Assembly (NCBI GenBank): GCA_030532125.1
Contig: JAUNLU010000003.1
Location: 90,491 to 154,490, forward strand
Source of the DNA: Trueperella sp.
GTDB lineage: Bacteria; Actinomycetota; Actinomycetes; Actinomycetales; Actinomycetaceae
DNA: 64,000 nt
Direction of reading: 5' to 3'
In this document: positions 1 through 64,000 of the stretch, piece after piece
How positions within the stretch are numbered: position 1 is the first letter of the stretch
Layout: each line of letters opens with the position of its first letter
Program-made: the position numbers and the translations under genes
Notes under the pieces: model-generated
The model's input: only the letters and a program-made list of their open reading frames with translations
What the model was told of the DNA's origin: nothing
Database searches by the model: none

Positions 1-304
1 ACGCAATCTCGGTGATCTTAAGGCGGGTAAGTTTCTGACGGTGGCCCATACGCTTGCGGTAGCCAGTCTTGTTCTTGTACTTCACGATGCTGATCTTCGG
101 GCCGAGTTCGTCCTTAACGATCTCAGCGGTGACCTTGGCGGAAATACCATCGGCTGCAGTAGTAACGGTCTCACCATCGACGAGCATAATTGGCTCCAGC
201 TGTACCTTATCGCCAGCTTCGCCTTCCATCCTGTCCACAACGATGATGGATCCGACAGACACCTTTTCCTGGTGGCCGCCTGCTTTCACGATCGCGTAAA
301 CCAT
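1..304 (-). CDS. rplU: 50S ribosomal protein L21 (stop codon beyond window edge)
   Basis: The minus strand reads [15 protein letters not shown] and ends ...KITEIA, matching the whole length of bacterial L21, a large-subunit protein that binds 23S rRNA. Codon 101 (GCG) ends at base 2, and base 1 would be the T of the stop codon, so only the stop is missing. I chose the ATG at 304 because GAGATGAG lies just upstream. An in-frame ATG at 313 would add Met-Ser-Arg. The gene follows rne at a 148-base gap that holds several hairpins, an arrangement common in Actinobacteria, where rpmA normally comes next. Function is certain; the exact start is slightly open. Confidence 0.95.
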
Positions 305-313
305 TCTGCTCAT

Positions 314-452
314 CTCTATAGGTTAGATACACCTGCCGGTGTATACGGAAAATTTATTGCGCCAATTAGCGCGCCGACACCCCAGCTTACTGGGATCATG
401 CCGCTCGAACAAGTCTACAAATGGCGATTATCGCCACATCGAGAACTTGTCA
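314..452 (-). promoter_or_regulatory. Structured leader between rne and rplU
   Basis: Three short hairpins lie in the 148 bases between the rne stop and the rplU start. They are ATACACC/GGTGTAT with a 4-base loop (327-344), CCCAG/CTGGG with a 4-base loop (381-394), and the near-palindrome GGCGAT-T-ATCGCC (423-435). The first sits about 14 bases upstream of the rplU start region. This could be an rne 3' terminator or processing site, or an autoregulatory L21 leader. No run of T residues follows any hairpin, so a classical terminator is not supported. Confidence 0.35.
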
Positions 453-2699
453 CTACTTTTTCGGGAAAGTCATTATCGCCGAGCTAGCCGAGCTCTTGGG
501 CGTAATAGTGCCCGACGACGTCACTCGCCGCCGCGAACGCGACTCCTTCCCGTTTGCAGCCACTGCCTTTTCTTTTTCTTTCTTCGCCGACTTAAGTTTC
601 TTCGCTGCCTTTGGCTTTTCGGCCGGAGTGGTTTCTACTTGCTCCGCTACCGCCGCAGTTCCCTCAGCTTCGTCATGAGCGTGTGCAGCTGCAGCGGCAA
701 TATTCGCCAGTGCCGCCTTAACTTCCTCATGCTTGGCGTCGTCAACTATTGCTGCCGGCGCTGGCTGCTTCTTGCGAGGCGGATTATTGGGCTGCGATTT
801 ACCGTCGCTCTTTTCCACCGGGTCATGGTGGCTGATATATCCGCGCCCGTCACAGCATTCACATACGGTGGAGAACGCCTCTACTAGCCCCTGCCCTACC
901 CGCTTGCGGGTCATTTGGATTAAGCCCAGAGAGGTAACTTCGGCTACCTGGTGGCGAGTTCGGTCCCGTCCCAGGCATTCAATCAGCCGGCGCAATACCA
1001 ATTCGCGGTTAGCTTCCAACACCATATCGATAAAGTCAATAACAATAATGCCGCCAATATCGCGCAGCCGCAGCTGACGCACAACTTCCTCAGCAGCTTC
1101 TAAGTTATTGCGGGTAACCGTCTCTTCCAGCGTGCCGCCCGATCCGGTGAATTTACCGGTATTGACGTCAATCACGGTCATAGCTTCGGTGCGGTCAATC
1201 ACCAAAGAACCACCCGATGGCAAATAAACTTTGCGGTCAAATGCCTTTGCCAGCTGCTCATCTACTCGGTTTTCTTGGAAGATGTCCTTCTTGGACTCCC
1301 AATGTTCCAGCCGGTCAGCCAGCTCAGGCGAAACCTCTTCCACATACTGTGAAATCGTGTCCCACGAGTTTTCTCCCGCGATGACTAGCTTGGCAAAATC
1401 CTCGTTGAAGATATCGCGCACTACTCGCACGCCCAGTTCTGGTTCCCCTTTGAGTAGCGACGGCGCATTCTTGGAGCTCTTCGACTTAGCCGAAATATCT
1501 TTCCAAGACTTGCACAGCCGCTCTACATCCCCCGTGAGCTGTTCTTCAGTAGCACCTTCGGCAGCGGTGCGCACAATGACGCCGTGCTCCGGTGGCACGA
1601 TCTTCTTCAATACCTGCTTGAGTCGGGTGCGTTCTTTCTCTGGCAGCTTGCGCGAAATACCGATCATGGATCCGTCTGGAACTAGCACCAGATGACGACC
1701 AGCTAACGTAACCTGACCAGTCAACCGGGCGCCTTTATGCCCGATCGGGTCCTTAGTCACTTGAACTAATACCGGATCGCCAGAATGGAGCGCGTCTTCA
1801 ATTTTGCGCGGCTTGCCATTCATCCCGGCAGCTTCCCAATTCACTTCCCCGGCATAGAGCACCGCATTGCGCCCTTTACCGATATCGACAAATGCGGCCT
1901 CCATTGACGGCAACACATTTTGTACTCGCCCCAGGTAGACATTACCCACCATAGAAACTTGGGTATGCCGAGCAACGTAGTGTTCTACCAGCACGCCGTC
2001 TTCCAAAACTGCGATCTGGTTCAGCCCATCTCGCTCCCGGACCAGCATCTTGCGGTCCACAGATTCCCGCCGTGCCAAGTATTCGGATTCGCTGACGGTG
2101 TGCCGCCGCCGATTGGTATTGCGCCCTTCCCGCCGGCGGGCACGTTTGGCAGCGAGCCGAGTAGACCCTTTGGGTGCAGTTACGCCGTCTTCCGCTTCGC
2201 TAGTGCGTGACCGACGGCGACGCCGAACTTTCGGCTCTGCACTGGAGTCATCTTCCGTGCTGTCATCCAGTTTTTCAGGTTTTGATTTTTCCACTTTAGC
2301 GGCAGATTCGGCCTCGGCAGCGTCCTCAACTGCTGCGGAATCTTCGCTCGAGTTTTTATCTGCGCGGCGCCCACCCCGAGTTCCCCGGCGGCGTTTGCGG
2401 GCGCTGGGGCTAGCTTCCTCTGCTTCATTGCGCTCGGTTGCGTCCCGATCACTCTCCGGGTCACCAGCAGAACCAGTGGCGGAATCTGCCACCGAGTCAG
2501 CTCTTTCCTCATTTTTCCCCTCATTGCGGTTACGCCGCGACCGGCGCACCTGAGAGGTATCTGGCTCCTGGAATAGGAGCGTAGTCATTGGAGCTACTGG
2601 CATAGCCGGAACGGAAGTTGCTTCCGGTTCGCCCTCGCCCGCAGAAAAAACTAGTTCAGCTAGTTCAGCTTTTTGTTTTGTTTTGGCGCTATCTGCCAT
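453..2699 (-). CDS. rne: Ribonuclease E/G
   Basis: Endoribonuclease of the RNase E/G family, which starts mRNA decay and rRNA maturation in the cytoplasm. The 748-residue protein has a disordered, highly charged N-terminal extension (about 1-215, with runs of Arg), an S1 domain near 245-330, and the catalytic core. The metal-binding aspartates are visible in IDVNTG (Asp511) and VIDFIDM (Asp555), and the zinc-link motif CECC lies at 613-616. A basic, alanine-rich tail follows. Central catalytic domains flanked by disordered arms are the known actinobacterial layout. The ATG at 2699 has GGGGGA upstream. It probably precedes rplU in the same transcript. Confidence 0.93.
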   Translation of the reverse strand: MADSAKTKQKAELAELVFSAGEGEPEATSVPAMPVAPMTTLLFQEPDTSQVRRSRRNRNEGKNEERADSVADSATGSAGDPESDRDATERNEAEEASPSARKRRRGTRGGRRADKNSSEDSAAVEDAAEAESAAKVEKSKPEKLDDSTEDDSSAEPKVRRRRRSRTSEAEDGVTAPKGSTRLAAKRARRREGRNTNRRRHTVSESEYLARRESVDRKMLVRERDGLNQIAVLEDGVLVEHYVARHTQVSMVGNVYLGRVQNVLPSMEAAFVDIGKGRNAVLYAGEVNWEAAGMNGKPRKIEDALHSGDPVLVQVTKDPIGHKGARLTGQVTLAGRHLVLVPDGSMIGISRKLPEKERTRLKQVLKKIVPPEHGVIVRTAAEGATEEQLTGDVERLCKSWKDISAKSKSSKNAPSLLKGEPELGVRVVRDIFNEDFAKLVIAGENSWDTISQYVEEVSPELADRLEHWESKKDIFQENRVDEQLAKAFDRKVYLPSGGSLVIDRTEAMTVIDVNTGKFTGSGGTLEETVTRNNLEAAEEVVRQLRLRDIGGIIVIDFIDMVLEANRELVLRRLIECLGRDRTRHQVAEVTSLGLIQMTRKRVGQGLVEAFSTVCECCDGRGYISHHDPVEKSDGKSQPNNPPRKKQPAPAAIVDDAKHEEVKAALANIAAAAAHAHDEAEGTAAVAEQVETTPAEKPKAAKKLKSAKKEKEKAVAANGKESRSRRRVTSSGTITPKSSASSAIMTFPKK

Positions 2700-3123
2700 G
2701 GGTAATGTCCCCCTGTGGCTCAGCGTGCATCTTCGCCTGCCACGCCCTATTCGTTTTTAATAAAGTCTTTAAGTTATCGCCCGGGGCTGCCTGCTTATTG
2801 CTAAATGCTTTACACAACAGCGGCGCCGCCAGTGCGAAGTCGAGCAGATGCGTGCTCGAAATCTCTTATATTCTACACACTCGACCGCGGAAATAAGACA
2901 CCCGCGACGCAAAACACGTATTTAGCTGACACTAAATAGGACAAATGTCTCGCAACACACTGAAACAAGTGGATAATTGTCCAATAAATAGGCATTATTA
3001 CTACATAAGTTCTTGACATTGCGTCATAACGTTTTGCTATGCGCGGATGTGGTCCTAATGTCCTAGGTCGCATTACAGGAACTAAGCACAGGAAACTACC
3101 ACGATCGCTTGGAGGATGATCAA
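2700..3123. promoter_or_regulatory. Divergent control region of rne and cydABDC
   Basis: There is no convincing gene in these 424 bases. On the plus strand TTGACA (3013-3018) is followed after 17-19 bases by GCTATG/TATGCG, a plausible sigma-70-type promoter for cydA. An imperfect palindrome, GGATAATTGTCC (2971-2982), lies about 30 bases upstream of it and could be an operator for oxygen or redox control. No exact FNR, ResD or DevR consensus was recognised. The rne promoter should also lie in the left part, but I see no clear boxes there. Confidence 0.4.
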
Positions 3124-4623
3124 GTGGAAGTACTAGATCTCGCCAGGTGGCAGTTCGGTATTACAACGGTCTACCACTTTATTTTGGTTCCGTTGACTAT
3201 CGGTATTTCGCCACTTGTGGCAATCATGCAGACTAAATGGCTGCGCAGTGGAGACACCCGATGGCTACGACTATCGGAATTCTTTGGCAAGATTTTCATT
3301 ATCAACTTTGCCTTGGGTGTAGCCACCGGTATCGTCCAGGAATTCCAGTTCGGGATGAACTGGTCGGAATACTCCGTATACGTGGGCGATATTTTCGGCG
3401 CACCGCTGGCCTTTGAGGCTCTGCTCGCCTTCTTCCTAGAGTCCGTATTCATTGGGCTCTGGGTATTTGGGCGCGGCCGTATCTCTCCTAAGGCACACAC
3501 TGCGGCAATCTGGTTGGCTGCCCTCGGCACCAACATTTCCGCGCTGTTCATTTTGGCCGCTAACTCCTACATGCAAAACCCAGTAGGTTCGGTATTCAAC
3601 CCAGAAAAAGGTCGCGCTGAACTAGACGGAGTCGGTGGATTCTTAGAAGTAATCTTCTCCACCACCACGCTTTACACTCTGGCACACACCATCGCCGCTT
3701 CGCTGATGGTCGCTGGCGCCCTGATCTCCGGCGTCTCCGTGTGGTGGCTGGTACGCACTGTCAAACAGAACAACCTGGAAGAGGCAAAAGAATACTGGAA
3801 GCCTGCTGCCCGCTTTGGTTTCAAAGTGTTGGCCGGCGCTGGCATTCTGGTTATCGCCACTGGTCACTTCATGGGCCAGCACACCTACAATATCCAGCCC
3901 ACTAAGATGATCGCCGCAATGGGGATCGCAGAAGGTGGCGAGTCTCAAGAACTCGGCCTGATAATGACCAGCACCGAGCTTACTGAAGACTCCATCATCA
4001 AACTGCCAATCCCGGGTCTGGAATCTTTCATGGTGAACAACAACTTCTCCGGCAAAGATTCCTACATCAAGGGGCAAGATGACATCCAGGCTGAATTCAC
4101 CGCAGCATTTGCGGAAGAATACGGCACCGATGTCAACTACATGCCAAATCCATTTGTTGCTTTCTACTCGTTCCGGGTAATGATGGGACTAGGCTTCTTG
4201 TCTACCTTCCTGGGCTTCCTCGGCTTGTTCCTGCTGCGTAAGGGCAAGATGATTCAGTCCAACGGAGTGGCAAAGCTGTTCCTGTGGACTATCCCGCTGC
4301 CATTCCTGGCTGGTACTTCTGGCTGGATCCTCACCGAAATGGGCCGGCAACCGTGGGTGGTTTACCCGAACTTCCCAGATTCCACTGGGCTGGCACCGTC
4401 GGAAATGGTTAAGCTCCTTACCGAAACCGGTGTCTCTCAAAACGTGCTCAGCCTTGAAGTCCTGATCTCGATGATCGCCTTCACTGTGCTCTACGCGGTA
4501 CTAGGCATCATCTGGTTCCTACTAATCAAGCGTTACGCCAAGGAGGGCATCAATACGGAGTCGGTAATTAACACCGATCCTGCCTTCACTAGCGACGACG
4601 CCAAGCTCAGCTTCGCTTACTGA
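3124..4623 (+). CDS. cydA: Cytochrome bd ubiquinol/menaquinol oxidase subunit I
   Basis: Catalytic subunit of the high-affinity bd oxidase, which oxidises menaquinol and reduces oxygen to water in the cytoplasmic membrane. The frame is open from a TTG at 3109, but the GTG at 3124 fits better: GGAGG lies 8 bases upstream and the protein then begins MEVLDLARWQFG like other actinobacterial CydA. Visible marks are heme-ligand His18 in VYHF, the quinol-binding region around TELTEDS with a short Q-loop, and the conserved GWILTEMGRQPW. About nine membrane segments are expected in 499 residues. cydB follows 17 bases later. Confidence 0.96.
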   Translation: MEVLDLARWQFGITTVYHFILVPLTIGISPLVAIMQTKWLRSGDTRWLRLSEFFGKIFIINFALGVATGIVQEFQFGMNWSEYSVYVGDIFGAPLAFEALLAFFLESVFIGLWVFGRGRISPKAHTAAIWLAALGTNISALFILAANSYMQNPVGSVFNPEKGRAELDGVGGFLEVIFSTTTLYTLAHTIAASLMVAGALISGVSVWWLVRTVKQNNLEEAKEYWKPAARFGFKVLAGAGILVIATGHFMGQHTYNIQPTKMIAAMGIAEGGESQELGLIMTSTELTEDSIIKLPIPGLESFMVNNNFSGKDSYIKGQDDIQAEFTAAFAEEYGTDVNYMPNPFVAFYSFRVMMGLGFLSTFLGFLGLFLLRKGKMIQSNGVAKLFLWTIPLPFLAGTSGWILTEMGRQPWVVYPNFPDSTGLAPSEMVKLLTETGVSQNVLSLEVLISMIAFTVLYAVLGIIWFLLIKRYAKEGINTESVINTDPAFTSDDAKLSFAY

Positions 4624-4640
4624 GGAAAGGACTTTAGAAA

Positions 4641-5777
4641 ATGGATTTGTCATTCCTGCAAATTTTGTGGTTCATCCTCATCATCGTGCTGTGGATCGGC
4701 TATGTCACCCTGGAAGGTTTTGGCTTCGGGGTAGGCATGTTGCTGCCGATTCTGCCGAAGAACGAAAAAGAGCGTCGCTTGGCGCTAAATACCATCGGCC
4801 CCCACTGGGACGGCAACGAAGTATTCTTGCTGACCGCAGGTGGCGCTACATTTGCGGCGTTCCCGAACTGGTACGCCACTATGTTCTCCGGAATGTATGC
4901 CGCGCTAGTAGCTGTGCTACTGCTGCTGATCGTGCGTATCTCGGCGCTAGAGTGGCGCGGTAAACTCAACTCGGCGCGCTGGCGGCGCACCTGGGACACG
5001 CTACACACCGTCGTTGCCTGGTTGGCAGCCGTGGTGTGGGGCGTTGCTTTTGCCAATCTAGTACAGGGTATGGACATCAAGGTTGGCAGCTACGTCACTC
5101 CAGGTGGAGAATTTGTGGCAGTTCCGCCAGAAGCTGTTGAAGCTGGGCTAGCTGAAGGCGCACGGCACTACTTGACTGGCGGCTTCGTCTCCCTATTCAC
5201 GCCGTTCACCATCGTGGGTGGCGTAATGGTGGCGCTGCTGTTCTTGACGCACGGTGCGCTCTGGCTGTCGATTAAGACTCGCGGAGAATTCCACGACCGC
5301 GCCCAGGGCTACGCGCTAAAGCTGTCCGTGGCCTCCACCGTGGTTACCGCTGGTTGGGCACTGTGGGCACAGTTCGGTTACTCGCTGAACTGGTGGTCGC
5401 TGATCCCGCTAGCTATTGCGGCAATCTGCCTAGTAGCTGCGGTAGCGCTCATCTTCATCGGAAAAGACGTACCGGCGTTCTTCCTCCACTTCGCCGGTCT
5501 AGCTGGTGCAGTTGTCTTCATCTTCACCACGTTCTTCCCGAATGCGCTGAAGTCTTCCGCGGATCCGGCCTACAGCTTGACTCTAGTGCAAGCCTCGGCA
5601 ACCGCTCCTACGCACACCGTAATGTTGATTGCCGCCGCAATCTTCGTACCGATTGTGCTCATTTACCTGGGCTGGTCCTACTCCGTATTCGCCCGGCGGA
5701 TCAGCGTAGACAATCTCTCGGATCAGCCGGCAGGATTGCATCCTGACCAGATCCGGGAATTTGAAACCGTTAAGTAG
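4641..5777 (+). CDS. cydB: Cytochrome bd oxidase subunit II
   Basis: Second membrane subunit of the bd oxidase, pairing with CydA. It has 378 residues, the normal length, with many hydrophobic helices and the family N-terminal pattern LWFILIIVLWIGYVTLEGFG, followed by GPHWDGNEVFLL. GAGGAAAGG stands about 10 bases upstream of the ATG. The cydA and cydB genes are translationally close and certainly one transcript. A 122-base gap with a strong hairpin separates cydB from cydD. Confidence 0.96.
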   Translation: MDLSFLQILWFILIIVLWIGYVTLEGFGFGVGMLLPILPKNEKERRLALNTIGPHWDGNEVFLLTAGGATFAAFPNWYATMFSGMYAALVAVLLLLIVRISALEWRGKLNSARWRRTWDTLHTVVAWLAAVVWGVAFANLVQGMDIKVGSYVTPGGEFVAVPPEAVEAGLAEGARHYLTGGFVSLFTPFTIVGGVMVALLFLTHGALWLSIKTRGEFHDRAQGYALKLSVASTVVTAGWALWAQFGYSLNWWSLIPLAIAAICLVAAVALIFIGKDVPAFFLHFAGLAGAVVFIFTTFFPNALKSSADPAYSLTLVQASATAPTHTVMLIAAAIFVPIVLIYLGWSYSVFARRISVDNLSDQPAGLHPDQIREFETVK

Positions 5778-5807
5778 TCGGTTTCACTGCCCATAGGGCA
5801 TTGACTC

Positions 5808-5841
5808 GAGGGGTGTGGACGCAGTAGCGTTCACACCCCTC
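5808..5841 (+). terminator. Long hairpin between cydB and cydD
   Basis: GAGGGGTGTGGACG (5808-5821) pairs with CGTTCACACCCCTC (5828-5841), a 14-pair stem with one G-T pair and a 6-base loop. The bases after it are AACTCATTACC, so the T tract of an intrinsic terminator is lacking. It may partly terminate, or protect the 3' end of cydAB mRNA so that oxidase subunits outnumber the CydDC assembly transporter. Confidence 0.6.
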
Positions 5842-5899
5842 AACTCATTACCGATAACATAAGCTGAAGATCCAGATATAAGTTCAGTGAGGAGACCCG

Positions 5900-7666
5900 G
5901 TGAAACCGTTCGACGGTCGGCTACTGAAATATGCCAAAGCGACTAGGCGCTACATCATCTTCTTAGTCGCCCTCGGCGTGGTATCCGCTGTGCTAGTAGG
6001 AGTACAGATTCTGCTAATCTCGGGCGCCACCGCCCCAGTTTTTTACGGTCAAAAAACTCCTCGGCAAGTATTGCCTCTAGTTGCAGCTCTCGGCGTCGTC
6101 TTCCTAATGCGCACCCTACTTACCTACTTACAGGAAGCTTTTGGGCACCGGTCTGCCGTACACGTGATCACAGATCTGCGCACAAAAACTTTGCGCCATG
6201 CCGGAGAACTCGGCGATCGTTGGCTCGCTGGCAATACCTCTTCAGTAGTTACGCTGGCAACACGCGGCTTAGAGGATTTGGAAGACTACTACGTGAAGTT
6301 CTTGCCCAATCTCTTCTTATGCGTCACTGCTTCGCCACTGTTATTGATCCTGGTGGCCAGCCTGGACTGGATATCAGCACTGTTCATCATCGGATGCATC
6401 CCGTTAGTGCCAATTTTCATGATCTTGATTGGCAAAATGACATCCCGCTATGCCGCTCAACGGCTCACGGCAATGCAAAAGCTAGGCGCCCAGATGCTCG
6501 ATCTGCTGGCCGGGCTGAGCACCCTAAAAGCTCTGGGGCGGGAAAAGGGACCAGAAGGGCGCGTAGTAAAACTAGGTAAGGACTTCGCAGCCAAAACCAT
6601 GCAAACCCTATATGTGGCATTTCTGTCCGGAGCAGTGCTCGAATTTTTGACCACGTTGTCTACTGCAATAGTGGCAGTAAATATCGGTTTCCGGATGGTT
6701 GGTGGCGATGTACTGCTCTTCGAAGGCCTCGCCGTCATCATGCTCACCCCAGAAGTTTTTAAGCCACTGCGCGAAGTGGGCAGCCAATTCCACGCTTCCG
6801 CTAATGGCATCACCTCTGCCGGCAAAGCATTCGAGATTCTAGAGACGCCGCTAGCCCCCCACACCGGTGGCACTGCAGTGCCAGATCTAGACCGCGCCAC
6901 TATCGAATTTCGTGAGCTGAGCGTCTACGCCCCCGGTCGCGCCACAGTAGCTCCCCACCAGCTTTCCGGAACTATCAAACCCGGCGCAGTGACCGCTCTC
7001 TACGGTCCCTCTGGTGCCGGAAAATCCACTGCCATCAATGTGCTACTCGGTTTGCTGGCTGCAGATGAAGGCGCGGTAACTGTAGGGGGCATTTCAATTA
7101 CTGACTTAGACCGCGCAGCGTGGTGGGAACAAATATCTTGGGTTCCCCAACGCCCAGTTATTTTGCCCGGAACAGTACTAGAAAATATCGATAACCCGCA
7201 GGTATCTGCCGCAGAATTGGCTGCAGCCGCTGAATTAACCGGGTTTTCCGACGTCGTCGCGCAGCTCCCCCAAGGTTGGGATACTTTTATCGGGCAAGAC
7301 GGCGTTGGGATGTCACTCGGGCAACGGCAACGGCTAGCGCTAACCCGAGCCCTAGTGGCTCCTAAGAAAGTTGTGGTGCTGGATGAACCATCGGCGCATT
7401 TGGATGCGGTAGGCGAAAAATACGTAACAGATGTGGTGCAAGCACTGCGGGCCAGCGGGCACACAGTGATAGTTATTGCGCACCGCGCAGCCATCTTAGA
7501 AATAGCTGACCAGGTAATGGCAGTATCCAGCGGTTCCCGGGATATCAGCGCTGAGCTGGCTGCAGCGGCTGCCGAACGAGAGTCTGCACAGATTGCGGAC
7601 TGGCTGGAGTCACATACCACTGACTACGCCCTACCAGCTAGCTGGAAATCAGGAGGGAAACAATGA
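5900..7666 (+). CDS. cydD: CydDC ABC transporter, CydD subunit
   Basis: One half of the heterodimeric transmembrane-ATPase exporter CydDC, needed for bd oxidase assembly and reported to handle thiols and heme. The 588 residues give an N-terminal six-helix membrane domain (about 15-310), then an ATPase domain with Walker A GPSGAGKST, signature MSLGQRQRL and Walker B VVVLDEPSAHLD. The GTG start is preceded by GTGAGGAG. Its last 4 bases overlap cydC (ATGA), so the pair is coupled. The position after cydAB is the classic cyd operon. Confidence 0.93.
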   Translation: MKPFDGRLLKYAKATRRYIIFLVALGVVSAVLVGVQILLISGATAPVFYGQKTPRQVLPLVAALGVVFLMRTLLTYLQEAFGHRSAVHVITDLRTKTLRHAGELGDRWLAGNTSSVVTLATRGLEDLEDYYVKFLPNLFLCVTASPLLLILVASLDWISALFIIGCIPLVPIFMILIGKMTSRYAAQRLTAMQKLGAQMLDLLAGLSTLKALGREKGPEGRVVKLGKDFAAKTMQTLYVAFLSGAVLEFLTTLSTAIVAVNIGFRMVGGDVLLFEGLAVIMLTPEVFKPLREVGSQFHASANGITSAGKAFEILETPLAPHTGGTAVPDLDRATIEFRELSVYAPGRATVAPHQLSGTIKPGAVTALYGPSGAGKSTAINVLLGLLAADEGAVTVGGISITDLDRAAWWEQISWVPQRPVILPGTVLENIDNPQVSAAELAAAAELTGFSDVVAQLPQGWDTFIGQDGVGMSLGQRQRLALTRALVAPKKVVVLDEPSAHLDAVGEKYVTDVVQALRASGHTVIVIAHRAAILEIADQVMAVSSGSRDISAELAAAAAERESAQIADWLESHTTDYALPASWKSGGKQ

Positions 7667-9444
7667 GTCAAGTTTTCCCGAAAGAAGACCGCCAAGCACT
7701 GCGCCGGGCCATAAAATTGCTTGACTATGATCGGGCAAAATTCTGGTGGTCGGTGGCAGCTGGCACTGGCGCTATTGGCTCCGGAGTGGGACTGGGCGCC
7801 ACCTCTGCCTGGCTGATTGCCCGCGCCGCGCAACTTCCCTCCGTGCTAGAGCTGACTGTGGCCGCTACGGGCGTGCGCGCCTTCGGTATCGGCAAGGCCA
7901 TTTTCCGCTATTTAGAGCGCATTGCATCGCACTGGGTGGCACTGTATGGCATGGCAAATCTGCGCGCTTCGGTGTACCACTCCCTGGCACATTCCCCGGC
8001 TGACGTAGTCACTTCCATAAAACGCGGTGATCTACTTTCCCGCACCGGGGCCGACGTCGATGAAGTGGGCCAAGTGGTGGTGCGCTCTATGCTGCCTGCC
8101 GCAGTAGCTTTTTGGGTTTGCTTGATTTCTGTACTGATCGTAGGGCTACTGTCGCCGCTTATCGGGTTAGTGCTGGCGCTGTGTCTAGCAGTTTCTGCAG
8201 TAGTGGGGCCGTATTTTGCCATGCGCGGGGCCCGCATGGCTGAGCACGCCCAAGTAAAAAACCGTGCCCGGCTCAGTGCCACTGCACTGACGCTGTTGGA
8301 ATCTGCCGCCCAGCTGCGGGTAGCAGGGCGGTTAACCGATATGGAACAGGCACAGCAGGATATCGAAACTGAAATCCACCACAACCGCAATGCGGCCGCT
8401 AAACCCACCGCGGTTGCTACCGCATTGGACACCTTAATGCTTGGAGTTGCAGTAGTAGCAGCTCTGGTGATCGGAATTGCCCAGGTATCTGCCGGTACGC
8501 TCAACGGCATAGAGCTAGTGGTGTGTGTACTTACCCCACTATCTGCCTTTGAAGCTACCCAGCGCCTATCTGGTGCGGCAGTGCAGCTGGTGCGCTCTGG
8601 CAGTGCGGCCCGGCGGATTATGGAAATTTTAGATCGAGCTGCAGCAGCCGAGCTCCCCCCACACGATTCCCATACGCCGGACAATTCTGGGCTAATTGCC
8701 CGCGACCTAGTTATTGGTTGGCCCGGTGGCCCGGCGGTAGCTGGTCCGTTGAATCTGTCCGTCAAACCGGGGCAGAATTTAGCCATTGTAGGGCCATCGG
8801 GCATTGGGAAAACGACTTTACTGCTCACCTTATCGGGCATGTTGGAACCGCATAGCGGATCAGTGCAGCTCAATGGACGCGAAGTATCGCATCTCGCTCG
8901 CGAAGAAGTCAGCCAAGATTTGACGGTGACCGCGGAAGACGCCCATATCTTTGAAACTAGCGTGCTGGAAAATCTCCGGGTGGCACGCCCAGATCTCACC
9001 CCAGAACAAGCCACTGCCCTGCTGACTGAGGCTGGTCTAGGCGACTGGCTATCCCAGCTCCCCGAGGCAGTAGATACGATGTTGGGCACAGATGCCACTA
9101 CTATTTCGGGCGGAGAACGACGCCGACTGTTGCTAGCGCGGGCGCTAGCGGCCCCGGCACAATTTATGTTGCTAGACGAACCGGCAGAGCACCTAGACGC
9201 CGAAACTGCAGATACTCTCCTGCGTGATTTACTGCGAGCTGGCGGCGAAGATCGCGCCGTCATCCTAGTCACTCACCGCTTAGCACCCCTAGATGCGGCG
9301 GATGAAGTAGTTATGATCGACCTTCCCGCTAATTCGGCTCAGTTACCGAACCGCAATTCGCCTGCCCAGATAATCGCCCGTGGCACCCATGCTGAACTGC
9401 TGGCTAAGATGCCTACTTACCAGTGGTCTGCCGGGAGAGAATAA
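7663..9444 (+). CDS. cydC: CydDC ABC transporter, CydC subunit
   Basis: Partner of CydD. The 593-residue protein has an N-terminal membrane domain (about 20-310) and a C-terminal ATPase domain with Walker A GPSGIGKTT, signature ISGGERRRL and Walker B MLLDEPAEHLD. GGAGGGAAAC precedes the ATG, which overlaps the end of cydD. Its TAA shares one base with the ATG of the following sensor kinase gene (TAATG), so the kinase should be translated from the cyd message. Confidence 0.93.
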   Translation: MSQVFPKEDRQALRRAIKLLDYDRAKFWWSVAAGTGAIGSGVGLGATSAWLIARAAQLPSVLELTVAATGVRAFGIGKAIFRYLERIASHWVALYGMANLRASVYHSLAHSPADVVTSIKRGDLLSRTGADVDEVGQVVVRSMLPAAVAFWVCLISVLIVGLLSPLIGLVLALCLAVSAVVGPYFAMRGARMAEHAQVKNRARLSATALTLLESAAQLRVAGRLTDMEQAQQDIETEIHHNRNAAAKPTAVATALDTLMLGVAVVAALVIGIAQVSAGTLNGIELVVCVLTPLSAFEATQRLSGAAVQLVRSGSAARRIMEILDRAAAAELPPHDSHTPDNSGLIARDLVIGWPGGPAVAGPLNLSVKPGQNLAIVGPSGIGKTTLLLTLSGMLEPHSGSVQLNGREVSHLAREEVSQDLTVTAEDAHIFETSVLENLRVARPDLTPEQATALLTEAGLGDWLSQLPEAVDTMLGTDATTISGGERRRLLLARALAAPAQFMLLDEPAEHLDAETADTLLRDLLRAGGEDRAVILVTHRLAPLDAADEVVMIDLPANSAQLPNRNSPAQIIARGTHAELLAKMPTYQWSAGRE

Positions 9445-11039
9445 TGCTTTCGGAAATTTTCCCGCAAATATTGGGGCTAACTAACCGGCTGGATCGCAAT
9501 GCTATTTTCCGCCTGTTGGCGGCAAACAGTGTAGAGCTGACCGGAGCTAGTTTCGCAACTGTCGAGCTGCTGGAGAATACTGGCAAACGTGAAACTGTGC
9601 TGTCCTTTCCGGCCAATAACCCAGCTAATCTCACTATCCCCGACTGCATCGCCGATATTGAAGTGCTAATTGCAGACTCCCGCTATAACAACGAATTGCA
9701 GTTAGCTCCCGGCGCAACCACTAAGTGCGGAGTTACTAATTACCTGGCGTGCGGCATCGGAGCGGGGAATACCGCTTTTGCTCGAATCTACTTAGGGAAT
9801 AAGCCTGGCGGATTCACTGCCGAGGATGCCGTGAAGATTGACTACCTGGCACAAGCGGCCGCGGTGGCAATTTCAAATGCGGAACTCTACAGCGAGTCAC
9901 AGAGCAATGCCCGCTGGCTACACGCCACGCAGAAGATATTTTCCTCGTTTTTGCATGGCGAAGAAGAAGACACATCACTACAGACGATCGCCAGTGAAAT
10001 CCGCCGTGCGGCCCGTGCCCGCACTGCACTTATTGTTTTGCCATCGCTCGAAGAAAAATGGCTCAGTGAAATCGTTGACGGCGAAGATACCCATGATTTG
10101 CTGGGGATTCCATTCACTCCAGCCAGCGTCGCACAGGTGGTGACGCGCACGCGCACTGGGCAAATCGTGGAAGATATCGGGATGCTCCCGCAACTGAGAA
10201 TCACCCCGCTGGCGCGCTTTGGCCCGTCCATCATTGTGCCGTTGGTTTCCCGCGATAAAATCCATGGCGCGATTATTTTGCTGCGCCAAAAAGGAGATCC
10301 TACTTTCCGGCTCTATGATTTGAACTCTGCTGAAGATGCTGCTTTGCAAGCTGCCATGGCAATGGAACTGGCGGAGGCAAAAAAGCTGTTGGAAACTGCT
10401 GCAGAACTGGAAGAACGCGCGCGCATCTCTCGCGACTTACACGATTTAGCGTTGCAACAGCTATTTGCCTCTGGCATGGGGATCGCAGCGTTAAAAGATG
10501 AGTTAGGTGACGCCGATCCGCGCACTATCGCCGCTTTAGATGCGGCAATTGACCACTTGGATTCTTCGGCCCAACAGATCCGCCAAATTGTGCGCGAACT
10601 ACGCGGTGAAGAAACTGAGGGCATCTTAGTAGACCGGCTCAGCCGGGAAACTGCAGTGGCGATGCAGCTGTTGGGATTTGCGCCGTCGTTAGTTATCACT
10701 TGGCGCGGAGAAGCGCTCCGCTCTGATACGGCAAGTGAGCTTGATACGGTTATTGGCTCAGCAGTGGCGGATGACATCATCGCCGTAGTACGCGAGACGC
10801 TATCCAATACCGCGCGACACGCGCGCGCTTCATCCTGCTCAGTAACTATGGACGCAACCGACTACCAGGTTTTGGTGGAGATTAACGACGACGGCGTAGG
10901 GATTCCTACTGCGCCACTGCGGCGCTCTGGGTTGGCCAATTTAGCGGCGCGGGCACAACGCCACGGCGGCAATTTCTCGATTGCTCCGCATACTGATGCG
11001 CCGGGAACTTGCGTTATGTGGCAAGTACCTTTGCGCTAA
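9444..11039 (+). CDS. DevS/DosT-like GAF sensor histidine kinase
   Basis: Soluble sensor kinase of the HisKA_3/NarL-type group. I place the start at the ATG at 9444, overlapping the cydC stop by one base, with GGGAGAGA upstream (531 residues). Two GAF domains (about 15-150 and 170-310) are followed by the phosphoacceptor motif RISRDLHD (His333) and a HATPase domain with NTARHA and DDGVGI. Layout and sequence flavour match mycobacterial DevS/DosT, whose first GAF binds heme through a histidine. Here the whole first GAF has no histidine (the first His is residue 160) but has Cys68, Cys95 and Cys103. Placement in the cyd operon suggests it senses oxygen, redox or respiration state. The ligand is unknown. 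Confidence 0.85.
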   Translation: MLSEIFPQILGLTNRLDRNAIFRLLAANSVELTGASFATVELLENTGKRETVLSFPANNPANLTIPDCIADIEVLIADSRYNNELQLAPGATTKCGVTNYLACGIGAGNTAFARIYLGNKPGGFTAEDAVKIDYLAQAAAVAISNAELYSESQSNARWLHATQKIFSSFLHGEEEDTSLQTIASEIRRAARARTALIVLPSLEEKWLSEIVDGEDTHDLLGIPFTPASVAQVVTRTRTGQIVEDIGMLPQLRITPLARFGPSIIVPLVSRDKIHGAIILLRQKGDPTFRLYDLNSAEDAALQAAMAMELAEAKKLLETAAELEERARISRDLHDLALQQLFASGMGIAALKDELGDADPRTIAALDAAIDHLDSSAQQIRQIVRELRGEETEGILVDRLSRETAVAMQLLGFAPSLVITWRGEALRSDTASELDTVIGSAVADDIIAVVRETLSNTARHARASSCSVTMDATDYQVLVEINDDGVGIPTAPLRRSGLANLAARAQRHGGNFSIAPHTDAPGTCVMWQVPLR

Positions 11040-11705
11040 TTAGTTCACATTAGGGTTGCGCCACCCGGAGGCGCGCTGCCCAGCTACCCAGGCAGCAACC
11101 TGGGTGCGCCGCTGCATCCCCATCTTAGCGAGCAATGCAGTGATGTGATTCTTCACCGTCTTCTCGGCGACCCCGAGGCGGTCACCAATCTCGCGATTGG
11201 ATAGCCCCTCCCCGATCAGTTCTAGGACTTTGCGTTCTGCTGGAGTCAGCTTGGCAGTGGGGTCACCAGTTTCTACCTGTTGCCGAGTAACCGTGCGCTC
11301 ATCTAGCAGCACTCTGTCGGCGTGAACCGCACGAATAACATCGGCTATCTCCGCACCCCGTACTGACTTGAGCAAAAATGCTTTGGCACCGGCTTCCAGC
11401 GCCTCACGGAATGCATCTGGGTCATCGAATGAGGTCAGTACAATCGATTTGACTCCGGGTAATTCTGCCGTGAAGTGCTCAATTATTTCTATCCCCGTGC
11501 CGTCGGCTAGGCGCAAATCCACTAGTGCTACGTCTGGCTGCATAAGTTCAGCCCGGCGGATGGCTTCTTTGACTCCGCCAGCTTCAGCCACAACAGATAG
11601 TCCAGCAGCGCGATCCACAACTTCCACAATGCCGCGGCGCACTACTTCATGATCGTCAATGATCATCACCGAAATTGTCTCTACAGCTTCTTCCACGTGG
11701 CTCAC
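11040..11705 (-). CDS. DevR/NarL-family response regulator
   Basis: DNA-binding response regulator of 221 residues. The receiver domain shows IIDDHE, the phosphoacceptor aspartate in VALVDLRL and a lysine in FLLKS; the C-terminal LuxR-type helix-turn-helix reads LSNREIGDRLGVAEKTVKNH. It closely resembles DevR. It is encoded convergently with the sensor kinase and the two stop codons directly abut, so the pair is physically linked but has separate promoters. The start is uncertain: GTG at 11705, or GTG at 11696 with GAGTGAG upstream. It probably controls cydABDC and other microaerobic genes; no target site was identified. Confidence 0.87.
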   Translation of the reverse strand: MSHVEEAVETISVMIIDDHEVVRRGIVEVVDRAAGLSVVAEAGGVKEAIRRAELMQPDVALVDLRLADGTGIEIIEHFTAELPGVKSIVLTSFDDPDAFREALEAGAKAFLLKSVRGAEIADVIRAVHADRVLLDERTVTRQQVETGDPTAKLTPAERKVLELIGEGLSNREIGDRLGVAEKTVKNHITALLAKMGMQRRTQVAAWVAGQRASGWRNPNVN

Positions 11706-11740
11706 TCTATCGGTTTGGGCAAAGCTATTCTAGGCGACAC

Positions 11741-12592
11741 CTAAATAAGCTGGCAGCTTGCACAAATATGGCTGGATCGATTCATAAATGTTATCCGAGA
11801 TACGGGATGGCCGCAGCGCACACACGGTTGCCCTTCTCGCCCGTAGACCTGCAAGGAACGCTCGAAATATCCAGATTCACCATTCACGTTCACATAGAGG
11901 GCATCGAATGAGGTACCGCCCGCTTGCAAGGCTGCGCGCAATACTTCGTGGGCAGCTTGATAGATCCGGGCAATGTCATCTGCAGTGAGAGTGCGCGTAT
12001 TACGCTGCGGATGTATCTGGGCCGCAAATAGTGCCTCATCAGCATAGATATTTCCTATCCCTGCTGCCACAGTCTGGTCTAGTAGTACCCGTTTAATCTC
12101 AGTATTTTTGCGCAAAACTTTTTCTGTCACAGCTGCCAGATCGAAAGCTGGATCTATTAGATCACGCCCGATATGCGCTACATTCTCAGGCACTGCCGCC
12201 CGCGTTGTTCCCATCGCTGCGCTGAGGCCATCGGCAGTCGGCACTAATTTAGCTAACCGCAGGTAACCAAAAGTTCGTTGGTCCGAAAAATCTAACTGCA
12301 CACCGTCAGTGAAAAATAGGCTGGCACGCCGATGCCGCAACTCGCCACCTACTCGGAACTGACCCGACATTCCGAGGTGGGCAACCAGCGCTAGCTCACC
12401 GGGAGTTTCAAACCACAGATATTTGCCACGCCGCGCCAACGCGGTAATTCGCTGTCCATGTATTGCTGCCAAGCCCTCTGGGTTGTATCTGGCAGTGCGC
12501 GGATGAAATACCTCGATATGCGATATTTCCCTACCCACGGCGAGGGGAACCAGTCCAGTGCGAACCGTCTCTACCTCAGGAAGTTCCGGCAT
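11741..12592 (-). CDS. mutM: Formamidopyrimidine-DNA glycosylase
   Basis: Base-excision repair glycosylase/AP lyase removing 8-oxoguanine. The protein begins MPELPEVET, giving the catalytic Pro1 (after Met removal) and Glu2, then RRGKYLWF with the conserved lysine, and ends with a zinc finger of CVRC and CASC pairs. Length 283 residues is usual. It is the last gene of the coaD-sepIVA-DUF177-rnc-mutM run, 20 bases after rnc. Confidence 0.95.
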   Translation of the reverse strand: MPELPEVETVRTGLVPLAVGREISHIEVFHPRTARYNPEGLAAIHGQRITALARRGKYLWFETPGELALVAHLGMSGQFRVGGELRHRRASLFFTDGVQLDFSDQRTFGYLRLAKLVPTADGLSAAMGTTRAAVPENVAHIGRDLIDPAFDLAAVTEKVLRKNTEIKRVLLDQTVAAGIGNIYADEALFAAQIHPQRNTRTLTADDIARIYQAAHEVLRAALQAGGTSFDALYVNVNGESGYFERSLQVYGREGQPCVRCGHPVSRITFMNRSSHICASCQLI

Positions 12593-12612
12593 TATTCCGC
12601 TCCGTTGGCGCG

Positions 12613-13335
12613 TTATTGCTGGCCATTTTTGCCTTGCGCTATTCGGTCATTACGGGCACTGAGCCGCTGATACGCATCCTGACAGGCCAAAAGTTTGGCT
12701 GCTTTCTGAGAAGACGCTTCCCCCGTTCCCCAGTATTTTTGGTCCACATAGACCTTGGCAGTGTACACCCGGGCGTGATCTGGACCAGCCGCGGAAATAT
12801 CGTATTGGAGTTCAGCCGAAAGGCCAGATGCCCGCGCCAATTCTTCAAATGCAGTGCGCCAGTCTAGGGCCGGACCCATCTCGCTGGCTTTTTTAATTTT
12901 CGGGATAAAATGCTTGTGCACAATTTCTAGCGTCTGGTCTAGCCCATACGCCAAATAGGTGGCAGCAATGATGGCTTCCACAGTATCAGCCAAGATGGAG
13001 TCCTTATTGCGCCCACCAGAGAGTTCTTCACCATTTCCCAGCCGCACTAATTCGCCTATCCCTAACTCGCGAGCCAATTCCGCAAGCGCACGTTCTGAGA
13101 CCGTGGCAGATTTGATCTTGGACAGGTCCCCTTCGTCTTTTTCCCGGTAGGCATTGAAGACGGCGTCCGCCACGATAGCCCCCAGAATTGAGTCCCCTAA
13201 AAACTCCAGCCGTTCGTTATCTCCGGCATCGTTCTCGTATGCCCAGGATCGATGGGAAAGCGCGCGCCCCATTAGTTCAGCCGGTACTGTAATCCCCCAC
13301 TTTGTGAAAAATTCGTCTAGTTTATTCTCAGCCAA
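12613..13335 (-). CDS. rnc: Ribonuclease III
   Basis: Double-strand-specific endoribonuclease for rRNA and mRNA processing. The family signature ERLEFLGDSILG is present, followed by a C-terminal double-stranded RNA-binding domain ending in the SSQKAAKLLA pattern. Length 240 residues. The only suitable start is a TTG at 13335, two bases after the stop of the DUF177 gene, which suggests coupling. Adjacency of rnc and DUF177 without an intervening rpmF also occurs in mycobacteria. Confidence 0.94.
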   Translation of the reverse strand: MAENKLDEFFTKWGITVPAELMGRALSHRSWAYENDAGDNERLEFLGDSILGAIVADAVFNAYREKDEGDLSKIKSATVSERALAELARELGIGELVRLGNGEELSGGRNKDSILADTVEAIIAATYLAYGLDQTLEIVHKHFIPKIKKASEMGPALDWRTAFEELARASGLSAELQYDISAAGPDHARVYTAKVYVDQKYWGTGEASSQKAAKLLACQDAYQRLSARNDRIAQGKNGQQ

Positions 13336-13337
13336 GG

Positions 13338-13934
13338 CTATGCACCGTCGCTCTCCACATTGGGTTCATTCTCCGCTTCTTGGGCAGCGAGCCGTGCCGC
13401 CAATTCGTCCAGCACGGCAAATCTAGGGTCAAATTGCGGATGTTCGTGATCGTCAGGCAAATCCTCCCAGCGCTCACCACATCCGGGGCACAGCCCCAGG
13501 CAGTCTGGCTGGCACAGTGGATTGAGGGACATCTGTAGTACCAGCGCATCATTTAGGATAGGGGCCAAATCAATTTGGTCATCTGCGATGACGTAGAACT
13601 CTTCGGCTTCTTCATCGCCTTCTGCAATAAGTTCTTCCTGCCGGTGCGGGAAGAAAACTACTTCAGCGATATTTTCCTGCATTTCTTGGCTGATATCGGT
13701 CAAACACCGGCTGCACTGCCCCACTGCGGTAGCAGATACCTCGCCCTGCACCAAGAAACCATCCGCTACTGCTTGTATCCGCCCCGAAAATTTTACTGGA
13801 GCGCCTTCCGGAATACGCAGTAACTCCACTCCGGTTGCCACTGGAGCGGGAACTGCCAAATTGACCTCGCGAAAAGCTCCTTCTTGGGTGGGTAGCTCAA
13901 CTACCGGGATAACTAACTGGGAGCGCTGAGCCAT
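13338..13934 (-). CDS. DUF177 (YceD-like) protein
   Basis: A 198-residue protein of the DUF177/YceD family, which is linked to large-subunit rRNA or ribosome assembly and normally sits beside rpmF or rnc. The family core CSRCL is followed by an acidic stretch and the cysteine cluster CQPDCLGLCPGCG, which probably binds zinc. It lies between sepIVA and rnc, with 8 and 2 bases separating it from them, so it belongs to the same operon. No rpmF gene is present in between. Confidence 0.85.
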   Translation of the reverse strand: MAQRSQLVIPVVELPTQEGAFREVNLAVPAPVATGVELLRIPEGAPVKFSGRIQAVADGFLVQGEVSATAVGQCSRCLTDISQEMQENIAEVVFFPHRQEELIAEGDEEAEEFYVIADDQIDLAPILNDALVLQMSLNPLCQPDCLGLCPGCGERWEDLPDDHEHPQFDPRFAVLDELAARLAAQEAENEPNVESDGA

Positions 13935-13942
13935 GATTTCCC

Positions 13943-14449
13943 CTAGTTTTCCTCATCTAGCCGCTCTGCCAAAACTTGGCGTCCGGCGGCAATCTGATCT
14001 AAAACGTCTTCGAGCCGCTGGGAAAGTTCCAGCAGTATTTCCTCTGAGTACTGGTTAGCCCCAGAGATCAGGCGATCAGCTTCGGACTTAGCTTCGTCTA
14101 CGATGCGAGTAGCTTGGGAATTTGCTGCCACCGTAATGGAATCTTGGGAAACTAACCGCGAGGCTTGTTCCCGGGCCTCAGCCACGATAGTTTCGGCGTC
14201 TTTCCGAGCGCGTTCCCGAGTCAGATCAGCCTCTTCTTGAGCGTCAGCAGTGAGCGCATCCGCATCAGCCAGGAGGGAATCAGCTGCCACGATCTGGTCT
14301 GGGACGATATCGCGCGCAGCTTCCAGCATGTCCAGCATTTCGGTTTTATTTACCAGCACTGCCCCGGACATCGGCACATTACGTGCCTGCTCAATGGTCA
14401 GCGTGATCTCTTCTAAAATCTCAAGCAGAGATTCGCCACGATCCGTCAT
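13943..14449 (-). CDS. sepIVA: SepIVA-like DivIVA-family coiled-coil protein
   Basis: A 168-residue, highly acidic and alanine-rich protein predicted to be almost entirely coiled coil. Its position between coaD and DUF177-rnc equals mycobacterial Rv2927c/SepIVA, a DivIVA-like factor in septation and cell envelope organisation. The N-terminus LLEILEEITLTIEQARNVP resembles that family. Its start overlaps the coaD stop by 4 bases (ATGA). Naming rests on synteny and coiled-coil character; the role in this organism is inferred. Confidence 0.72.
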   Translation of the reverse strand: MTDRGESLLEILEEITLTIEQARNVPMSGAVLVNKTEMLDMLEAARDIVPDQIVAADSLLADADALTADAQEEADLTRERARKDAETIVAEAREQASRLVSQDSITVAANSQATRIVDEAKSEADRLISGANQYSEEILLELSQRLEDVLDQIAAGRQVLAERLDEEN

Positions 14450-14931
14450 GCCTGTTCACCTTTCCAGTAGTTTTCCAGTGCTTGTGCAACGTTGGCCGGC
14501 ACCGTACCTCGCACATCACCACCATGTTTTGCGATGTCTTTCACGATAGAAGATGCCACATGCGAGTACTTGGGATCAGACAGCAGAAAAATTGTTTCTA
14601 CTGAACTGAGATTCTGGTTAGCAAGTGCCATAACTTTCTCTGCTGCGAAATCAGCTTCACCGCGTACGCCCTTGACAATTGCCACCGCACCACTTTCTCG
14701 AGCGAAATCAGCTAATAGCCCCGGTACTGCCACTACCTGCACCCCGGGAAGATCTGCCAGCGCAGCGCGCGCCAGTTCCACCCGTTCCGCTAAAGGAAAC
14801 AAGTAATTTTTGGCTGAATTCTCTGCCACTGCCACCACAACTTCACCGAAGATATCGCGAGCGCGGCGAATAACATCTACATGCCCCATAGTTAAGGGAT
14901 CAAACGAGCCGGGACAAACTACCAACGACAT
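14446..14931 (-). CDS. coaD: Phosphopantetheine adenylyltransferase
   Basis: Penultimate enzyme of coenzyme A synthesis, transferring AMP from ATP to 4'-phosphopantetheine. The N-terminal nucleotidyltransferase motif PGSFDPLTMGHVD carries the TxGH signature, and the C-terminus has LSDPKYSHVASSIVKDI. Length 161 residues is standard. It follows rsmD (9-base gap), a pairing widespread in bacteria. Confidence 0.96.
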   Translation of the reverse strand: MSLVVCPGSFDPLTMGHVDVIRRARDIFGEVVVAVAENSAKNYLFPLAERVELARAALADLPGVQVVAVPGLLADFARESGAVAIVKGVRGEADFAAEKVMALANQNLSSVETIFLLSDPKYSHVASSIVKDIAKHGGDVRGTVPANVAQALENYWKGEQA

Positions 14932-14940
14932 ACCGTTATT

Positions 14941-15495
14941 TTATCGCGACACGCGGTTAAATGCGCTCCAGACGCGGGTATCGCCCCATTTACGCTCATC
15001 ATGGAATTCCAGTTCTGCCGGCCACTGCGGATGGGGACTCTTTTTGTTGCGTTCCACTGCCACTAGTGCATCCGGTGTTAGATGCGCAGGCAAAGCCGCT
15101 AATACCAAAGTCAGTTCTGCTTCGGCGATATCGTAGGGTGGATCCAGCAATACCAGATCAAATTTCTCCCGGGGCTCCTCGCTTAAGAAATTGAGTACTT
15201 TTTGGGTAACTACCGTTATCGGGAGCCCGGTGTATTTGGCATTTTGCGCAATTATTTGGGCAGCACTGCGCGCAGCTTCTACACATACCACCCGGCGTGC
15301 GCCGCGCGAAGCTGCTTCTAGCCCTAGTGCGCCAGAACCTGCATAAAGATCAAGTACCGCGCCATCAGCCAAATATCCAAGGTGTTCAAATCGGGAAAAT
15401 AGTGCTTCTCGGACCCGTTCTGAAGTTGGGCGGGTACCAGCTTTGGGAACTGCAATAGTGAGTCCGCCAGCACTGCCACTTACGATCCGAGTCAT
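14941..15495 (-). CDS. rsmD: 16S rRNA (guanine966-N2)-methyltransferase
   Basis: SAM-dependent methyltransferase modifying G966 of 16S rRNA. It shows the SAM-binding loop LDLYAGSGALGLEA and the catalytic DPPY motif in VLLDPPYD, within 184 residues. The start begins one base after the recG stop, and the gene is followed by coaD, so recG, rsmD and coaD form one unit. Confidence 0.94.
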   Translation of the reverse strand: MTRIVSGSAGGLTIAVPKAGTRPTSERVREALFSRFEHLGYLADGAVLDLYAGSGALGLEAASRGARRVVCVEAARSAAQIIAQNAKYTGLPITVVTQKVLNFLSEEPREKFDLVLLDPPYDIAEAELTLVLAALPAHLTPDALVAVERNKKSPHPQWPAELEFHDERKWGDTRVWSAFNRVSR

Positions 15496-15496
15496 C

Positions 15497-17698
15497 TCAG
15501 CCTTTCGCTAAATATTCGGTGCGGTTCTTGTCCAATTGTTGAATCTTAGCGCGTAACTGCGGATGTTGCTCCAGCCTAGGGTCAGCGGCAATCAGGGCAC
15601 GCGCCGCGATGCGGGCTTGCGCAATAATTGCTTCGTCGCTAGTCACCTTCACAAACCGTAACCCCGATTTGCGCCCGGACTGGGCTGTCCCTAACACATT
15701 GCCTTCTGAACGCAACTCCAAATCACGCCGCGCTAGCTCGAAACCATCCGTAGTTTGGGCAAATGCATGGAGACGTTCATAAGCATAAGTGCCTTCTAGT
15801 GCACTATGTATCGCTAAACATATCCCCGGCTGGGTGCCACGCCCAATCCGCCCGCGCAGCTGGTGCAGTTGCGAAAGACCAAAGTTTTCCGCTCCACAAA
15901 TAACCATTGCAGTTGCTTGTGGCACATCTACTCCCACTTCAATCACAGTGGTAGCCACTAATACTGGCGTACGCCCCGCAGCAAAATCTGACATTGCCGC
16001 TGTTTTCTCTGCTGGCGTCAGTCTCCCGTGCATAACTCCGATAGCTGTGCCGGCGAGCGCAGGCTCTGCAGCCAATTGCTGCGCTAGTTCAGTTACCGAC
16101 GGCGGTGGCGTTTTCTCCATTAATTCCAGTTGTTTCGGTTCCTCAAGTTGGCTGGCTCTGGCATCGATTTCTTCGTCTTGGTTAGGGGAAATCCGCGGTG
16201 CCACCACATATGCCCGCCCACCGGCGTCTACTTCTTCGCGCACGCGCTGCCACACCCGTTTTACCCAGCGTTCGGCAAAACTAGGCACCAGATTAGTGGT
16301 TATGGGAGAGCGTCCGGCTGGCAATTCCCGCAAAGTGGAAACTTCGAGTTCCCCGAAAGAGGTCATGGCAATAGTGCGCGGTATCGGAGTGGCAGTCATA
16401 ACCAGTAAATGTGCCCCCACGGCGAGTTTGTCCCGCTGGTCGACACCGAATCGGTGTTGTTCATCTACTACCACGAATCCCAGGCGAGGCAGCTGCACTC
16501 CTTCCTGCAGGAGAGCGTGAGTGCCGATAGTTATCCCGGGAGCGCCAGATGCCAAAGTAGCTAGGGCACGACGGCGTTCACCAGCAGTTAGCGAGCCAGT
16601 GAGTAACTCTACTTTCTGCCCCCAGCCCAGCTCCCCTAGCAGTTGGAGAATAGTGGCATAGTGCTGCCGTGCCAGTACTTCCGTGGGAGTAACCAGCACT
16701 GCTTGGTAACCGGCGTCTACCACTTGCAGCATAGCCAACAGCGCCACAATAGTTTTCCCAGAGCCAACGTCCCCTTGTAATAGGCGGCGGGTGGGGAGTG
16801 TTCGGGAGAGTTCACCCGATATTTCTGCAATAACTTCTTGCTGACTGGCAGTGAGGGTAAAGGGCAGACGGTTTGCAAACAATTCGCGCATACCCCCAGC
16901 TTGTGGTGGGCAAGCGGGAGCATCATTCTCCTGGCTGGCTTGGAATTGCTGGGCCAAAAGTGCTTGCAATATGAATGCTTCTTCGTGTTTCATCCGGGTA
17001 ATTGCCTGTTCCCACTCGGCGTCATCTGTGGGCAGGTGCAAGGCGGTTAAGGCAGCAAACCGGTTCGGCAGCTGATGTGCCTGGCGGTAATCAGCCGGAA
17101 GCGGATCCGGTATATCTGCAGGAGTGATCGTTGCCAGCACAGTAGTTATTGCTTTGTGTATTTGCCAAGATGGCACCTTTGCGCTGGCGTGGTAGATCGG
17201 TATCGGGCGCTGCAGTTCGGTGGCGTCTATTTCTGATTCGTCCGCGTAAGTTTGATATTCGGGGTGCGTCAGCTGCAACTGCCCGCGATAGGTGGAGATA
17301 GTGCCCGAAAATGTTGCCACTGTGCCTGGCTGTAGTTTGGCGGCATGAAACTGTAGGGGGCGAGCAGATTTGGCAAAGAAAGTGAGTTCTAGCTCGTGCA
17401 CGCCATCGGAAATTTCCACATTCAGGATGAAACCGCGGCGCTGGTTCATGGGCCGAATATTGGTATCTACTACTTGGGCGACTACCGTAACTGATTCGCC
17501 TTCATGTACTGCTTTTATCGGCATGAGCTCACCGCGGCGAGTGAGGCGGAAGGGCAGATGCAATAGTAGATCTTCAACGGTGTGGAGCCCAAGTTTGGCA
17601 AGCGCATTGGCACTGCGGTTACCGATGACTCGAGCGAGTGGGCGAGATAGTGCCGTCCACTCTTCAGCAGCTACCGCTGCAGTGGTTTTATCCGTCAC
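15497..17698 (-). CDS. recG: ATP-dependent DNA helicase RecG
   Basis: Helicase that regresses stalled replication forks and processes Holliday junctions. The 733 residues contain an N-terminal OB-fold wedge domain, then helicase motifs: Walker A GDVGSGKT, the DEQH box in VVVDEQHRFG, TATPIPRT, and the C-terminal QLRGRIGRG. The start is a GTG at 17698 with GAGGGGGAG close upstream. It is transcribed divergently from rpmB, a common actinobacterial arrangement. Confidence 0.95.
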   Translation of the reverse strand: MTDKTTAAVAAEEWTALSRPLARVIGNRSANALAKLGLHTVEDLLLHLPFRLTRRGELMPIKAVHEGESVTVVAQVVDTNIRPMNQRRGFILNVEISDGVHELELTFFAKSARPLQFHAAKLQPGTVATFSGTISTYRGQLQLTHPEYQTYADESEIDATELQRPIPIYHASAKVPSWQIHKAITTVLATITPADIPDPLPADYRQAHQLPNRFAALTALHLPTDDAEWEQAITRMKHEEAFILQALLAQQFQASQENDAPACPPQAGGMRELFANRLPFTLTASQQEVIAEISGELSRTLPTRRLLQGDVGSGKTIVALLAMLQVVDAGYQAVLVTPTEVLARQHYATILQLLGELGWGQKVELLTGSLTAGERRRALATLASGAPGITIGTHALLQEGVQLPRLGFVVVDEQHRFGVDQRDKLAVGAHLLVMTATPIPRTIAMTSFGELEVSTLRELPAGRSPITTNLVPSFAERWVKRVWQRVREEVDAGGRAYVVAPRISPNQDEEIDARASQLEEPKQLELMEKTPPPSVTELAQQLAAEPALAGTAIGVMHGRLTPAEKTAAMSDFAAGRTPVLVATTVIEVGVDVPQATAMVICGAENFGLSQLHQLRGRIGRGTQPGICLAIHSALEGTYAYERLHAFAQTTDGFELARRDLELRSEGNVLGTAQSGRKSGLRFVKVTSDEAIIAQARIAARALIAADPRLEQHPQLRAKIQQLDKNRTEYLAKG

Positions 17699-17856
17699 AG
17701 CTCCCCCTCACCCACTTAGCTTACCGGCAGTTATCCGTAACGTGCGGTATCACACGTGCGGAAACGCTTGGAAACGTAAGTGATAGTCAGTTATCATTCA
17801 TTAGTTGCAATTTTTGGGCACAAACCGTGTGCCCTGATAGAACGAAGGAGAACACC

Positions 17857-18048
17857 GTGGCTTCGGTATGTGACGTCTGCGGCAAGGGACCGACCTTCGG
17901 CAAGAGCGTTTCGCACTCACATGTGCGCACGAATCGCCGCTGGAACCCCAACATCCAGCGAGTACGCGCACTAGTTGATGGTGCCCCGAAGCGCCTGAAT
18001 GTATGCACCAGCTGCATCAAGGCCGGCAAGGTTACCCGCAACATCTGA
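17857..18048 (+). CDS. rpmB: 50S ribosomal protein L28, zinc-ribbon type
   Basis: Small ribosomal protein of 63 residues beginning MASVCDVCGKGP from a GTG, with GAAGGAG 6 bases upstream. It has two CxxC pairs (CDVC and CTSC), so it is the zinc-binding C+ form. In many Actinobacteria a second zinc-free copy is induced by zinc starvation; none is in this window. A strong hairpin terminator follows directly. Confidence 0.95.
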   Translation: MASVCDVCGKGPTFGKSVSHSHVRTNRRWNPNIQRVRALVDGAPKRLNVCTSCIKAGKVTRNI

Positions 18049-18063
18049 TACTTAATACCGCAC

Positions 18064-18099
18064 AAAAAGAGCTGCCTCCTTAAGGAGGTAGCTCTTTTT
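18064..18099. terminator. Bidirectional rho-independent terminator
   Basis: AAAAAGAGCTGCCTCC pairs with GGAGGTAGCTCTTTTT around a TTAA loop, with a T run on each strand. It ends rpmB on the plus strand and, 69 bases past its stop, thiL on the minus strand. Confidence 0.9.
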
Positions 18100-18167
18100 A
18101 CTATGCGCTATGCGCTTATTAAGGGGCTCTGCTAGGCAGTAGTAATCAACTGTTTGGGACCAAAATG

Positions 18168-19292
18168 TTAGGACTGAAAGTGGTCCCAGCCGCCCAGTCC
18201 AGCTGTCTCTTTTCCAGCTATAGTTAATCTCCCACTCTGATTTACTCCACGCACAGTACCTATTCGAGTAAATCCAGCGGGGACCGGGTCATCTGCGCCG
18301 ATAGTAGCTAAGAAGCCGTGGTCTTCTCCACCAGTGAGTAACCAATCGCGCCGGTTAGCTCCTAATCGCCCAGCGGCAGCTGCGAGCGGACCCAGTTTGG
18401 CGTCCAGGGCCCGCTTGTCGAGGTCTATCCACACTTGTGCGGCTTTCGCCATCCGGCGACCGTCCCGCACTAAGCCATCGGATACGTCCATCATGGCATG
18501 TAGCTGCATATCACTTGCCGCTTGTAGCGCCGTCACCAGTGGGGGCTGCGGCCGCAAGAAGTGGGCAATCAATTCTGCAAATTGTGTATTAGGTTTATTG
18601 GCCTCCGGGTGCTGCCATTGTGCTGGCGCTGCGGCGTCAGCAGCTGAGGCGTTTTGCGCCGCTGAAATCAGGGCTGCTGTTACCGGATCAGAGATGTCCA
18701 CTGCAGTTTCCGCATTGACTGCACCACTGGCCCCGGCCGCCAAGGCTTGACTGCGCAGCGCGCCGTCATTGCCATATCCAGCTTGCAGCAGTTCGCCGCC
18801 AGCAGCTCCATACCCCATTTTTCCACTGTGGATAACTTGATCTCCGGGCCGGGCACCGCTGCGCAAAACTGGCAAGCGCCCTTCCATATCGCCCAGCACT
18901 GTAACTGAGATGGCGATCTTTTCACCACCCACGAAATCTCCGCCGTCTACCCCTACGCCCAATTCCGAATTTGCCGCCGCAAAACCCCGGCACACATCTT
19001 CCACCCAGGAAACTTCCAAATCGGCAGGTAACGACATCCCTACCACCAGGGAAACTGGGCGGGCTCCCATAGCTACCGCATCAGCTAAATTTTGCATCGC
19101 CGCCCGATAGCCAACGTCATATCCGGTAAACCATTCGCGGGTGAAATGGTGCCCCTCAATCAGCATGTCGATTGAAACTGTGGTTTCACCGCGCATCTTA
19201 AGCACTGCCGAGTCGTCGCCAGACGGCACAGTTACCCCGCGCGCCTGCGGCAGTAACGGAAGAATACGGGAAATTAGAACGTCCTCAGTCAT
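18168..19292 (-). CDS. thiL: Thiamine-monophosphate kinase
   Basis: ATP-dependent kinase making thiamine pyrophosphate from thiamine monophosphate. It shows the family motifs GDDSAVL, the metal-binding SIDMLIEGHHF, DGGDF and MDVSDGLVRD. From the ATG at 19292 (MTEDVLISRILP) the protein has 374 residues, longer than usual because of an alanine-rich insertion of roughly 50 residues before HFLRPQPP. The frame is open further upstream, with candidate ATGs at 19307 and beyond. None has a clear ribosome-binding site, so the start is inferred from homologous N-termini. The chosen start codon lies inside one arm of a long inverted repeat. Confidence 0.88.
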   Translation of the reverse strand: MTEDVLISRILPLLPQARGVTVPSGDDSAVLKMRGETTVSIDMLIEGHHFTREWFTGYDVGYRAAMQNLADAVAMGARPVSLVVGMSLPADLEVSWVEDVCRGFAAANSELGVGVDGGDFVGGEKIAISVTVLGDMEGRLPVLRSGARPGDQVIHSGKMGYGAAGGELLQAGYGNDGALRSQALAAGASGAVNAETAVDISDPVTAALISAAQNASAADAAAPAQWQHPEANKPNTQFAELIAHFLRPQPPLVTALQAASDMQLHAMMDVSDGLVRDGRRMAKAAQVWIDLDKRALDAKLGPLAAAAGRLGANRRDWLLTGGEDHGFLATIGADDPVPAGFTRIGTVRGVNQSGRLTIAGKETAGLGGWDHFQS

Positions 19293-19349
19293 ATCCGAAA
19301 TAAGCATGCTCACCATCATGCCATTTCTAGCGGATATGACCGAGGACGT
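19279..19349 (-). repeat. thiL: Inverted repeat over the thiL start codon
   Basis: ACGTCCTCAGTCATATCCG (19279-19297) and CGGATATGACCGAGGACGT (19331-19349) are inverted copies, 18 of 19 matching, separated by 33 bases. In the thiL transcript the single mismatch becomes a G-U pair, so all 19 positions can pair, and the 3' arm holds the predicted ATG of thiL. The outer copy also reads as a short MTEDV start on the plus strand, which suggests an inverted duplication of the first codons. Confidence 0.8.
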
Positions 19350-19545
19350 AAGGCGATTTATCAGGTAGGTAATCCAGGTATCGCCTGCGGTCGGGCTCAC
19401 CCCCCAACCGCGACCTGGTCACCCCAAGTTTTCTGAGTGTGGGCAAAGCCGCACCTAGTAACAGATTCACTGCACTAGCACCAACTGAGCCGCGACTCAC
19501 TTCAGTAAGTATATGGGGTCACCCTGGATCACGCAAGTAAGCTGA

Positions 19546-20088
19546 CTAGGAATTTTCCTTCACGAATTCCACAAAGGCATCGAGCCAGCGCTGCAGGAAT
19601 GCTCGGGTGCCTTCATCGGTAACTTTCCGATCATCCAGCAGTCCCGACGCCTTTGCAGAGATGTATCCTTCTGGCTGTCCCATAATCTTTGGGTTGAAGA
19701 AATCCAGCGAAGATCGCAACATTTTTTGCCCGAGCGCGGTCGCCACTGAGGACTGCGAAGCACCGATCGTAGCGATTGGCTTGCCGGATAGTGTCCAGTT
19801 CCCAGCCGGACGGGAGGACCAGTCCACTGCGTTATGCATTGCTGGGGTGTAGGAGCGATTGTGCTCTGGGGATACGAAGATGACGCCGTCTGCCTCGCTC
19901 AGGATTTCTTTTAGTTTCGCAGCGGCGGGTGGGAAGTCGCTCTCTAGGTCACGGTTAAACAGCGGTAAATCTTTGATTGGAGCTTCGATCAGCTCCACTC
20001 CTTCTGGAGCTAGCTCCACCAGTGCTTCAGATAGTGCACGGTTAATAGAGTCAGCCGCCAGCGAGCCGACCAGATAAGCAATCTTCAC
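19546..20088 (-). CDS. NADPH-dependent FMN reductase family protein
   Basis: Flavodoxin-like reductase of 180 residues in the NADPH-dependent FMN reductase/ChrR group. The N-terminal phosphate-binding pattern IAYLVGSLAADSINRAL and the core VSPEHNRSYTPAMHNAVDW typical of the family are visible. Such enzymes reduce quinones, azo compounds or metals with FMN; the physiological substrate cannot be read from sequence. A 253-base gap with the inverted repeat separates it from thiL, so joint transcription is uncertain. Confidence 0.85.
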   Translation of the reverse strand: MKIAYLVGSLAADSINRALSEALVELAPEGVELIEAPIKDLPLFNRDLESDFPPAAAKLKEILSEADGVIFVSPEHNRSYTPAMHNAVDWSSRPAGNWTLSGKPIATIGASQSSVATALGQKMLRSSLDFFNPKIMGQPEGYISAKASGLLDDRKVTDEGTRAFLQRWLDAFVEFVKENS

Positions 20089-20203
20089 AATTTTCCTTTC
20101 ACAGAGTTATACAACCACAGTACATACTCAAAAATACCCCAATTTAGTCAAACTTTCAACGACTTTATTGCTTTATTGACCGGCTGCCAGTGCGGGCGCC
20201 AGA

Positions 20204-21316
20204 TTAACGCAACCCCACTGGCCGATTCAACGCTAACCAGATCAACTCGTCGAGCAGCTGCGAATAAGGCATGCCAGTGTGTTCCCACAGCACTGGATAC
20301 ATCGAAAAAGGTGTAAAACCAGGGATAGTGTTTATCTCGATAATGGAGATATTTTCTGCGGAGACGAAGAAATCCACCCGCGCCATCCCCTCGCAACCAA
20401 AAGCGTCAAAAGCGCGCACTGCCAACTCCCGCACTTGCTGCGCCATATCTGCCGGCAACTGCGCCGGCACGCTCATCTCTAGCCCATCTGGGTTGAGATA
20501 TTTAGCTTCAAAATCGTAGAAGTCAGATTTAGGTGCCGACAGCAGCACTTCCCCTAAAACCGACGCCCGTGCCGGATCGTCGCCTCGGCCTTCCAGCACG
20601 GCACACTCGATTTCGCGCCCAACTATTCCTTGCTCTACCACAACTTTCGGGTCATGTTCTTGGGCGGCAGCAACGGCGTCATCCAGCTCTGCTAGGGAAT
20701 CAATCCGAGTAATACCAATCGAGGATCCCGCCCGGGCAGGCTTCACATAAAGTGGATACTCGAGTTCAGCTATTTGAGCCAGTAATTTTTCCCGCCCGGT
20801 GCGCCACTGACTAGCGGTGAAAGCCACATACGGACCCACCGGTAGCCCCGCCGCCTCCAGCACTATCTTCATATAGTGCTTATCCATCCCCGCCGCTGAG
20901 GCAAATACCCCGCACCCCACATACGGTATGCGGGACATCTCTAGCAGCCCCTGAATCGTGCCATCTTCTCCAAACGGGCCGTGCAACAGCGGGAATACGA
21001 CGTCGATATCTTGCAATAGTTTCAGGTTCGTGGCATCTGAACTCACATCTAGAAATGGCTGAGAACCGTTTCCCGCCGGAATAACCACGCGCCGGTCAGA
21101 TTCACCGACCTCATATAACCCGTGCGACAACTTCAGTTCTTCAGGATTGTCGGTGCCCGGCACCCAAGTGCCATCGCGTTGAATCGCAATTGGAATTACT
21201 TCATATCGCTGCGGATCCAGCGAATCCATCACCGCTCCCGCAGTGGCACACGAAATAGAATGCTCGCCAGAAACTCCGCCATAAATCAAGGCAATGCGAA
21301 TTTTTTTATTCTCCAC
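20204..21316 (-). CDS. ddl: D-alanine--D-alanine ligase
   Basis: ATP-grasp ligase making the D-Ala-D-Ala dipeptide for peptidoglycan. The frame is open to 21640 but the true start is most likely the GTG at 21316 (VENKKIRIALIYGGVSGEHS), which gives 370 residues, the family norm. GGVSGEHSIS, the ATP-grasp stretch YVKPARAGSSIG and EINTIPGFTPFSMYP mark the active site. It is divergent from the AMIN-like lipoprotein gene, with about 100 bases between the starts. Confidence 0.93.
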   Translation of the reverse strand: MENKKIRIALIYGGVSGEHSISCATAGAVMDSLDPQRYEVIPIAIQRDGTWVPGTDNPEELKLSHGLYEVGESDRRVVIPAGNGSQPFLDVSSDATNLKLLQDIDVVFPLLHGPFGEDGTIQGLLEMSRIPYVGCGVFASAAGMDKHYMKIVLEAAGLPVGPYVAFTASQWRTGREKLLAQIAELEYPLYVKPARAGSSIGITRIDSLAELDDAVAAAQEHDPKVVVEQGIVGREIECAVLEGRGDDPARASVLGEVLLSAPKSDFYDFEAKYLNPDGLEMSVPAQLPADMAQQVRELAVRAFDAFGCEGMARVDFFVSAENISIIEINTIPGFTPFSMYPVLWEHTGMPYSQLLDELIWLALNRPVGLR

Positions 21317-21416
21317 GCCCAACACTCTACTCACCTTCGCCACCAGGAGTGCAGTATGCTTTTGGCAAGTCGCAAAACCAGCTACAGATTTTGCGCTGGA
21401 AAACTGGGAGGTCGAG

Positions 21417-22019
21417 ATGAAGAAAACCCTGATCGCAGTTGTTGCCCTTGCTTTGACGCTGAGCGCTTGCGCAGCGGATCCGGACGCCAAACCCAGCGGA
21501 AATTCCGAAGCTGCAGCCTCCCAGACCACCACCGCAACCACAGACGACGCCCCGCTCGACCGCAGTGAATTTGACACCGCCGCGGTCACCACCGACAACT
21601 GGTTAGAATACGGTTCTTTGCGCCCCCAAGCAGTGCGCACTGGAGTACATGACGGCTACGAGCGAGTAGTAGTGGAATACGACGGCGCTGGCAAACTGGG
21701 ATGGAAGACCACTGGCTGGGCGGCAGAAGCCCGGCAGCCTGGTTCCGGATTTCCGATTGAATTGGGTGGCAAACGCGCACTTCAGATTGTAATCTCTGGC
21801 GTAACCTATCCTGAGGGCGTGGCCGATGCTAGCGGTAATGCTAACATCCCAGATTTAAGTGCCGATCTAACAAAGGGTACCCAGCTCACTGGTATCGAGG
21901 TAGATCAGCCATTTGAGGGTCTCCATACGGTAACCTTGGGAGCTAACTCCGGCCTCAAGTACCGGATTACCAGCATGTCCCAGCCCACGCGGCTAATTAT
22001 CGACTTACTAACCGAATAA
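21417..22019 (+). CDS. AMIN-like domain lipoprotein
   Basis: A secreted lipoprotein of 200 residues. It starts at the ATG at 21417 with GGGAGG 5 bases upstream. The signal peptide ends in the lipobox LSAC, with the lipidated cysteine near residue 18. A Ser/Thr/Ala-rich linker follows, then a beta-rich domain (YERVVVEYDG ... YRITSMSQPTRLIIDL) resembling the actinobacterial AMIN-like domain, which in other contexts binds cell-wall polymers. Its place beside ddl and murA fits an envelope role. The specific function is unknown. Confidence 0.72.
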   Translation: MKKTLIAVVALALTLSACAADPDAKPSGNSEAAASQTTTATTDDAPLDRSEFDTAAVTTDNWLEYGSLRPQAVRTGVHDGYERVVVEYDGAGKLGWKTTGWAAEARQPGSGFPIELGGKRALQIVISGVTYPEGVADASGNANIPDLSADLTKGTQLTGIEVDQPFEGLHTVTLGANSGLKYRITSMSQPTRLIIDLLTE

Positions 22020-22092
22020 CAGCTGTTGTCTCAGTGACGACACTCAGGCAACTGGGGATTGCAAGGCGGGCACTCCTCTGTTACCTATCGAA

Positions 22093-23415
22093 CTAATCCC
22101 TAATCAGTTCGACGTCAGCATTCAGCGCACGCAGTTTAGCTAGGAAGTATTCGTAGCCGCGGTTAATGATGCCAATTCCGGACACTAGCGAAGTTCCTTC
22201 TGCCGCCAAAGCTGCAATAAGGTGGGAGAATCCGCCGCGCAGATCAGGCACTTCCACATCGGCAGCATGTAGTTTGGTTGGTCCCTGGATAACTGCGGAG
22301 TGGTAGTAGTTCTCTAGCCCAAATCGGCAGCGCTTCCCACCCAGGCACTCGCGATAGACCTGGATATGTGCCCCCATGTCATTTAGGGCCTTGGTGAAAC
22401 CAAAGCGGTTTTCGTACACCGTCTCATGCACGATAGACACCCCTTCAGCCTGAGTCAATGCCACCACCATAGGTTGCTGCCAATCGGTCATAAATCCCGG
22501 GTGGACGTCCGTTTCAATCGGCAAAGAATTTAGCTTGCCACCGGGATGCCAGAACCGGATACCGTCGTCATAGACCTCAAATGCCCCGCCAACTTTGCGG
22601 AACACGTTGAGGAAGTTCATCATCGGTTCTTGTTGTGCGCCATGCACTGTAATATCGCCGCCAGTTGCTAGCGCAGCGCACGCCCACGACCCAGCTTCTA
22701 TTCGGTCAGCCAGCGCAGTGTGGGTATAGCCGTGTAGTTTCTCTACCCCTTCAATGTGGATAGTGCGGTCAGTATCTACAGTGATCAGCGCACCCATCTT
22801 TTGCAGTACCGCAATCAAATCCATGATTTCTGGCTCGATAGCCGCACCAGTCAGTTCAGTGATGCCCCGGGCGCGCACCGCGGAGAGCAGTGTCTGTTCG
22901 GTAGCGCCAACTGAGGGATACGGCAGGTGCACTTTGCGGGCGCGCAATCCGTTAGGTGCTAGCAGATGCAGACCCCAGTCTTTTTCATCCCGGATCGCCC
23001 CGAAATCTTCTAGTACTTGCAAGTGGAAGTTAACTGGGCGATCTCCAATATGGCAACCGCCCAGATCCGGGATTAGCGCTTCCCCCAGCACATGCAGTAA
23101 TGGACCGCAGAACAGAATCGGGATACGCGAAGAGCCAGCTAATCGATCCACTTCTGCCGGATCAGGCAGGCGGATTTTCCCCGGCGTGATAGAAATTATT
23201 CCCGCAGCCGGATCGTAATCAACCGCCGCACCGTGGATCCGCAAAAGTTCTGAAACTACTTCCACATCACGGATATTGGGCACATTGCGCAACACCGATG
23301 TCTCTTCGGTAAGTAATGCGGCCACCATCGCCTTGGAAACGAAGTTCTTGGCTCCACGTACGTTGATCTCCCCTACCAGAGGTTGACCGCCATTTACCTT
23401 TAAGATCTCGCCCAT
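22093..23415 (-). CDS. murA: UDP-N-acetylglucosamine 1-carboxyvinyltransferase
   Basis: First committed enzyme of peptidoglycan synthesis, transferring enolpyruvate from PEP to UDP-GlcNAc. The 440 residues begin MGEILKVNGGQPLVGEINVRG with the conserved KN pair in GAKNF. The active-site loop reads GGCHIGDRP, so the fosfomycin-reactive cysteine is present, unlike the aspartate of mycobacteria. Fosfomycin sensitivity at the target level is therefore expected, though that is inference. Confidence 0.94.
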   Translation of the reverse strand: MGEILKVNGGQPLVGEINVRGAKNFVSKAMVAALLTEETSVLRNVPNIRDVEVVSELLRIHGAAVDYDPAAGIISITPGKIRLPDPAEVDRLAGSSRIPILFCGPLLHVLGEALIPDLGGCHIGDRPVNFHLQVLEDFGAIRDEKDWGLHLLAPNGLRARKVHLPYPSVGATEQTLLSAVRARGITELTGAAIEPEIMDLIAVLQKMGALITVDTDRTIHIEGVEKLHGYTHTALADRIEAGSWACAALATGGDITVHGAQQEPMMNFLNVFRKVGGAFEVYDDGIRFWHPGGKLNSLPIETDVHPGFMTDWQQPMVVALTQAEGVSIVHETVYENRFGFTKALNDMGAHIQVYRECLGGKRCRFGLENYYHSAVIQGPTKLHAADVEVPDLRGGFSHLIAALAAEGTSLVSGIGIINRGYEYFLAKLRALNADVELIRD

Positions 23416-23544
23416 AGCAACCTTTCGCTCCCCAACGGGACACTATCTGCCACTCGATATGGCATCCATAATAACCGCTTAACGGATTAACGATGGTGGT
23501 GAAAGTAACGGGCAGGAACCAGTGGCTACCGCCAGACCTACAGG

Positions 23545-26529
23545 CTAGTTCTTCCTGCGCTTAGCAGATGTGAGGATAACCCCACCAGCCAACAGCGAAA
23601 TTCCAGCCAAGACCAGCGGCAACACATCCGCACCCGTATTAGCTAACGAGGACCCAGAGCCCTGAGATGATGGACCCCCAGTCACCTCATCAACCGAGGT
23701 AGGTGGCTCAGTTGGTGTTTCACAGTTTGTGCTTAGATCTGCACTCCAAGTCCACTCAGTTTGCGCGTCGTCAGCCAGAACGTATCCATCCAGAACTTTT
23801 GCTCTTACAATGACGGTCTGCCCATAGTCATACACAAAACGACCATCGCTATTAGCAGTCAGTTCTTCACCGTCAACCGTTACCGAGTAAACGACGCCTT
23901 CAGTCTCTACCACCTCAGCATAGGGCTGCACCGTACATGAGAACGGATCGGATGCAGATGGGTTAACGAAAATCGGGTCATTTGGCCTTACCACAGGCGT
24001 TGATGGCCCCAACGGGCAAAGCCGCCCAGCAACACTAAGCTCCCACTCAGTATCACCAACAACCTTCAGATTGTCACCCTTAAACTCATCCTTCAAAGAC
24101 GCAGTCACCTTAACAATCGACCCATCCTTAACCTGCTGGTAATCAAAATAAGTCGAATCAGGAATAACAACCGTACCCTCAACACCACACTGACTAGCCG
24201 CCTCAACACTAGGCACCAAAGCCTTCACACTAGCCGGCAACAACGGGCAAAGCCGCCCAGCAACACTAAGCTCCCACTCAGTATCACCAACAACCTTCAG
24301 ATTGTCACCCTTAAACTCATCCTTCAAAGACGCAGTCACCTTAACAATCGACCCATCCTTAACCTGCTGGTAATCAAAATAAGTCGAATCAGGAATAACA
24401 ACCGTACCCTCAACACCACACTGACTAGCCGCCTCAACACTAGGCACCAAAGCCTTCACACTAGCCGGCAACAACGGGCAAAGCCGCCCAGCAACACTAA
24501 GCTCCCACTCAGTATCACCAACAACCTTCAGATTGTCACCCTTAAACTCATCCTTCAAAGACGCAGTCACCTTAACAATCGACCCATCCTTAACCTGCTG
24601 GTAATCAAAATAAGTCGAATCAGGAATAACAACCGTACCCTCAACACCACACTGACTAGCCGCCTCAACACTAGGCGCCAAAGCCTTCACACTAGCCGGC
24701 AACAACGGGCAAGCCTCGGGGTCCACGTCCTCGAACTTCCACTCAAATACAGCATCGGAAGGAACTTCAAAGAGGTGCTTATACTCGTCTACAATCTGGG
24801 CTTTAACAGTTATATATGCAGACCCAGTTACCTGCCCGTTATCGTCAAGATCCTTGTTGTAGGAAACCTTATAGGTGAACGGATTAGGCTCTCCAGGATT
24901 CGGTCCCGTCGTCTCCGGCTTAATCACCTTGCCCGGAACGCCGCACTTATCTGATTTTTCAAATTTCGGCGCTAGCGGAGAAACAATCTGTTTGTAAGCA
25001 AACGAGGCTGTATCTATCTTGTTTGGTCCAGCGAAATTATCGGCTTCTTCTGTATACCCCGTACCGTTATATAGAGTAGCCGTATAAGTGCTACCTGTTA
25101 TCGCATCCGTGGGAACGGTGAACGCGCATTCTTCGATTAATCCAAACGATGTGATGTTTTCACATTTAGAAATCTCGTTTCCGCTGCCATCTTTCCACAG
25201 GATGCTGTTAGCAAGCAGGCTGCGCCCCTCTATTCGGGGGATAACCTTAGTGACTTTGTCATTCACAACTTGTTTATCCAAGCTGATCTTCAGATCATAA
25301 TAAGGAACTACCGCAAAATCGAAAGCAGTAATCTTTTGCTTGTTGCCATTAGGAGGCACCGTACCCGGTTCAACTAAAAGACCGGTCTGATTTGGGTGAC
25401 TGAATACGTTATCCGCATAGGCGGAGTATGAAGGAAATATATTACCGTTCGGATCTTCGACGAAGGCATAGATCGTTTTGCCTTCGTTGTAAACTTCAGC
25501 GGAACTGAACTTCACCGAGTATTTACCCGTTTTGTCGACAGGGCTATAAACTGTTTCAGCAACACAGTCTGAACCATCCAGCAGTTCCTTGGTGGCACTA
25601 ATCCATTCTTCTTTAGGTTTGGTTTCAGTGATCGCCATTGCCTGAGCTTGGCAATCTGGTTTCAAAACAGACGCCACAACCTTGTAGCCTTCCGGGAAGA
25701 AGTCTTTACCGTTATCCTCACCGATTTGCATTGCAGGACCGCCAATCTGGGCGTTAGAACCTGCTCTTTCAATCCAAACCCTACCCTGCACGGAATAAGG
25801 CTCCTGTTTCCTCAATCGCGAAGTGTATACAGAGGTGGTCTTAAGTCTCGGCTCAGTGGTCATATACGACGCTGGCATCTGGTAAGCACCAAGGCGAATA
25901 TTACTCATTGACTCGCCATCAGAAATCCCGCCGAGATTAAACCTGTAGCTAAATAAGGAAGAATCTGGTAAGCCCGGATTACCCATACCAGAAACACCAT
26001 CATTCATCAATATGACCTTTGAGCCCGTTACTTCATCCGTATAAGACTCAAACCAAATCTTAAAATCCTGATACAGTTTGGAATCATCGGATGAGAAGTT
26101 GTGCCCGGGGCGGAATACATGCTCTTTCCCAAACGCATCTACCCAGCTAGGGATAGTGAAAGCAAAGCTGCCATCCCTAGCTCCCTCAATGTCGTTGCTA
26201 GTTTGGGTTACGTAGATGGGCGACACCTGCCCGTCGATATCTCTCCAGTGGAAGTAAATATTAATGCCTGCAGGTAATGAAGGATTGGCATCGGGACGTT
26301 CAGTAACCTGAATTGTTTCGGTAAGTAGCGCCGTCCACCCCGTAACGCTTGTACCCTCACTAACGCCATCAGCTGTGGCAGGGATAGCATCAGCCGTACT
26401 GAGACCGGATGGAGCCGGAACTGGATCGGCTGCGACCGCATTAACAGGTACTGCTGCTAGAGCCCCAAGCGCCAAGACTGCTGCAGTGACGTAGGCAAAT
26501 ACAGCTTTGCGTCCTTCTGCTTTCCGCAT
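23545..26529 (-). CDS. Wall-anchored surface protein with tandem repeats
   Basis: A 994-residue secreted protein. A signal peptide (about 1-35, ending near NAVAA) is followed by a long ectodomain of unrecognised fold, three 77-residue repeats (about 609-839), and a C-terminal sorting signal: LANTG at 962-966, a hydrophobic helix, then KRRKN. LAxTG motifs are associated with class E sortases of Actinobacteria. Each repeat contains two cysteines (CPLLPA and SQCGVEG), which could form disulfides. GGGAGA precedes the ATG. No sortase gene is nearby. Adhesion or fibrillar surface display is a reasonable guess, but no ligand-binding domain was recognised. Confidence 0.82.
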   Translation of the reverse strand: MRKAEGRKAVFAYVTAAVLALGALAAVPVNAVAADPVPAPSGLSTADAIPATADGVSEGTSVTGWTALLTETIQVTERPDANPSLPAGINIYFHWRDIDGQVSPIYVTQTSNDIEGARDGSFAFTIPSWVDAFGKEHVFRPGHNFSSDDSKLYQDFKIWFESYTDEVTGSKVILMNDGVSGMGNPGLPDSSLFSYRFNLGGISDGESMSNIRLGAYQMPASYMTTEPRLKTTSVYTSRLRKQEPYSVQGRVWIERAGSNAQIGGPAMQIGEDNGKDFFPEGYKVVASVLKPDCQAQAMAITETKPKEEWISATKELLDGSDCVAETVYSPVDKTGKYSVKFSSAEVYNEGKTIYAFVEDPNGNIFPSYSAYADNVFSHPNQTGLLVEPGTVPPNGNKQKITAFDFAVVPYYDLKISLDKQVVNDKVTKVIPRIEGRSLLANSILWKDGSGNEISKCENITSFGLIEECAFTVPTDAITGSTYTATLYNGTGYTEEADNFAGPNKIDTASFAYKQIVSPLAPKFEKSDKCGVPGKVIKPETTGPNPGEPNPFTYKVSYNKDLDDNGQVTGSAYITVKAQIVDEYKHLFEVPSDAVFEWKFEDVDPEACPLLPASVKALAPSVEAASQCGVEGTVVIPDSTYFDYQQVKDGSIVKVTASLKDEFKGDNLKVVGDTEWELSVAGRLCPLLPASVKALVPSVEAASQCGVEGTVVIPDSTYFDYQQVKDGSIVKVTASLKDEFKGDNLKVVGDTEWELSVAGRLCPLLPASVKALVPSVEAASQCGVEGTVVIPDSTYFDYQQVKDGSIVKVTASLKDEFKGDNLKVVGDTEWELSVAGRLCPLGPSTPVVRPNDPIFVNPSASDPFSCTVQPYAEVVETEGVVYSVTVDGEELTANSDGRFVYDYGQTVIVRAKVLDGYVLADDAQTEWTWSADLSTNCETPTEPPTSVDEVTGGPSSQGSGSSLANTGADVLPLVLAGISLLAGGVILTSAKRRKN
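24011..24703 (-). repeat. Three tandem 231-bp repeats in surface-protein gene
   Basis: Three units of exactly 231 bases (77 codons) begin near 24011, 24242 and 24473. They appear identical by eye except for one base, which changes Val to Ala in the copy nearest the N-terminus. Such DNA identity points to recent duplication or ongoing gene conversion, and the copy number is likely to vary between strains. Confidence 0.93.
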
Positions 26530-26807
26530 GTTTCATATCTCCCTAGAATTTTTGTGACAGAACCGTCATAAACTCTAAGGAAATGCTAATATGTAGATGC
26601 TAAATTTTCACGAAAAACTCAAGAACTCACTCTGCATTTTTCTGTCAGATAAGTCACTACAAAAGCTCGAAATCAGCTACAATCTGAGCCGATTCTTCAC
26701 AATCCTGGTTACTTGCAGAACAGAAATCCGTCATCTCGTTCCATCCGCGCCCGGCCCCCTTATTCATTCACAGCCCTAGTCTGACTCCATCGCGGGGAAA
26801 GCTCCAC

Positions 26808-27419
26808 CTACTGCAGAAGTAAGTGTTTGGCCGGCAAGGTAGTAGGCTTGAAATCTGGTCGGTTTTCCTCAAACTCAGTAATCAGATCTGCATCCTGCAA
26901 AGTCAGCCCAATATCGTCCAGTCCCTCCAGCAACATCCAGCGGGTGTAGTCGTCAATCTCAAAGCGCGCAGTGAAATTACCAGCTTGGACAGTACGCTCC
27001 ACCAAATCAACTGTTACTTGCATGCCTGGGTCCGCTTCGAGCAATTCCCAGAGTTCTTCGATATCGGTTTGCGGTAAAACGCCGGCAACCAGCCCCTGCT
27101 TTCCAGCATTGCCCCGGAAAATATCTGCGAACCGGGAGGCTAACACCACCCGAAAACCGTAGTCATTGAGTGCCCAAACTGCGTGCTCTCGAGAGGATCC
27201 CGTTCCAAAATCAGGACCCGCCACCAGCACACTGCCGGCCCGGTAAGGCTCCTGGTTGAGAACAAATTCAGGGTCACGGCGCCAGTTAAAGAACAGCGCG
27301 TCAGCGAATCCAGTGCGCGCCACGCTCTTAAGATATACCGCGGGGATAATCTGATCCGTATCTACGTTAGCCCGACGCAGCGGGACGCCGACGCCGGTGT
27401 GTGCAGTGAACTTTTCCAT
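26808..27419 (-). CDS. leuD: 3-isopropylmalate dehydratase small subunit
   Basis: Small subunit of isopropylmalate isomerase (leucine synthesis), carrying the swivelling domain. The 203-residue protein begins [26 protein letters not shown], with the family motif [10 protein letters not shown] and [13 protein letters not shown]. It follows leuC after 39 bases in one transcript. Confidence 0.95.
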
Positions 27420-27458
27420 GACAGTTTCCTAATTCTTACTCTCGTGACCGGGCCAATA

Positions 27459-28862
27459 TTAGGCAAGGTCTGCTACTGAACTGAGCGTGCCGCGAATTGC
27501 AGTGGCGGCAGCAACTAGCGGCGACACCAGATGAGTGCGCCCACCTTTACCTTGCCGCCCTTCAAAGTTGCGGTTAGAAGTGGAAGCACAGCGCTGCCCC
27601 GGAGCCAATTGGTCGGGATTCATCCCCAAACACATAGAACACCCGGCATTGCGCCATTCCGCGCCAAACTCAGTAAATATCTGGTCTAGCCCCTCCGCTT
27701 CTGCCTGTAGCCGGACCCGCGCCGATCCGGGCACTACCAGCACTCGCACGCCGTCGGCTTTCTTTTTCCCAGCTACCACCTGCGCTACCGCGCGCAAGTC
27801 CTCAATCCGGCCATTGGTGCAAGACCCAATAAATACCGTATCGATGGCGATATCGCGCATCTTTGTTCCTGGCGTGAGATCCATATATTGCAATGCCCGC
27901 TCCGCGGCTGCCCGCTCTGCTGGCACAGCAATGTCTGCCGGATCCGGCACCTGCCCGGAAATTGGCACCCCCTGCCCTGGGTTAGTCCCCCAGGTTACGA
28001 AAGGTTCCAGCTCACTAGCATCTAGATCTACTTCAGCATCGAAGACGGCGTCTGGTTCAGTAGCCAGGGAACGCCAGTACTCCACTGCCCGCTCCCACTG
28101 TTCACCTTGTGGCGCATGGGGGCGGTCTTTTAGATAGGCAAATGTAGTTTCATCGGGGGCAATCATGCCAGCGCGGGCGCCGGCTTCAATCGACATATTG
28201 CAGATAGTCATCCGGGCTTCCATTGACAGCTTGCGGATTGCCTCCCCGCGATACTCTAATACATACCCTTGCCCACCATTGGTGCCGATTTTGGCAATCA
28301 CTGCCAAGATAATGTCTTTAGCAGTAGTACCCGGGCGTAGTTCGCCGTGAATGTTAATCGCCATTGTCTTAAATGGCTGCAGCGGCAGCGTCTGGGTAGC
28401 CAATACGTGTTCTACCTGTGAAGTCCCGATTCCGAATGCCAGGGCGCCAAATGCGCCGTGAGTGGAAGTGTGGGAGTCACCGCAGACGATCGTCATCCCC
28501 GGCTGGGTGAGACCAAGTTGTGGCCCTACTACGTGCACAATCCCCTGCTCGACGTCACCCAAAGGGTGCAGACGCACGCCGAAGTCACGTGCATTTTGAC
28601 GCAGAGTTTCAATTTGAGCGCGTGAGGTGGGATCAGCAATCGGTTTATCAATATCTACCGTGGGAGTGTTGTGGTCTTCGGTGGCGATGGTTAGATCCCG
28701 GCGGCGCACTTCTCGCCCCGCTAGCCGGAGCCCGGCAAAAGCCTGTGGACTAGTTACTTCATGCACCAGCTGCAGATCGATGTAGAGGAGGTCGGGCGCT
28801 CCATCAATACCGGGTTTTACCACGTGGTCATGCCAGACTTTTTCGGCCAGTGTTCCGCTCAT
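27459..28862 (-). CDS. leuC: 3-isopropylmalate dehydratase large subunit
   Basis: Catalytic iron-sulfur subunit of isopropylmalate isomerase. The 467 residues contain [14 protein letters not shown], the cluster cysteines in [13 protein letters not shown] and GCSMCLGMN, and the [11 protein letters not shown] motif of the aconitase family. It is transcribed divergently from an IclR-type regulator. That arrangement and the 90-base shared region match corynebacterial leuCD-ltbR. Confidence 0.96.
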
Positions 28863-28922
28863 TGCGCCTCCTAAATTTTGGTGTCCTCAGCATCACTTAT
28901 ATATTTCACCCAAGAACTTGCG

Positions 28923-28937
28923 TCTCAGGCTTTGAGA
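28923..28937. promoter_or_regulatory. Candidate LtbR operator
   Basis: TCTCA-GGCTT-TGAGA is a perfect 5+5 palindrome in the 90-base divergent region between leuC and the IclR-type gene. It lies 16 bases upstream of the regulator's proposed ATG. It is a candidate binding site for control of both directions; no consensus was available to compare. Confidence 0.45.
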
Positions 28938-28952
28938 TGGCAGTATCATCTT

Positions 28953-29681
28953 ATGGACAAGAATACCGGTAGTGGCGTCGGAGTGCTGGATAAAGCTGCA
29001 CTTGTGTTGAGCGCCCTAGAAGCTGGCCCGTTAACCTTGGCGCAATTGGTGTCATCCACTCATCTGGCACGCCCTACTGCACACCGCCTAGCAGTAGCGT
29101 TGGAATATCACCGCCTAGTTACCCGCGATATGCAGGGGCGTTTCATATTGGGTCCGCGCCTGGCGGAATTGGCCTCAGCGGCTGGGGAAGATCGCCTGCT
29201 AGCAGCCGCTACCCCAGTACTGGTGGCATTGCGAGACCACACCGGAGAGTCCTCGCAGCTTTTCCGCCGTAAAGGCGACCAGCGCATCTGCGTTGCAGCA
29301 GCAGAACGCTCAATGGGACTGCGCGATTCCATCCCCGTGGGGGCCACCCTCACTATGCACGCCGGCTCGGCCGCACAGGTGCTATTGGCCTGGGAAGAAC
29401 CAGAGAAATTGCACCGCGGGCTACAAGGCTCAGAATTTACCGCTACCGTGCTTTCTGCTGTGCGCCGGCGCGGCTGGGCACAGTCAATTGGCGAGCGCGA
29501 ACCTGGAGTGTCATCTATTTCGGCACCAGTACGCGGCCCATCGGGCCGAGTTATCGCCGCAGTTTCGGTATCAGGTCCGATTGAACGCATGGGCCGCCAA
29601 CCAGGTCGGCAACACGCGGCAGCAGTGGTGGCGTCTGCCAACCGGCTCACTGAGGTGCTGAAACGCACCGAAGGGCTATAA
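28953..29681 (+). CDS. ltbR: IclR-family regulator, LtbR-like
   Basis: A 242-residue regulator with an N-terminal winged helix (LTLAQLVSSTHLARPTAHRLAVALE, about 26-50) and a C-terminal IclR effector domain (SSISAPVRGPSGRVIAAVSVSGP). Divergent orientation from leuCD matches LtbR of Corynebacterium, which represses leucine and tryptophan genes. The ATG at 28953 was chosen because the N-terminus then matches IclR proteins. No good ribosome-binding site is seen. Confidence 0.82.
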   Translation: MDKNTGSGVGVLDKAALVLSALEAGPLTLAQLVSSTHLARPTAHRLAVALEYHRLVTRDMQGRFILGPRLAELASAAGEDRLLAAATPVLVALRDHTGESSQLFRRKGDQRICVAAAERSMGLRDSIPVGATLTMHAGSAAQVLLAWEEPEKLHRGLQGSEFTATVLSAVRRRGWAQSIGEREPGVSSISAPVRGPSGRVIAAVSVSGPIERMGRQPGRQHAAAVVASANRLTEVLKRTEGL

Positions 29682-29723
29682 GTGCCTACACTCCAAGATT
29701 TTCTAATCGCGTAGACTATCCCC

Positions 29724-30869
29724 GTGCGTCCTACGTTATTAGTTACCAATGATTTCCCGCCGCGCGCCGGCGGCATCCAGACTTTTCTGGAAGGTTTCGT
29801 CCAGCAGCTCGACCCGAGCCAACTGGTGGTGTACGCCTCGACTCCCCCAGATACTGATATTCCAGGTGCACAGGCAGCAGCTGCCTACGATGCGGCACAG
29901 CCTTATCAGGTGGTGCGCTACCCCGGCACTATGATGCTGCCAACCCCCGCCGTCCAACGGCAAATGCAAGCACTAATTCGCACCCACCAAATCGAGAATG
30001 TGTGGTTTGGGGCTGCCGCTCCGCTGGGGTTGATGTCCAATGCCGCACGGGCTGCCGGAGCTAAGCAGACTATCGCCACCACCCACGGTCACGAGATCGG
30101 GTGGACGATATTCCCGGGCAGCCGCCAACTGGTGCAGAAAATTTTCCACGACGCCGATGTGGTCACTTATCTGACTAAAGCCACCTTGCGCCGTTTAGCT
30201 CCAGCTATCGGCGATACCCCGATTATGCAACTGCACGGCGCTATCAACCCTGAAGCCTTTGCCTTTGATGCTCCGGCGCGGGCTAAATTGCGCGCACGCT
30301 ATGGAATTGCCCCAGACGAACCGGTAGTAGTGTGCATTTCCCGGCTGGTGGAGCGCAAGGGCCAGGATCATTTAATCAACCAGTGGCATCGGATTTGCCG
30401 CAAACACCCGCGTGCCCGCTTAGTGATCGTCGGGAAAGGCCCTTATGACGCAAAACTGCGAGCGATGGCCGCCCAGAGCCCAGCAGCTGACCGGATCATC
30501 TTCACTGGCGAAGTACCCTACGCTGAATTGGCGCAGCATTACTCCCTCGGCGACATTTTCGCCATGCCATGCCGCACCCGATTTGGCGGGCTAGATATCG
30601 AGGGTCTGGGGATTGTTTATCTGGAAGCCTACGCCGCAGGTTTGCCAGTAGTTGCCGGGGATTCCGGCGGCGCCCCGGAGGCAGTTTTAGACGGCGAAAC
30701 TGGGATAGTAGTGAACGGTAAGGAACCAAATGCCATAGCTACCGCGGTGGAGTTCTTCTTAGCGGATCTGGAGCGCGCCAAGGCAATGGGTGAGCGCGGA
30801 CGGCAGTGGGTAGACGCTGAATGGCGCTGGTCTGACGTCGTTAAACCTCTGCTCGAGTTGCTGAGCTGA
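29724..30869 (+). CDS. pimB: GT4 mannosyltransferase, PimB-like
   Basis: GDP-mannose-dependent alpha-mannosyltransferase resembling mycobacterial PimB (Rv2188c), which adds the second mannose in phosphatidylinositol mannoside synthesis. Visible are LLVTNDFPPRAGGIQTF, VWFGAAAPL, ATTHGHEIGW, the nucleotide-sugar region VVCISRLVERKGQD and the catalytic E(x)7E element EGLGIVYLEAYAAGLPVV. Length 381. TAGACT (29711-29716) lies 7 bases before the GTG start and no ribosome-binding site is present, so the mRNA is probably leaderless. Membrane-associated lipoglycan synthesis is inferred. Confidence 0.85.
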   Translation: MRPTLLVTNDFPPRAGGIQTFLEGFVQQLDPSQLVVYASTPPDTDIPGAQAAAAYDAAQPYQVVRYPGTMMLPTPAVQRQMQALIRTHQIENVWFGAAAPLGLMSNAARAAGAKQTIATTHGHEIGWTIFPGSRQLVQKIFHDADVVTYLTKATLRRLAPAIGDTPIMQLHGAINPEAFAFDAPARAKLRARYGIAPDEPVVVCISRLVERKGQDHLINQWHRICRKHPRARLVIVGKGPYDAKLRAMAAQSPAADRIIFTGEVPYAELAQHYSLGDIFAMPCRTRFGGLDIEGLGIVYLEAYAAGLPVVAGDSGGAPEAVLDGETGIVVNGKEPNAIATAVEFFLADLERAKAMGERGRQWVDAEWRWSDVVKPLLELLS

Positions 30870-30953
30870 GAGCTGGCGGCGACATAGTCAGCTGTCGATG
30901 CGCTAGCGCACCACAGCAACCGACGGCATGAAACACAAAAGACCGGAAAACAA

Positions 30954-30983
30954 AAAGCACCTGGAGCTGTACTCCAGGTGTTT
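30954..30983. terminator. Intrinsic terminator after tRNA genes
   Basis: CACCTGGAG (30958-30966) and CTCCAGGTG (30972-30980) form a 9-pair stem with a 5-base loop, extended by A-T pairs. Reading the minus strand it is followed by CTTTTTGTTTT, so it ends the gltX-tRNA transcript. It may also stop pimB transcription from the other side. Confidence 0.85.
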
Positions 30984-30986
30984 CCG

Positions 30987-31059
30987 TACCCCGTACCGGA
31001 TTTGAACCGGTGTTACCGCCGTGAGAGGGCGGCGTCCTAGACCGCTAGACGAACGGGGC
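30987..31059 (-). tRNA. tRNA-Glu (CUC)
   Basis: On the minus strand a 73-base cloverleaf folds with acceptor GCCCCGT/ACGGGGT (one G-U), anticodon stem CCGCC/GGCGG around loop CTCTCAC (anticodon CUC), and T-arm ACCGG-TTCAAAT-CCGGT. The discriminator base is A and CCA is not encoded. It is 36 bases downstream of tRNA-Gln. Confidence 0.95.
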
Positions 31060-31095
31060 CTAATTGGCGCTAACGCCACAGCTATTAGCTGTTCG

Positions 31096-31167
31096 CTGGG
31101 GTACCAGGACTCGAACCTAGACTAAATGAACCAGAATCACTCGTGCTGCCAATTACACCATACCCCA
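31096..31167 (-). tRNA. tRNA-Gln (CUG)
   Basis: A 72-base cloverleaf on the minus strand with acceptor TGGGGTA/TACCCCA, anticodon loop TTCTGGT (anticodon CUG) and T-loop TTCGAGT. The discriminator is G and CCA is not encoded. It lies between gltX and tRNA-Glu. Confidence 0.95.
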
Positions 31168-31289
31168 ATGGCTTGGTAGCTCCGCAGAGCTGCAACGATT
31201 GTCGAGTTTACTTGAGGCAGCTGGCTGGCGCAAACCACCGTTAGGTGAGGGTACTCACTGGCAGCAAGGCACGCAGTGCCACTAACTGA

Positions 31290-32780
31290 TCAGAGTGTGG
31301 CGCGGAACCGGCGCAAGCGGCGCAGTGTCTCGGTTTGCCCCAGAATTTCCATTGAATCAATAACTGGCAGTGAAACATTGGTGCCAGTCATTGCCACGAA
31401 CAGCGGACCGTAGGCAAAGCGCGGTTTTACCTCCATGCCGGTGACTACTTCGGCGTCAAATGCGGCTTTAATTGACTCTTTGGTGAAGTCAGCCAAGTCT
31501 GCGAAGACGGCAATAGCTTTATCCAGCACTGCTGGAGTGGTATCACGCAGCTTACTCACTGCTTTTTCTTGGTATTCCAACTCCTCGGCATCTTGGAACA
31601 AAAATGCCATCAGATCTGGTGCCTGCCCCAGTAGCTGGATCCGAGTCTGCACTAGCGGAGCTGCGGCATCTAATAGCCGCTGCGATTCCGCGTCAGCCTG
31701 CTCATAGCTGGCAAAGTCGACTACCCCAGCTTTATGCAGGTACGGCACTAGGCGATTGCGCAAGTCAGCTGGTTCAAGCATCCGGATTTGTTCCGCGTTG
31801 ATAGCTACACACTTCTTGTCATCAAACCGCGCCGGGTTTGGATTGACGTCGGTGATGTCAAAGGCAGCTACCATTTCCTCTTTGGAGAATAGATCGCGGT
31901 CAGCTGCAATTGACCACCCCAGCAGTCCCAAGTAGTTCAGCAGTCCCTCTGGGATCATGCCGCGATCCCGATGCAACAGCAGATTAGATTCGGGATCACG
32001 CTTGGAGAGTTTTTTATTGCCCTCCCCCATCACATACGGCAGGTGTCCGAAAAGTGGCATCTGCTGTGCCACCCCTAGTTCCAGCAGCGCCCGGTACAGC
32101 ACAATCTGGCGGGGGGTGGAGGAGAGGATGTCCTCCCCGCGTAATACATGCGTTATACCCATCAGAGCGTCGTCTACTGGGTTGGTTAGGGTGTAGAGCG
32201 GCGAGCCATCCGCCCGCACAATTACGTAGTCCGGTACGGAACCAGCTTTGAATGTTATTTCGCCGCGTACCAGATCGTCAAAAGTGATGTCTTCATCAGG
32301 CATACGCATCCGCAGCACTGGCTGGCGACCGGCCGCGCGGAACTCTTCTTTCTCTTCTTCAGTCAGATTACGATCGAAGCCGTCATAGCCAAGCTTAGGA
32401 TCACGCCCGGCGGCGCGGTGGCGTGCCTCCACCTCAGCCGGAGTGGAGAAAGATTCATAGGCGTAACCGGCGTCTAATAGCTTCTTGGCCATTTCGGCAT
32501 AGATCTCCATGCGCTGTGACTGCCGGTATGGGCCATGCGGTCCACCCACTTCGATGCCTTCGTCCCAATCCAAGCCCAGCCAACGCAGTGAATCGAGGAT
32601 CTGCTCGTAGGATTCTTGGGAGTCCCGCTCGGCGTCCGTATCCTCAATACGGAATACGAAAGTGCCACCAGTGTGGCGAGCATAGGCCCAGTTGAATAGG
32701 CAGGTGCGTACCATCCCTACGTGAGGGGTGCCAGTGGGTGAAGGACAAAAACGAACGCGTACATCTGATGCAGTAGTCAT
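31290..32780 (-). CDS. gltX: Glutamyl-tRNA synthetase
   Basis: Class I synthetase charging tRNA-Glu and, in most Actinobacteria, mischarging tRNA-Gln for later amidation by GatCAB. The HIGH-type motif appears in [11 protein letters not shown] and the KMSKS-type motif as KLSKRD. Length 496 is typical. The genes for its two substrate tRNAs follow on the same strand before a terminator, so synthetase and substrates may share a transcript. An FAH-family neighbour is also seen next to this gene in mycobacteria; here pdxS/pdxR lie between them. Confidence 0.95.
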
Positions 32781-32868
32781 GATGTAGCCATTCTACCGCT
32801 CAATCGCAGGCAAGCCGGGGCTGCAAAGTGTTAAACGGCTTATAACAATGGAGAGATGGACAATATGG

Positions 32869-32902
32869 AACTGGGCGCCGGCTGGAGAGCTGGCGCCCAG
32901 TT
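32869..32902 (-). terminator. Hairpin downstream of pdxS
   Basis: AACTGGGCGCC (32869-32879) pairs perfectly with GGCGCCCAGTT (32892-32902) across a 12-base loop. It starts 18 bases after the pdxS stop. The T tract on the minus strand is poor, so termination before gltX may be partial. Confidence 0.7.
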
Positions 32903-32919
32903 AGTTATTTACTGATCGA

Positions 32920-33795
32920 TTAATTCTTATTGAGTTCGCTGACGTTAATACCGACCATAGCTTCCCCGAGATTGCGTGAAACTTCGGCAACTACCGCTGG
33001 GTCAGTGTAGTTCTGTACCGCTTTGACGATTGCGTTGGCGCGGGCCACTGGATCGCCGGACTTGAAGATACCCGAACCGACGAAGACGCCGTCTGCCCCG
33101 AGTTGCATCATCATGGCAGCATCCGCCGGGGTGGCAACTCCGCCGGCAACCAGCAGCGGCACTGGCAGCTTGCCGGCTACCGCCACCTCACACACCAAAT
33201 CATAGGGAGCCTGCAGCTCCTTAGCAGCCACATAAAGTTCTTCGGGCGCATTTTCCGCGATGGACTTTAGCCGGGCAATACCAGCACGGATTTCCCGGAT
33301 ATGGAAAGTAGCTTGGGAAACGTCACCCGTACCCGCTACCCCTTTGGAGCGGATCATAGCAGCACCTTCAGCGATGCGGCGTAGCGCTTCGCCTAGATTA
33401 GTGGCACCACAGACAAACGGAACCTGGAAGTCATTCTTCTTAATGTGATTTGCCTGGTCAGCTGGCGTCAGAACTTCTGATTCATCAACAAAATCAACTC
33501 CCAAGTATTCCAATACCTGAGCTTCGACAAAGTGCCCAATCCGAGCTTTTGCCATAACCGGGATATCAACCGAATCGATAATTCCGGTAATTAGGTCTGG
33601 ATCTGACATCCGTGCTACGCCACCTTCGGCGCGAATATCAGCAGGCACTCGCTCTAGGGCCATGACGGCGGCAGCGCCGGCATCTTGGGCGATCTTGGCT
33701 TGCTCTGGCGTCACCACATCCATAATGACGCCGCCAATAAACTGATCTGCGAGACCGCGGCGTACGCCAGCGGCTTTTATTTCTTTAATATCCAT
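32920..33795 (-). CDS. pdxS: Pyridoxal 5'-phosphate synthase, PdxS subunit
   Basis: Synthase subunit that makes PLP from ribose 5-phosphate, glyceraldehyde 3-phosphate and ammonia in the DXP-independent pathway. The frame extends to 33825, but the ATG at 33795 ([10 protein letters not shown]) has GGGGGAAAG upstream and gives 291 residues. Motifs [30 protein letters not shown] and [12 protein letters not shown] are conserved, including the catalytic lysines (MAKARIGH and IRSKG). It is divergent from a PdxR-like regulator. The glutaminase partner pdxT, usually next to it, is not in the window. Confidence 0.95.
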
Positions 33796-33891
33796 GAGGC
33801 AACTTTCCCCCGGTCTCTGGTACAAAACAAGAGCCAGAATTAAGATGTTTCAATAGACCAGTTAGCGTGCAGAATAACGAAAGAGGCTGCT

Positions 33892-35289
33892 GTGGCACGA
33901 CTACCCCAGGAAAACATATTGCCGATCACTCTGAACCAGCACAGCTCCCAATCTCTACCAGAACAGATCGCCGCGCAGATCCGCGCCGGCGTCGCCACTG
34001 GTTCCCTGGTAGCACAACAAGCACTGCCATCTACTCGGCAACTAGCTGAACAACTCGGCGTCGCCCGCGGCACGGTAGTTAATGCCTACGAACAGTTGCA
34101 ATCTGAAGGTTACGTCACAGCACGCCCCGGTGGCACCACCCGGATTAGCCCGGAGCTACCAGCTATTCCCACTGCCCCAATCCCAACTCCTACCGCAATG
34201 ACACCGCAATCCCCCCAAGATCAGCTATCACTGCGCCCCGGGCAAGCTAGCCGGCAAGTAGCACAGGATTCCACTTGGCGCAGCGCCTGGCGGCAAGCAG
34301 CTTCCCTAACCGCGCCAGAGATTGACATCCGCCCGCTACTGGCCCGCCACATGCAACAAACCCGTTCCGTGGTGGCAACTAATATCGAACTCACGGGGGG
34401 CGGACGCGCCGGCTTTGCCGCAGTGCTGATCGCCTTGGAACAACTGGTGGGGCGCAAACTTCACGTGGGGTTTGAATTCCCAGGAATCGTCTCGCTGCGG
34501 CAAGTGGCCAGTTCGCTGGGGCACCGGGTGGTACGGCTACACACTGACACAGAGGGTGTGGTGCCAGAAGCACTACCGCATGGCAAAAGCGTGCCAGATT
34601 TAGTGGTGGTGACGCCGTCCCACCAGTATCCGGTGGGTGGTTCCCTACCAGCACAGCGCCGCTTTGCCCTGATGGAGTGGGCGCGCACCGCGGGCTGTTG
34701 GATTGTGGAGGACGACTACGACTCAGAACTTCGCCATGCGACCGCTCCCCTGCCGGCGCTGGCAGCAATAGACGACGCGGCCGATCCGCGCGTGATATTC
34801 CTTGGTTCTTTCCGCACTTTACTCACCCCCGCGGTGCGTGCGGGATGGATAACTGCCCCTACCCCGGTGTTCACCCAGATTTTACGGGTACAGCGTGACA
34901 CTGGAGTGGGGGCGTCGGCCATTTCTCGGCGCGCGCTCGCCTGGTATTTACACTCAGGCCATTTGCCAAAACACACCCGGCGAATGCGCAAGTTCTACCG
35001 CGGGCGGCTAAACCAACTGCAAGCGAAAATGTCACCAATAGCTGGCGTGGAGATATTAGGCAAAAGCTCAGGGCTCAATGCTGCTCTGCAGACCACCGCC
35101 CCCGAACAGCAGCTGGTATCAGCCTGCGCTGCCCAGCAGCTAGAAGTGGTGGGGATGGGCGAATACTGGGGTCACGGCGTCCGACACAATGGGCTGATGC
35201 TGGGATTTGGCGGCGGAACAGACGCCGAATTTGAGCAGGCGTTAGCTATTCTCGGCACCGTATTAGCTGGCGACGATGGGGCTGCGTAG
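33892..35289 (+). CDS. pdxR: MocR/PdxR-like regulator lacking PLP lysine
   Basis: GntR-type winged helix (about 20-85, with LPSTRQLAEQLGVARGTVVNAYEQL) fused to an aminotransferase-like domain, 465 residues. Divergence from pdxS suggests it is the PdxR activator of vitamin B6 synthesis. The aminotransferase domain keeps TPSHQYPVGG (241-250) and EDDYDSELR (Asp274, Tyr276). The segment expected to hold the PLP Schiff-base lysine (family pattern GTFSKTLLP) reads GSFRTLLTP (305-313) with no lysine. PLP might bind without an internal aldimine, or sensing is lost. The GTG start has AAAGAGG 5 bases upstream. Its 3' end overlaps the next convergent gene by 27 bases. Confidence 0.83.
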   Translation: MARLPQENILPITLNQHSSQSLPEQIAAQIRAGVATGSLVAQQALPSTRQLAEQLGVARGTVVNAYEQLQSEGYVTARPGGTTRISPELPAIPTAPIPTPTAMTPQSPQDQLSLRPGQASRQVAQDSTWRSAWRQAASLTAPEIDIRPLLARHMQQTRSVVATNIELTGGGRAGFAAVLIALEQLVGRKLHVGFEFPGIVSLRQVASSLGHRVVRLHTDTEGVVPEALPHGKSVPDLVVVTPSHQYPVGGSLPAQRRFALMEWARTAGCWIVEDDYDSELRHATAPLPALAAIDDAADPRVIFLGSFRTLLTPAVRAGWITAPTPVFTQILRVQRDTGVGASAISRRALAWYLHSGHLPKHTRRMRKFYRGRLNQLQAKMSPIAGVEILGKSSGLNAALQTTAPEQQLVSACAAQQLEVVGMGEYWGHGVRHNGLMLGFGGGTDAEFEQALAILGTVLAGDDGAA

Positions 35290-35985
35290 CACCCCAATTT
35301 CCGTTATTTCACAGCGGATTTCATCCCCGGAAGAAGCGGTGGCAGCTTGCGGAGCACCAGCCAAGATGACATCTCCAGGTAACAATGTGAACAGGCTGGA
35401 GATATAGGCAACCGTCTCTTTAACCTGAGCCAGCGCCACTGAAAATTCCACCGCAGTTACTCCGTTGCGGCTCGCCGTCACAGTTACTTCCTCAGGCAAC
35501 TCAGTGGCAATTACCGGGCCAAGCGGGCAAGAGGTGTCAAAGGCACGGGCCGCAGCTGGGGCGGTAGGCAATGCGGCGCGAGCATCTGCCACCACGGTGT
35601 AGCCAAAGATTACGTCGTCTACCTGGGCAAGCGGAACTTCTTTACAAAGCCGGGAGATGACGACGGCGAGCTGCGGGAAGATCTCCACCTGCTCAGCAGC
35701 AGCGGGGAGAACGATGGGCACATCTGGCCCCACTACGCTGGTATTGGGTTTGAGGAAGATATCGGGGCTGGCAGTGAGGTCAGCATTGGGATCAACTAAG
35801 CCAACTACTTTGGAACGCGGAATCATTGGGGAAACTAAGTTAACGTCTGCAGCCGCCACGATTTCTCCGCTGACTTCCACCCCAGAGTAAATCGGGTCAC
35901 CAGCCAGTACATGGTAGTTACCAGTGCGGTCATCAATTGCGGCAAAGCGTGGGCCGTGTTTTAAGGAGAGCCGTGCAATCTTCAT
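35263..35985 (-). CDS. Degenerate FAH-family protein (probable pseudoenzyme)
   Basis: A 240-residue protein of the fumarylacetoacetate hydrolase fold. The scaffold is clear (DIFLKPNTSVVGPDVPIVLP, FDTSCPLGP, TLLPGDVI). The catalytic motifs are not: the usual NYxxH..E, FEGELAVVIG, NDVSARD, KGFD and TGTPEG read PNADLTASP, FPQLAVVIS (103-111), ADARAAL, RAFD and AGAPQA. Both metal-binding glutamates of ExE are replaced. An intact family member neighbours gltX in mycobacteria, so this looks like the syntenic gene whose activity decayed while the frame stayed open. TAGAAT lies 7-12 bases upstream of the ATG, suggesting a leaderless message. Confidence 0.75.
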   Translation of the reverse strand: MKIARLSLKHGPRFAAIDDRTGNYHVLAGDPIYSGVEVSGEIVAAADVNLVSPMIPRSKVVGLVDPNADLTASPDIFLKPNTSVVGPDVPIVLPAAAEQVEIFPQLAVVISRLCKEVPLAQVDDVIFGYTVVADARAALPTAPAAARAFDTSCPLGPVIATELPEEVTVTASRNGVTAVEFSVALAQVKETVAYISSLFTLLPGDVILAGAPQAATASSGDEIRCEITEIGVLRSPIVAS

Positions 35986-35992
35986 AAGTAGA

Positions 35993-36021
35993 TTCTATAC
36001 CTGCTCGTTCTATACCTGCTC
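35993..36021 (-). repeat. 15-bp tandem repeat in FAH-family promoter
   Basis: TTCTATACCTGCTC occurs twice with a 15-base period (35993-36006 and 36008-36021). Read on the minus strand each copy gives GAGCAGGTATAGAA, which contains a -10-like TATAGA(A/T). The copy nearest the gene makes TAGAAT just before the ATG at 35985. The duplication may create overlapping promoters or paired binding sites. Confidence 0.65.
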
Positions 36022-36161
36022 ACACAGGAACTACCTGATAGCGGGCGGGACCACGGATACAGACCAGCCGCTTATCCCAGAATTATCTGCCTGGAATATA
36101 TTCACCAGATAACCAGTTGAGATTTATGCAAGCCTAATTTGCGAATATCAGGAGCAGGGTT

Positions 36162-36389
36162 ATGAAGAAAGCAACCATCCAGCTGGAAGATTTAGCGTGC
36201 CCATCGTGCGCTACCAAGATCGAAGCCGCCGTAAATAATGTGATCGGAGTCAGCGGCGAAAGTGTCAAGGTGTTATTCAACGCGAGCAAGGTAAAACTCG
36301 AGTTTGACGATGAAAAAACTAATATCGAAGCTGTTGCAGATGCGATCCAGAAACTGGGATACCAGGTAGAGAAATCAACTGTGCGCTAA
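36162..36389 (+). CDS. Heavy-metal-associated (HMA) domain protein
   Basis: A 75-residue single HMA domain with the metal-binding CxxC at Cys13 and Cys16 (LACPSCATKIE). Such proteins carry copper or another soft metal to P1B ATPases. AGGAG lies 8 bases before the ATG. The next gene starts 73 bases later, and a P-type ATPase that has no HMA domain of its own follows, so this is probably its separate metal donor or sensor. Confidence 0.87.
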   Translation: MKKATIQLEDLACPSCATKIEAAVNNVIGVSGESVKVLFNASKVKLEFDDEKTNIEAVADAIQKLGYQVEKSTVR

Positions 36390-36462
36390 CCACGGAACTA
36401 ATCAGCTAGCTCCAATTAGCCAGCTAGTTACTAGTTTACTGAGTGATGAAACGGAGTAGAAA

Positions 36463-36750
36463 ATGGAAAACCTCAATAGCTTTGCGGAAAAGAACTTTGC
36501 GGAACTAGATAGAGTGATGCCGATCGTGCAGAAGGTACATGGACCGCACCACGGCGAAATTTTTGATGTGGCGAAGATTTACGACGCAATTAAAGGGAAA
36601 ATCTCTGCGGGAGACGGCGATCTCGACCCAGAATTTACCCAGCTCAAAACAGTCACTGACGACTACACCGTCCCCGGTGACGTCTGCGAAACTTTTGAAA
36701 AGGTCTACCACACGCTGGCAGAGCTGAACCAGATTTACGAGAGTAAGTAG
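36463..36750 (+). CDS. Small hemerythrin/Ric-like protein
   Basis: A 95-residue, mostly helical acidic protein. The stretch around VQKVHGPHHGEIFDV (His26, His29, His30) and TVTDDYTVPGDVCETFEKVYHTL (His82) recalls the middle of Ric/ScdA-type di-iron iron-sulfur repair proteins, but it ends before the last HxxxE motif. GGAG lies 7 bases before the ATG. It is sandwiched between the HMA protein and the ATPase (6-base gap), so it most likely works with them, for example as a metal or heme handling partner. The family match is from memory and moderate; function is not established. Confidence 0.6.
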   Translation: MENLNSFAEKNFAELDRVMPIVQKVHGPHHGEIFDVAKIYDAIKGKISAGDGDLDPEFTQLKTVTDDYTVPGDVCETFEKVYHTLAELNQIYESK

Positions 36751-36756
36751 CTTCAG

Positions 36757-38607
36757 ATGGAGCGGCTCATCTTCCGAAATAAAAACCGGATAACTTTTTT
36801 GAGTGGGATCTTGGTCGCAATAGGGATCCTGAACCATTTTCTAGTTAAGGTACCGCACCTGACTGCATGGGTATTCGCCATTGCTGCCGCAATAGGGGTA
36901 GTGCCGATTGCTATTCAAGCATTCCAGGCACTCCGGGTGAAAGTAGTCAGTATCGACGTCTTAGTCACCATCGCTATTGTAGGTGCATTCCTAATCCGTA
37001 ACTTTGAAGAAGCCGCAATAGTTAGCTTCCTTTTCCTATTTGGTGGCTACCTGGAGCAGCGGACTTTACGCAAGACGCGCTCCGCAATTAAGGCCCTCAC
37101 CGAGTTAGCTCCCGATACTGCCTGGCAGCGCACTCCAGATGGCGAATACCATGAAGTCGATATTGACGAAGTAGACGCCGGTGACGTCCTGCTGGTGAAA
37201 ACCGGCAACAAAATTCCCGTAGACGGCGAAGTCCTCTCCGGCACCGGCTACGTAAACGAAGCGAGCATCACCGGCGAATCGAACTATGTAACTAAAGAGA
37301 CGGGCTCCGGCGTCTTCGCTGGCACCATTTTGGAAAACGGCACTCTCACCATCCAGGCAAATAAGGTCGGCGAAGACACCACGTTTGGTCGAATTATTGA
37401 GCTAGTGGAAGAGGCCCAGGATTCCAAATCGGAAGCGGAACGGTTTATCGACAACTTCTCCAAGTACTACACCCCCCTCACCTTGCTTATTGCGGTGCTG
37501 GTGTATGCCGTTACGCGTGACGTCGAGCTGGCAATTACTGTGCTAGTGCTCGGCTGCCCGGGTGCGCTAGTTATTGGCGTGCCGGTCTCCAATGTGGCGG
37601 GTATCGGGAATGGGGCGAAGCATGGAGCACTCCTGAAAGGGAGCGAACTCATTAAGAGTTTTTCGCAAACCGATACTTTTATTTTCGACAAAACGGGCAC
37701 ATTGACAGTTGGGAAACCACAGGTCATTGCCGCCGAATTTTTTGGGGACGCCGAATACCGGAAAGATATTTTGGTGAGCGTGGAGAGCGAATCAGATCAT
37801 CCGCTCGCTGCTGCAATAGTTGAGGAATACGGCGCTGACCGTGCCCGTTACCAGCCACAACACACCGATGTAGTACCAGGTGGTGGCATCACTGCTGAGG
37901 TAGACGGTAACCATATTTTGCTCGGAAATCTAAAACTGCTGGCCGAAAATCAAGTAGCGATCAGTTCCCAGGTTCAAGAATTAGTTGCCGACTATGAACG
38001 CAATGGCAATTCCATTATTGCGTTGGCGATTGCGGGTGAGCTTAGCGCCGTCATCGGAATACGGGACAAGGTGCGGCCCGGAGCTAAGGCGAAGCTCCAG
38101 AAACTGCGGGAGCTGGGCGCTAAGAACCTGATCATACTTTCCGGCGATAACCAGGGCTCAGTCGACACTATAAAAGACGAGTTAGGGCTAACGCAGGCCT
38201 ACGGCAATCTACTGCCAGCAGATAAATCGGACTTTGTGACGAAGATGAAGACAGCCGGGCACACGGTTGCGTTTGTGGGCGATGGGATAAATGACAGCCC
38301 CTCGCTGGCACACGCCGATGTCGCAATCGCGATGGGCAATGGCACTGATGTAGCGATTGAAGTTTCTGATGTAGTGCTGATGAATTCGGATATCAGCCGG
38401 TTGCCGCATGCTTATGGGCTCACTAAGAAGACCTATCGAAATATGATTCAGAACATTGTGATTGCGGTCGGGGTGGTGGTGTTTTTGCTCTCGGCCCTGA
38501 TTTTGAGCAATTGGATGAATATGTCCATTGGGATGTTTGTGCACGAAGCTAGTATTTTGGCAGTGATCTTGAACGGGATGCGGCTAATAAACTACAAATT
38601 GCGGTAA
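36757..38607 (+). CDS. P1B-type metal ATPase with CPG motif
   Basis: Membrane cation pump of 616 residues. It has the phosphorylation site DKTGT (Asp311), ITGES (171-175), the P1B-specific SDHP (His348-Pro349) and GDGINDSP. Two to three helices precede the actuator domain and there is no N-terminal HMA domain. The ion-selecting membrane motif, normally CPC or SPC, reads GCPGALVIG (Cys267-Pro268-Gly269), so the second cysteine is missing. Transport is therefore certain in class but the metal is unknown; iron, manganese, zinc or heme-related cargo are all possible. It is the third gene of the cluster and is followed 34 bases later by an arsenate reductase gene. Confidence 0.88.
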   Translation: MERLIFRNKNRITFLSGILVAIGILNHFLVKVPHLTAWVFAIAAAIGVVPIAIQAFQALRVKVVSIDVLVTIAIVGAFLIRNFEEAAIVSFLFLFGGYLEQRTLRKTRSAIKALTELAPDTAWQRTPDGEYHEVDIDEVDAGDVLLVKTGNKIPVDGEVLSGTGYVNEASITGESNYVTKETGSGVFAGTILENGTLTIQANKVGEDTTFGRIIELVEEAQDSKSEAERFIDNFSKYYTPLTLLIAVLVYAVTRDVELAITVLVLGCPGALVIGVPVSNVAGIGNGAKHGALLKGSELIKSFSQTDTFIFDKTGTLTVGKPQVIAAEFFGDAEYRKDILVSVESESDHPLAAAIVEEYGADRARYQPQHTDVVPGGGITAEVDGNHILLGNLKLLAENQVAISSQVQELVADYERNGNSIIALAIAGELSAVIGIRDKVRPGAKAKLQKLRELGAKNLIILSGDNQGSVDTIKDELGLTQAYGNLLPADKSDFVTKMKTAGHTVAFVGDGINDSPSLAHADVAIAMGNGTDVAIEVSDVVLMNSDISRLPHAYGLTKKTYRNMIQNIVIAVGVVVFLLSALILSNWMNMSIGMFVHEASILAVILNGMRLINYKLR

Positions 38608-38641
38608 CTAATTGCAGTAACTACCTGCGGATAGGATTGCC

Positions 38642-39034
38642 ATGAAAACCACTACTATCCTGTTTGCTTGCCGGCAAAATGCGGGGCGCTCACAGATCGC
38701 GGCGGCGCTTGCCAAGCAACTGGCTCCGGCTGGCGTCACTATCCGTTCGGCTGGAACTACCCCTGCTGCTGAGATTCATCCGGCGGTGCGGACTGCTCTG
38801 GCTGAGCGTGGTTTACGGCCGGCAAATCCCACCCCGATATTGCTCACCCCGGAAACTATCCAAGAGTCTGATTGGGTGATCACCATGGGCTGCGGCGAAT
38901 CCTGCCCTATCTTTCCTGGTAAACACTACGAAGACTGGGATATTGCTGACCCGGCCGAGATGCCACCGGCAGCAGTGGCGGAAGTGATCGCCGAAGTTGA
39001 AGCGCGCGTTACCGATCTGCTGGCACGAATCTGA
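38642..39034 (+). CDS. Arsenate reductase/LMW phosphatase family protein
   Basis: A 130-residue protein of the low-molecular-weight phosphatase fold with the loop CRQNAGRS (Cys10-x5-Arg16), the second-cysteine region MGCGESCPIF (Cys84, Cys88) and EDWDIADP with the catalytic aspartate. This pattern matches actinobacterial ArsC proteins that reduce arsenate with thiol help. No arsR or arsenite exporter is adjacent. The position after the ATPase suggests co-transcription, but a link in function is not evident. Confidence 0.82.
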   Translation: MKTTTILFACRQNAGRSQIAAALAKQLAPAGVTIRSAGTTPAAEIHPAVRTALAERGLRPANPTPILLTPETIQESDWVITMGCGESCPIFPGKHYEDWDIADPAEMPPAAVAEVIAEVEARVTDLLARI

Positions 39035-39200
39035 GCAGATCCAGACGCCGACCACTCGTATAGTTTCGCAACCCAGCACCAGCATTCCCACTAGTCTTAA
39101 CTTCAAAACCGGCGCTCTTAAGTGCCTCCCGGATCTTCTGCCGCTCGTTTTTGCGAGCTGCAACATAGGCATTCTTTGCTGCCGCAAAATATAAACTCAT
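39009..39200 (-). CDS. Small basic hypothetical protein
   Basis: A 63-residue frame starting MSLYFAAAKNAYVAARKN with GGAG about 9 bases upstream of the ATG at 39200. It is rich in Lys/Arg, with a helical first half and a glycine-rich centre (GNAGAGLRNY). It overlaps the end of the arsC-like gene by 26 bases on the opposite strand and lies 19 bases upstream-facing from resA's stop. I do not recognise it. It may be a real small gene, since it fills an otherwise empty gap, or chance. Confidence 0.4.
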   Translation of the reverse strand: MSLYFAAAKNAYVAARKNERQKIREALKSAGFEVKTSGNAGAGLRNYTSGRRLDLLRFVPADR

Positions 39201-39219
39201 CACGCACATCTCCATTCCG

Positions 39220-39819
39220 TTACTGAATTGCTTTCAAGGATTCAGCAATAAGCGGCTGGCTCAGTATTCCCACGCGGTGCTCGCGCAATATGCCATTTGC
39301 ATCGATGAAGTAATGCGCCGGGATGCCCAGCACACCGTAGAGCCGCGACGCAACCGTATCTGCATCTGCTGCAGTCTGGAAAGTTAGCCCAGTCCGCTGT
39401 ACGTACGGGGCAACTACTTCCGCTGACTCTCCAGTGAATACTGTGAGCACGTTGAGGTCATCATTGGCGGTATAAGTAGCTTGCACATCAGGCATTTCCG
39501 CGCGGCATCCTTGGCACCAGGTGGCAGCAAAAACTAACCATACTGGCTTGCCGCGCAGCTCAGAGAGCTGCATCGTCTTGCCACTGGAATCAGTGAACGT
39601 GAAATCTGGGGCGGGCTCGCCGATTTTTGGTACTGCATTGGCATTCGCTACTTCAATCTGCGAAACCGCGCCGGCAGTATCGCCATCATCGGCACTATCT
39701 GCACCAAATTTCGCCTGCGAGACCGCCCAAGCACCCGCCACCACAATAGCGGTAGTCACTAGCAGTACAATCAAAGTTCCGTATTTACTTTCCCGGATGC
39801 GGGCACGCCAGTCAGCCAT
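39220..39819 (-). CDS. resA: ResA/TlpA-like thiol-disulfide oxidoreductase
   Basis: A membrane-anchored thioredoxin-fold protein (199 residues) with a transmembrane helix at about 17-35 and an extracytoplasmic domain carrying WCQGC. In System II cytochrome c maturation ResA reduces the CxxCH cysteines of apocytochromes, receiving electrons from CcdA. It is the last gene of the nrf/ccs run, after ccsB and a 108-base gap that holds a palindrome. Confidence 0.87.
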   Translation of the reverse strand: MADWRARIRESKYGTLIVLLVTTAIVVAGAWAVSQAKFGADSADDGDTAGAVSQIEVANANAVPKIGEPAPDFTFTDSSGKTMQLSELRGKPVWLVFAATWCQGCRAEMPDVQATYTANDDLNVLTVFTGESAEVVAPYVQRTGLTFQTAADADTVASRLYGVLGIPAHYFIDANGILREHRVGILSQPLIAESLKAIQ

Positions 39820-39850
39820 GAAACTCCTAAATAGCTACTTGTGCTTCAAT

Positions 39851-39867
39851 AACTCATCCTATGAGTT
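39851..39867. promoter_or_regulatory. Palindrome between ccsB and resA
   Basis: AACTCAT-CCT-ATGAGTT is a perfect 7+7 inverted repeat in the 108-base gap upstream of resA. It could be an operator giving resA separate control or a small RNA hairpin; no T tract follows. Confidence 0.45.
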
Positions 39868-39927
39868 GTGCTCAGTATCGGAGCCAGCATTTCCGCTAAC
39901 ACCGATCCTGTGGCACAACTGCATCTG

Positions 39928-40845
39928 CTACACGTAAGAATGCATACCGCCAAACCATAGGTTGCCAAAGAACGTAAAGATGACGGCAAGGAACCCCAGC
40001 ACTAACAGCCAGGCCGCCTTATTGCCGCGCCAGTTTCGCACCACCCGCGCATGGATATAAGCACCATAAATCAGCCAGGTTACCAAGGCAGAAGTTTCTT
40101 TAGGATCCCACGCCCAATAGCGACCCCAAGCAATATTTGCCCACACCGCGCCGAGCACAATCATGATTGTGAGCAGCGGGAAAGTGAATACCACGGCCTT
40201 ATAGGCTATTTCATCTAGCAGTTCGCGCCGCGGCCAACCCTGCCAGGAGATATGCGGTGCCAACAGGTACATTACTGCTGCCCCAAAGCCTACTACTGCG
40301 GCCCCATAGGCGAGAGCTGCCGTGAATACGTGCAGGGTGAGCAATGGGCTATTTTGCAGTGCCGGCATCAGCGGCTGTTTCTCAGCCGATAGCGTGGTGA
40401 TGTAAATAAGCATCGCCAAAATAACTGGCAACGTAATTAGCCCCAAGGTGCGTGCCCGGTAGGCGCGCTCAAAATAGACCTGGAAGAGGATCATTCCCCA
40501 GGCAAACGCAGTGGCAAACTCGTATTGATTGGCAAGCGGCGGTTCTCCAGCTGCAATCCACCGCACTGCCACCGAAATAGTCAACGCGATTAACGCGATA
40601 ACTACCAACAGGGAAGAAAACCAGGCTATGCCCCGGTTACGAGCGGGAGCAGATTCAGCGGATGAGGCCGTGGCCTGGGTGGGTGCGGCCGCTGGAGCTG
40701 ATGTTGCGGTAGTTGCATCGCCGGCGCGGGCAGCAGCTGGCCGGGTAGCGCGCTTAGCAGCCAGTGTAGTCAGCACATATAACCCAAAAGCAACGGCAAT
40801 AATAATGGTGGTTGCAAATAGCAGTACCTGGGAAAACTCAAGCAT
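39928..40845 (-). CDS. ccsB: Cytochrome c biogenesis protein CcsB/ResC
   Basis: Multi-helix membrane protein of the heme-handling CcsA/ResC family, 305 residues, with the tryptophan-rich WD motif WGRYWAWDPKE and the following SALVTWLIYGAYIHAR. With ResB it moves heme across the membrane and attaches it to apocytochromes. An alanine-rich linker (about 35-75) follows the first helix. Its start overlaps resB by 8 bases. Confidence 0.92.
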   Translation of the reverse strand: MLEFSQVLLFATTIIIAVAFGLYVLTTLAAKRATRPAAARAGDATTATSAPAAAPTQATASSAESAPARNRGIAWFSSLLVVIALIALTISVAVRWIAAGEPPLANQYEFATAFAWGMILFQVYFERAYRARTLGLITLPVILAMLIYITTLSAEKQPLMPALQNSPLLTLHVFTAALAYGAAVVGFGAAVMYLLAPHISWQGWPRRELLDEIAYKAVVFTFPLLTIMIVLGAVWANIAWGRYWAWDPKETSALVTWLIYGAYIHARVVRNWRGNKAAWLLVLGFLAVIFTFFGNLWFGGMHSYV

Positions 40846-42301
40846 GCGAAACCCCTTCGGTATCTAGCTGAGCGGCGATCGCGTCAGTGAAGTCATTAAA
40901 TTTACGAGTTAGCCCGAGATCGCGTTTATCGTGCGAGGCCACGGCCACGTGCGTCATCCCCTCGTCTGGGTAGATACGCACCCAGAATCTCAAGTGCCGC
41001 AGACCCATTGTCATGATAGAGCCGATAATAAGCAGCGCTGAGGCAATCCAGACAATGACGGTGCCTGGATCTTTCTTAACTATTAGCCCAGCATATTGCG
41101 CCTCGCGCACGAAAGTGAATGTGTAATCACCGACGGCGGTCGGGGTACCGGCGTCGATAAGTTGACTGGCCAGCGGCTGACGCGAGCCACTGGGATATAT
41201 TTCGATCTTGACCTGCCCGGGGGCAATATCAGTACCGGTGACGCCGGAAGCAGCCGCAATAGCAAAAACTTCCAGTTGTTGTTCGGGAAGTTCCACCACC
41301 CCATAGGTGTAGGCACCGTCATCAGTTTGGTAGGTCAATGGTATGCCCGCATCGATGAGTTTCTTCCCGGTTTGATCTTCCATCACCAACACTGCCGAGA
41401 TACCAAATGAGGCTTGGTGGAACATAACGCCGCCGTAGCTCAACGGCGAATTTACCCGCACGTCTTGCTCAGCCACCTGCGCGCCATCCTGATAAAGCAC
41501 TACGTGGGAGACGTAATCTTTCGGGCGACCATCGGCATAGTAGGAATCTTGAAATGAGGTAACTTCTGCCACTAGCCCCGTACCATAGCCCACCTCTTCT
41601 GGTACGCCCACAGTTAGGTTGAACGCTTCATTGCGGAACCCAGCGAAGGAGGAAACCACAAATCCAATGATTATCAAGATAAAGGCGAGATGGGATATTG
41701 CAGTTCCGAACGGTGCCCAATGGTATTTATCGACGTAAAGATACTCATCCGGCAGATCAGAGTCCGGAATAACTCGCATCCGCCGTTTCCGGGCCGCCTG
41801 GGTGACGGCAGCGCGGGCGTCAGCCAGCGGCACAGCCGTAACAATCTCAGAATTGAACCGAGCGCGAGTGAAGAACGTGGGTTTGGCACGGGTGCGTGGC
41901 CGGTAGGCGTTGCGGTAGAGCAGTGGCAGCCGGTGCACGGTACAGCCCAAAATACTCAACGACAGTAGCGCCATAACCACCAAGAACAATGGAGAGGTGA
42001 ACATATTGAATAGTCCGATGGTGGCTAGCACATTAGTCCAGCCGCCATAGACTACTGTCACTTTCTCCAAGAATGCACTCCATGCTTCTGGGTTAGCGCG
42101 CGTACTAGCCGGGGCTTGGGGAAGCAAAATCCCCAGCAAGCATAAGATCCCGGTGGCAAGAATTAGGAATAGCCCAAATTTCTTGTTATAGAACAGCGCA
42201 TAGACCGCATAGAGAACTTGGCCTACCGAGAGATTCACATCGTCTAGGCCATCAGCTGGTTCAGCAGCATTATTCTGGGCCTGATGTTGCTCGGTAGCCA
42301 T
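40838..42301 (-). CDS. resB: Cytochrome c biogenesis protein ResB
   Basis: Partner of CcsB in the System II heme lyase, 487 residues. It has several N-terminal membrane helices, a large extracytoplasmic domain and a last helix near 425-445. The family patterns VLATIGLFNMFTSPLFLVVMALLSLSI.. and SPLSYGGVMFHQ are visible in part. It lies between ccdA (59-base gap) and ccsB (overlap) on the minus strand. Confidence 0.92.
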   Translation of the reverse strand: MATEQHQAQNNAAEPADGLDDVNLSVGQVLYAVYALFYNKKFGLFLILATGILCLLGILLPQAPASTRANPEAWSAFLEKVTVVYGGWTNVLATIGLFNMFTSPLFLVVMALLSLSILGCTVHRLPLLYRNAYRPRTRAKPTFFTRARFNSEIVTAVPLADARAAVTQAARKRRMRVIPDSDLPDEYLYVDKYHWAPFGTAISHLAFILIIIGFVVSSFAGFRNEAFNLTVGVPEEVGYGTGLVAEVTSFQDSYYADGRPKDYVSHVVLYQDGAQVAEQDVRVNSPLSYGGVMFHQASFGISAVLVMEDQTGKKLIDAGIPLTYQTDDGAYTYGVVELPEQQLEVFAIAAASGVTGTDIAPGQVKIEIYPSGSRQPLASQLIDAGTPTAVGDYTFTFVREAQYAGLIVKKDPGTVIVWIASALLIIGSIMTMGLRHLRFWVRIYPDEGMTHVAVASHDKRDLGLTRKFNDFTDAIAAQLDTEGVSHA

Positions 42302-42360
42302 TAGTGTCCTTCCATCCGGATCAATATCCCTATACTACTGAGTTTTCTGCACTGACTTCA

Positions 42361-43056
42361 TTACAGCAGGGCCGGGAAAATACTGGTCAACCTAGCAAAG
42401 AGGTTGGTAATCATCAGGAACCCGATGATTACCAGCAGTCCCCCAGTAATAAGTTCGATCGCGTCTTGGTGGCGCATAAAGACGGCTAATCGTGCATGGG
42501 CATCCACCGCTCCGATAGCTACCAAGATAATCGGCAACCCCAAGCCTAGGCAGAATACCAGCATGAATAAGCCACCTTGCCATATAGTCTCGCTTTGGGT
42601 GGCGAGCGCCAAAATTCCACCCAAAATTGGGCCGATACATGGAGTCCAGCCCGCACCGAAAACAATTCCCATCAGCAGCGAGCGCAAAAATCCATTACTG
42701 ATACGCGCCGGAGCTTTCAGATCTCCGCGCAGATAGCGGTCCAGGAACGGGATAGTAATCAGCCGGGCAACATGCAACCCCATAACGATTAGGATTACTC
42801 CCCCGGCGATCCGCAACACATTGGTATAGCGTCCCACTACATTCCCGATTATCCCGAGCGAAAGCCAGATTCCCATAAACACTAGGGAAAAGCCCAGAAT
42901 GAAGACGGCGGCATTTGCCCCGGCAGTGCGCTTAGGAATTTCCTGGCGTCCCCCACCGATAAGTTGCCCGATAAAAACCGGCACAATAGGCAGGAAACAT
43001 GGCGAAGCGAAAGTAACAACGCCGGCTAGGAAAGCAAGCGGAAGTGTGACGTTCAT
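42361..43056 (-). CDS. ccdA: Cytochrome c biogenesis protein CcdA
   Basis: Six-helix membrane thiol reductant carrier of 231 residues. The two redox cysteines appear in FASPCFLPIVP and GWTPCIGPILG. It passes electrons from cytoplasmic thioredoxin to ResA. It starts 3 bases after the stop of the TPR gene, so it is in the same operon as nrfHA. Confidence 0.94.
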   Translation of the reverse strand: MNVTLPLAFLAGVVTFASPCFLPIVPVFIGQLIGGGRQEIPKRTAGANAAVFILGFSLVFMGIWLSLGIIGNVVGRYTNVLRIAGGVILIVMGLHVARLITIPFLDRYLRGDLKAPARISNGFLRSLLMGIVFGAGWTPCIGPILGGILALATQSETIWQGGLFMLVFCLGLGLPIILVAIGAVDAHARLAVFMRHQDAIELITGGLLVIIGFLMITNLFARLTSIFPALL

Positions 43057-43059
43057 GAG

Positions 43060-43839
43060 TTACCCGGCAGGCTCCGAAGCAGGACTTGGAGCTTCGCGGT
43101 GTTCCGCCCGGTAGTCGCGCACAGTTTGTGCCATATCGGAGCCTGGAGCGAGTTCAACTACTTTATCCCAGGCACTATCCAGCTTGGCGTTATCAATTGG
43201 TTCCCGCATCAGATAGATAAAGCCTAGGTTATACCAGGGCTCGGCTTTATTAGGGTCAATCTCGGTGGCGCGCTGCCAATAGTTTTCAGCTTTATCGTAG
43301 TTATTCAGGCTGAATTCAGTCACCCCAGCCATCAGGTGCACTTCAATATCGTTCGGCGCCAGTTCAGCTGCTTTGCCGAAATACTGTGCCGCATCTTGAT
43401 AGCGCAGTGCATCAAAATAGACTTTGCCAAGATCTTTAAGCGCCGCAACGTCGTCAGCAGAATCTGCTAGCACTGCCTCCAGCTCGGCGACTCGCTTAGT
43501 ATCCAGCTCAGGCACACTATCTGCGGTCAATTCCGAGATATCCGGGTGGTTGGCGGGCATCTCAGTTGCTGCCGGATTGCCCCGCCCGGATTGCCACACA
43601 ATAATGACGATGGCAGCGGCTAGTAACGCCACCAACACATAAGTGAGCTTATTTATTAATCCCGGCTGCGGTGCGCCGGCGTCGGCACTGGGCTGACGCC
43701 GCGGACGACGCGAGCGCAGGCGCAGCTTCCGGGCGGTGCGTGCTGGCGATTCTGGCGTCGCTATTGCAGTGGCGTCGATATCGGAGAAATCGTCAATATC
43801 GAGCGCGTCGTCGTTATCGAGATGCGGTTCGTTGTTCAC
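43060..43839 (-). CDS. Membrane-anchored TPR protein, NrfG/CcmI-like role
   Basis: A 259-residue protein with a basic cytoplasmic N-terminus (about 35-60), one transmembrane helix (about 66-84) and extracytoplasmic tetratricopeptide repeats (about 135-235, for example AAQYFGKAAELAPND and AENYWQRATEIDPNKAEPW). Between nrfA and ccdA, it probably holds apocytochrome for heme attachment, as NrfG and CcmI do in proteobacteria. The analogy is inferred from position and fold. Confidence 0.75.
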   Translation of the reverse strand: MNNEPHLDNDDALDIDDFSDIDATAIATPESPARTARKLRLRSRRPRRQPSADAGAPQPGLINKLTYVLVALLAAAIVIIVWQSGRGNPAATEMPANHPDISELTADSVPELDTKRVAELEAVLADSADDVAALKDLGKVYFDALRYQDAAQYFGKAAELAPNDIEVHLMAGVTEFSLNNYDKAENYWQRATEIDPNKAEPWYNLGFIYLMREPIDNAKLDSAWDKVVELAPGSDMAQTVRDYRAEHREAPSPASEPAG

Positions 43840-43855
43840 GTGTGGTTATTTCTGC

Positions 43856-45328
43856 TTACTTTTTTGCCCCAGGGCGTGGCACTGGCTGGATATCGTAGCT
43901 AGCGGCTGGTCGCTGGGTGTCGACGCTGATCCCCCGCAGGGCAAGCTGACCGGAACGGGCATAATCGGTAGCCATATTGAGAATCGCAACTGAGTACTGC
44001 GGAGCGTGGAAACCACGGGAGTTTTCCGATACAGAGTAATCTACGATGAACTGTGCCTTGCGCTGGAAGTCATAAGCCTTGGCGAGGTCTTCGTCAGTTA
44101 CCGTGCCGGCTTTGCGTTGGGCCACGATATCGTCGATGAGGTTTTGTACCGCGGTAAAGGCAACATCCCGCGCATCACTCCACCGACCCTGGATGGTGTC
44201 CACCCGGGACCGCATTTCTGCTTCAGTGGAATGGTGGCAGGTCAAACACGAAGCGTTGATTTGAGCGTCCTCAATCATCGGCGAGCGCACCTGGTGGTCG
44301 CTAATCTTGCCTGCGCCCTCACGTTTGTATGGCATATGGCAGTCCGCACAGGTGACGCCGTTAGCAGCGTGAATACCTTGACTCCACGTCTCAAAGTCTG
44401 GGTGCTGAGCTTTAATCACATTGGCACCGGTGTCCTTATGCGTGAAGTCGCTGAAGCCAGCTTCGTCGTAGTAGGCGATGGCGTCAGTTACCGTCAAACC
44501 TTTGGTCCAGGGGAAAGTGAGCGTCTTCCCCTCGCCTTTGAAGTAGTACTCAACGTGACACTGGGCGCATACATAGGTGCGCATTTCCTCATTGGTGGCG
44601 TCTCGGTTGACGTCAAAGTCCTTTATACCCTCGGCAGCTTTCGCAGCTTTAATGCCTTCCATAAATGCCGGGCGGGTGACGCGCAACTCCATAGTGCTGG
44701 GATTATGGCAGTCAATACAGGCCACCGGACCGCCGGCATGCTGGACGGCTTCGGCATATGGCATCTTATTCATCTGCGCCCAAGCATCTGCAGTGTCCTC
44801 GGCGTTGATTGAGTCCAGTACCTGTGGGATAGAAGCGTGGCAGTTCAAGCACGCCCCCGGCTGCTCAAAGTCAGTCATCCGCTTTACGTATTTCTGGTCT
44901 TCCAGCATGTATTCGTGTCCGCGCGGCTCGTTGTATTCCACTGAGAACGCGTAGCCTTTCCAAATGGAAACGAGACGCGGCTCCAGGGCGAGCTTGGACT
45001 TAGTCTTAAATTCGCGAGTGTCCTCCGGAACGCTAGGATCGGTGTTCTCCACCTTGTTCTCGGGATCCATCTCCGCAGTTGCCTTGTAGCCCTCATACTG
45101 TGCCGGCCAATTCTGGCCCCACACTGCTGGGTCATAGGTGGTGTCGGTGATCTCGGCAACCGCTGCCCACGGATGAGCTGCTTCTTCCTTATTCTGCAGA
45201 ATATCGAGCAGCAGCCAGGTAATAAATGCGGTAGCTACCGCTACGACGACCAGCAGCACTAGCGGTATCCACAGTTTCCTGCGCTGCGCTGGTGCTGGAG
45301 TCTTTTCAGTGCGGTATTCGTCAATCAT
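43856..45328 (-). CDS. nrfA: Ammonia-forming cytochrome c nitrite reductase
   Basis: Pentaheme enzyme reducing nitrite to ammonium with six electrons outside the membrane. Five heme motifs are visible at Cys160, 204, 254, 327 and 361: CLNCH, CIDCH, CAQCH, CADCH and CLTCH. The first, active-site, heme has CxxCH where the well-known enzymes have CxxCK. Conserved VEYYF, FPWTKG, AQHPDFETW and GIHAANGV surround the active site and calcium region. A helix at 20-42 serves as membrane anchor or signal. Length 490. It directly follows nrfH (4-base gap). Confidence 0.94.
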   Translation of the reverse strand: MIDEYRTEKTPAPAQRRKLWIPLVLLVVVAVATAFITWLLLDILQNKEEAAHPWAAVAEITDTTYDPAVWGQNWPAQYEGYKATAEMDPENKVENTDPSVPEDTREFKTKSKLALEPRLVSIWKGYAFSVEYNEPRGHEYMLEDQKYVKRMTDFEQPGACLNCHASIPQVLDSINAEDTADAWAQMNKMPYAEAVQHAGGPVACIDCHNPSTMELRVTRPAFMEGIKAAKAAEGIKDFDVNRDATNEEMRTYVCAQCHVEYYFKGEGKTLTFPWTKGLTVTDAIAYYDEAGFSDFTHKDTGANVIKAQHPDFETWSQGIHAANGVTCADCHMPYKREGAGKISDHQVRSPMIEDAQINASCLTCHHSTEAEMRSRVDTIQGRWSDARDVAFTAVQNLIDDIVAQRKAGTVTDEDLAKAYDFQRKAQFIVDYSVSENSRGFHAPQYSVAILNMATDYARSGQLALRGISVDTQRPAASYDIQPVPRPGAKK

Positions 45329-45332
45329 GGGA

Positions 45333-45836
45333 TCACCTCATATGACCTACGCCGTCGTGACACTTGATGCACGACATCTTTTCATCTTTTACAGCGACGC
45401 CGTGGGTGATGTCATCCACCATGTCACTGTGACAGTACCGGCAAGAGTCCTCAGTGACCTGCCGGTTGTGTTCGCGGATTTTGATATTTTCTGGATAGTT
45501 GTCAAGTGTGAACTTCAAAGAATGCATAAAGCCGTTTTCGGCTTTATTAATGTATTTGTACACGATGTTGTTGTGCGGGGCATGGCAGTCATTACAAGTG
45601 GCTACATCGGCGTGGCTACCTTTGATATAGGCGTTGTACTGCTCATTCATGGCGTGGCATGAATTGCAGGTCTGGGGGTCATTACCGAAGTAGCTAGTGA
45701 ATCCAGCTGCTTGGAGCGTAGTAACCCCGACACCAGCCAATAGTCCCATGGCAACTGCCAGCGCGATGCCAAGTTTTCCAGCGAAGACGGCAGATAGCGC
45801 GTTTTTGACGTGCCCCCAGATGGTACGTAGCGCCAT
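45333..45836 (-). CDS. nrfH: NrfH tetraheme quinol dehydrogenase
   Basis: Membrane-anchored NapC/NirT-family cytochrome that takes electrons from menaquinol to NrfA. The frame runs to 45875, but the ATG at 45836 has AGGAGG 6 bases upstream and gives 167 residues. One helix (about 22-42) is followed by four heme sites at Cys57, 81, 132 and 156 (CNSCH, CNDCH, CRYCH, CIKCH). The first is CxxCHAM, with the Met ligand seen in other NrfH proteins. It is the first gene of the run reaching down to resA. Confidence 0.92.
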   Translation of the reverse strand: MALRTIWGHVKNALSAVFAGKLGIALAVAMGLLAGVGVTTLQAAGFTSYFGNDPQTCNSCHAMNEQYNAYIKGSHADVATCNDCHAPHNNIVYKYINKAENGFMHSLKFTLDNYPENIKIREHNRQVTEDSCRYCHSDMVDDITHGVAVKDEKMSCIKCHDGVGHMR

Positions 45837-45928
45837 ATGCCACCTCCTATATGCCGTGTCGCTAAGTTTGGGCAATCCAATAGGAATAACTTGGCTCCAT
45901 TTTACCTGTTCAGATCGAAAAAATACGC

Positions 45929-45963
45929 ACTATAGCGACATCAGAAACTCTAGTTGTTAACTA
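45929..45963 (-). promoter_or_regulatory. Candidate nrf promoter and operator
   Basis: On the minus strand TATAGT (45929-45934) could be a -10 box, with TTAACA (45955-45960) about 20 bases upstream, a wide spacing. The palindrome TAGTT-GTT-AACTA (45951-45963) overlaps this -35 region. The TSS would be about 90 bases upstream of nrfH. No FNR or NarL consensus was recognised. Confidence 0.35.
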
Positions 45964-46040
45964 AATCTAGGGCAGCATCTAGCTACTCAACTGGTGCCGC
46001 GAATACATGGGATAACTACTAGCGGTCCGCTATCAGCCTG

Positions 46041-48665
46041 TTATTCCTCAGAGATTGCAGCTAATGGCGGGGTCTTGGCTGCTTGAGCTGCTGGCCAAAG
46101 TGCAGCTACGACACCTACAATTGCTGAGCCAATTAGCATTATGCCAATTTGTGCCCATGGGATAACCACAGTGTCGAGCCCTTCCCCGGAAAGTACTACC
46201 AGCAACGCCCAGCCCAGTGCCAATCCCAATAGGACACCTGAAATTGCGCCAAATACCGCAATCTGGAGAGATTCAATGCGTATCATGCGTCGAATTTCGG
46301 ACCGTTGAATACCAATGGCACGCAGGGTGCCGATCTCTTGCCGGCGTTCCACAATTGACAGCGCCAGCGTGTTAATAATGCCAAGAACCGAGATTACTAC
46401 GGCCAGCCCCAGCAACCCATACACGATGCCGAGCATGACGTTAATTGATGCCGCGGCGACATTACTGAATTCTGCCACGCTCATCACCTGTACTATCAAG
46501 TAATCAGCAACTGCCTGTTCCAAGTCAGCTCTCATACTTTCGATTTCCCGCGCAGAAGAAGCTGCAACATCTACGTAAACCTGTAGTGGCACGATCAGAG
46601 AAGTGTTCTCCGCAACTGATTGCAGCGCATTTGGCGAAACGATAAACGTTTGCGATGGGTCTAAAGTGTCTTGGAAAATGCCAGTAACTGCTATTGGCCA
46701 GCTGCCTTGGGGGCTGACCATCATCAGTTCGGTTCCGGGAGTCCAACCGTTTTCCTCAGCCAGTGTTTGCTTTACGATGACGCCGGCATCCGGTGCAGAA
46801 AGATCCAGAGATCCAGCAATTAGCTTTGCACTGTACCACTTTCCGACATCACCACTGAAAAAAGTGGAATTACTTTCCGTCGGCCCGTACATGTCAGCAT
46901 TTTCTACCTGACCAGTAGCTTCCCGCTCCATGAGTTGTTCTTTGGTCATAATCGAGATGGGACCAAAGAACAAAGTGGCCGTATCAGTTACGCCGTCCAC
47001 TTTTTCCGCAATATTTTCAACGTCACTGGGCATAGTGACTGATGAAGAAAGTGGGGGCGACAAAATAAAATCAGCAGATAGATCGGACTCCAGCCATTCT
47101 TCCACTGATGCCCTCATGCTGGTGCCGAGCATGCCAACGCTTGTCACCAGTGCCAATCCCAGCATCAAAGCGAAAGAGGTGGCAGCCGTGCGCCGCGGGT
47201 TGCGTTGCGAATTAGTAGCTGCCAATTTGCCGACCGACCCAAAGGGGGCGCCGAAAATTCTGCCCAACCCGCCAACCAGTGGTCGAGCTAGTGCTGGCCC
47301 AGCCAGCCAAAACGCTATGACCGATGTAATAGCGCCAGCTCCCACCAAAATACCGCGGATAGCAGTCTCCGCGTCAGCCCACACCATTGCCCACGCCACT
47401 GCGACCACTGCTATTAGCGCCAGGGCAGCGCCTACGGCAGTCCGTCTCCCCACAGAGTTCGCAGAAGATTGGTCGCCTGAGCGCATCGCCTCCACCGGCG
47501 GAATAGCACCGGCTCGAACTGCGGGCGCCCATGCAGCCAAAACTGTAATAACCAGACCAATAACGATGGGAACTACTACTGCCGAGGTAGTTAGCGTCAA
47601 ACCACCGCCGGGCAAGGTAATCCCTACCGCATCCATGACTACGTACAGCAATTTTGTAAGCCCAAGGCCTGCCAGGACGCCTACCCCGGAGCCGATTAAT
47701 CCCACTATGGTCGCTTCAAAAAGGACGGTGCGAGTCAACTGCCGGCGGGATGTGCCAATCGCACGCAACAGTGCAAATTCACTAGTGCGCTGAGCAACCA
47801 ACATAGCGAAAGTATTGGAAATGATGAATGCGCCTACCAGCAGCCCAATCAAGCCGAATGCCACCAGTAGGTAATTTACAAAGCTGAGTGCCTCTGTAAT
47901 CTGCTGTGCAGATTCTTCAGCTAACTCTTTTCCCTCTTGGACGGTAAGTTCTGGAAACTTGCCGGCCAGAGCATTTGCCAGTTCGGCGGGATCAGTATCT
48001 GGCGTAGCAGATACAGTCAATCCATCAACGTGTTCCCCATCGGTATAGAGTTCACGCCATTTATCCTCGTGAAAAAGGACGCTGAGCCAGCCGGTACTAT
48101 CAGCCTCGGACCGTACAATACCGGCTACTTTTACCTCAGCTCGCCCCCGGCCGGTTACCACTGTGACGTTGTCCCTGACCTGCAAATTACCTAACTGTGC
48201 CGCCGTCGCATTGATTACGATCTCATCTGGGACTTGCGGCGCACCACCGTCGGTAAATTCCATGGACTGGCCCACTAAATCTTCTGGCGCAAAATACACC
48301 AGCCCCATGGAGGGAGCCCCCAGTGTTTGGATAGCGGTGCCATCCGCACCCGTCATAATGACGTCATTCGCGCGCATGGTCGGATTAACTGCCCGCACTC
48401 CAGGGTGATGCGCCAGCTTCTCAACGGTTGCGCGATCTAATTCGAATGGTTGTTCCGCTGTGGTACTCACCGCCACATCAACGCCGTCATACGCGGTAGC
48501 CAATGCGCCGTCAAACGCCTTATTCAGCGAGGCTGTAAAGACGAATGCGCCAGAAATAAATGCCGTACCCAGCACCACAGCCAGGATCGTGAGCAGTAAG
48601 CGAACTTTATGAGCGGCGATATTGCGCAGTGATACTCTTCTTAGCGCAGTTCTAGAGCTAGCCAT
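46041..48665 (-). CDS. MacB/FtsX-like ABC transporter permease
   Basis: An 874-residue permease with two FtsX-type membrane modules (about 265-390 and 760-870), an N-terminal helix at 20-40 and large extracytoplasmic domains. The layout is that of the actinobacterial duplicated permeases that work with LolD/MacB-like ATPases. The ATPase gene lies 30 bases upstream. Exported substrate is unknown: lipoproteins, peptides or antibiotics are known for relatives. Confidence 0.87.
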   Translation of the reverse strand: MASSRTALRRVSLRNIAAHKVRLLLTILAVVLGTAFISGAFVFTASLNKAFDGALATAYDGVDVAVSTTAEQPFELDRATVEKLAHHPGVRAVNPTMRANDVIMTGADGTAIQTLGAPSMGLVYFAPEDLVGQSMEFTDGGAPQVPDEIVINATAAQLGNLQVRDNVTVVTGRGRAEVKVAGIVRSEADSTGWLSVLFHEDKWRELYTDGEHVDGLTVSATPDTDPAELANALAGKFPELTVQEGKELAEESAQQITEALSFVNYLLVAFGLIGLLVGAFIISNTFAMLVAQRTSEFALLRAIGTSRRQLTRTVLFEATIVGLIGSGVGVLAGLGLTKLLYVVMDAVGITLPGGGLTLTTSAVVVPIVIGLVITVLAAWAPAVRAGAIPPVEAMRSGDQSSANSVGRRTAVGAALALIAVVAVAWAMVWADAETAIRGILVGAGAITSVIAFWLAGPALARPLVGGLGRIFGAPFGSVGKLAATNSQRNPRRTAATSFALMLGLALVTSVGMLGTSMRASVEEWLESDLSADFILSPPLSSSVTMPSDVENIAEKVDGVTDTATLFFGPISIMTKEQLMEREATGQVENADMYGPTESNSTFFSGDVGKWYSAKLIAGSLDLSAPDAGVIVKQTLAEENGWTPGTELMMVSPQGSWPIAVTGIFQDTLDPSQTFIVSPNALQSVAENTSLIVPLQVYVDVAASSAREIESMRADLEQAVADYLIVQVMSVAEFSNVAAASINVMLGIVYGLLGLAVVISVLGIINTLALSIVERRQEIGTLRAIGIQRSEIRRMIRIESLQIAVFGAISGVLLGLALGWALLVVLSGEGLDTVVIPWAQIGIMLIGSAIVGVVAALWPAAQAAKTPPLAAISEE

Positions 48666-48695
48666 GCGAAAACCCTTCCCCGTACTGCGTCAATC

Positions 48696-49496
48696 TCAGT
48701 AGTCTTCAATAGTGGCCATACGCTGCAAAATGGTCTCCTGTGTGGGCTGGGCGATCTCATCGACAATGCGCCCATCGGCCAAGAAAACCACCCGATCGGC
48801 ATAGGAAGCTGCCTTAGCGTCGTGCGTGACGATGACGACGGTCTGCCCCATCTCATCAACTGCCGCACGTAGTATTTCAAGCACTTCACGCGAGGCATTA
48901 GAGTCCAGATTGCCAGTGGGCTCATCACCGAAAATTATCTCTGGTCGGCTCACTAGGGCGCGAGCACAAGCTACTCGTTGCTGTTGACCGCCAGAAAGCT
49001 CTGCTGGCCGGTGGGACAGGCGCGAGGTCAAACCTAGCCGTGAAGTGACCTCGGCAAACCACTGTTTATCTACATTACGACCGGCCACATCGATAGGCAG
49101 GGTAATATTCTCCGCAGCGGTGAGGGTTGGCACCAAGTTGAAGGACTGGAACACAAATCCGAGACGATCCCGCCGTAGGGCCGTGATCTGCTTGTCGTTC
49201 AGCTTAGCTAATTCCGTGTCGCCGATAAAAGCTGTGCCAGAGGTAGCGCTATCCAGACCAGCCATACAGTGCATTAAGGTTGATTTACCCGATCCAGACG
49301 GCCCCATAATGGCGGTAAATTCACCCTTTTGAAAAGCTACTGACACGTTATCCAGTGCCATTACCGTGGCATCGCCAGCGCCGTATTTCTTCGTCAACCG
49401 CTCCGCCCGAGCCGCAGCGGGAGGGACATTAGAAGTGGTATTGCTGATCTCGTAAGGTTCAGATGCTGAGGTCTGTGGCGCACGATGCTTTGGCAT
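48696..49496 (-). CDS. ABC transporter ATP-binding protein (LolD/MacB type)
   Basis: A 266-residue ATPase with Walker A GPSGSGKST, Q-loop FVFQSFNLVPTL, signature LSGGQQQRV and Walker [13 protein letters not shown]. An extended Ser/Thr/Pro-rich N-terminus of about 30 residues precedes the domain. FQSFNLVP is typical of the MacB/LolD/FtsE group. It pairs with the downstream permease. Confidence 0.9.
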   Translation of the reverse strand: MPKHRAPQTSASEPYEISNTTSNVPPAAARAERLTKKYGAGDATVMALDNVSVAFQKGEFTAIMGPSGSGKSTLMHCMAGLDSATSGTAFIGDTELAKLNDKQITALRRDRLGFVFQSFNLVPTLTAAENITLPIDVAGRNVDKQWFAEVTSRLGLTSRLSHRPAELSGGQQQRVACARALVSRPEIIFGDEPTGNLDSNASREVLEILRAAVDEMGQTVVIVTHDAKAASYADRVVFLADGRIVDEIAQPTQETILQRMATIEDY

Positions 49497-49613
49497 AATT
49501 AAAACCTAGGTCAGGGTACACATTTCACTTAAAATGCTATCTAACTTGACGCGAAATACCTAGGGTGCGGTTGAAGAACGTCCAGAAGAAAACTGGCAGT
49601 TTAGGGCGGGGAG

Positions 49614-50522
49614 TTACAGTTTGGCCGCTACTTCTATGCTGAGTTCGCGAACTGCGCCGGGTTCGAGCATCATTTTGGCGGCGATTTCAGCGCGGTTGAG
49701 TGCGTCGGGCAAGTACTGGCAAGGTTCGATTGCAACTGCACGGCCGCCATCGCGGGCAAGGCCGCGGCCAGAGAATAGATGGAAGTTTCCAGACCCAATT
49801 TCCGGGTCAAGTTGAGAGCGGATGGTAACTTCGCGCCTGCCGGTGATTAGGCGTGCGGAAACCCAACCGCAGCCGTCGGCGTCGATGCCGGTGAGGGCTG
49901 CGTCGAGATCGTCAGATAAGGATAGGGGCTGGGCGGTATCTGCCGGCCGGAAAGCTGCCTCACCAGGGAGGGGGATGAGTTCGCCGTCGACGTTGACCCA
50001 GTGGGTGGCGCTGACCTCTAGACGGGCTTCCGCGAGAGGGCCATCGAGGAGAAAATAGGGGTGCCATCCGAGACCTACGGGCACGGAGCGATCAGAGAGG
50101 TTTGTGCAGCGCATTTCAATGCGCAGAGTATTTTCGGTTTTGATATCGTAGCTGACTTCGAGGCGCATCTGGGCTGGCCAGTGGTCGGATTTGGCGATTT
50201 GGGCGGTGTAGCGAAGTTCGCCGGCGTCTTCCTCATGGTCAAAGTTTCGGGCAAAGAATAGACCGTGCAAACCGCGTTCTATTTCGGCGGAATGCTTAGG
50301 AATTTCGCGGGTTTCTTCGCCGTCTTGCCATTTGCCGTTGCGGATGCGGTTGGACCAGGGGGCGAGAATTGCGTTGCGAAAACCGTCTAGAGTTTCCTGC
50401 TCAGCATTGCTTCGGTAACCATCGACGATTTCGACGCCGTTAACTTTCCAGGAACGTAGGGTTGCTCCGGCGGAGCTGACTGCTATAGCGGCTCCACGAT
50501 TCTCAGCTTTTTGCACCTGCAT
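49614..50522 (-). CDS. Aldose 1-epimerase family protein
   Basis: A 302-residue protein of the galactose mutarotase fold, with NAILAPWSNRIRNGKW, ERGLHGLFF and the histidine in GLGWHPYFLLDG expected at the active site, plus the C-terminal acidic EPCQYLPDALNR. It interconverts the anomers of aldohexoses or hexose phosphates. No sugar operon adjoins it, so the substrate is open. Confidence 0.85.
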   Translation of the reverse strand: MQVQKAENRGAAIAVSSAGATLRSWKVNGVEIVDGYRSNAEQETLDGFRNAILAPWSNRIRNGKWQDGEETREIPKHSAEIERGLHGLFFARNFDHEEDAGELRYTAQIAKSDHWPAQMRLEVSYDIKTENTLRIEMRCTNLSDRSVPVGLGWHPYFLLDGPLAEARLEVSATHWVNVDGELIPLPGEAAFRPADTAQPLSLSDDLDAALTGIDADGCGWVSARLITGRREVTIRSQLDPEIGSGNFHLFSGRGLARDGGRAVAIEPCQYLPDALNRAEIAAKMMLEPGAVRELSIEVAAKL

Positions 50523-50639
50523 TAACGCCCCCCTGGTTTTGATCGCTTTCTGGAAAGCATTCTAATTGAACTAATTCCTCTTGTTTGTGTGCAATTTAGG
50601 CCTCTAGCAAGTACCACACTGGCTACTGCGGATGGCGTG

Positions 50640-51914
50640 CTAGATATTCCACTCGGACGGTTTACCGAGCCTACGAAACTGCGGAACGAAAACCATGCAG
50701 ATCGTGCCGAACACTTCAAGCGCCACAAATACCGCAAGCGTGCTGCTAAAGCCAGCTAAATCCAAGCCGACACCGGCTAATAGCGGACCAAAAGGCAACA
50801 ATCCCCCGTTTATTAACGCGGCTGCCGAAGTGATCGAACCAATCTGAGTTTGTGGAATCTGCGCAATCGCCCATCCCGACGCTGCGGCGTTAAACAACGG
50901 TACTGTCACGCCAAACAGTCCAACGCAAGTCAATATCACCCAAAAGTCATGCACAACCAGTAGTGGCATAAGCGTAAGAACCGAAAATGCGAGTGCATAA
51001 ATCGTCAGTTTTCCCGTAGGCGCACGGGAGGCAAGCGGCCCAGCAATCAAAGATCCCGTGATCATCCCCACCGCGAGTGCGGTTGAGACGAGGCCGATTC
51101 GCTCCCCGCTCTCTCCAGAGGCTCCCAGGGCAAGGATTATCGTCTGTAGTACTCCATTCGTAGCTAGCGAGACTACCGCAGCGATAACAAGCAACAACGT
51201 TACAGACAGATGTTCGCGGAGCCATCCAAACCCGGCTCGTAGCTGCTCCGTCACGCGCGGGAGCGACTCACCCGCTGCCAATCCTGATTGGGGCCGTAGG
51301 TCTGCGGTAATTGAGGTGGCGAAAAACCACGCGGCGATATGTCCGACAGCCTGCGCAGCAAAGGGAAGCCAAATAGAAAGCGCTACCAACAACCCGCCGA
51401 GTGGACCCGAAACTACCCGGATCGTTCCGTCGCGCGCCTGGTTAGCCGCGAGTGCGCGCGGCAACTGTTCAGGTTCCACCAGCATCCTAAGAACCGGAAT
51501 GGAAACACCCGCAAAAAATCCTCCGCGAAAACCGGCAACCGCCGCCAAGATGAACAGCACCGGTGCAGACAAATAACCAGCGAAATAAATAATTATGGCG
51601 CTTATCCAGATGAGGGCGCCCAACCCGTGCCCAAGCACCATGACTCTCTTGCGATTAACTCTGTCAGCAACCACTCCACCGGGAAGTGTCGCCAGGAGAG
51701 ACGACGTCATCGACACTGCACCTACCGCACCAGCGAGGGCAAGCGACCCGGTTACCGCCAGCGCGATTAAGGGCATAGCAAATGCCCTGATTGCATCCCC
51801 CATATCGCCTGCAATATCGGATGTAAACCACCTCAAGTAGTCACCATTGCGAAGCAACGGTTTCGAGTTGCTAACGGGCTGGTTGTCAAAAATATCTGTG
51901 TCTACAGTCGTCAT
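50640..51914 (-). CDS. MFS transporter (drug efflux-like)
   Basis: Major facilitator of 424 residues with about twelve helices; GGVVADRVNRKRVM is the loop 2-3 signature of the group. It is divergent from an ArsR-type regulator. On the minus strand TTGCGC (51945-51950), a 17-base spacer and TATATT (51922-51927) form a good promoter, and the ATG at 51914 lies 7 bases after the -10. The message is thus probably leaderless, and this ATG is preferred over that at 51920. The -35 falls inside the palindromic operator. The exported compound is unknown. Confidence 0.87.
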   Translation of the reverse strand: MTTVDTDIFDNQPVSNSKPLLRNGDYLRWFTSDIAGDMGDAIRAFAMPLIALAVTGSLALAGAVGAVSMTSSLLATLPGGVVADRVNRKRVMVLGHGLGALIWISAIIIYFAGYLSAPVLFILAAVAGFRGGFFAGVSIPVLRMLVEPEQLPRALAANQARDGTIRVVSGPLGGLLVALSIWLPFAAQAVGHIAAWFFATSITADLRPQSGLAAGESLPRVTEQLRAGFGWLREHLSVTLLLVIAAVVSLATNGVLQTIILALGASGESGERIGLVSTALAVGMITGSLIAGPLASRAPTGKLTIYALAFSVLTLMPLLVVHDFWVILTCVGLFGVTVPLFNAAASGWAIAQIPQTQIGSITSAAALINGGLLPFGPLLAGVGLDLAGFSSTLAVFVALEVFGTICMVFVPQFRRLGKPSEWNI

Positions 51915-51938
51915 AACCATTAATATAGTTCAGCAAAT

Positions 51939-51968
51939 AATATTGCGCAAGAAAGATTGCGCAATATT
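51939..51968. promoter_or_regulatory. Perfect palindromic operator for ArsR/MFS pair
   Basis: AATATTGCGCAA, six bases (GAAAGA), then TTGCGCAATATT: a perfect 12+12 inverted repeat. It covers the -35 box of the MFS gene and lies next to the -10 (TATTAT, 51973-51978) of the regulator gene, so binding would silence both. Confidence 0.9.
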
Positions 51969-51984
51969 TGTGTATTATTTTTTT

Positions 51985-52584
51985 ATGAACATCCAGCCTG
52001 AGGTTCTCTTAAAGACCATTGCCAGCCCTAAACGGATGAGCATTTTGTACGAGCTTGCTTTTCAAGATGGCCGCGCGCGCGTTAGCGATCTAGCAAAGGC
52101 ACTTGGAGAAGCTCCGAACTCCGTGTCGTATCACATTCGCGAGTTAGCAAAGGCAGGCATCGTCGAAAAAGTAGACAGCCCAGCCACCGACGCTCGGGAG
52201 ACTTGGTATCGCATTGTTGGAAACGGTCTCGACATAGACGCCAGCACCAGGACAGACGAACTGGACATCGGAGTAATTCTGGAACGGGTCTATACGCACG
52301 CAAGCAACTCCCCCGTTATTGCGCGCCATCGCACTACCGCTGCGAACAACTTAGGCGGGTCAGGCACGGTGTACGGCTTTTTGAATGTACTTAGGCTTAC
52401 TGCAGAAGAGAAAGCCGAGCTCACGGAAGCAATCCACAAAGCGCTCGACCGCGCGCTGGCACAGGATCACAAGCATAAGGCTCGACTAGAAAATCCCAAA
52501 ACGCGCGAGAGCACATTAGCGGAAACCGAGAAGTTATACATCGACGTCAACCACTTCCCCGTCATCGAAGATATGGAAGACTAA
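51985..52584 (+). CDS. ArsR-like winged-helix regulator
   Basis: A 199-residue regulator with an N-terminal ArsR/HTH_20 winged helix (about 5-75, MSILYELAFQDGRARVSDLAKALG and SVSYHIRELAKAGIV) and a C-terminal helical effector domain of unknown ligand. No cysteine metal site is seen, so it is more likely to sense an organic compound than a metal. The ATG at 51985 lies 7 bases after TATTAT with only T residues between, so a leaderless mRNA is likely. It should repress itself and the divergent MFS gene through the 12+12 palindrome. Confidence 0.83.
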   Translation: MNIQPEVLLKTIASPKRMSILYELAFQDGRARVSDLAKALGEAPNSVSYHIRELAKAGIVEKVDSPATDARETWYRIVGNGLDIDASTRTDELDIGVILERVYTHASNSPVIARHRTTAANNLGGSGTVYGFLNVLRLTAEEKAELTEAIHKALDRALAQDHKHKARLENPKTRESTLAETEKLYIDVNHFPVIEDMED

Positions 52585-52816
52585 GCCACTGCACCTCAAG
52601 GATAAGGGCTGGAGCGCAACCCCTGCACTCTCACTTGCGGATAAAGATTAAAGGTGACAACCCGACTTAACCTTTCATAGATAACCGCTAACCATGAATC
52701 GTTTCGCTGCCTGGAGAGGTTTAACTCATACTACGTTTCTACGGCTACCTGAACGTACCCCCGCCTCCACTCAGTTCGACACGCGAGTTAGCAAACCGGT
52801 CTGGCAAATGCCCACG

Positions 52817-53071
52817 CTAGAGCACGGCACGCTGGAACAACTCCGCGACTGTCAGATTTAAAACTTTTGCGAGGCCATACACTGTCGCCATCTGAGGATT
52901 AGAGGGTCCTGTTTCTCCTTTGCGCCCTGAAGCACGCCCAGCCTCGAGCAATTGGAGCTGGTTCTTAGTGATTCCTGCCGTGAAAGCAAGCTTCTCTTGA
53001 GAGAATCCACGGTCTAATCGCGCCTCACGTAACACTGCCCCGAGTCGCTTTGCCTCCTTATTGCTCCACAT
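52817..53071 (-). CDS. XRE-family helix-turn-helix regulator
   Basis: A small Cro/CI-type regulator with the DNA-binding core LGAVLREARLDRGFSQEKLAFTAGITKNQLQLLE. From the ATG at 53071 (MWSNKEAKRL) it has 84 residues. In-frame GTG 53107 and TTG 53104 are alternatives, and none has a clear ribosome-binding site. It is divergent from a lipoprotein gene, with a palindrome between them, so it probably controls that gene and itself. The preceding 232 bases to the ArsR gene hold nothing recognised. Confidence 0.75.
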   Translation of the reverse strand: MWSNKEAKRLGAVLREARLDRGFSQEKLAFTAGITKNQLQLLEAGRASGRKGETGPSNPQMATVYGLAKVLNLTVAELFQRAVL

Positions 53072-53110
53072 ATGTGCATCTTGCGAAACAGACCCGCGAA
53101 ACAACACCCT

Positions 53111-53130
53111 ATATATCAGACCTGATATAT
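53111..53130. promoter_or_regulatory. Palindromic operator for XRE/lipoprotein pair
   Basis: ATATATCAG-AC-CTGATATAT is a perfect 9+9 inverted repeat between the divergent XRE and lipoprotein genes. It contains TATA-rich -10-like boxes on both strands, a classic position for an autoregulating repressor site. Confidence 0.85.
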
Positions 53131-53178
53131 CATCTGCTAGAGACTTGTCTCACATACAAGCACAATAAAGGAGCTCAC

Positions 53179-54063
53179 ATGACCTTTCCACACCGCTCAG
53201 CGCTTGCGCTTCTTGCCACCAGCCTGCTGCTCGCAGGATGCTCAGGAGGAGGTGACAACGGCCTCTCAGCCAACTCTGACTTCGCCTTTGACGGTATCGC
53301 TGGACCTGCAGAGAGTATCCATATCGAAATCCCCCAGGAACTCATGGATGCAATGGGACCTGAGGCTGACAAACTTCTCGTAACGGCAATCGATATTAAG
53401 GCTCACGATTTGGATTCCGCCAAGTATTGTGCGGTGGATCTCACGTATACGTTCAGTGACGGAGCTATTGAGACTCTGTCCGCCCCACTTAACATAGACC
53501 CGCGTGGAACCCAAGAATACACTGAAAAGCTGGATGAACTGACACTTTCTTTCGCCCCAGGACATACATCAGGGCAAGTTCAGGATATTCTTTCCGCTCT
53601 CTATATGGAGGGGGGAGGTAAAATGCCAGCCGGTCCCGAGCGAGAAATCATTCTTCGGCGCCATGGTTTCGAGAGCTTTGATGTTGATGGTTACCTTGAA
53701 GAAAGACAACGCATTCGGGAAGAAGTTTCTGCCGATATCAAAAATGCTGACCCTGCTGTAAATTTGCTTTCCCGAATGGGTGCTAAGCCGATAAGCGAGT
53801 TTAATGAAACAGCACCTGAACCCGGCAAGTATATGCAAGAGGATGCTTCGTCAGCCACAGTTGTGCGCCCATGCGCCCTAAACTCATTTGATGACGATAA
53901 CAGCGGACGGCTAAAGTTTTTTAAGGCCAGTGGGGACGCTGCCGTCACCAAAGATGTGGCTACCGTCAAATACACCGTCATGAAGGATGGCAAAGTCACC
54001 ATTATCAGTTCGGAAGTCAAGGGCTATCAACAAGACTCATCAGGGAATTGGCTTGAGAAGTAG
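53179..54063 (+). CDS. Predicted lipoprotein of unknown function
   Basis: A 294-residue secreted lipoprotein. The start at 53179 has AAAGGAG upstream; the signal peptide ends in the lipobox LLAGC. The mature part is acidic, without a domain I recognise. It alternates a beta-rich first half (YCAVDLTYTFSDGA) with a helical middle (GYLEERQRIREEVSADI) and a C-terminal beta hairpin (ATVKYTVMKDGKVTII). It is controlled, by position, by the divergent XRE protein and is followed by a strong terminator. Confidence 0.78.
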   Translation: MTFPHRSALALLATSLLLAGCSGGGDNGLSANSDFAFDGIAGPAESIHIEIPQELMDAMGPEADKLLVTAIDIKAHDLDSAKYCAVDLTYTFSDGAIETLSAPLNIDPRGTQEYTEKLDELTLSFAPGHTSGQVQDILSALYMEGGGKMPAGPEREIILRRHGFESFDVDGYLEERQRIREEVSADIKNADPAVNLLSRMGAKPISEFNETAPEPGKYMQEDASSATVVRPCALNSFDDDNSGRLKFFKASGDAAVTKDVATVKYTVMKDGKVTIISSEVKGYQQDSSGNWLEK

Positions 54064-54073
54064 ATAGACCAGG

Positions 54074-54119
54074 AATAAGACCCCAGTTACCTTGTGGTGA
54101 CTGGGGTCTTATTTATTTT
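54074..54119 (+). terminator. Rho-independent terminator
   Basis: AATAAGACCCCAGT (54074-54087) and ACTGGGGTCTTATT (54100-54113) form a perfect 14-pair stem, followed by TATTTTC. It ends the lipoprotein transcript 10 bases after its stop. Confidence 0.93.
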
Positions 54120-54193
54120 CAGATTTCTATGATTCAGCAAAGACCTCCGAAGTCGAAAATCTCGAGGAGGCTCTCAAGAATCTGCATGAAAAT

Positions 54194-54240
54194 GGGGAAC
54201 TGCGAACCTACGCTCGAAAGCGTGAGTTCAACAGTTCCCC
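54194..54240 (-). terminator. Probable ssrA terminator hairpin
   Basis: GGGGAACTG (54194-54202) pairs with CAGTTCCCC (54232-54240), and inside it GAAC..ACGC pairs with GCGT..GTTC around a short loop. It starts 3 bases past the tmRNA 3' end on the minus strand and is followed by ATTTTC. Confidence 0.7.
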
Positions 54241-54243
54241 CTG

Positions 54244-54611
54244 TGGTGGAGGCGGGGAGAATCGAACTCCCGTCCGACGATGTAAAACCCAAGGCTTCTC
54301 CGGGTGCAGTCTGCTACCCGTAGTTTTCGGCTCCAGCACTCACGCAGACGAGTTGCTGACGAACCTATTCGCCTAAAGTCGCTTGCGCCCCGGCGAACCG
54401 GACGCAAACCAGTGGCTTTCTAAAACGACGCCAGAAACTAACGCGAAAGCATCGTTAGGCTGACGGATTCGAGTCTCGCTTAGGCAGCGAGAGCGAAATC
54501 AGTGTTCTGCTTGTTGGCAGTTATTTTTTTGCAAAGATCGTTAAAGAGATGACTTTGCATCCTCTACCCGCTTCCCTTGCGTCATCACCGCCGTCGAAAC
54601 CGATCGCCCCC
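54244..54611 (-). ncRNA. ssrA: Transfer-messenger RNA (tmRNA)
   Basis: The minus strand carries a 368-base tmRNA. The 5' GGGGGCGATCGG and 3' CGCCTCC-A-CCA form the tRNA-like acceptor stem with CCA encoded, and the T-arm GTTCGATTC is present. The tag frame reads GCC AAC AAG ... GCC TAA, giving ANKQNTDFALAA after UAACU, the expected position of the resume codon. It rescues stalled ribosomes with SmpB, encoded just upstream on the same strand. Confidence 0.97.
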
Positions 54612-54654
54612 ATATTCAATTGTCTTTTCCCAAGATTAGGAAACAGTGGAGTTC

Positions 54655-54683
54655 ATGTTATCGCGTGTATGACCAGATGTCTA
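54655..54683 (-). promoter_or_regulatory. Predicted ssrA promoter
   Basis: TAGACA (54678-54683) and TAACAT (54655-54660) on the minus strand are separated by exactly 17 bases. Transcription would start near 54648, giving a leader of about 37 bases removed by RNase P to form the tmRNA 5' end. Confidence 0.6.
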
Positions 54684-54729
54684 TTGCCGATCTGGTCACG
54701 ATTCCACTGGCTAAGCCTAGTACAGCTGT

Positions 54730-55227
54730 CTACAGCTGCCCGCGCCGCCGCGCTTCAGATACCGCCCGCTCCGCTTCGCGCATATCCTGTTTGCGGCGCA
54801 AGGTTTCCCGCTTGTCCCACTCCTGTTTGCCGCGTGCCAAACCAATCTCTAATTTGGCCCGGCCACGCAGAAAATACAGCTCCAGCGGCACAATGGTGTA
54901 GCCCTTTTCCCGGACGCGCGCGCCGAGTTTGCGCAGCTCATCCCGGTGCAGCAGCAGTTTACGTCGCTGCTTCGGAGCGTGATTAGTCCACGAACCTGCC
55001 AAATACACCGGGATGTTCATGCCATTGACCCATGCTTCCCCGCGTCGGTCAATCTCCACCCAGGCTTCTGCCAGAGAAGCGCGCCCCATCCGCAGTGATT
55101 TCACTTCGGTACCGGTTAGCATCAATCCGGCCTCATAGGTAGCATCAATGAAATAGTCGTGCCGGGCACGCTTATTCCGCGCAATAACCTGCTTGGCCTC
55201 TGCGTCTACTTTGTTCTTTTTCGCCAC
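54730..55227 (-). CDS. smpB: SsrA-binding protein SmpB
   Basis: tmRNA partner of 165 residues that places tmRNA in the ribosome. Conserved IARNKRARHDY, GTEVKSLR, NIPVY and the basic tail REAERAVSEARRR are present. I chose the GTG at 55227 (MAKKNKVDAE); a TTG at 55233 is an alternative. Neither has a strong ribosome-binding site. The gene starts 13 bases after the stop of the M23 gene. Confidence 0.95.
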   Translation of the reverse strand: MAKKNKVDAEAKQVIARNKRARHDYFIDATYEAGLMLTGTEVKSLRMGRASLAEAWVEIDRRGEAWVNGMNIPVYLAGSWTNHAPKQRRKLLLHRDELRKLGARVREKGYTIVPLELYFLRGRAKLEIGLARGKQEWDKRETLRRKQDMREAERAVSEARRRGQL

Positions 55228-55240
55228 AACCAATAACTAT

Positions 55241-56518
55241 CTAGCCGCGCACGAAAGTGGGGAAAGACATCGGGTTAATTGCGGTACCGTTCTTCCATAC
55301 TTCAAAGTGCACATGGCAACCAGTGGAACGACCAGTCGTACCCGTCCAGCCAATCAAATCACCTTGCTTGACCCGCTGTCCCTTACGCACATTAAATCCG
55401 GTCAAATGCAGGGTACCGGTGATATACGACGATCCACCCACCATGCCATGGTTGATGAAAATCGCATTACCGCCGGCACCGTAGTTACCAACAAAGGCCA
55501 CCGTGCCATCAGCCGGAGCGCGCTGCGGATCCCGACATGCCGAACGCAGGTCTACCCCGTAGTGCATACCCCGCCCCCCAAATGGGTCATTGCGCATCCC
55601 GAACGGCGAGTTCACCCGCAATGGCACTGGAATAGGCGGAACCAGCCAGCCCTTAACTGCCGGCTTAACGCTGCCGCCACCCTGCTGCGCCTCTTGCCGG
55701 TTCTGAGCATCTATCTGTGCGATACGTGCAGCAATATTCTGCTGTTCCTGCCGAGTTTGGGCCAGCTGTCGTTCAATTTCTTGTTTCTTCGCCCGTAGCT
55801 GCTGTGCACCCAGTTCGTATTTATCATGCAGATTAGTTAACTCATCGCGAGCGTTTTCCGCCGCAGCATGTTTGCTCTTTTGCAGCTCAACTAGCGCTTC
55901 ACTCTCTGCCTTGAGTTCGTCTACTCGGTCTTTAACTGCAGCTTGCCGCGCTTGCCGATTCTTGGTTTGGGCTACTTGCTCTTCCAGCTCAGAGAGCGCT
56001 GAAGTCTGAGTACGAATTACCGTGGAGTTCGCCCGATACGCATCAAGGAAGTCTTGTGCTGACGACGATCCCACGATTATTTCTACCGTCGAAGGCATTA
56101 CTTCGCCGCGGTAAGTAGACCGCGCAAGCTCCCCCAGCGACTGCATCGCTTCGTCCGTCTTCAGCTGCACGCCCGCCAATTCGCCGTCGATACTCTTAAC
56201 TTCTGCATCTGCCGCAGACAGCAGTGCCGTATTGGCATCAAGTTTGCGTTGGGCAGCGGAAAGTTCCTGCTCAGCTTCAGCCAGAGTCTTTTCGGCATCC
56301 GGGATCTTATCCACGATCTCTTGCAAGGCAATGAATGCTTCCGCGATGTCTTTATCTACGCCCTCGAGCTCAGCCCGCAACTGCGAAATACGATTTTTGC
56401 GCTGTTCTTGCTGTTGTACCAGATTTGAGCGTTCATCAGCGGCAGCAGGATATGCCACGAGAACTCCAGTTAACGCCATAGCAATGGCACTAACTACAGC
56501 TACTAGGCGGCTACGCAT
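55241..56518 (-). CDS. Secreted M23 peptidase with coiled coil (FtsEX-linked)
   Basis: A 425-residue exported murein hydrolase. A signal peptide (about 1-27, ending YPAAA) is followed by a long coiled coil (about 30-270) and a C-terminal LytM/M23 domain with zinc ligands in HYGVDLRS and HVHFEV. It directly follows ftsX (9-base gap). In other bacteria FtsEX activates coiled-coil murein hydrolases such as EnvC, PcsB or RipC. By position this protein is the likely periplasmic or wall-side partner that FtsEX switches on during division. Confidence 0.88.
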   Translation of the reverse strand: MRSRLVAVVSAIAMALTGVLVAYPAAADERSNLVQQQEQRKNRISQLRAELEGVDKDIAEAFIALQEIVDKIPDAEKTLAEAEQELSAAQRKLDANTALLSAADAEVKSIDGELAGVQLKTDEAMQSLGELARSTYRGEVMPSTVEIIVGSSSAQDFLDAYRANSTVIRTQTSALSELEEQVAQTKNRQARQAAVKDRVDELKAESEALVELQKSKHAAAENARDELTNLHDKYELGAQQLRAKKQEIERQLAQTRQEQQNIAARIAQIDAQNRQEAQQGGGSVKPAVKGWLVPPIPVPLRVNSPFGMRNDPFGGRGMHYGVDLRSACRDPQRAPADGTVAFVGNYGAGGNAIFINHGMVGGSSYITGTLHLTGFNVRKGQRVKQGDLIGWTGTTGRSTGCHVHFEVWKNGTAINPMSFPTFVRG

Positions 56519-56527
56519 CTCGACTCC

Positions 56528-57430
56528 TTATACTCGCGTGTATCGGCGCAGGGCCAGGAACGAAGCAAAAGCGGCCAGTGCTACCGCCCCTAGCAACAAC
56601 CATGGCGACAGCTTGAGCACATCAAGCCCCGTCACGATTCGCAGCCAGGTATCTGCGAACCAGTCCTGCAAGAAGAATTGTACAGCGACCCACAGCGTAA
56701 CCACGGCCAACACTGCACCGGTAAGCGCTGCCACCACACCTTCCAAGATAAACGGCAGCTGAATGAAGCCATTCGAGGCCCCCACGAAGCGCATGATTTC
56801 CGTTTCGTTCCTGCGGAACATCGCGGAAAGCCGGATCGTTGACGGGATAAGCATCATCGCCGTGAAGATCATAATACCGGCAAGCACCGAAGATATCAGA
56901 GTGAAGCGGTTGAGCATATTAAACAATGGCTCTAGCTGTTCGCGCTGATCGACCACATTCTCCACTCCAGGCCGGCCGGTAAGCGCTTCCGCCACTACTT
57001 TGTACTCTTGGGGATTAACTAATTTGATGCGGTAGTAGGCCTGCATTTGCTCTGGGGTGAGAGCATCAGCCCACTTAGTGCCCTCCATCTGTTTCTGGAA
57101 GGCGGCAAAGGCATCCTCTTTAGACTCAAAATAAACTTTTTCCACGTAGCGGGCGAGTTCCGGGGAATTAATATATTCCTCAACCGCACTCAACTGTTCG
57201 GGGGTCGCTTCCCCACCCGCACATTGCGGGGCCGACGACGCCGATGGGCACATTGCCACTGTCACTTCGACCTTGTCGTACCAGTCATTTTTCAGATTAT
57301 TGATCTGGAACTGGAACAGCACCGCTGCTCCCACAAAAAGCAGCGATACGAATGTTACTAGCACTACCGAAGCAGCCATGATGAAGTTGGTGCGCAGCCC
57401 CTTGGCCACTTGCGAAAGAATAAACCGCAT
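56528..57430 (-). CDS. ftsX: Cell division protein FtsX
   Basis: Four-helix permease-like subunit of the FtsEX complex, 300 residues. Helices lie near 20-40, 180-200, 228-255 and 270-292, and a large extracytoplasmic loop (about 45-170) holds a cysteine pair (CPSASSAPQC). The motif NETEIMRFVGASNGFI is typical. Its first base coincides with the last of ftsE, so the pair is coupled. The loop probably binds the M23 protein encoded next. Confidence 0.93.
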   Translation of the reverse strand: MRFILSQVAKGLRTNFIMAASVVLVTFVSLLFVGAAVLFQFQINNLKNDWYDKVEVTVAMCPSASSAPQCAGGEATPEQLSAVEEYINSPELARYVEKVYFESKEDAFAAFQKQMEGTKWADALTPEQMQAYYRIKLVNPQEYKVVAEALTGRPGVENVVDQREQLEPLFNMLNRFTLISSVLAGIMIFTAMMLIPSTIRLSAMFRRNETEIMRFVGASNGFIQLPFILEGVVAALTGAVLAVVTLWVAVQFFLQDWFADTWLRIVTGLDVLKLSPWLLLGAVALAAFASFLALRRYTRV

Positions 57431-58119
57431 CAGATACCGCCCCCGTACTGTCCGCGTTCTTGGTCGCGGATAATTACCCCATCGGCAAGCTCAATAACAC
57501 GCTTGCGGAACTGATTCACAATTGACTGTTCGTGCGTAGCCATAACCACGGTAGTACCTTGGCGATTAATGCGGTCCAATAGCCGCATAATACCGAGCGC
57601 AGTTTCCCGATCTAGGTTGCCGGTGGGCTCATCAGCTAGCAGTAAGTCTGGGCGATTCACCATTGCGCGGGCAATAGCTACCCGCTGCTGTTCCCCACCG
57701 GAAAGTTCGTGCATAAAGCGCCGTTCTTTCCCTTTCAGCCCCACCATTTCGATAACTTGGGGAACTTCGGTCAAAATTGCGTGCCGCGGGCGGCCAATAA
57801 CTTCCATTGCCAACGCAACGTTGTCAAAGACGTTTTTGTCCCGCAGCAATCGGAAGTCTTGGAATACCGTCCCGATCTGGCGTCGCAGATAGGGAACTCG
57901 GCGCGAGGAAATTCCGGAGAGATCTTTGCCTAGTACGTGCACTTTGCCCGAAGTAGGGCGTTCCTCAGCTAATGCCAGAGCCAGCATCGTAGATTTTCCG
58001 GAACCAGAAGCGCCGACCAAGAACACGAATTCTCCGCGTTCTATATTCACACTCACTTGATCCAACGCGGGAGCTGCACCCTTTGCGTAGATCTTGGTGA
58101 CATTTTCAAAATTGATCAT
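57430..58119 (-). CDS. ftsE: Cell division ATP-binding protein FtsE
   Basis: ATPase of FtsEX, 229 residues from the ATG at 58119 ([11 protein letters not shown]), the usual N-terminus; the frame is open upstream to 58152. Walker [27 protein letters not shown] and [11 protein letters not shown] are all present. ATP hydrolysis drives FtsX to activate cell-wall cutting at the septum. It lies 80 bases after prfB. Confidence 0.95.
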
Positions 58120-58199
58120 TAAAAGTGCCAATGATTGGGGATAGTTCGCCACCCAGAATAAGGCGAACGCACTGTTAGGGCGAGCAGGCGCGCCGGTGG

Positions 58200-59333
58200 C
58201 TATTCGCCGTCAGCGGAGTCATTGCTGTGCCGCCACCGAATACCGGCATCAATGAAACCGTCTATCTCGCCGTCAAACACGGAATCGGTATTGCCAACTT
58301 CGTGATTGGTGCGCAAATCCTTGACCATCTGATACGGGTGCAACACGTAGGAACGCATTTGGTCTCCCCACGAGGCTTTAACGTCTCCCGCCAGTTCTTT
58401 CTTCTTGGCTTGTTCTTCTTCGCGGCGTAATTGCAGCAGCTTGGACTGCAACACTTTCAGCGCAGCGGCCCGGTTTTGAATCTGTGACTTTTCGTCCTGC
58501 ATTGATACCACTATTCCGGTTGGCAAGTGCGTCATCCGCACTGCGGAGTCAGTCGTATTAACTGACTGACCACCCGGTCCAGAGGAACGGAATACATCGA
58601 TCTTCAAATCGGTTTCCGGGATATCGATATGGTCGGTTGTTTCGATAAGCGGAATTACTTCCACTGCAGCAAATGAGGTCTGCCGCCGACCTTGGTTATC
58701 AAACGGGGAAAGCCGCACTAGCCGGTGGGTGCCTGCTTCCACTGCCAGCGTGCCATAGGCATAAGGGGCAGAAACTTGGAATGTGGTGGATTTCAGTCCG
58801 GCTTCTTCGGCATAAGAGGTATCCATTACTTTTGCCTTGTAGCCGTGGCGTTCTGCCCAGCGCAGGTACATCCGCTGCAACATCTGCGCAAAATCTGCTG
58901 CATCCACTCCCCCGGCCCCCGATCTAATTGTGACGACGGCGTCACGCTCGTCATACTCGCCAGAAAGTAGCGTCTTAATTTCCAGGGATTCCAGATCTGC
59001 CTGCAGTTTTGCTAAATCGTTTTCCAGTTCCGCAAATAGCATGGCTCCAGATTCTGGATCGGTTTCAGCTTCTTCACTTGCCAGCTCATACATAGTTTCA
59101 GCGTCAGAAACGCGTTGCCCCATCAACTCCACGCGCTCCAGCTCTGACTGGGCATGCGACAGTGCTGAGGTAACATCTTGCGCGGCGTCAGGATCATCCC
59201 ACAAATCTGGTGCAGCTGACTGTTCGGTCAAGTCGGCAATTTTCGCGCGCAAAGACTCGGTGTCAGTTACTGCCTCTACTTGAGAAAAGATTCGGCGAAT
59301 TTCGTTGAGCTGAAGTGAAAGTTCGGTTGCCAC
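58200..59333 (-). CDS. prfB: Peptide chain release factor 2
   Basis: Release factor for UAA and UGA stops, 377 residues. The stop-recognition tripeptide SPF occurs in [11 protein letters not shown] and the catalytic GGQ in SGPGGQSVN. The reading frame is continuous from the ATG at 59333, so the programmed +1 frameshift found in many bacterial prfB genes is absent. It heads prfB-ftsE-ftsX as in mycobacteria. Confidence 0.96.
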
Positions 59334-59369
59334 GTTTCCTAATACTACCTTGGCCCTTGCCCGGGTGCG

Positions 59370-59855
59370 CTATTCGAGGCTGCGCAACCGTGCTCGACTA
59401 GTCACCTCAAACACCACTTCGTCAGCTGCACTGAGGAAAGCTGGGATGAACGGGATCTGGGCGCGAGCGCGCAGGCTCACCACCACTACCTGCCCATTGG
59501 ATCCGGTAGGTTCAATCAATTCAGGTTTTTGATCGCCCCAGTCTTGGCTTGCTAACGCGCGAGTAGCGGCGGCTTTTACATTGCCGGGGTAGATAGTTTC
59601 TCCGCTGTAGTAGGCAATATCAGATATTTCACTAGCTACGGTAAGTGCTATGGCATCTGCCTGAGCTAATAGGTCTTTGCGAGCGTTGTAAACCGAAAGT
59701 GCTGAGCCGAGCACCAATAACAGTGCGAGTAGAAATACCCAAATTCCTAATCCCAGCACAATCATATTTCCAGACTCTGCTTCGGGCGGGTCAAGATCTA
59801 TTCTGCCAGGTGACAGGCGTACTGCTCCTGCCGTATTACTGGGGGCAATCTTCAT
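59370..59855 (-). CDS. TadE/TadG-like pseudopilin
   Basis: A 161-residue protein with a short proline-rich N-terminus, the motif EAESGNM at about 25, then one transmembrane helix (33-53) and an extracytoplasmic domain. It matches the small TadE-like proteins that end actinobacterial Tad loci (Rv3655c type). It overlaps the preceding gene by 4 bases. Probably a minor pilus or pilus-assembly component. Confidence 0.75.
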   Translation of the reverse strand: MKIAPSNTAGAVRLSPGRIDLDPPEAESGNMIVLGLGIWVFLLALLLVLGSALSVYNARKDLLAQADAIALTVASEISDIAYYSGETIYPGNVKAAATRALASQDWGDQKPELIEPTGSNGQVVVVSLRARAQIPFIPAFLSAADEVVFEVTSRARLRSLE

Positions 59856-60298
59856 GGTCGCGCCGCCCTAAATGCATCGACCGTCATTGGTTGGGAATCA
59901 CGCAGAGTTACCCGGGTGCCAATCAGCGGCAATTCTATTTGCGCACTCACAGTTGCGGTAACTGTAGCGTTGGGGACTAAACAGCTGGGATCAGAGCAGG
60001 CATACGTAACAGCTAGCGCTTCTGTAAAACCTCGATCTTCCCAGGAAGTTTTCGCGGCTGCAGTGGCACTGCTGTTAGCTTCCGCCACAGTATTGGCGCG
60101 CACGAAGACGCGCGCAGATTCCCGCGCCGCCCCTTGTAATGCGAACTGGGCAGAAACAATTGTGGCCAAAATAGCAAGCAACCCAAGTGCCGGCACGATG
60201 ATAACTACCATCACTCCGATAAACTCCACAATGGCATTGCCCGGTTCTGCCGCAGAGAAATCTTCCCCGGTCGAGTTATTCCATGGTGGCATGGGCAT
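59852..60298 (-). CDS. TadE-like pilus assembly protein
   Basis: A 148-residue pseudopilin-like protein with the TadE signature AAEPGNAIVEFIG at about 16-28, directly followed by a hydrophobic helix, then an extracytoplasmic domain with a cysteine pair (CSDPSC). Its start overlaps the end of the preceding TadE-like gene by 23 bases. ATG 60298 or 60292 could be used. A role in the Tad pilus is inferred from motif and locus. Confidence 0.8.
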   Translation of the reverse strand: MPMPPWNNSTGEDFSAAEPGNAIVEFIGVMVVIIVPALGLLAILATIVSAQFALQGAARESARVFVRANTVAEANSSATAAAKTSWEDRGFTEALAVTYACSDPSCLVPNATVTATVSAQIELPLIGTRVTLRDSQPMTVDAFRAARP

Positions 60299-60668
60299 TC
60301 ACTTCAATCATGCGGGTACCGATCAGCCCAGAAAGCGGACTAGGTGCATTTACCTGCACATTCATCTGGCCATCACGTATCACAGCGTGGATATCTTGGG
60401 CATAGCGCTGCGGCAAGGTAGTGGTAATCAATTCGGCAGTGCGTGCCTCCGCTACTGCTACACCAGCACCGTCCAGCGCGCCGGCACGCGCCCCTTCGCT
60501 GGCGCTATCTGTCAGCACCGCCTGCACATACCAAGTAAGTGCCATACCTAGCAGAGTGATTGCCACTAACAACAGCAGACCGGCAGTAGCAACGAAACCC
60601 ACTATGGCGTTACCGGGTTCAGTTGCCATCCGGCGGGTACTAGATGTTGAGAATCCGATCAATGGCAT
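60276..60668 (-). CDS. TadE-like pilus assembly protein
   Basis: A 130-residue protein with the same layout as its neighbour: TEPGNAIVGFVAT at about 16-28 runs into a single transmembrane helix, then an extracytoplasmic domain with the pattern EGARAGAL. The ATG at 60668 makes it overlap the pilin-like gene by 29 bases. An ATG at 60629 just before TEPGN would avoid the overlap; no ribosome-binding site decides between them. Confidence 0.78.
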   Translation of the reverse strand: MPLIGFSTSSTRRMATEPGNAIVGFVATAGLLLLVAITLLGMALTWYVQAVLTDSASEGARAGALDGAGVAVAEARTAELITTTLPQRYAQDIHAVIRDGQMNVQVNAPSPLSGLIGTRMIEVNAHATME

Positions 60669-60837
60669 TGTTGAACAGATCAGTTAGTGCCGGTCCAGCT
60701 ATTGCCCACAGCATCACTACTAGCGCCGCCGTCATCAAAGTAATCATTACCCAGCCGGGAACGTCGCCTGGCTCGGCTAATCGGGACTGGCGGAAGTCAC
60801 CGGTCCAATCCCAATTTTTGAATTTGCGATTACGCAT
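60640..60837 (-). CDS. Flp pilin-like small membrane protein
   Basis: A 65-residue protein with a basic N-terminus, the motif RLAEPGDVPGWVM (19-31), a hydrophobic helix (28-50) and a short polar tail. Size and position between tadC and the tadE-like genes are those of the Flp major pilin. It lacks the classical G/xxxxEY prepilin cleavage motif. Related short proteins occur at this position in other Actinobacteria. Calling it the pilin is inference. Confidence 0.68.
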   Translation of the reverse strand: MRNRKFKNWDWTGDFRQSRLAEPGDVPGWVMITLMTAALVVMLWAIAGPALTDLFNNAIDRILNI

Positions 60838-60860
60838 ACTTTTCTCCTTTATCTTCGCCG

Positions 60861-61727
60861 TTATCCCAGCTGCAGTGCTTGCAGCCCGGGATATATGGTG
60901 AACAAAATCGTGACTGGCAGAATTAAGAAAACTACCGGCATCATCATGTAGATCTCGGCTTTTCCGCCTTTTTCCAGTAATTCGCGCCGGGCTGCTTCGC
61001 GAGTATCTTGTGCTTGGGCATGCAATGTAGCAGCTAGACCTGACCCCTGTTCCAGCGCGGAGACAACGGCGTCAGCAAACCGGGAAACGTTGCGGTTTTG
61101 GCTACGCACTCCAAATGCAGTCAACGCGGTAGGTAGTGGTTCCCCGGCGTTAACTGCGTCGAGTAACCGCGAAATTTCCCGAACTAGATCGCCCGTGCCT
61201 ATCCGGCTGACTCGTTCTAGTGCCACCCGGATTGATTCGCCAGAGGCGACCGCGAGCGCCAGCAACTCCACTACGTCCGGGAGCTCTCGAGTGAAAGTTT
61301 GCGAACGCCGTTCTACTCGGCGCGATAGATCAGAATCAGCTCCTAACGCACCGCCCAGGGCACCCGCTATCACACAGAGCAACCCCAACACTGGGTTGTT
61401 TCCTCGAGTTAACAGCGCCAATGCCAGTAGCACTCCGGCTAGCGCACCTGCACCTGCCCACTGCAACTGGCGCAACCGAAACCCAGTAATAGTTTCTTCG
61501 CCGAGCATTTCTACTCGAGTTGCCACCGATTCGCGGGTGGAGCCGAGCGCCGTCAGCACTTGGTTGGCAAGACGCCGTATTTGCAGCTGCCATCGAGGCT
61601 GAATATCTCGCGTGGCAACATAAGGCAATACTCGATCGGCAAGCTGCCCGGGGCGCAGTGCTAGTGCCACAAAAATGCTGAGTCCACCGGCAGTTACCGC
61701 GGCGCCAACTAAAAACCCACTAAGCAT
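60861..61727 (-). CDS. tadC: Tad platform protein TadC-like
   Basis: Membrane platform protein of the T2SSF family, 288 residues from the ATG at 61727 (MLSGFLVGAAV), which overlaps the previous stop by 8 bases; the frame is open further upstream. The conserved core ELPDVVELLALAVASGESIRVAL and the C-terminal KGGKAEIYMMMPVVFLILP are visible with flanking helices. With TadB it forms the inner-membrane base turned by TadA. Confidence 0.87.
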   Translation of the reverse strand: MLSGFLVGAAVTAGGLSIFVALALRPGQLADRVLPYVATRDIQPRWQLQIRRLANQVLTALGSTRESVATRVEMLGEETITGFRLRQLQWAGAGALAGVLLALALLTRGNNPVLGLLCVIAGALGGALGADSDLSRRVERRSQTFTRELPDVVELLALAVASGESIRVALERVSRIGTGDLVREISRLLDAVNAGEPLPTALTAFGVRSQNRNVSRFADAVVSALEQGSGLAATLHAQAQDTREAARRELLEKGGKAEIYMMMPVVFLILPVTILFTIYPGLQALQLG

Positions 61728-62523
61728 CTGCGCCGTCCAGAATACGTTTTTCTTCGGGTAGCCGCCCAAGCCGCAGCATCAACAGATATGCCACCACCGT
61801 CAGCACTAACCCGGTAATTAGCACTACTGCTCCGGTAGGGTTTGCGAAAGCTTGTGAGGTGCCTGGGCGGGTAGAGAACAGCAACAAAATAAGCCACGGA
61901 GCCACCGCAGCTAGCCGTGCCCCATTTACTGTCCACGATTGCCTAGCTAAGAGTTCACCGCGTGCTCGGTTGTCTTCGCGCACATAAGCCGCGAGATTGG
62001 TCAACATTTTTGCTAAATCGCGCCCACCCAGATCGTGCGATAGCCGCATGGCTTCGATGATGCGGTCTGCCATTGGGTCAGCCATTTTGGCTTTTAACTC
62101 GTCTAGGCAGGGATTGAGCCGCCCCACAGCACGTAGATGGGTGGCAAATTCGGCAAAGTCAGTGCGCACTATTTGCGGTCCGCGCACTTCTAATAGCGAC
62201 AGCGCTTCCCCTACTCCTAAACCAGCGCGTACCGATGCCACCACTTCGTCTAATACTTCTGGCCAAGCCTCCCGTAAAGCTTGCCGCCGGCGACGCTGCC
62301 GGTGACGCACTATCCCCACTGGAATGGCGCCAGCTAGTAGTGCTACACATAGTGCAATCAGCGCAGAATTACTGATCAAATAGGCAATGGTGCCACCAGC
62401 TGCAGCCGCAACTAGGTATGGGAAATACTTACGCAAGTTAACTGTAACTTCGTGGGGTTCCGTTACGGCTCGCAGCACCAGCAGCGCGCCTAACCCTATG
62501 CCGGCTCCGATCAAAAATCCCAT
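61720..62523 (-). CDS. tadB: Tad platform protein TadB-like
   Basis: Second T2SSF-family platform protein, 267 residues, with N-terminal helices (about 2-20, 35-70), the core WPEVLDEVVASVRAGLGVGEAL and C-terminal helices. It overlaps tadA by 13 bases and tadC by 8, so all three are coupled. Confidence 0.87.
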   Translation of the reverse strand: MGFLIGAGIGLGALLVLRAVTEPHEVTVNLRKYFPYLVAAAAGGTIAYLISNSALIALCVALLAGAIPVGIVRHRQRRRRQALREAWPEVLDEVVASVRAGLGVGEALSLLEVRGPQIVRTDFAEFATHLRAVGRLNPCLDELKAKMADPMADRIIEAMRLSHDLGGRDLAKMLTNLAAYVREDNRARGELLARQSWTVNGARLAAVAPWLILLLFSTRPGTSQAFANPTGAVVLITGLVLTVVAYLLMLRLGRLPEEKRILDGADA

Positions 62524-63755
62524 TGCCCACTCCCCAATAAATCGCCTAAGTCATATCCGTGGGCTGCGAAGCGTTCTGGTTCTGCGACGTACCCCGAGCC
62601 ACGCACTAGCCCTCCGCCACGTTGGACGAAGAGCTGTGAAGTCTCTATTACTTCTCCTTCAGTGCGCCCAGTAACTGCCAAAATCTCTGCGACTGCGCGT
62701 TTTCCAGTACGATCACGCTGTACATGAACTACTAGGTCTATCGCAGCGGCTAGCGTCGGAATAACAAAAGAACTGGTGACGTTCTCGCCAGCCAATAGCG
62801 GCAATACCGCAAGTTTCGCCACTGCTTCGCGGGCAGAATTGGCGTGAATCGTGCATGCGCCTGGGATCCCAGAGTTAAGCGCGATCAACAGATCAAAGGC
62901 TTCTGCTTGGCGCACTTCCCCGATCACTATGCGGTCGGGGCGCATCCGCAAGGATTCCCGCACTAAACGACGTAAGGTTATTTCGCCGCGGTCTTCCATA
63001 TTCGCTGGTCGGGTCTGCAGCGCAACTACGTCGCGATGTGCCAAATTGAGTTCAAATACTTCTTCGGCAGTGATAATGCGCTGGCTGGCAGGAACCGCCC
63101 CTAAAATCGCGCCCAACATGGTAGTTTTCCCAGCTTGGGTGGCTCCAGAGACTATGACATTTAATCCCACATCTACCGCGGCGTCGAGGAATCGGGCAGC
63201 TGCAGTGGTGAGCATCCCCAGTTCCACTAGATCTGCTAGACGCCGGGGGCGAACAATATATTTTCGGATATTCACTGCCCAGTGTTGGCGAGTGATATCT
63301 GGAATAGCGACGTGCAATCGTTCACCGGTGGCGAGCGCGGCGTCTACAAATGGAGACGATAGATCTAATCGGCGCCCAGATGCCCGCAACATCCGCTCTA
63401 CTAGATCTTTAACTTGGTTTTCGCGCAAAACTACATTGGAGAGTTCACTGGTGCCACCGCGGGCGTAAAAAACTTTCCCTGGGGCGTTGATCCAGATTTC
63501 TTCTATTTCTGGATCGTCGATCAGGCGCTGTATCGGCCCAAAACCGCCGATATCGTCGCGGAGTTGGCGCCGCGTATCTTCCAGATCAGTTAGTGCGGTG
63601 ACGGTACCGGCAATGGTTAATTCTTCATACTCAGCTAGAGCGTGGTCAATCAAGGCGTCTAGTGCCCGCAAATCTGCTTGCGGATCTACATGTTTAGTGC
63701 GGACTAATTCCCGCACCCGCCGATCGAGCCAATGTGCTGCTGCGTCCACCCTCAC
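62511..63755 (-). CDS. tadA: Tad pilus secretion ATPase TadA/CpaF
   Basis: Cytoplasmic secretion ATPase that powers pilus assembly, 414 residues. It has an N-terminal domain with IWINAPGKVFYARGG, Walker A SGATQAGKTT, the histidine-containing nucleotide site region and Walker B RIVIGEVRQAEA. GTG at 63755 is the likely start, with GGGG just upstream. It is the first gene of the locus. Neither tadZ nor a prepilin peptidase gene is seen in the window. Confidence 0.93.
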   Translation of the reverse strand: MRVDAAAHWLDRRVRELVRTKHVDPQADLRALDALIDHALAEYEELTIAGTVTALTDLEDTRRQLRDDIGGFGPIQRLIDDPEIEEIWINAPGKVFYARGGTSELSNVVLRENQVKDLVERMLRASGRRLDLSSPFVDAALATGERLHVAIPDITRQHWAVNIRKYIVRPRRLADLVELGMLTTAAARFLDAAVDVGLNVIVSGATQAGKTTMLGAILGAVPASQRIITAEEVFELNLAHRDVVALQTRPANMEDRGEITLRRLVRESLRMRPDRIVIGEVRQAEAFDLLIALNSGIPGACTIHANSAREAVAKLAVLPLLAGENVTSSFVIPTLAAAIDLVVHVQRDRTGKRAVAEILAVTGRTEGEVIETSQLFVQRGGGLVRGSGYVAEPERFAAHGYDLGDLLGSGQWDF

Positions 63756-63933
63756 CCCTTACCTTGCTGGCAGTCGACCTCAGATTAGCGCGCTGAATTA
63801 GTGGCATTTTTTCGATATTCACAACTGTGGAAAACTTTTGGTACCTAGCTGAAAATGTGCTAGCTGTTTTCCAAAATTTGTGCTCCGCGGAGTGTGCTGG
63901 GCGGATTTTGCTAGAAATCGGTACCGTGGAGGC

Positions 63934-64000
63934 GTGAATATATCTTCTTTTCAGCTCGCTGCATTAGCGGTGGCTGCAATTGACGGGCTCGAAGCCGTCG
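63934..64000 (+). CDS. Start of an unidentified gene (truncated by window)
   Basis: A GTG at 63934 with GGAGG 5 bases upstream opens a frame reading VNISSFQLAALAVAAIDGLEAV, which runs off the window. It is divergent from tadA. The 178 bases between the two starts hold their promoters but no clear boxes. Too little is present to name it. Confidence 0.6.
   Translation, partial: MNISSFQLAALAVAAIDGLEAV

Follow-up and report, generated by a model that had tools for sequence, protein, structure and literature searches.

A conserved hairpin overlapping the start of thiL that may terminate upstream transcription and enclose the gene's own promoter

The window, by which we mean the whole 64-kb stretch of DNA that was analyzed, belongs to a genome of 1.47 Mb (G000) and carries thiL on its minus strand. 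The gene product was identified as a thiamine-phosphate kinase by a TIGR01379 match above cut-off. An inverted repeat lies at the start of the gene and a structured leader directly 5′ of the repeat. The features of the locus are as follows, with the basis for each given in parentheses.

18168-19307, minus strand: thiL coding sequence, proposed start codon ATG 19307-19305 (open reading frame, TIGR01379, conserved ATG)
19271-19278, minus strand: T-rich stretch TCTAATTT directly after the stem, proposed U-tract (T-excess and codon tests)
19279-19297, minus strand: inner (3′) arm, covering thiL codons 4-10 with ATG 19307 as codon 1 (repeat search, fold, comparison of thiL loci)
19304-19321, minus strand: apical stem-loop within the spacer, GCATG (19321-19317) with CATGC (19308-19304) (fold; invariant in six species)
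19315-19323, minus strand: TGGCATGAT, proposed extended -10 box of a thiL promoter (conserved in relatives; function putative)
19331-19349, minus strand: outer (5′) arm in the thiL-sense RNA, ACGTCCTCGGTCATATCCG (repeat search, fold; same arm in eight other species)
19351-19357, minus strand: 3′ strand of a proposed pseudoknot, ATCGCCT, separated from the outer arm by a single base (relatives' alignment; window pairing by eye)
19374-19418, minus strand: leader helices P1 (19418-19413 with 19379-19374) and P2 (19410-19404 with 19394-19388) (covariation, R2 model; window pairs by eye)
19380-19386, minus strand: 5′ strand of the proposed pseudoknot, AGGCGAT (relatives' alignment; window pairing by eye)
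19395-19403, minus strand: loop of P2, GGGGTGAGC, read 19403-19395 (window read by eye)
19546-20088, minus strand: upstream gene, NADPH-dependent FMN reductase family (PF03358)

A preliminary description of this DNA had reported two inverted arms of 19 bases around 33 bases, with one mismatch compatible with G-U pairing, and our repeat search and the sequence itself confirmed this. The arms are complementary at 18 of 19 positions, and the mismatch, read off the sequence, corresponds to G-U when the thiL sense is transcribed. In the window this was the single inverted repeat of its class (19 bp, at most one mismatch, spacer of at most 200 nt); by chance about 0.003 would be expected (hand arithmetic, even base composition). 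The 71-nt sense RNA (19349-19279) folded at -41.4 kcal/mol with 18 uninterrupted stem pairs, so that the transcript would contain a stable G+C-rich stem of the kind found in intrinsic terminators. A recent one-off duplication was ruled out by the presence of the outer arm in the other species, and a genomic repeat family by a search of the own genome with the 71 nt, which returned the query itself and four matches of 14-24 nt. Phage origin was ruled out as well, there being no match. The window holds another strong inverted repeat, with a short spacer, at 54073-54114; it adjoins the tmRNA gene (54244-54611) and is probably that gene's terminator.

The preliminary description placed the thiL start at an ATG inside the 3′ arm. 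This codon (19292-19290) is ACG or ACC in six of the nine same-genus genomes, whereas the ATG at 19307-19305, inside the loop, is kept in all nine; the arm ATG is therefore unlikely to be the start. The same account's remark that no start codon has a good ribosome-binding site was borne out by eye, as no well-placed Shine-Dalgarno sequence was seen. Nor was any conserved small open reading frame seen by eye upstream of thiL, the frames differing between species. Farther along the window, at 23545-26529 on the minus strand, a large secreted-looking protein is encoded. Read by eye, it has a LANTG-type sorting end and three near-identical tandem blocks, each of about 70 residues; Pfam gave only a sub-threshold DUF6093 match.

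Our genome collections contained one genome per species and, thus, every comparison is one among species rather than strains. An outer arm that pairs with thiL codons was found in 9 of 213 family genomes, with a spacer of variable length: six of the nine in the genus (G000-G004 and G007) and one in each of three other genera. The remaining genus members, G005, G006 and G008, are without the outer arm. In an alignment of six sequences, 91.0% of cells pair compared to 86.2% in shuffles, and slid versions of the alignment drop to 29-41%. Compensatory changes in both arms, which the preliminary description had suggested looking for among relatives, were present: six pairs changed on both sides, a count equaled by 2 of 500 shuffles, and the covariation score was matched by none of 500. 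The apical stem is invariant in the six aligned species and so gives no covariation evidence. A model of the hairpin (R1) was then run over the 213 family genomes and hit 23 of them at E ≤ 0.5. Nine matches were strong (E ≤ 1.8e-6) and all were at thiL, in the six genus genomes above and in G120, G143 and G024, which were absent from the training set. The best E in the other 14 genomes was 0.0088 or more, and none of the four inspected was a thiL start.

At 70 thiL loci of the family, we also tested how well the first 45 bases of the coding sequence pair with the sequence upstream, relative to shuffled upstream sequence and leaving out the last 14 nt before the start. Pairing was far stronger than in the shuffles for the nine hairpin species, with z scores of -3.6 to -7.0, and p was below 0.05 at 12 of the 70 loci; for the 61 species from other genera, among them three with the hairpin, the mean was -0.2. 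One further genome, G074, which has a GC-rich patchwork pairing and no TGGCATGAT, scored -3.7. The test was null for G005, G006 and G008 (z 0.5 to 1.8), which were not counted as hairpin species; their thiL starts fold fairly well, ranking third of 17, third of 17 and second of 19 gene starts. A strong fold was seen at the thiL start in all nine hairpin species. The sense strand folded better than the antisense in nine of nine (p = 0.004), but hairpin-less species lean the same way (p = 0.003), making this weak evidence. Taken together, we are highly confident that the hairpin structure is conserved. On a ThiL tree that is weak, with 116 columns, the hairpin needs six changes, three of them forced by well-supported branches, and it clusters more tightly than in most shuffles (5 of 500 as low). 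In some hairpin-less species thiL lies only 7-31 nt behind its neighbor. The hairpin is either old, with losses at places such as these, or was gained more than once.

The loop contains a promoter-like element. In the window, TGGCATGAT is 7 nt ahead of ATG 19307, and the same sequence precedes the ATG by 6-7 nt in all nine hairpin species, and also in 6 of 61 that are without a hairpin; in G005, G006 and G008 the corresponding place, 6 nt from the same ATG, reads TAGGGT or TAGTCT. Since the element also occurs without the hairpin, at nearly fixed spacing, we read it as the putative -10 box of a leaderless mRNA. According to the available part of a study of Corynebacterium glutamicum, 33% of its mRNAs are leaderless, with TAnnnT 3-11 nt from the start site (PMC3890552). 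The thiL element resembles these leaderless promoters of Actinobacteria in being a -10-like hexamer at a set distance before the start codon. It differs from what that part of the study describes in reading CATGAT, which departs from TAnnnT at the first base, and in lying in the loop of a conserved hairpin. A fixed -35 element was ruled out, as its distance to the -10-like box varies by 4 nt between species. The arrangement TGGCATGAT-N6/7-ATG suggests that transcription begins inside the loop, an outcome that the preliminary description had named as contrary to its own proposal, and that the main thiL mRNA is leaderless, starting at ATG 19307 without the outer arm.

Directly after the stem, thiL is unusually rich in T. 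The 12 nt after the TED codons include 5-7 T in the nine hairpin species, and 5 or 6 T in only 3 of the 61 others, although the proposed U-tract is imperfect and interrupted. The T excess over gene background was 0.281 in the nine compared to 0.050 in the 61 others (p = 2e-6) and to 0.056 in 30 species of nearer genera (p = 9e-6). With amino acids held fixed and synonymous codons drawn from local usage, which could be done at the 31 of 70 loci that were long enough, the nine hairpin species had 54 T where 42.0 were expected (z 4.1), and 22 species without the hairpin had 74 where 72.6 were expected (z 0.4). Individually, only one of the nine reached p < 0.05. In six shifted control windows, z lay between -1.6 and 2.7 for the hairpin species and between -3.0 and 2.1 for the others. 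These statistics treat related species as independent; the signal after the stem stands out, though not hugely. A terminator scan restricted to loop sizes of 3-8 returned no entry for the thiL-start hairpin. A simple custom scan with a rough upstream-stop finder looked for conventional terminators in the stretch that separates the upstream stop from thiL; it detected one in 3 of 22 hairpin-less species and in none of the nine that have the hairpin. With so few conventional terminators among the hairpin-less species, a terminator at thiL is evidently not always needed.

The P1/P2 leader was found directly 5′ of the outer arm in five of the nine hairpin species (G000, G001, G002, G003 and G120). 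Leaders of the last four have in common helix P1, helix P2 closed by a 9-nt loop in which GGUGAG occurs, and a GGCG/CGCC pairing that may form a pseudoknot. In the alignment of these four sequences, 93.5% of cells pair compared to 78.3% when shuffled, changes on both sides are seen in ten pairs, and none of 500 shuffles reached the covariation score (0.457). This covariation comes almost wholly from P1 and P2, and one of the five pseudoknot pairs covaries; in the window, seven bases of the two pseudoknot strands pair by eye. We consider the pseudoknot probable. The window copy, which was excluded from the model of P1 and P2 (R2), was recovered by it at 41.5 bits (E = 2e-10 in 113 kb). R2 searches of whole genomes, in which filtering was stricter and few candidates were scored, did not pick up this copy and so can miss diverged ones. 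At E ≤ 1 they gave matches in 87 of 213 family genomes, among them the four whose sequences make up the model, and in 19 of 396 phylum genomes at E ≤ 0.01, the best at 2.1e-5. Among the loci fetched, a strict leader pattern was confined to the five thiL leaders and was absent from the nine weak R2 loci inspected; the weak matches were therefore treated as chance.

The leader thus has the conserved, covarying structure looked for in a new riboswitch class, in five species only. It seems to go with thiL, because the genes upstream differ by eye (the reductase in the genus, ddl in G120). No conserved antiterminator pairing was seen by eye, and Rfam 15 gave no plausible match. Just downstream of the reductase stop, at 19508-19536 on the minus strand, is a weak promoter-like pair, TTGCGT-17-TATACT, which our consensus scan did not list; it could be the start of a leader transcript. 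A separate observation concerns the intergenic stretch upstream of thiL in Actinobaculum massiliense FC3 (NZ_LN881717.1), which holds a perfect inverted pair, CTGTCTCTTATACACATC / GATGTGTATAAGAGACAG. We take this pair to be the end of the Tn5/Nextera sequencing adapter and, for that reason, it is probably an assembly artefact in the public record.

We propose, with about even confidence, that the repeat acts at the RNA level as an intrinsic terminator or attenuator overlapping the thiL start, and that thiL is expressed as a leaderless mRNA from a promoter in the loop. RNA made by polymerase arriving from upstream would carry the outer arm, which would fold with thiL codons 4-10 as the descending arm, and transcription would then stop in the U-rich codons after the stem. 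Any RNA that read through would have its start region locked in the hairpin. The gene's own transcript, starting in the loop, would lack the outer arm and so would escape. In the five species that have it, the leader may set how often transcription stops. Against this proposal speak the long loop that the terminator would have, the interruptions in the U-tract and the departure of CATGAT from TAnnnT. From sequence comparison we infer the promoter activity, the leaderless start, the termination and any regulation by the leader.

The preliminary description favored a translational switch, in which the start codon of long thiL transcripts is buried in the hairpin until a signal opens it. Its structural basis held up, as the hairpin is conserved, the fold is strong in all nine species with a structured leader in five, and the start ATG lies within the apical stem in the six aligned species. 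However, the proposed loop promoter would yield an mRNA without the outer arm, there is no ribosome-binding site available to hide, and the T-rich codons, superfluous for a switch, favor a terminator. We regard the switch as the main role of the hairpin as unlikely, while a translational effect on read-through transcripts is possible. Another explanation is mutational: template switching during replication copied the thiL start upstream and keeps the arms alike, leaving a hairpin with no function. The outer arm does repeat coding bases in inverted form, species with the hairpin are scattered over the weak ThiL tree, and, according to the available portion of one study, hairpins with compensatory changes can arise and be maintained through template switching (PMC8794818). 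Yet the hairpin is kept between distant species in four genera, T-rich codons occur only where the stem is present, and a separate covarying leader adjoins it. Template switching may have made the outer arm but by itself leaves the T-rich codons and the leader unexplained, and we find it quite unlikely as the full account. Long near-perfect stems of this size are substrates of RNase III, so the hairpin could also be a site for RNase III or other processing, or a 3′-end protector, between the upstream gene and thiL. Such a role would not require the U-rich codons and has nothing specific in its favor; we judge it improbable.

The proposed terminator shares a stable stem with known intrinsic terminators and terminator-based attenuators, and the T-enriched but interrupted stretch after the stem may correspond to their U-rich stretch. 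It differs in that the descending arm and the U-tract are codons of the downstream gene, and the 33-nt loop has its own stem and a promoter-like box. A close likeness is to the HMP-PP riboswitch (thiS motif), which, in the part of the report available (PMC6478431), combines a thiamin-pathway gene, a long extended hairpin serving as intrinsic terminator, and a pseudoknot. As that part describes it, the HMP-PP aptamer lies inside the terminator stem, followed by a run of six or more U. At thiL, in contrast, the leader is a separate element ahead of the stem, the U-tract is not a perfect run, part of the stem consists of codons, and the loop contains a promoter-like box; the locus had no plausible Rfam match, though Rfam 15 may not include the HMP-PP family. 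The TPP riboswitch (RF00059), which controls thiamin genes, is present elsewhere in all nine genus genomes and was ruled out at thiL, where its covariance model had no match. The window's genome has two TPP matches above cut-off (C2:482616-482722 and C4:90349-90455), and seven of the nine genus genomes have one. Actino-pnp RNA (RF01688) is likewise a long actinobacterial hairpin, but its matches were far below cut-off (21.1 and 12.7 versus 47.7 bits) and on the opposite strand. In titles and the starts of abstracts of the CC-licensed PMC literature, we found no description of a thiL leader RNA or of a promoter in a terminator loop. The separate parts are of known kinds; what is new is their nesting, together with a leader that has no plausible Rfam match.

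A bolder and rather doubtful reading is that the P1/P2/pseudoknot leader and the thiL-overlapping terminator form an undescribed class of cis-regulatory RNA, possibly a riboswitch for a compound of the thiamin pathway, that controls how much transcription continues into thiL; a second promoter, leaderless and unregulated, would then lie within the terminator's loop. If the proposed arrangement is true, one piece of about 70 bp would combine three roles, ending transcription that comes from upstream, acting as a promoter and supplying the opening codons of a housekeeping gene. The hairpin would stop the transcription of neighbors and spare the gene whose promoter is in its loop. Terminator finders that search between genes and expect short loops would miss such a layout. 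The leader, without a plausible match in Rfam 15, would be a concrete candidate for an RNA that regulates the final step in making thiamin pyrophosphate.
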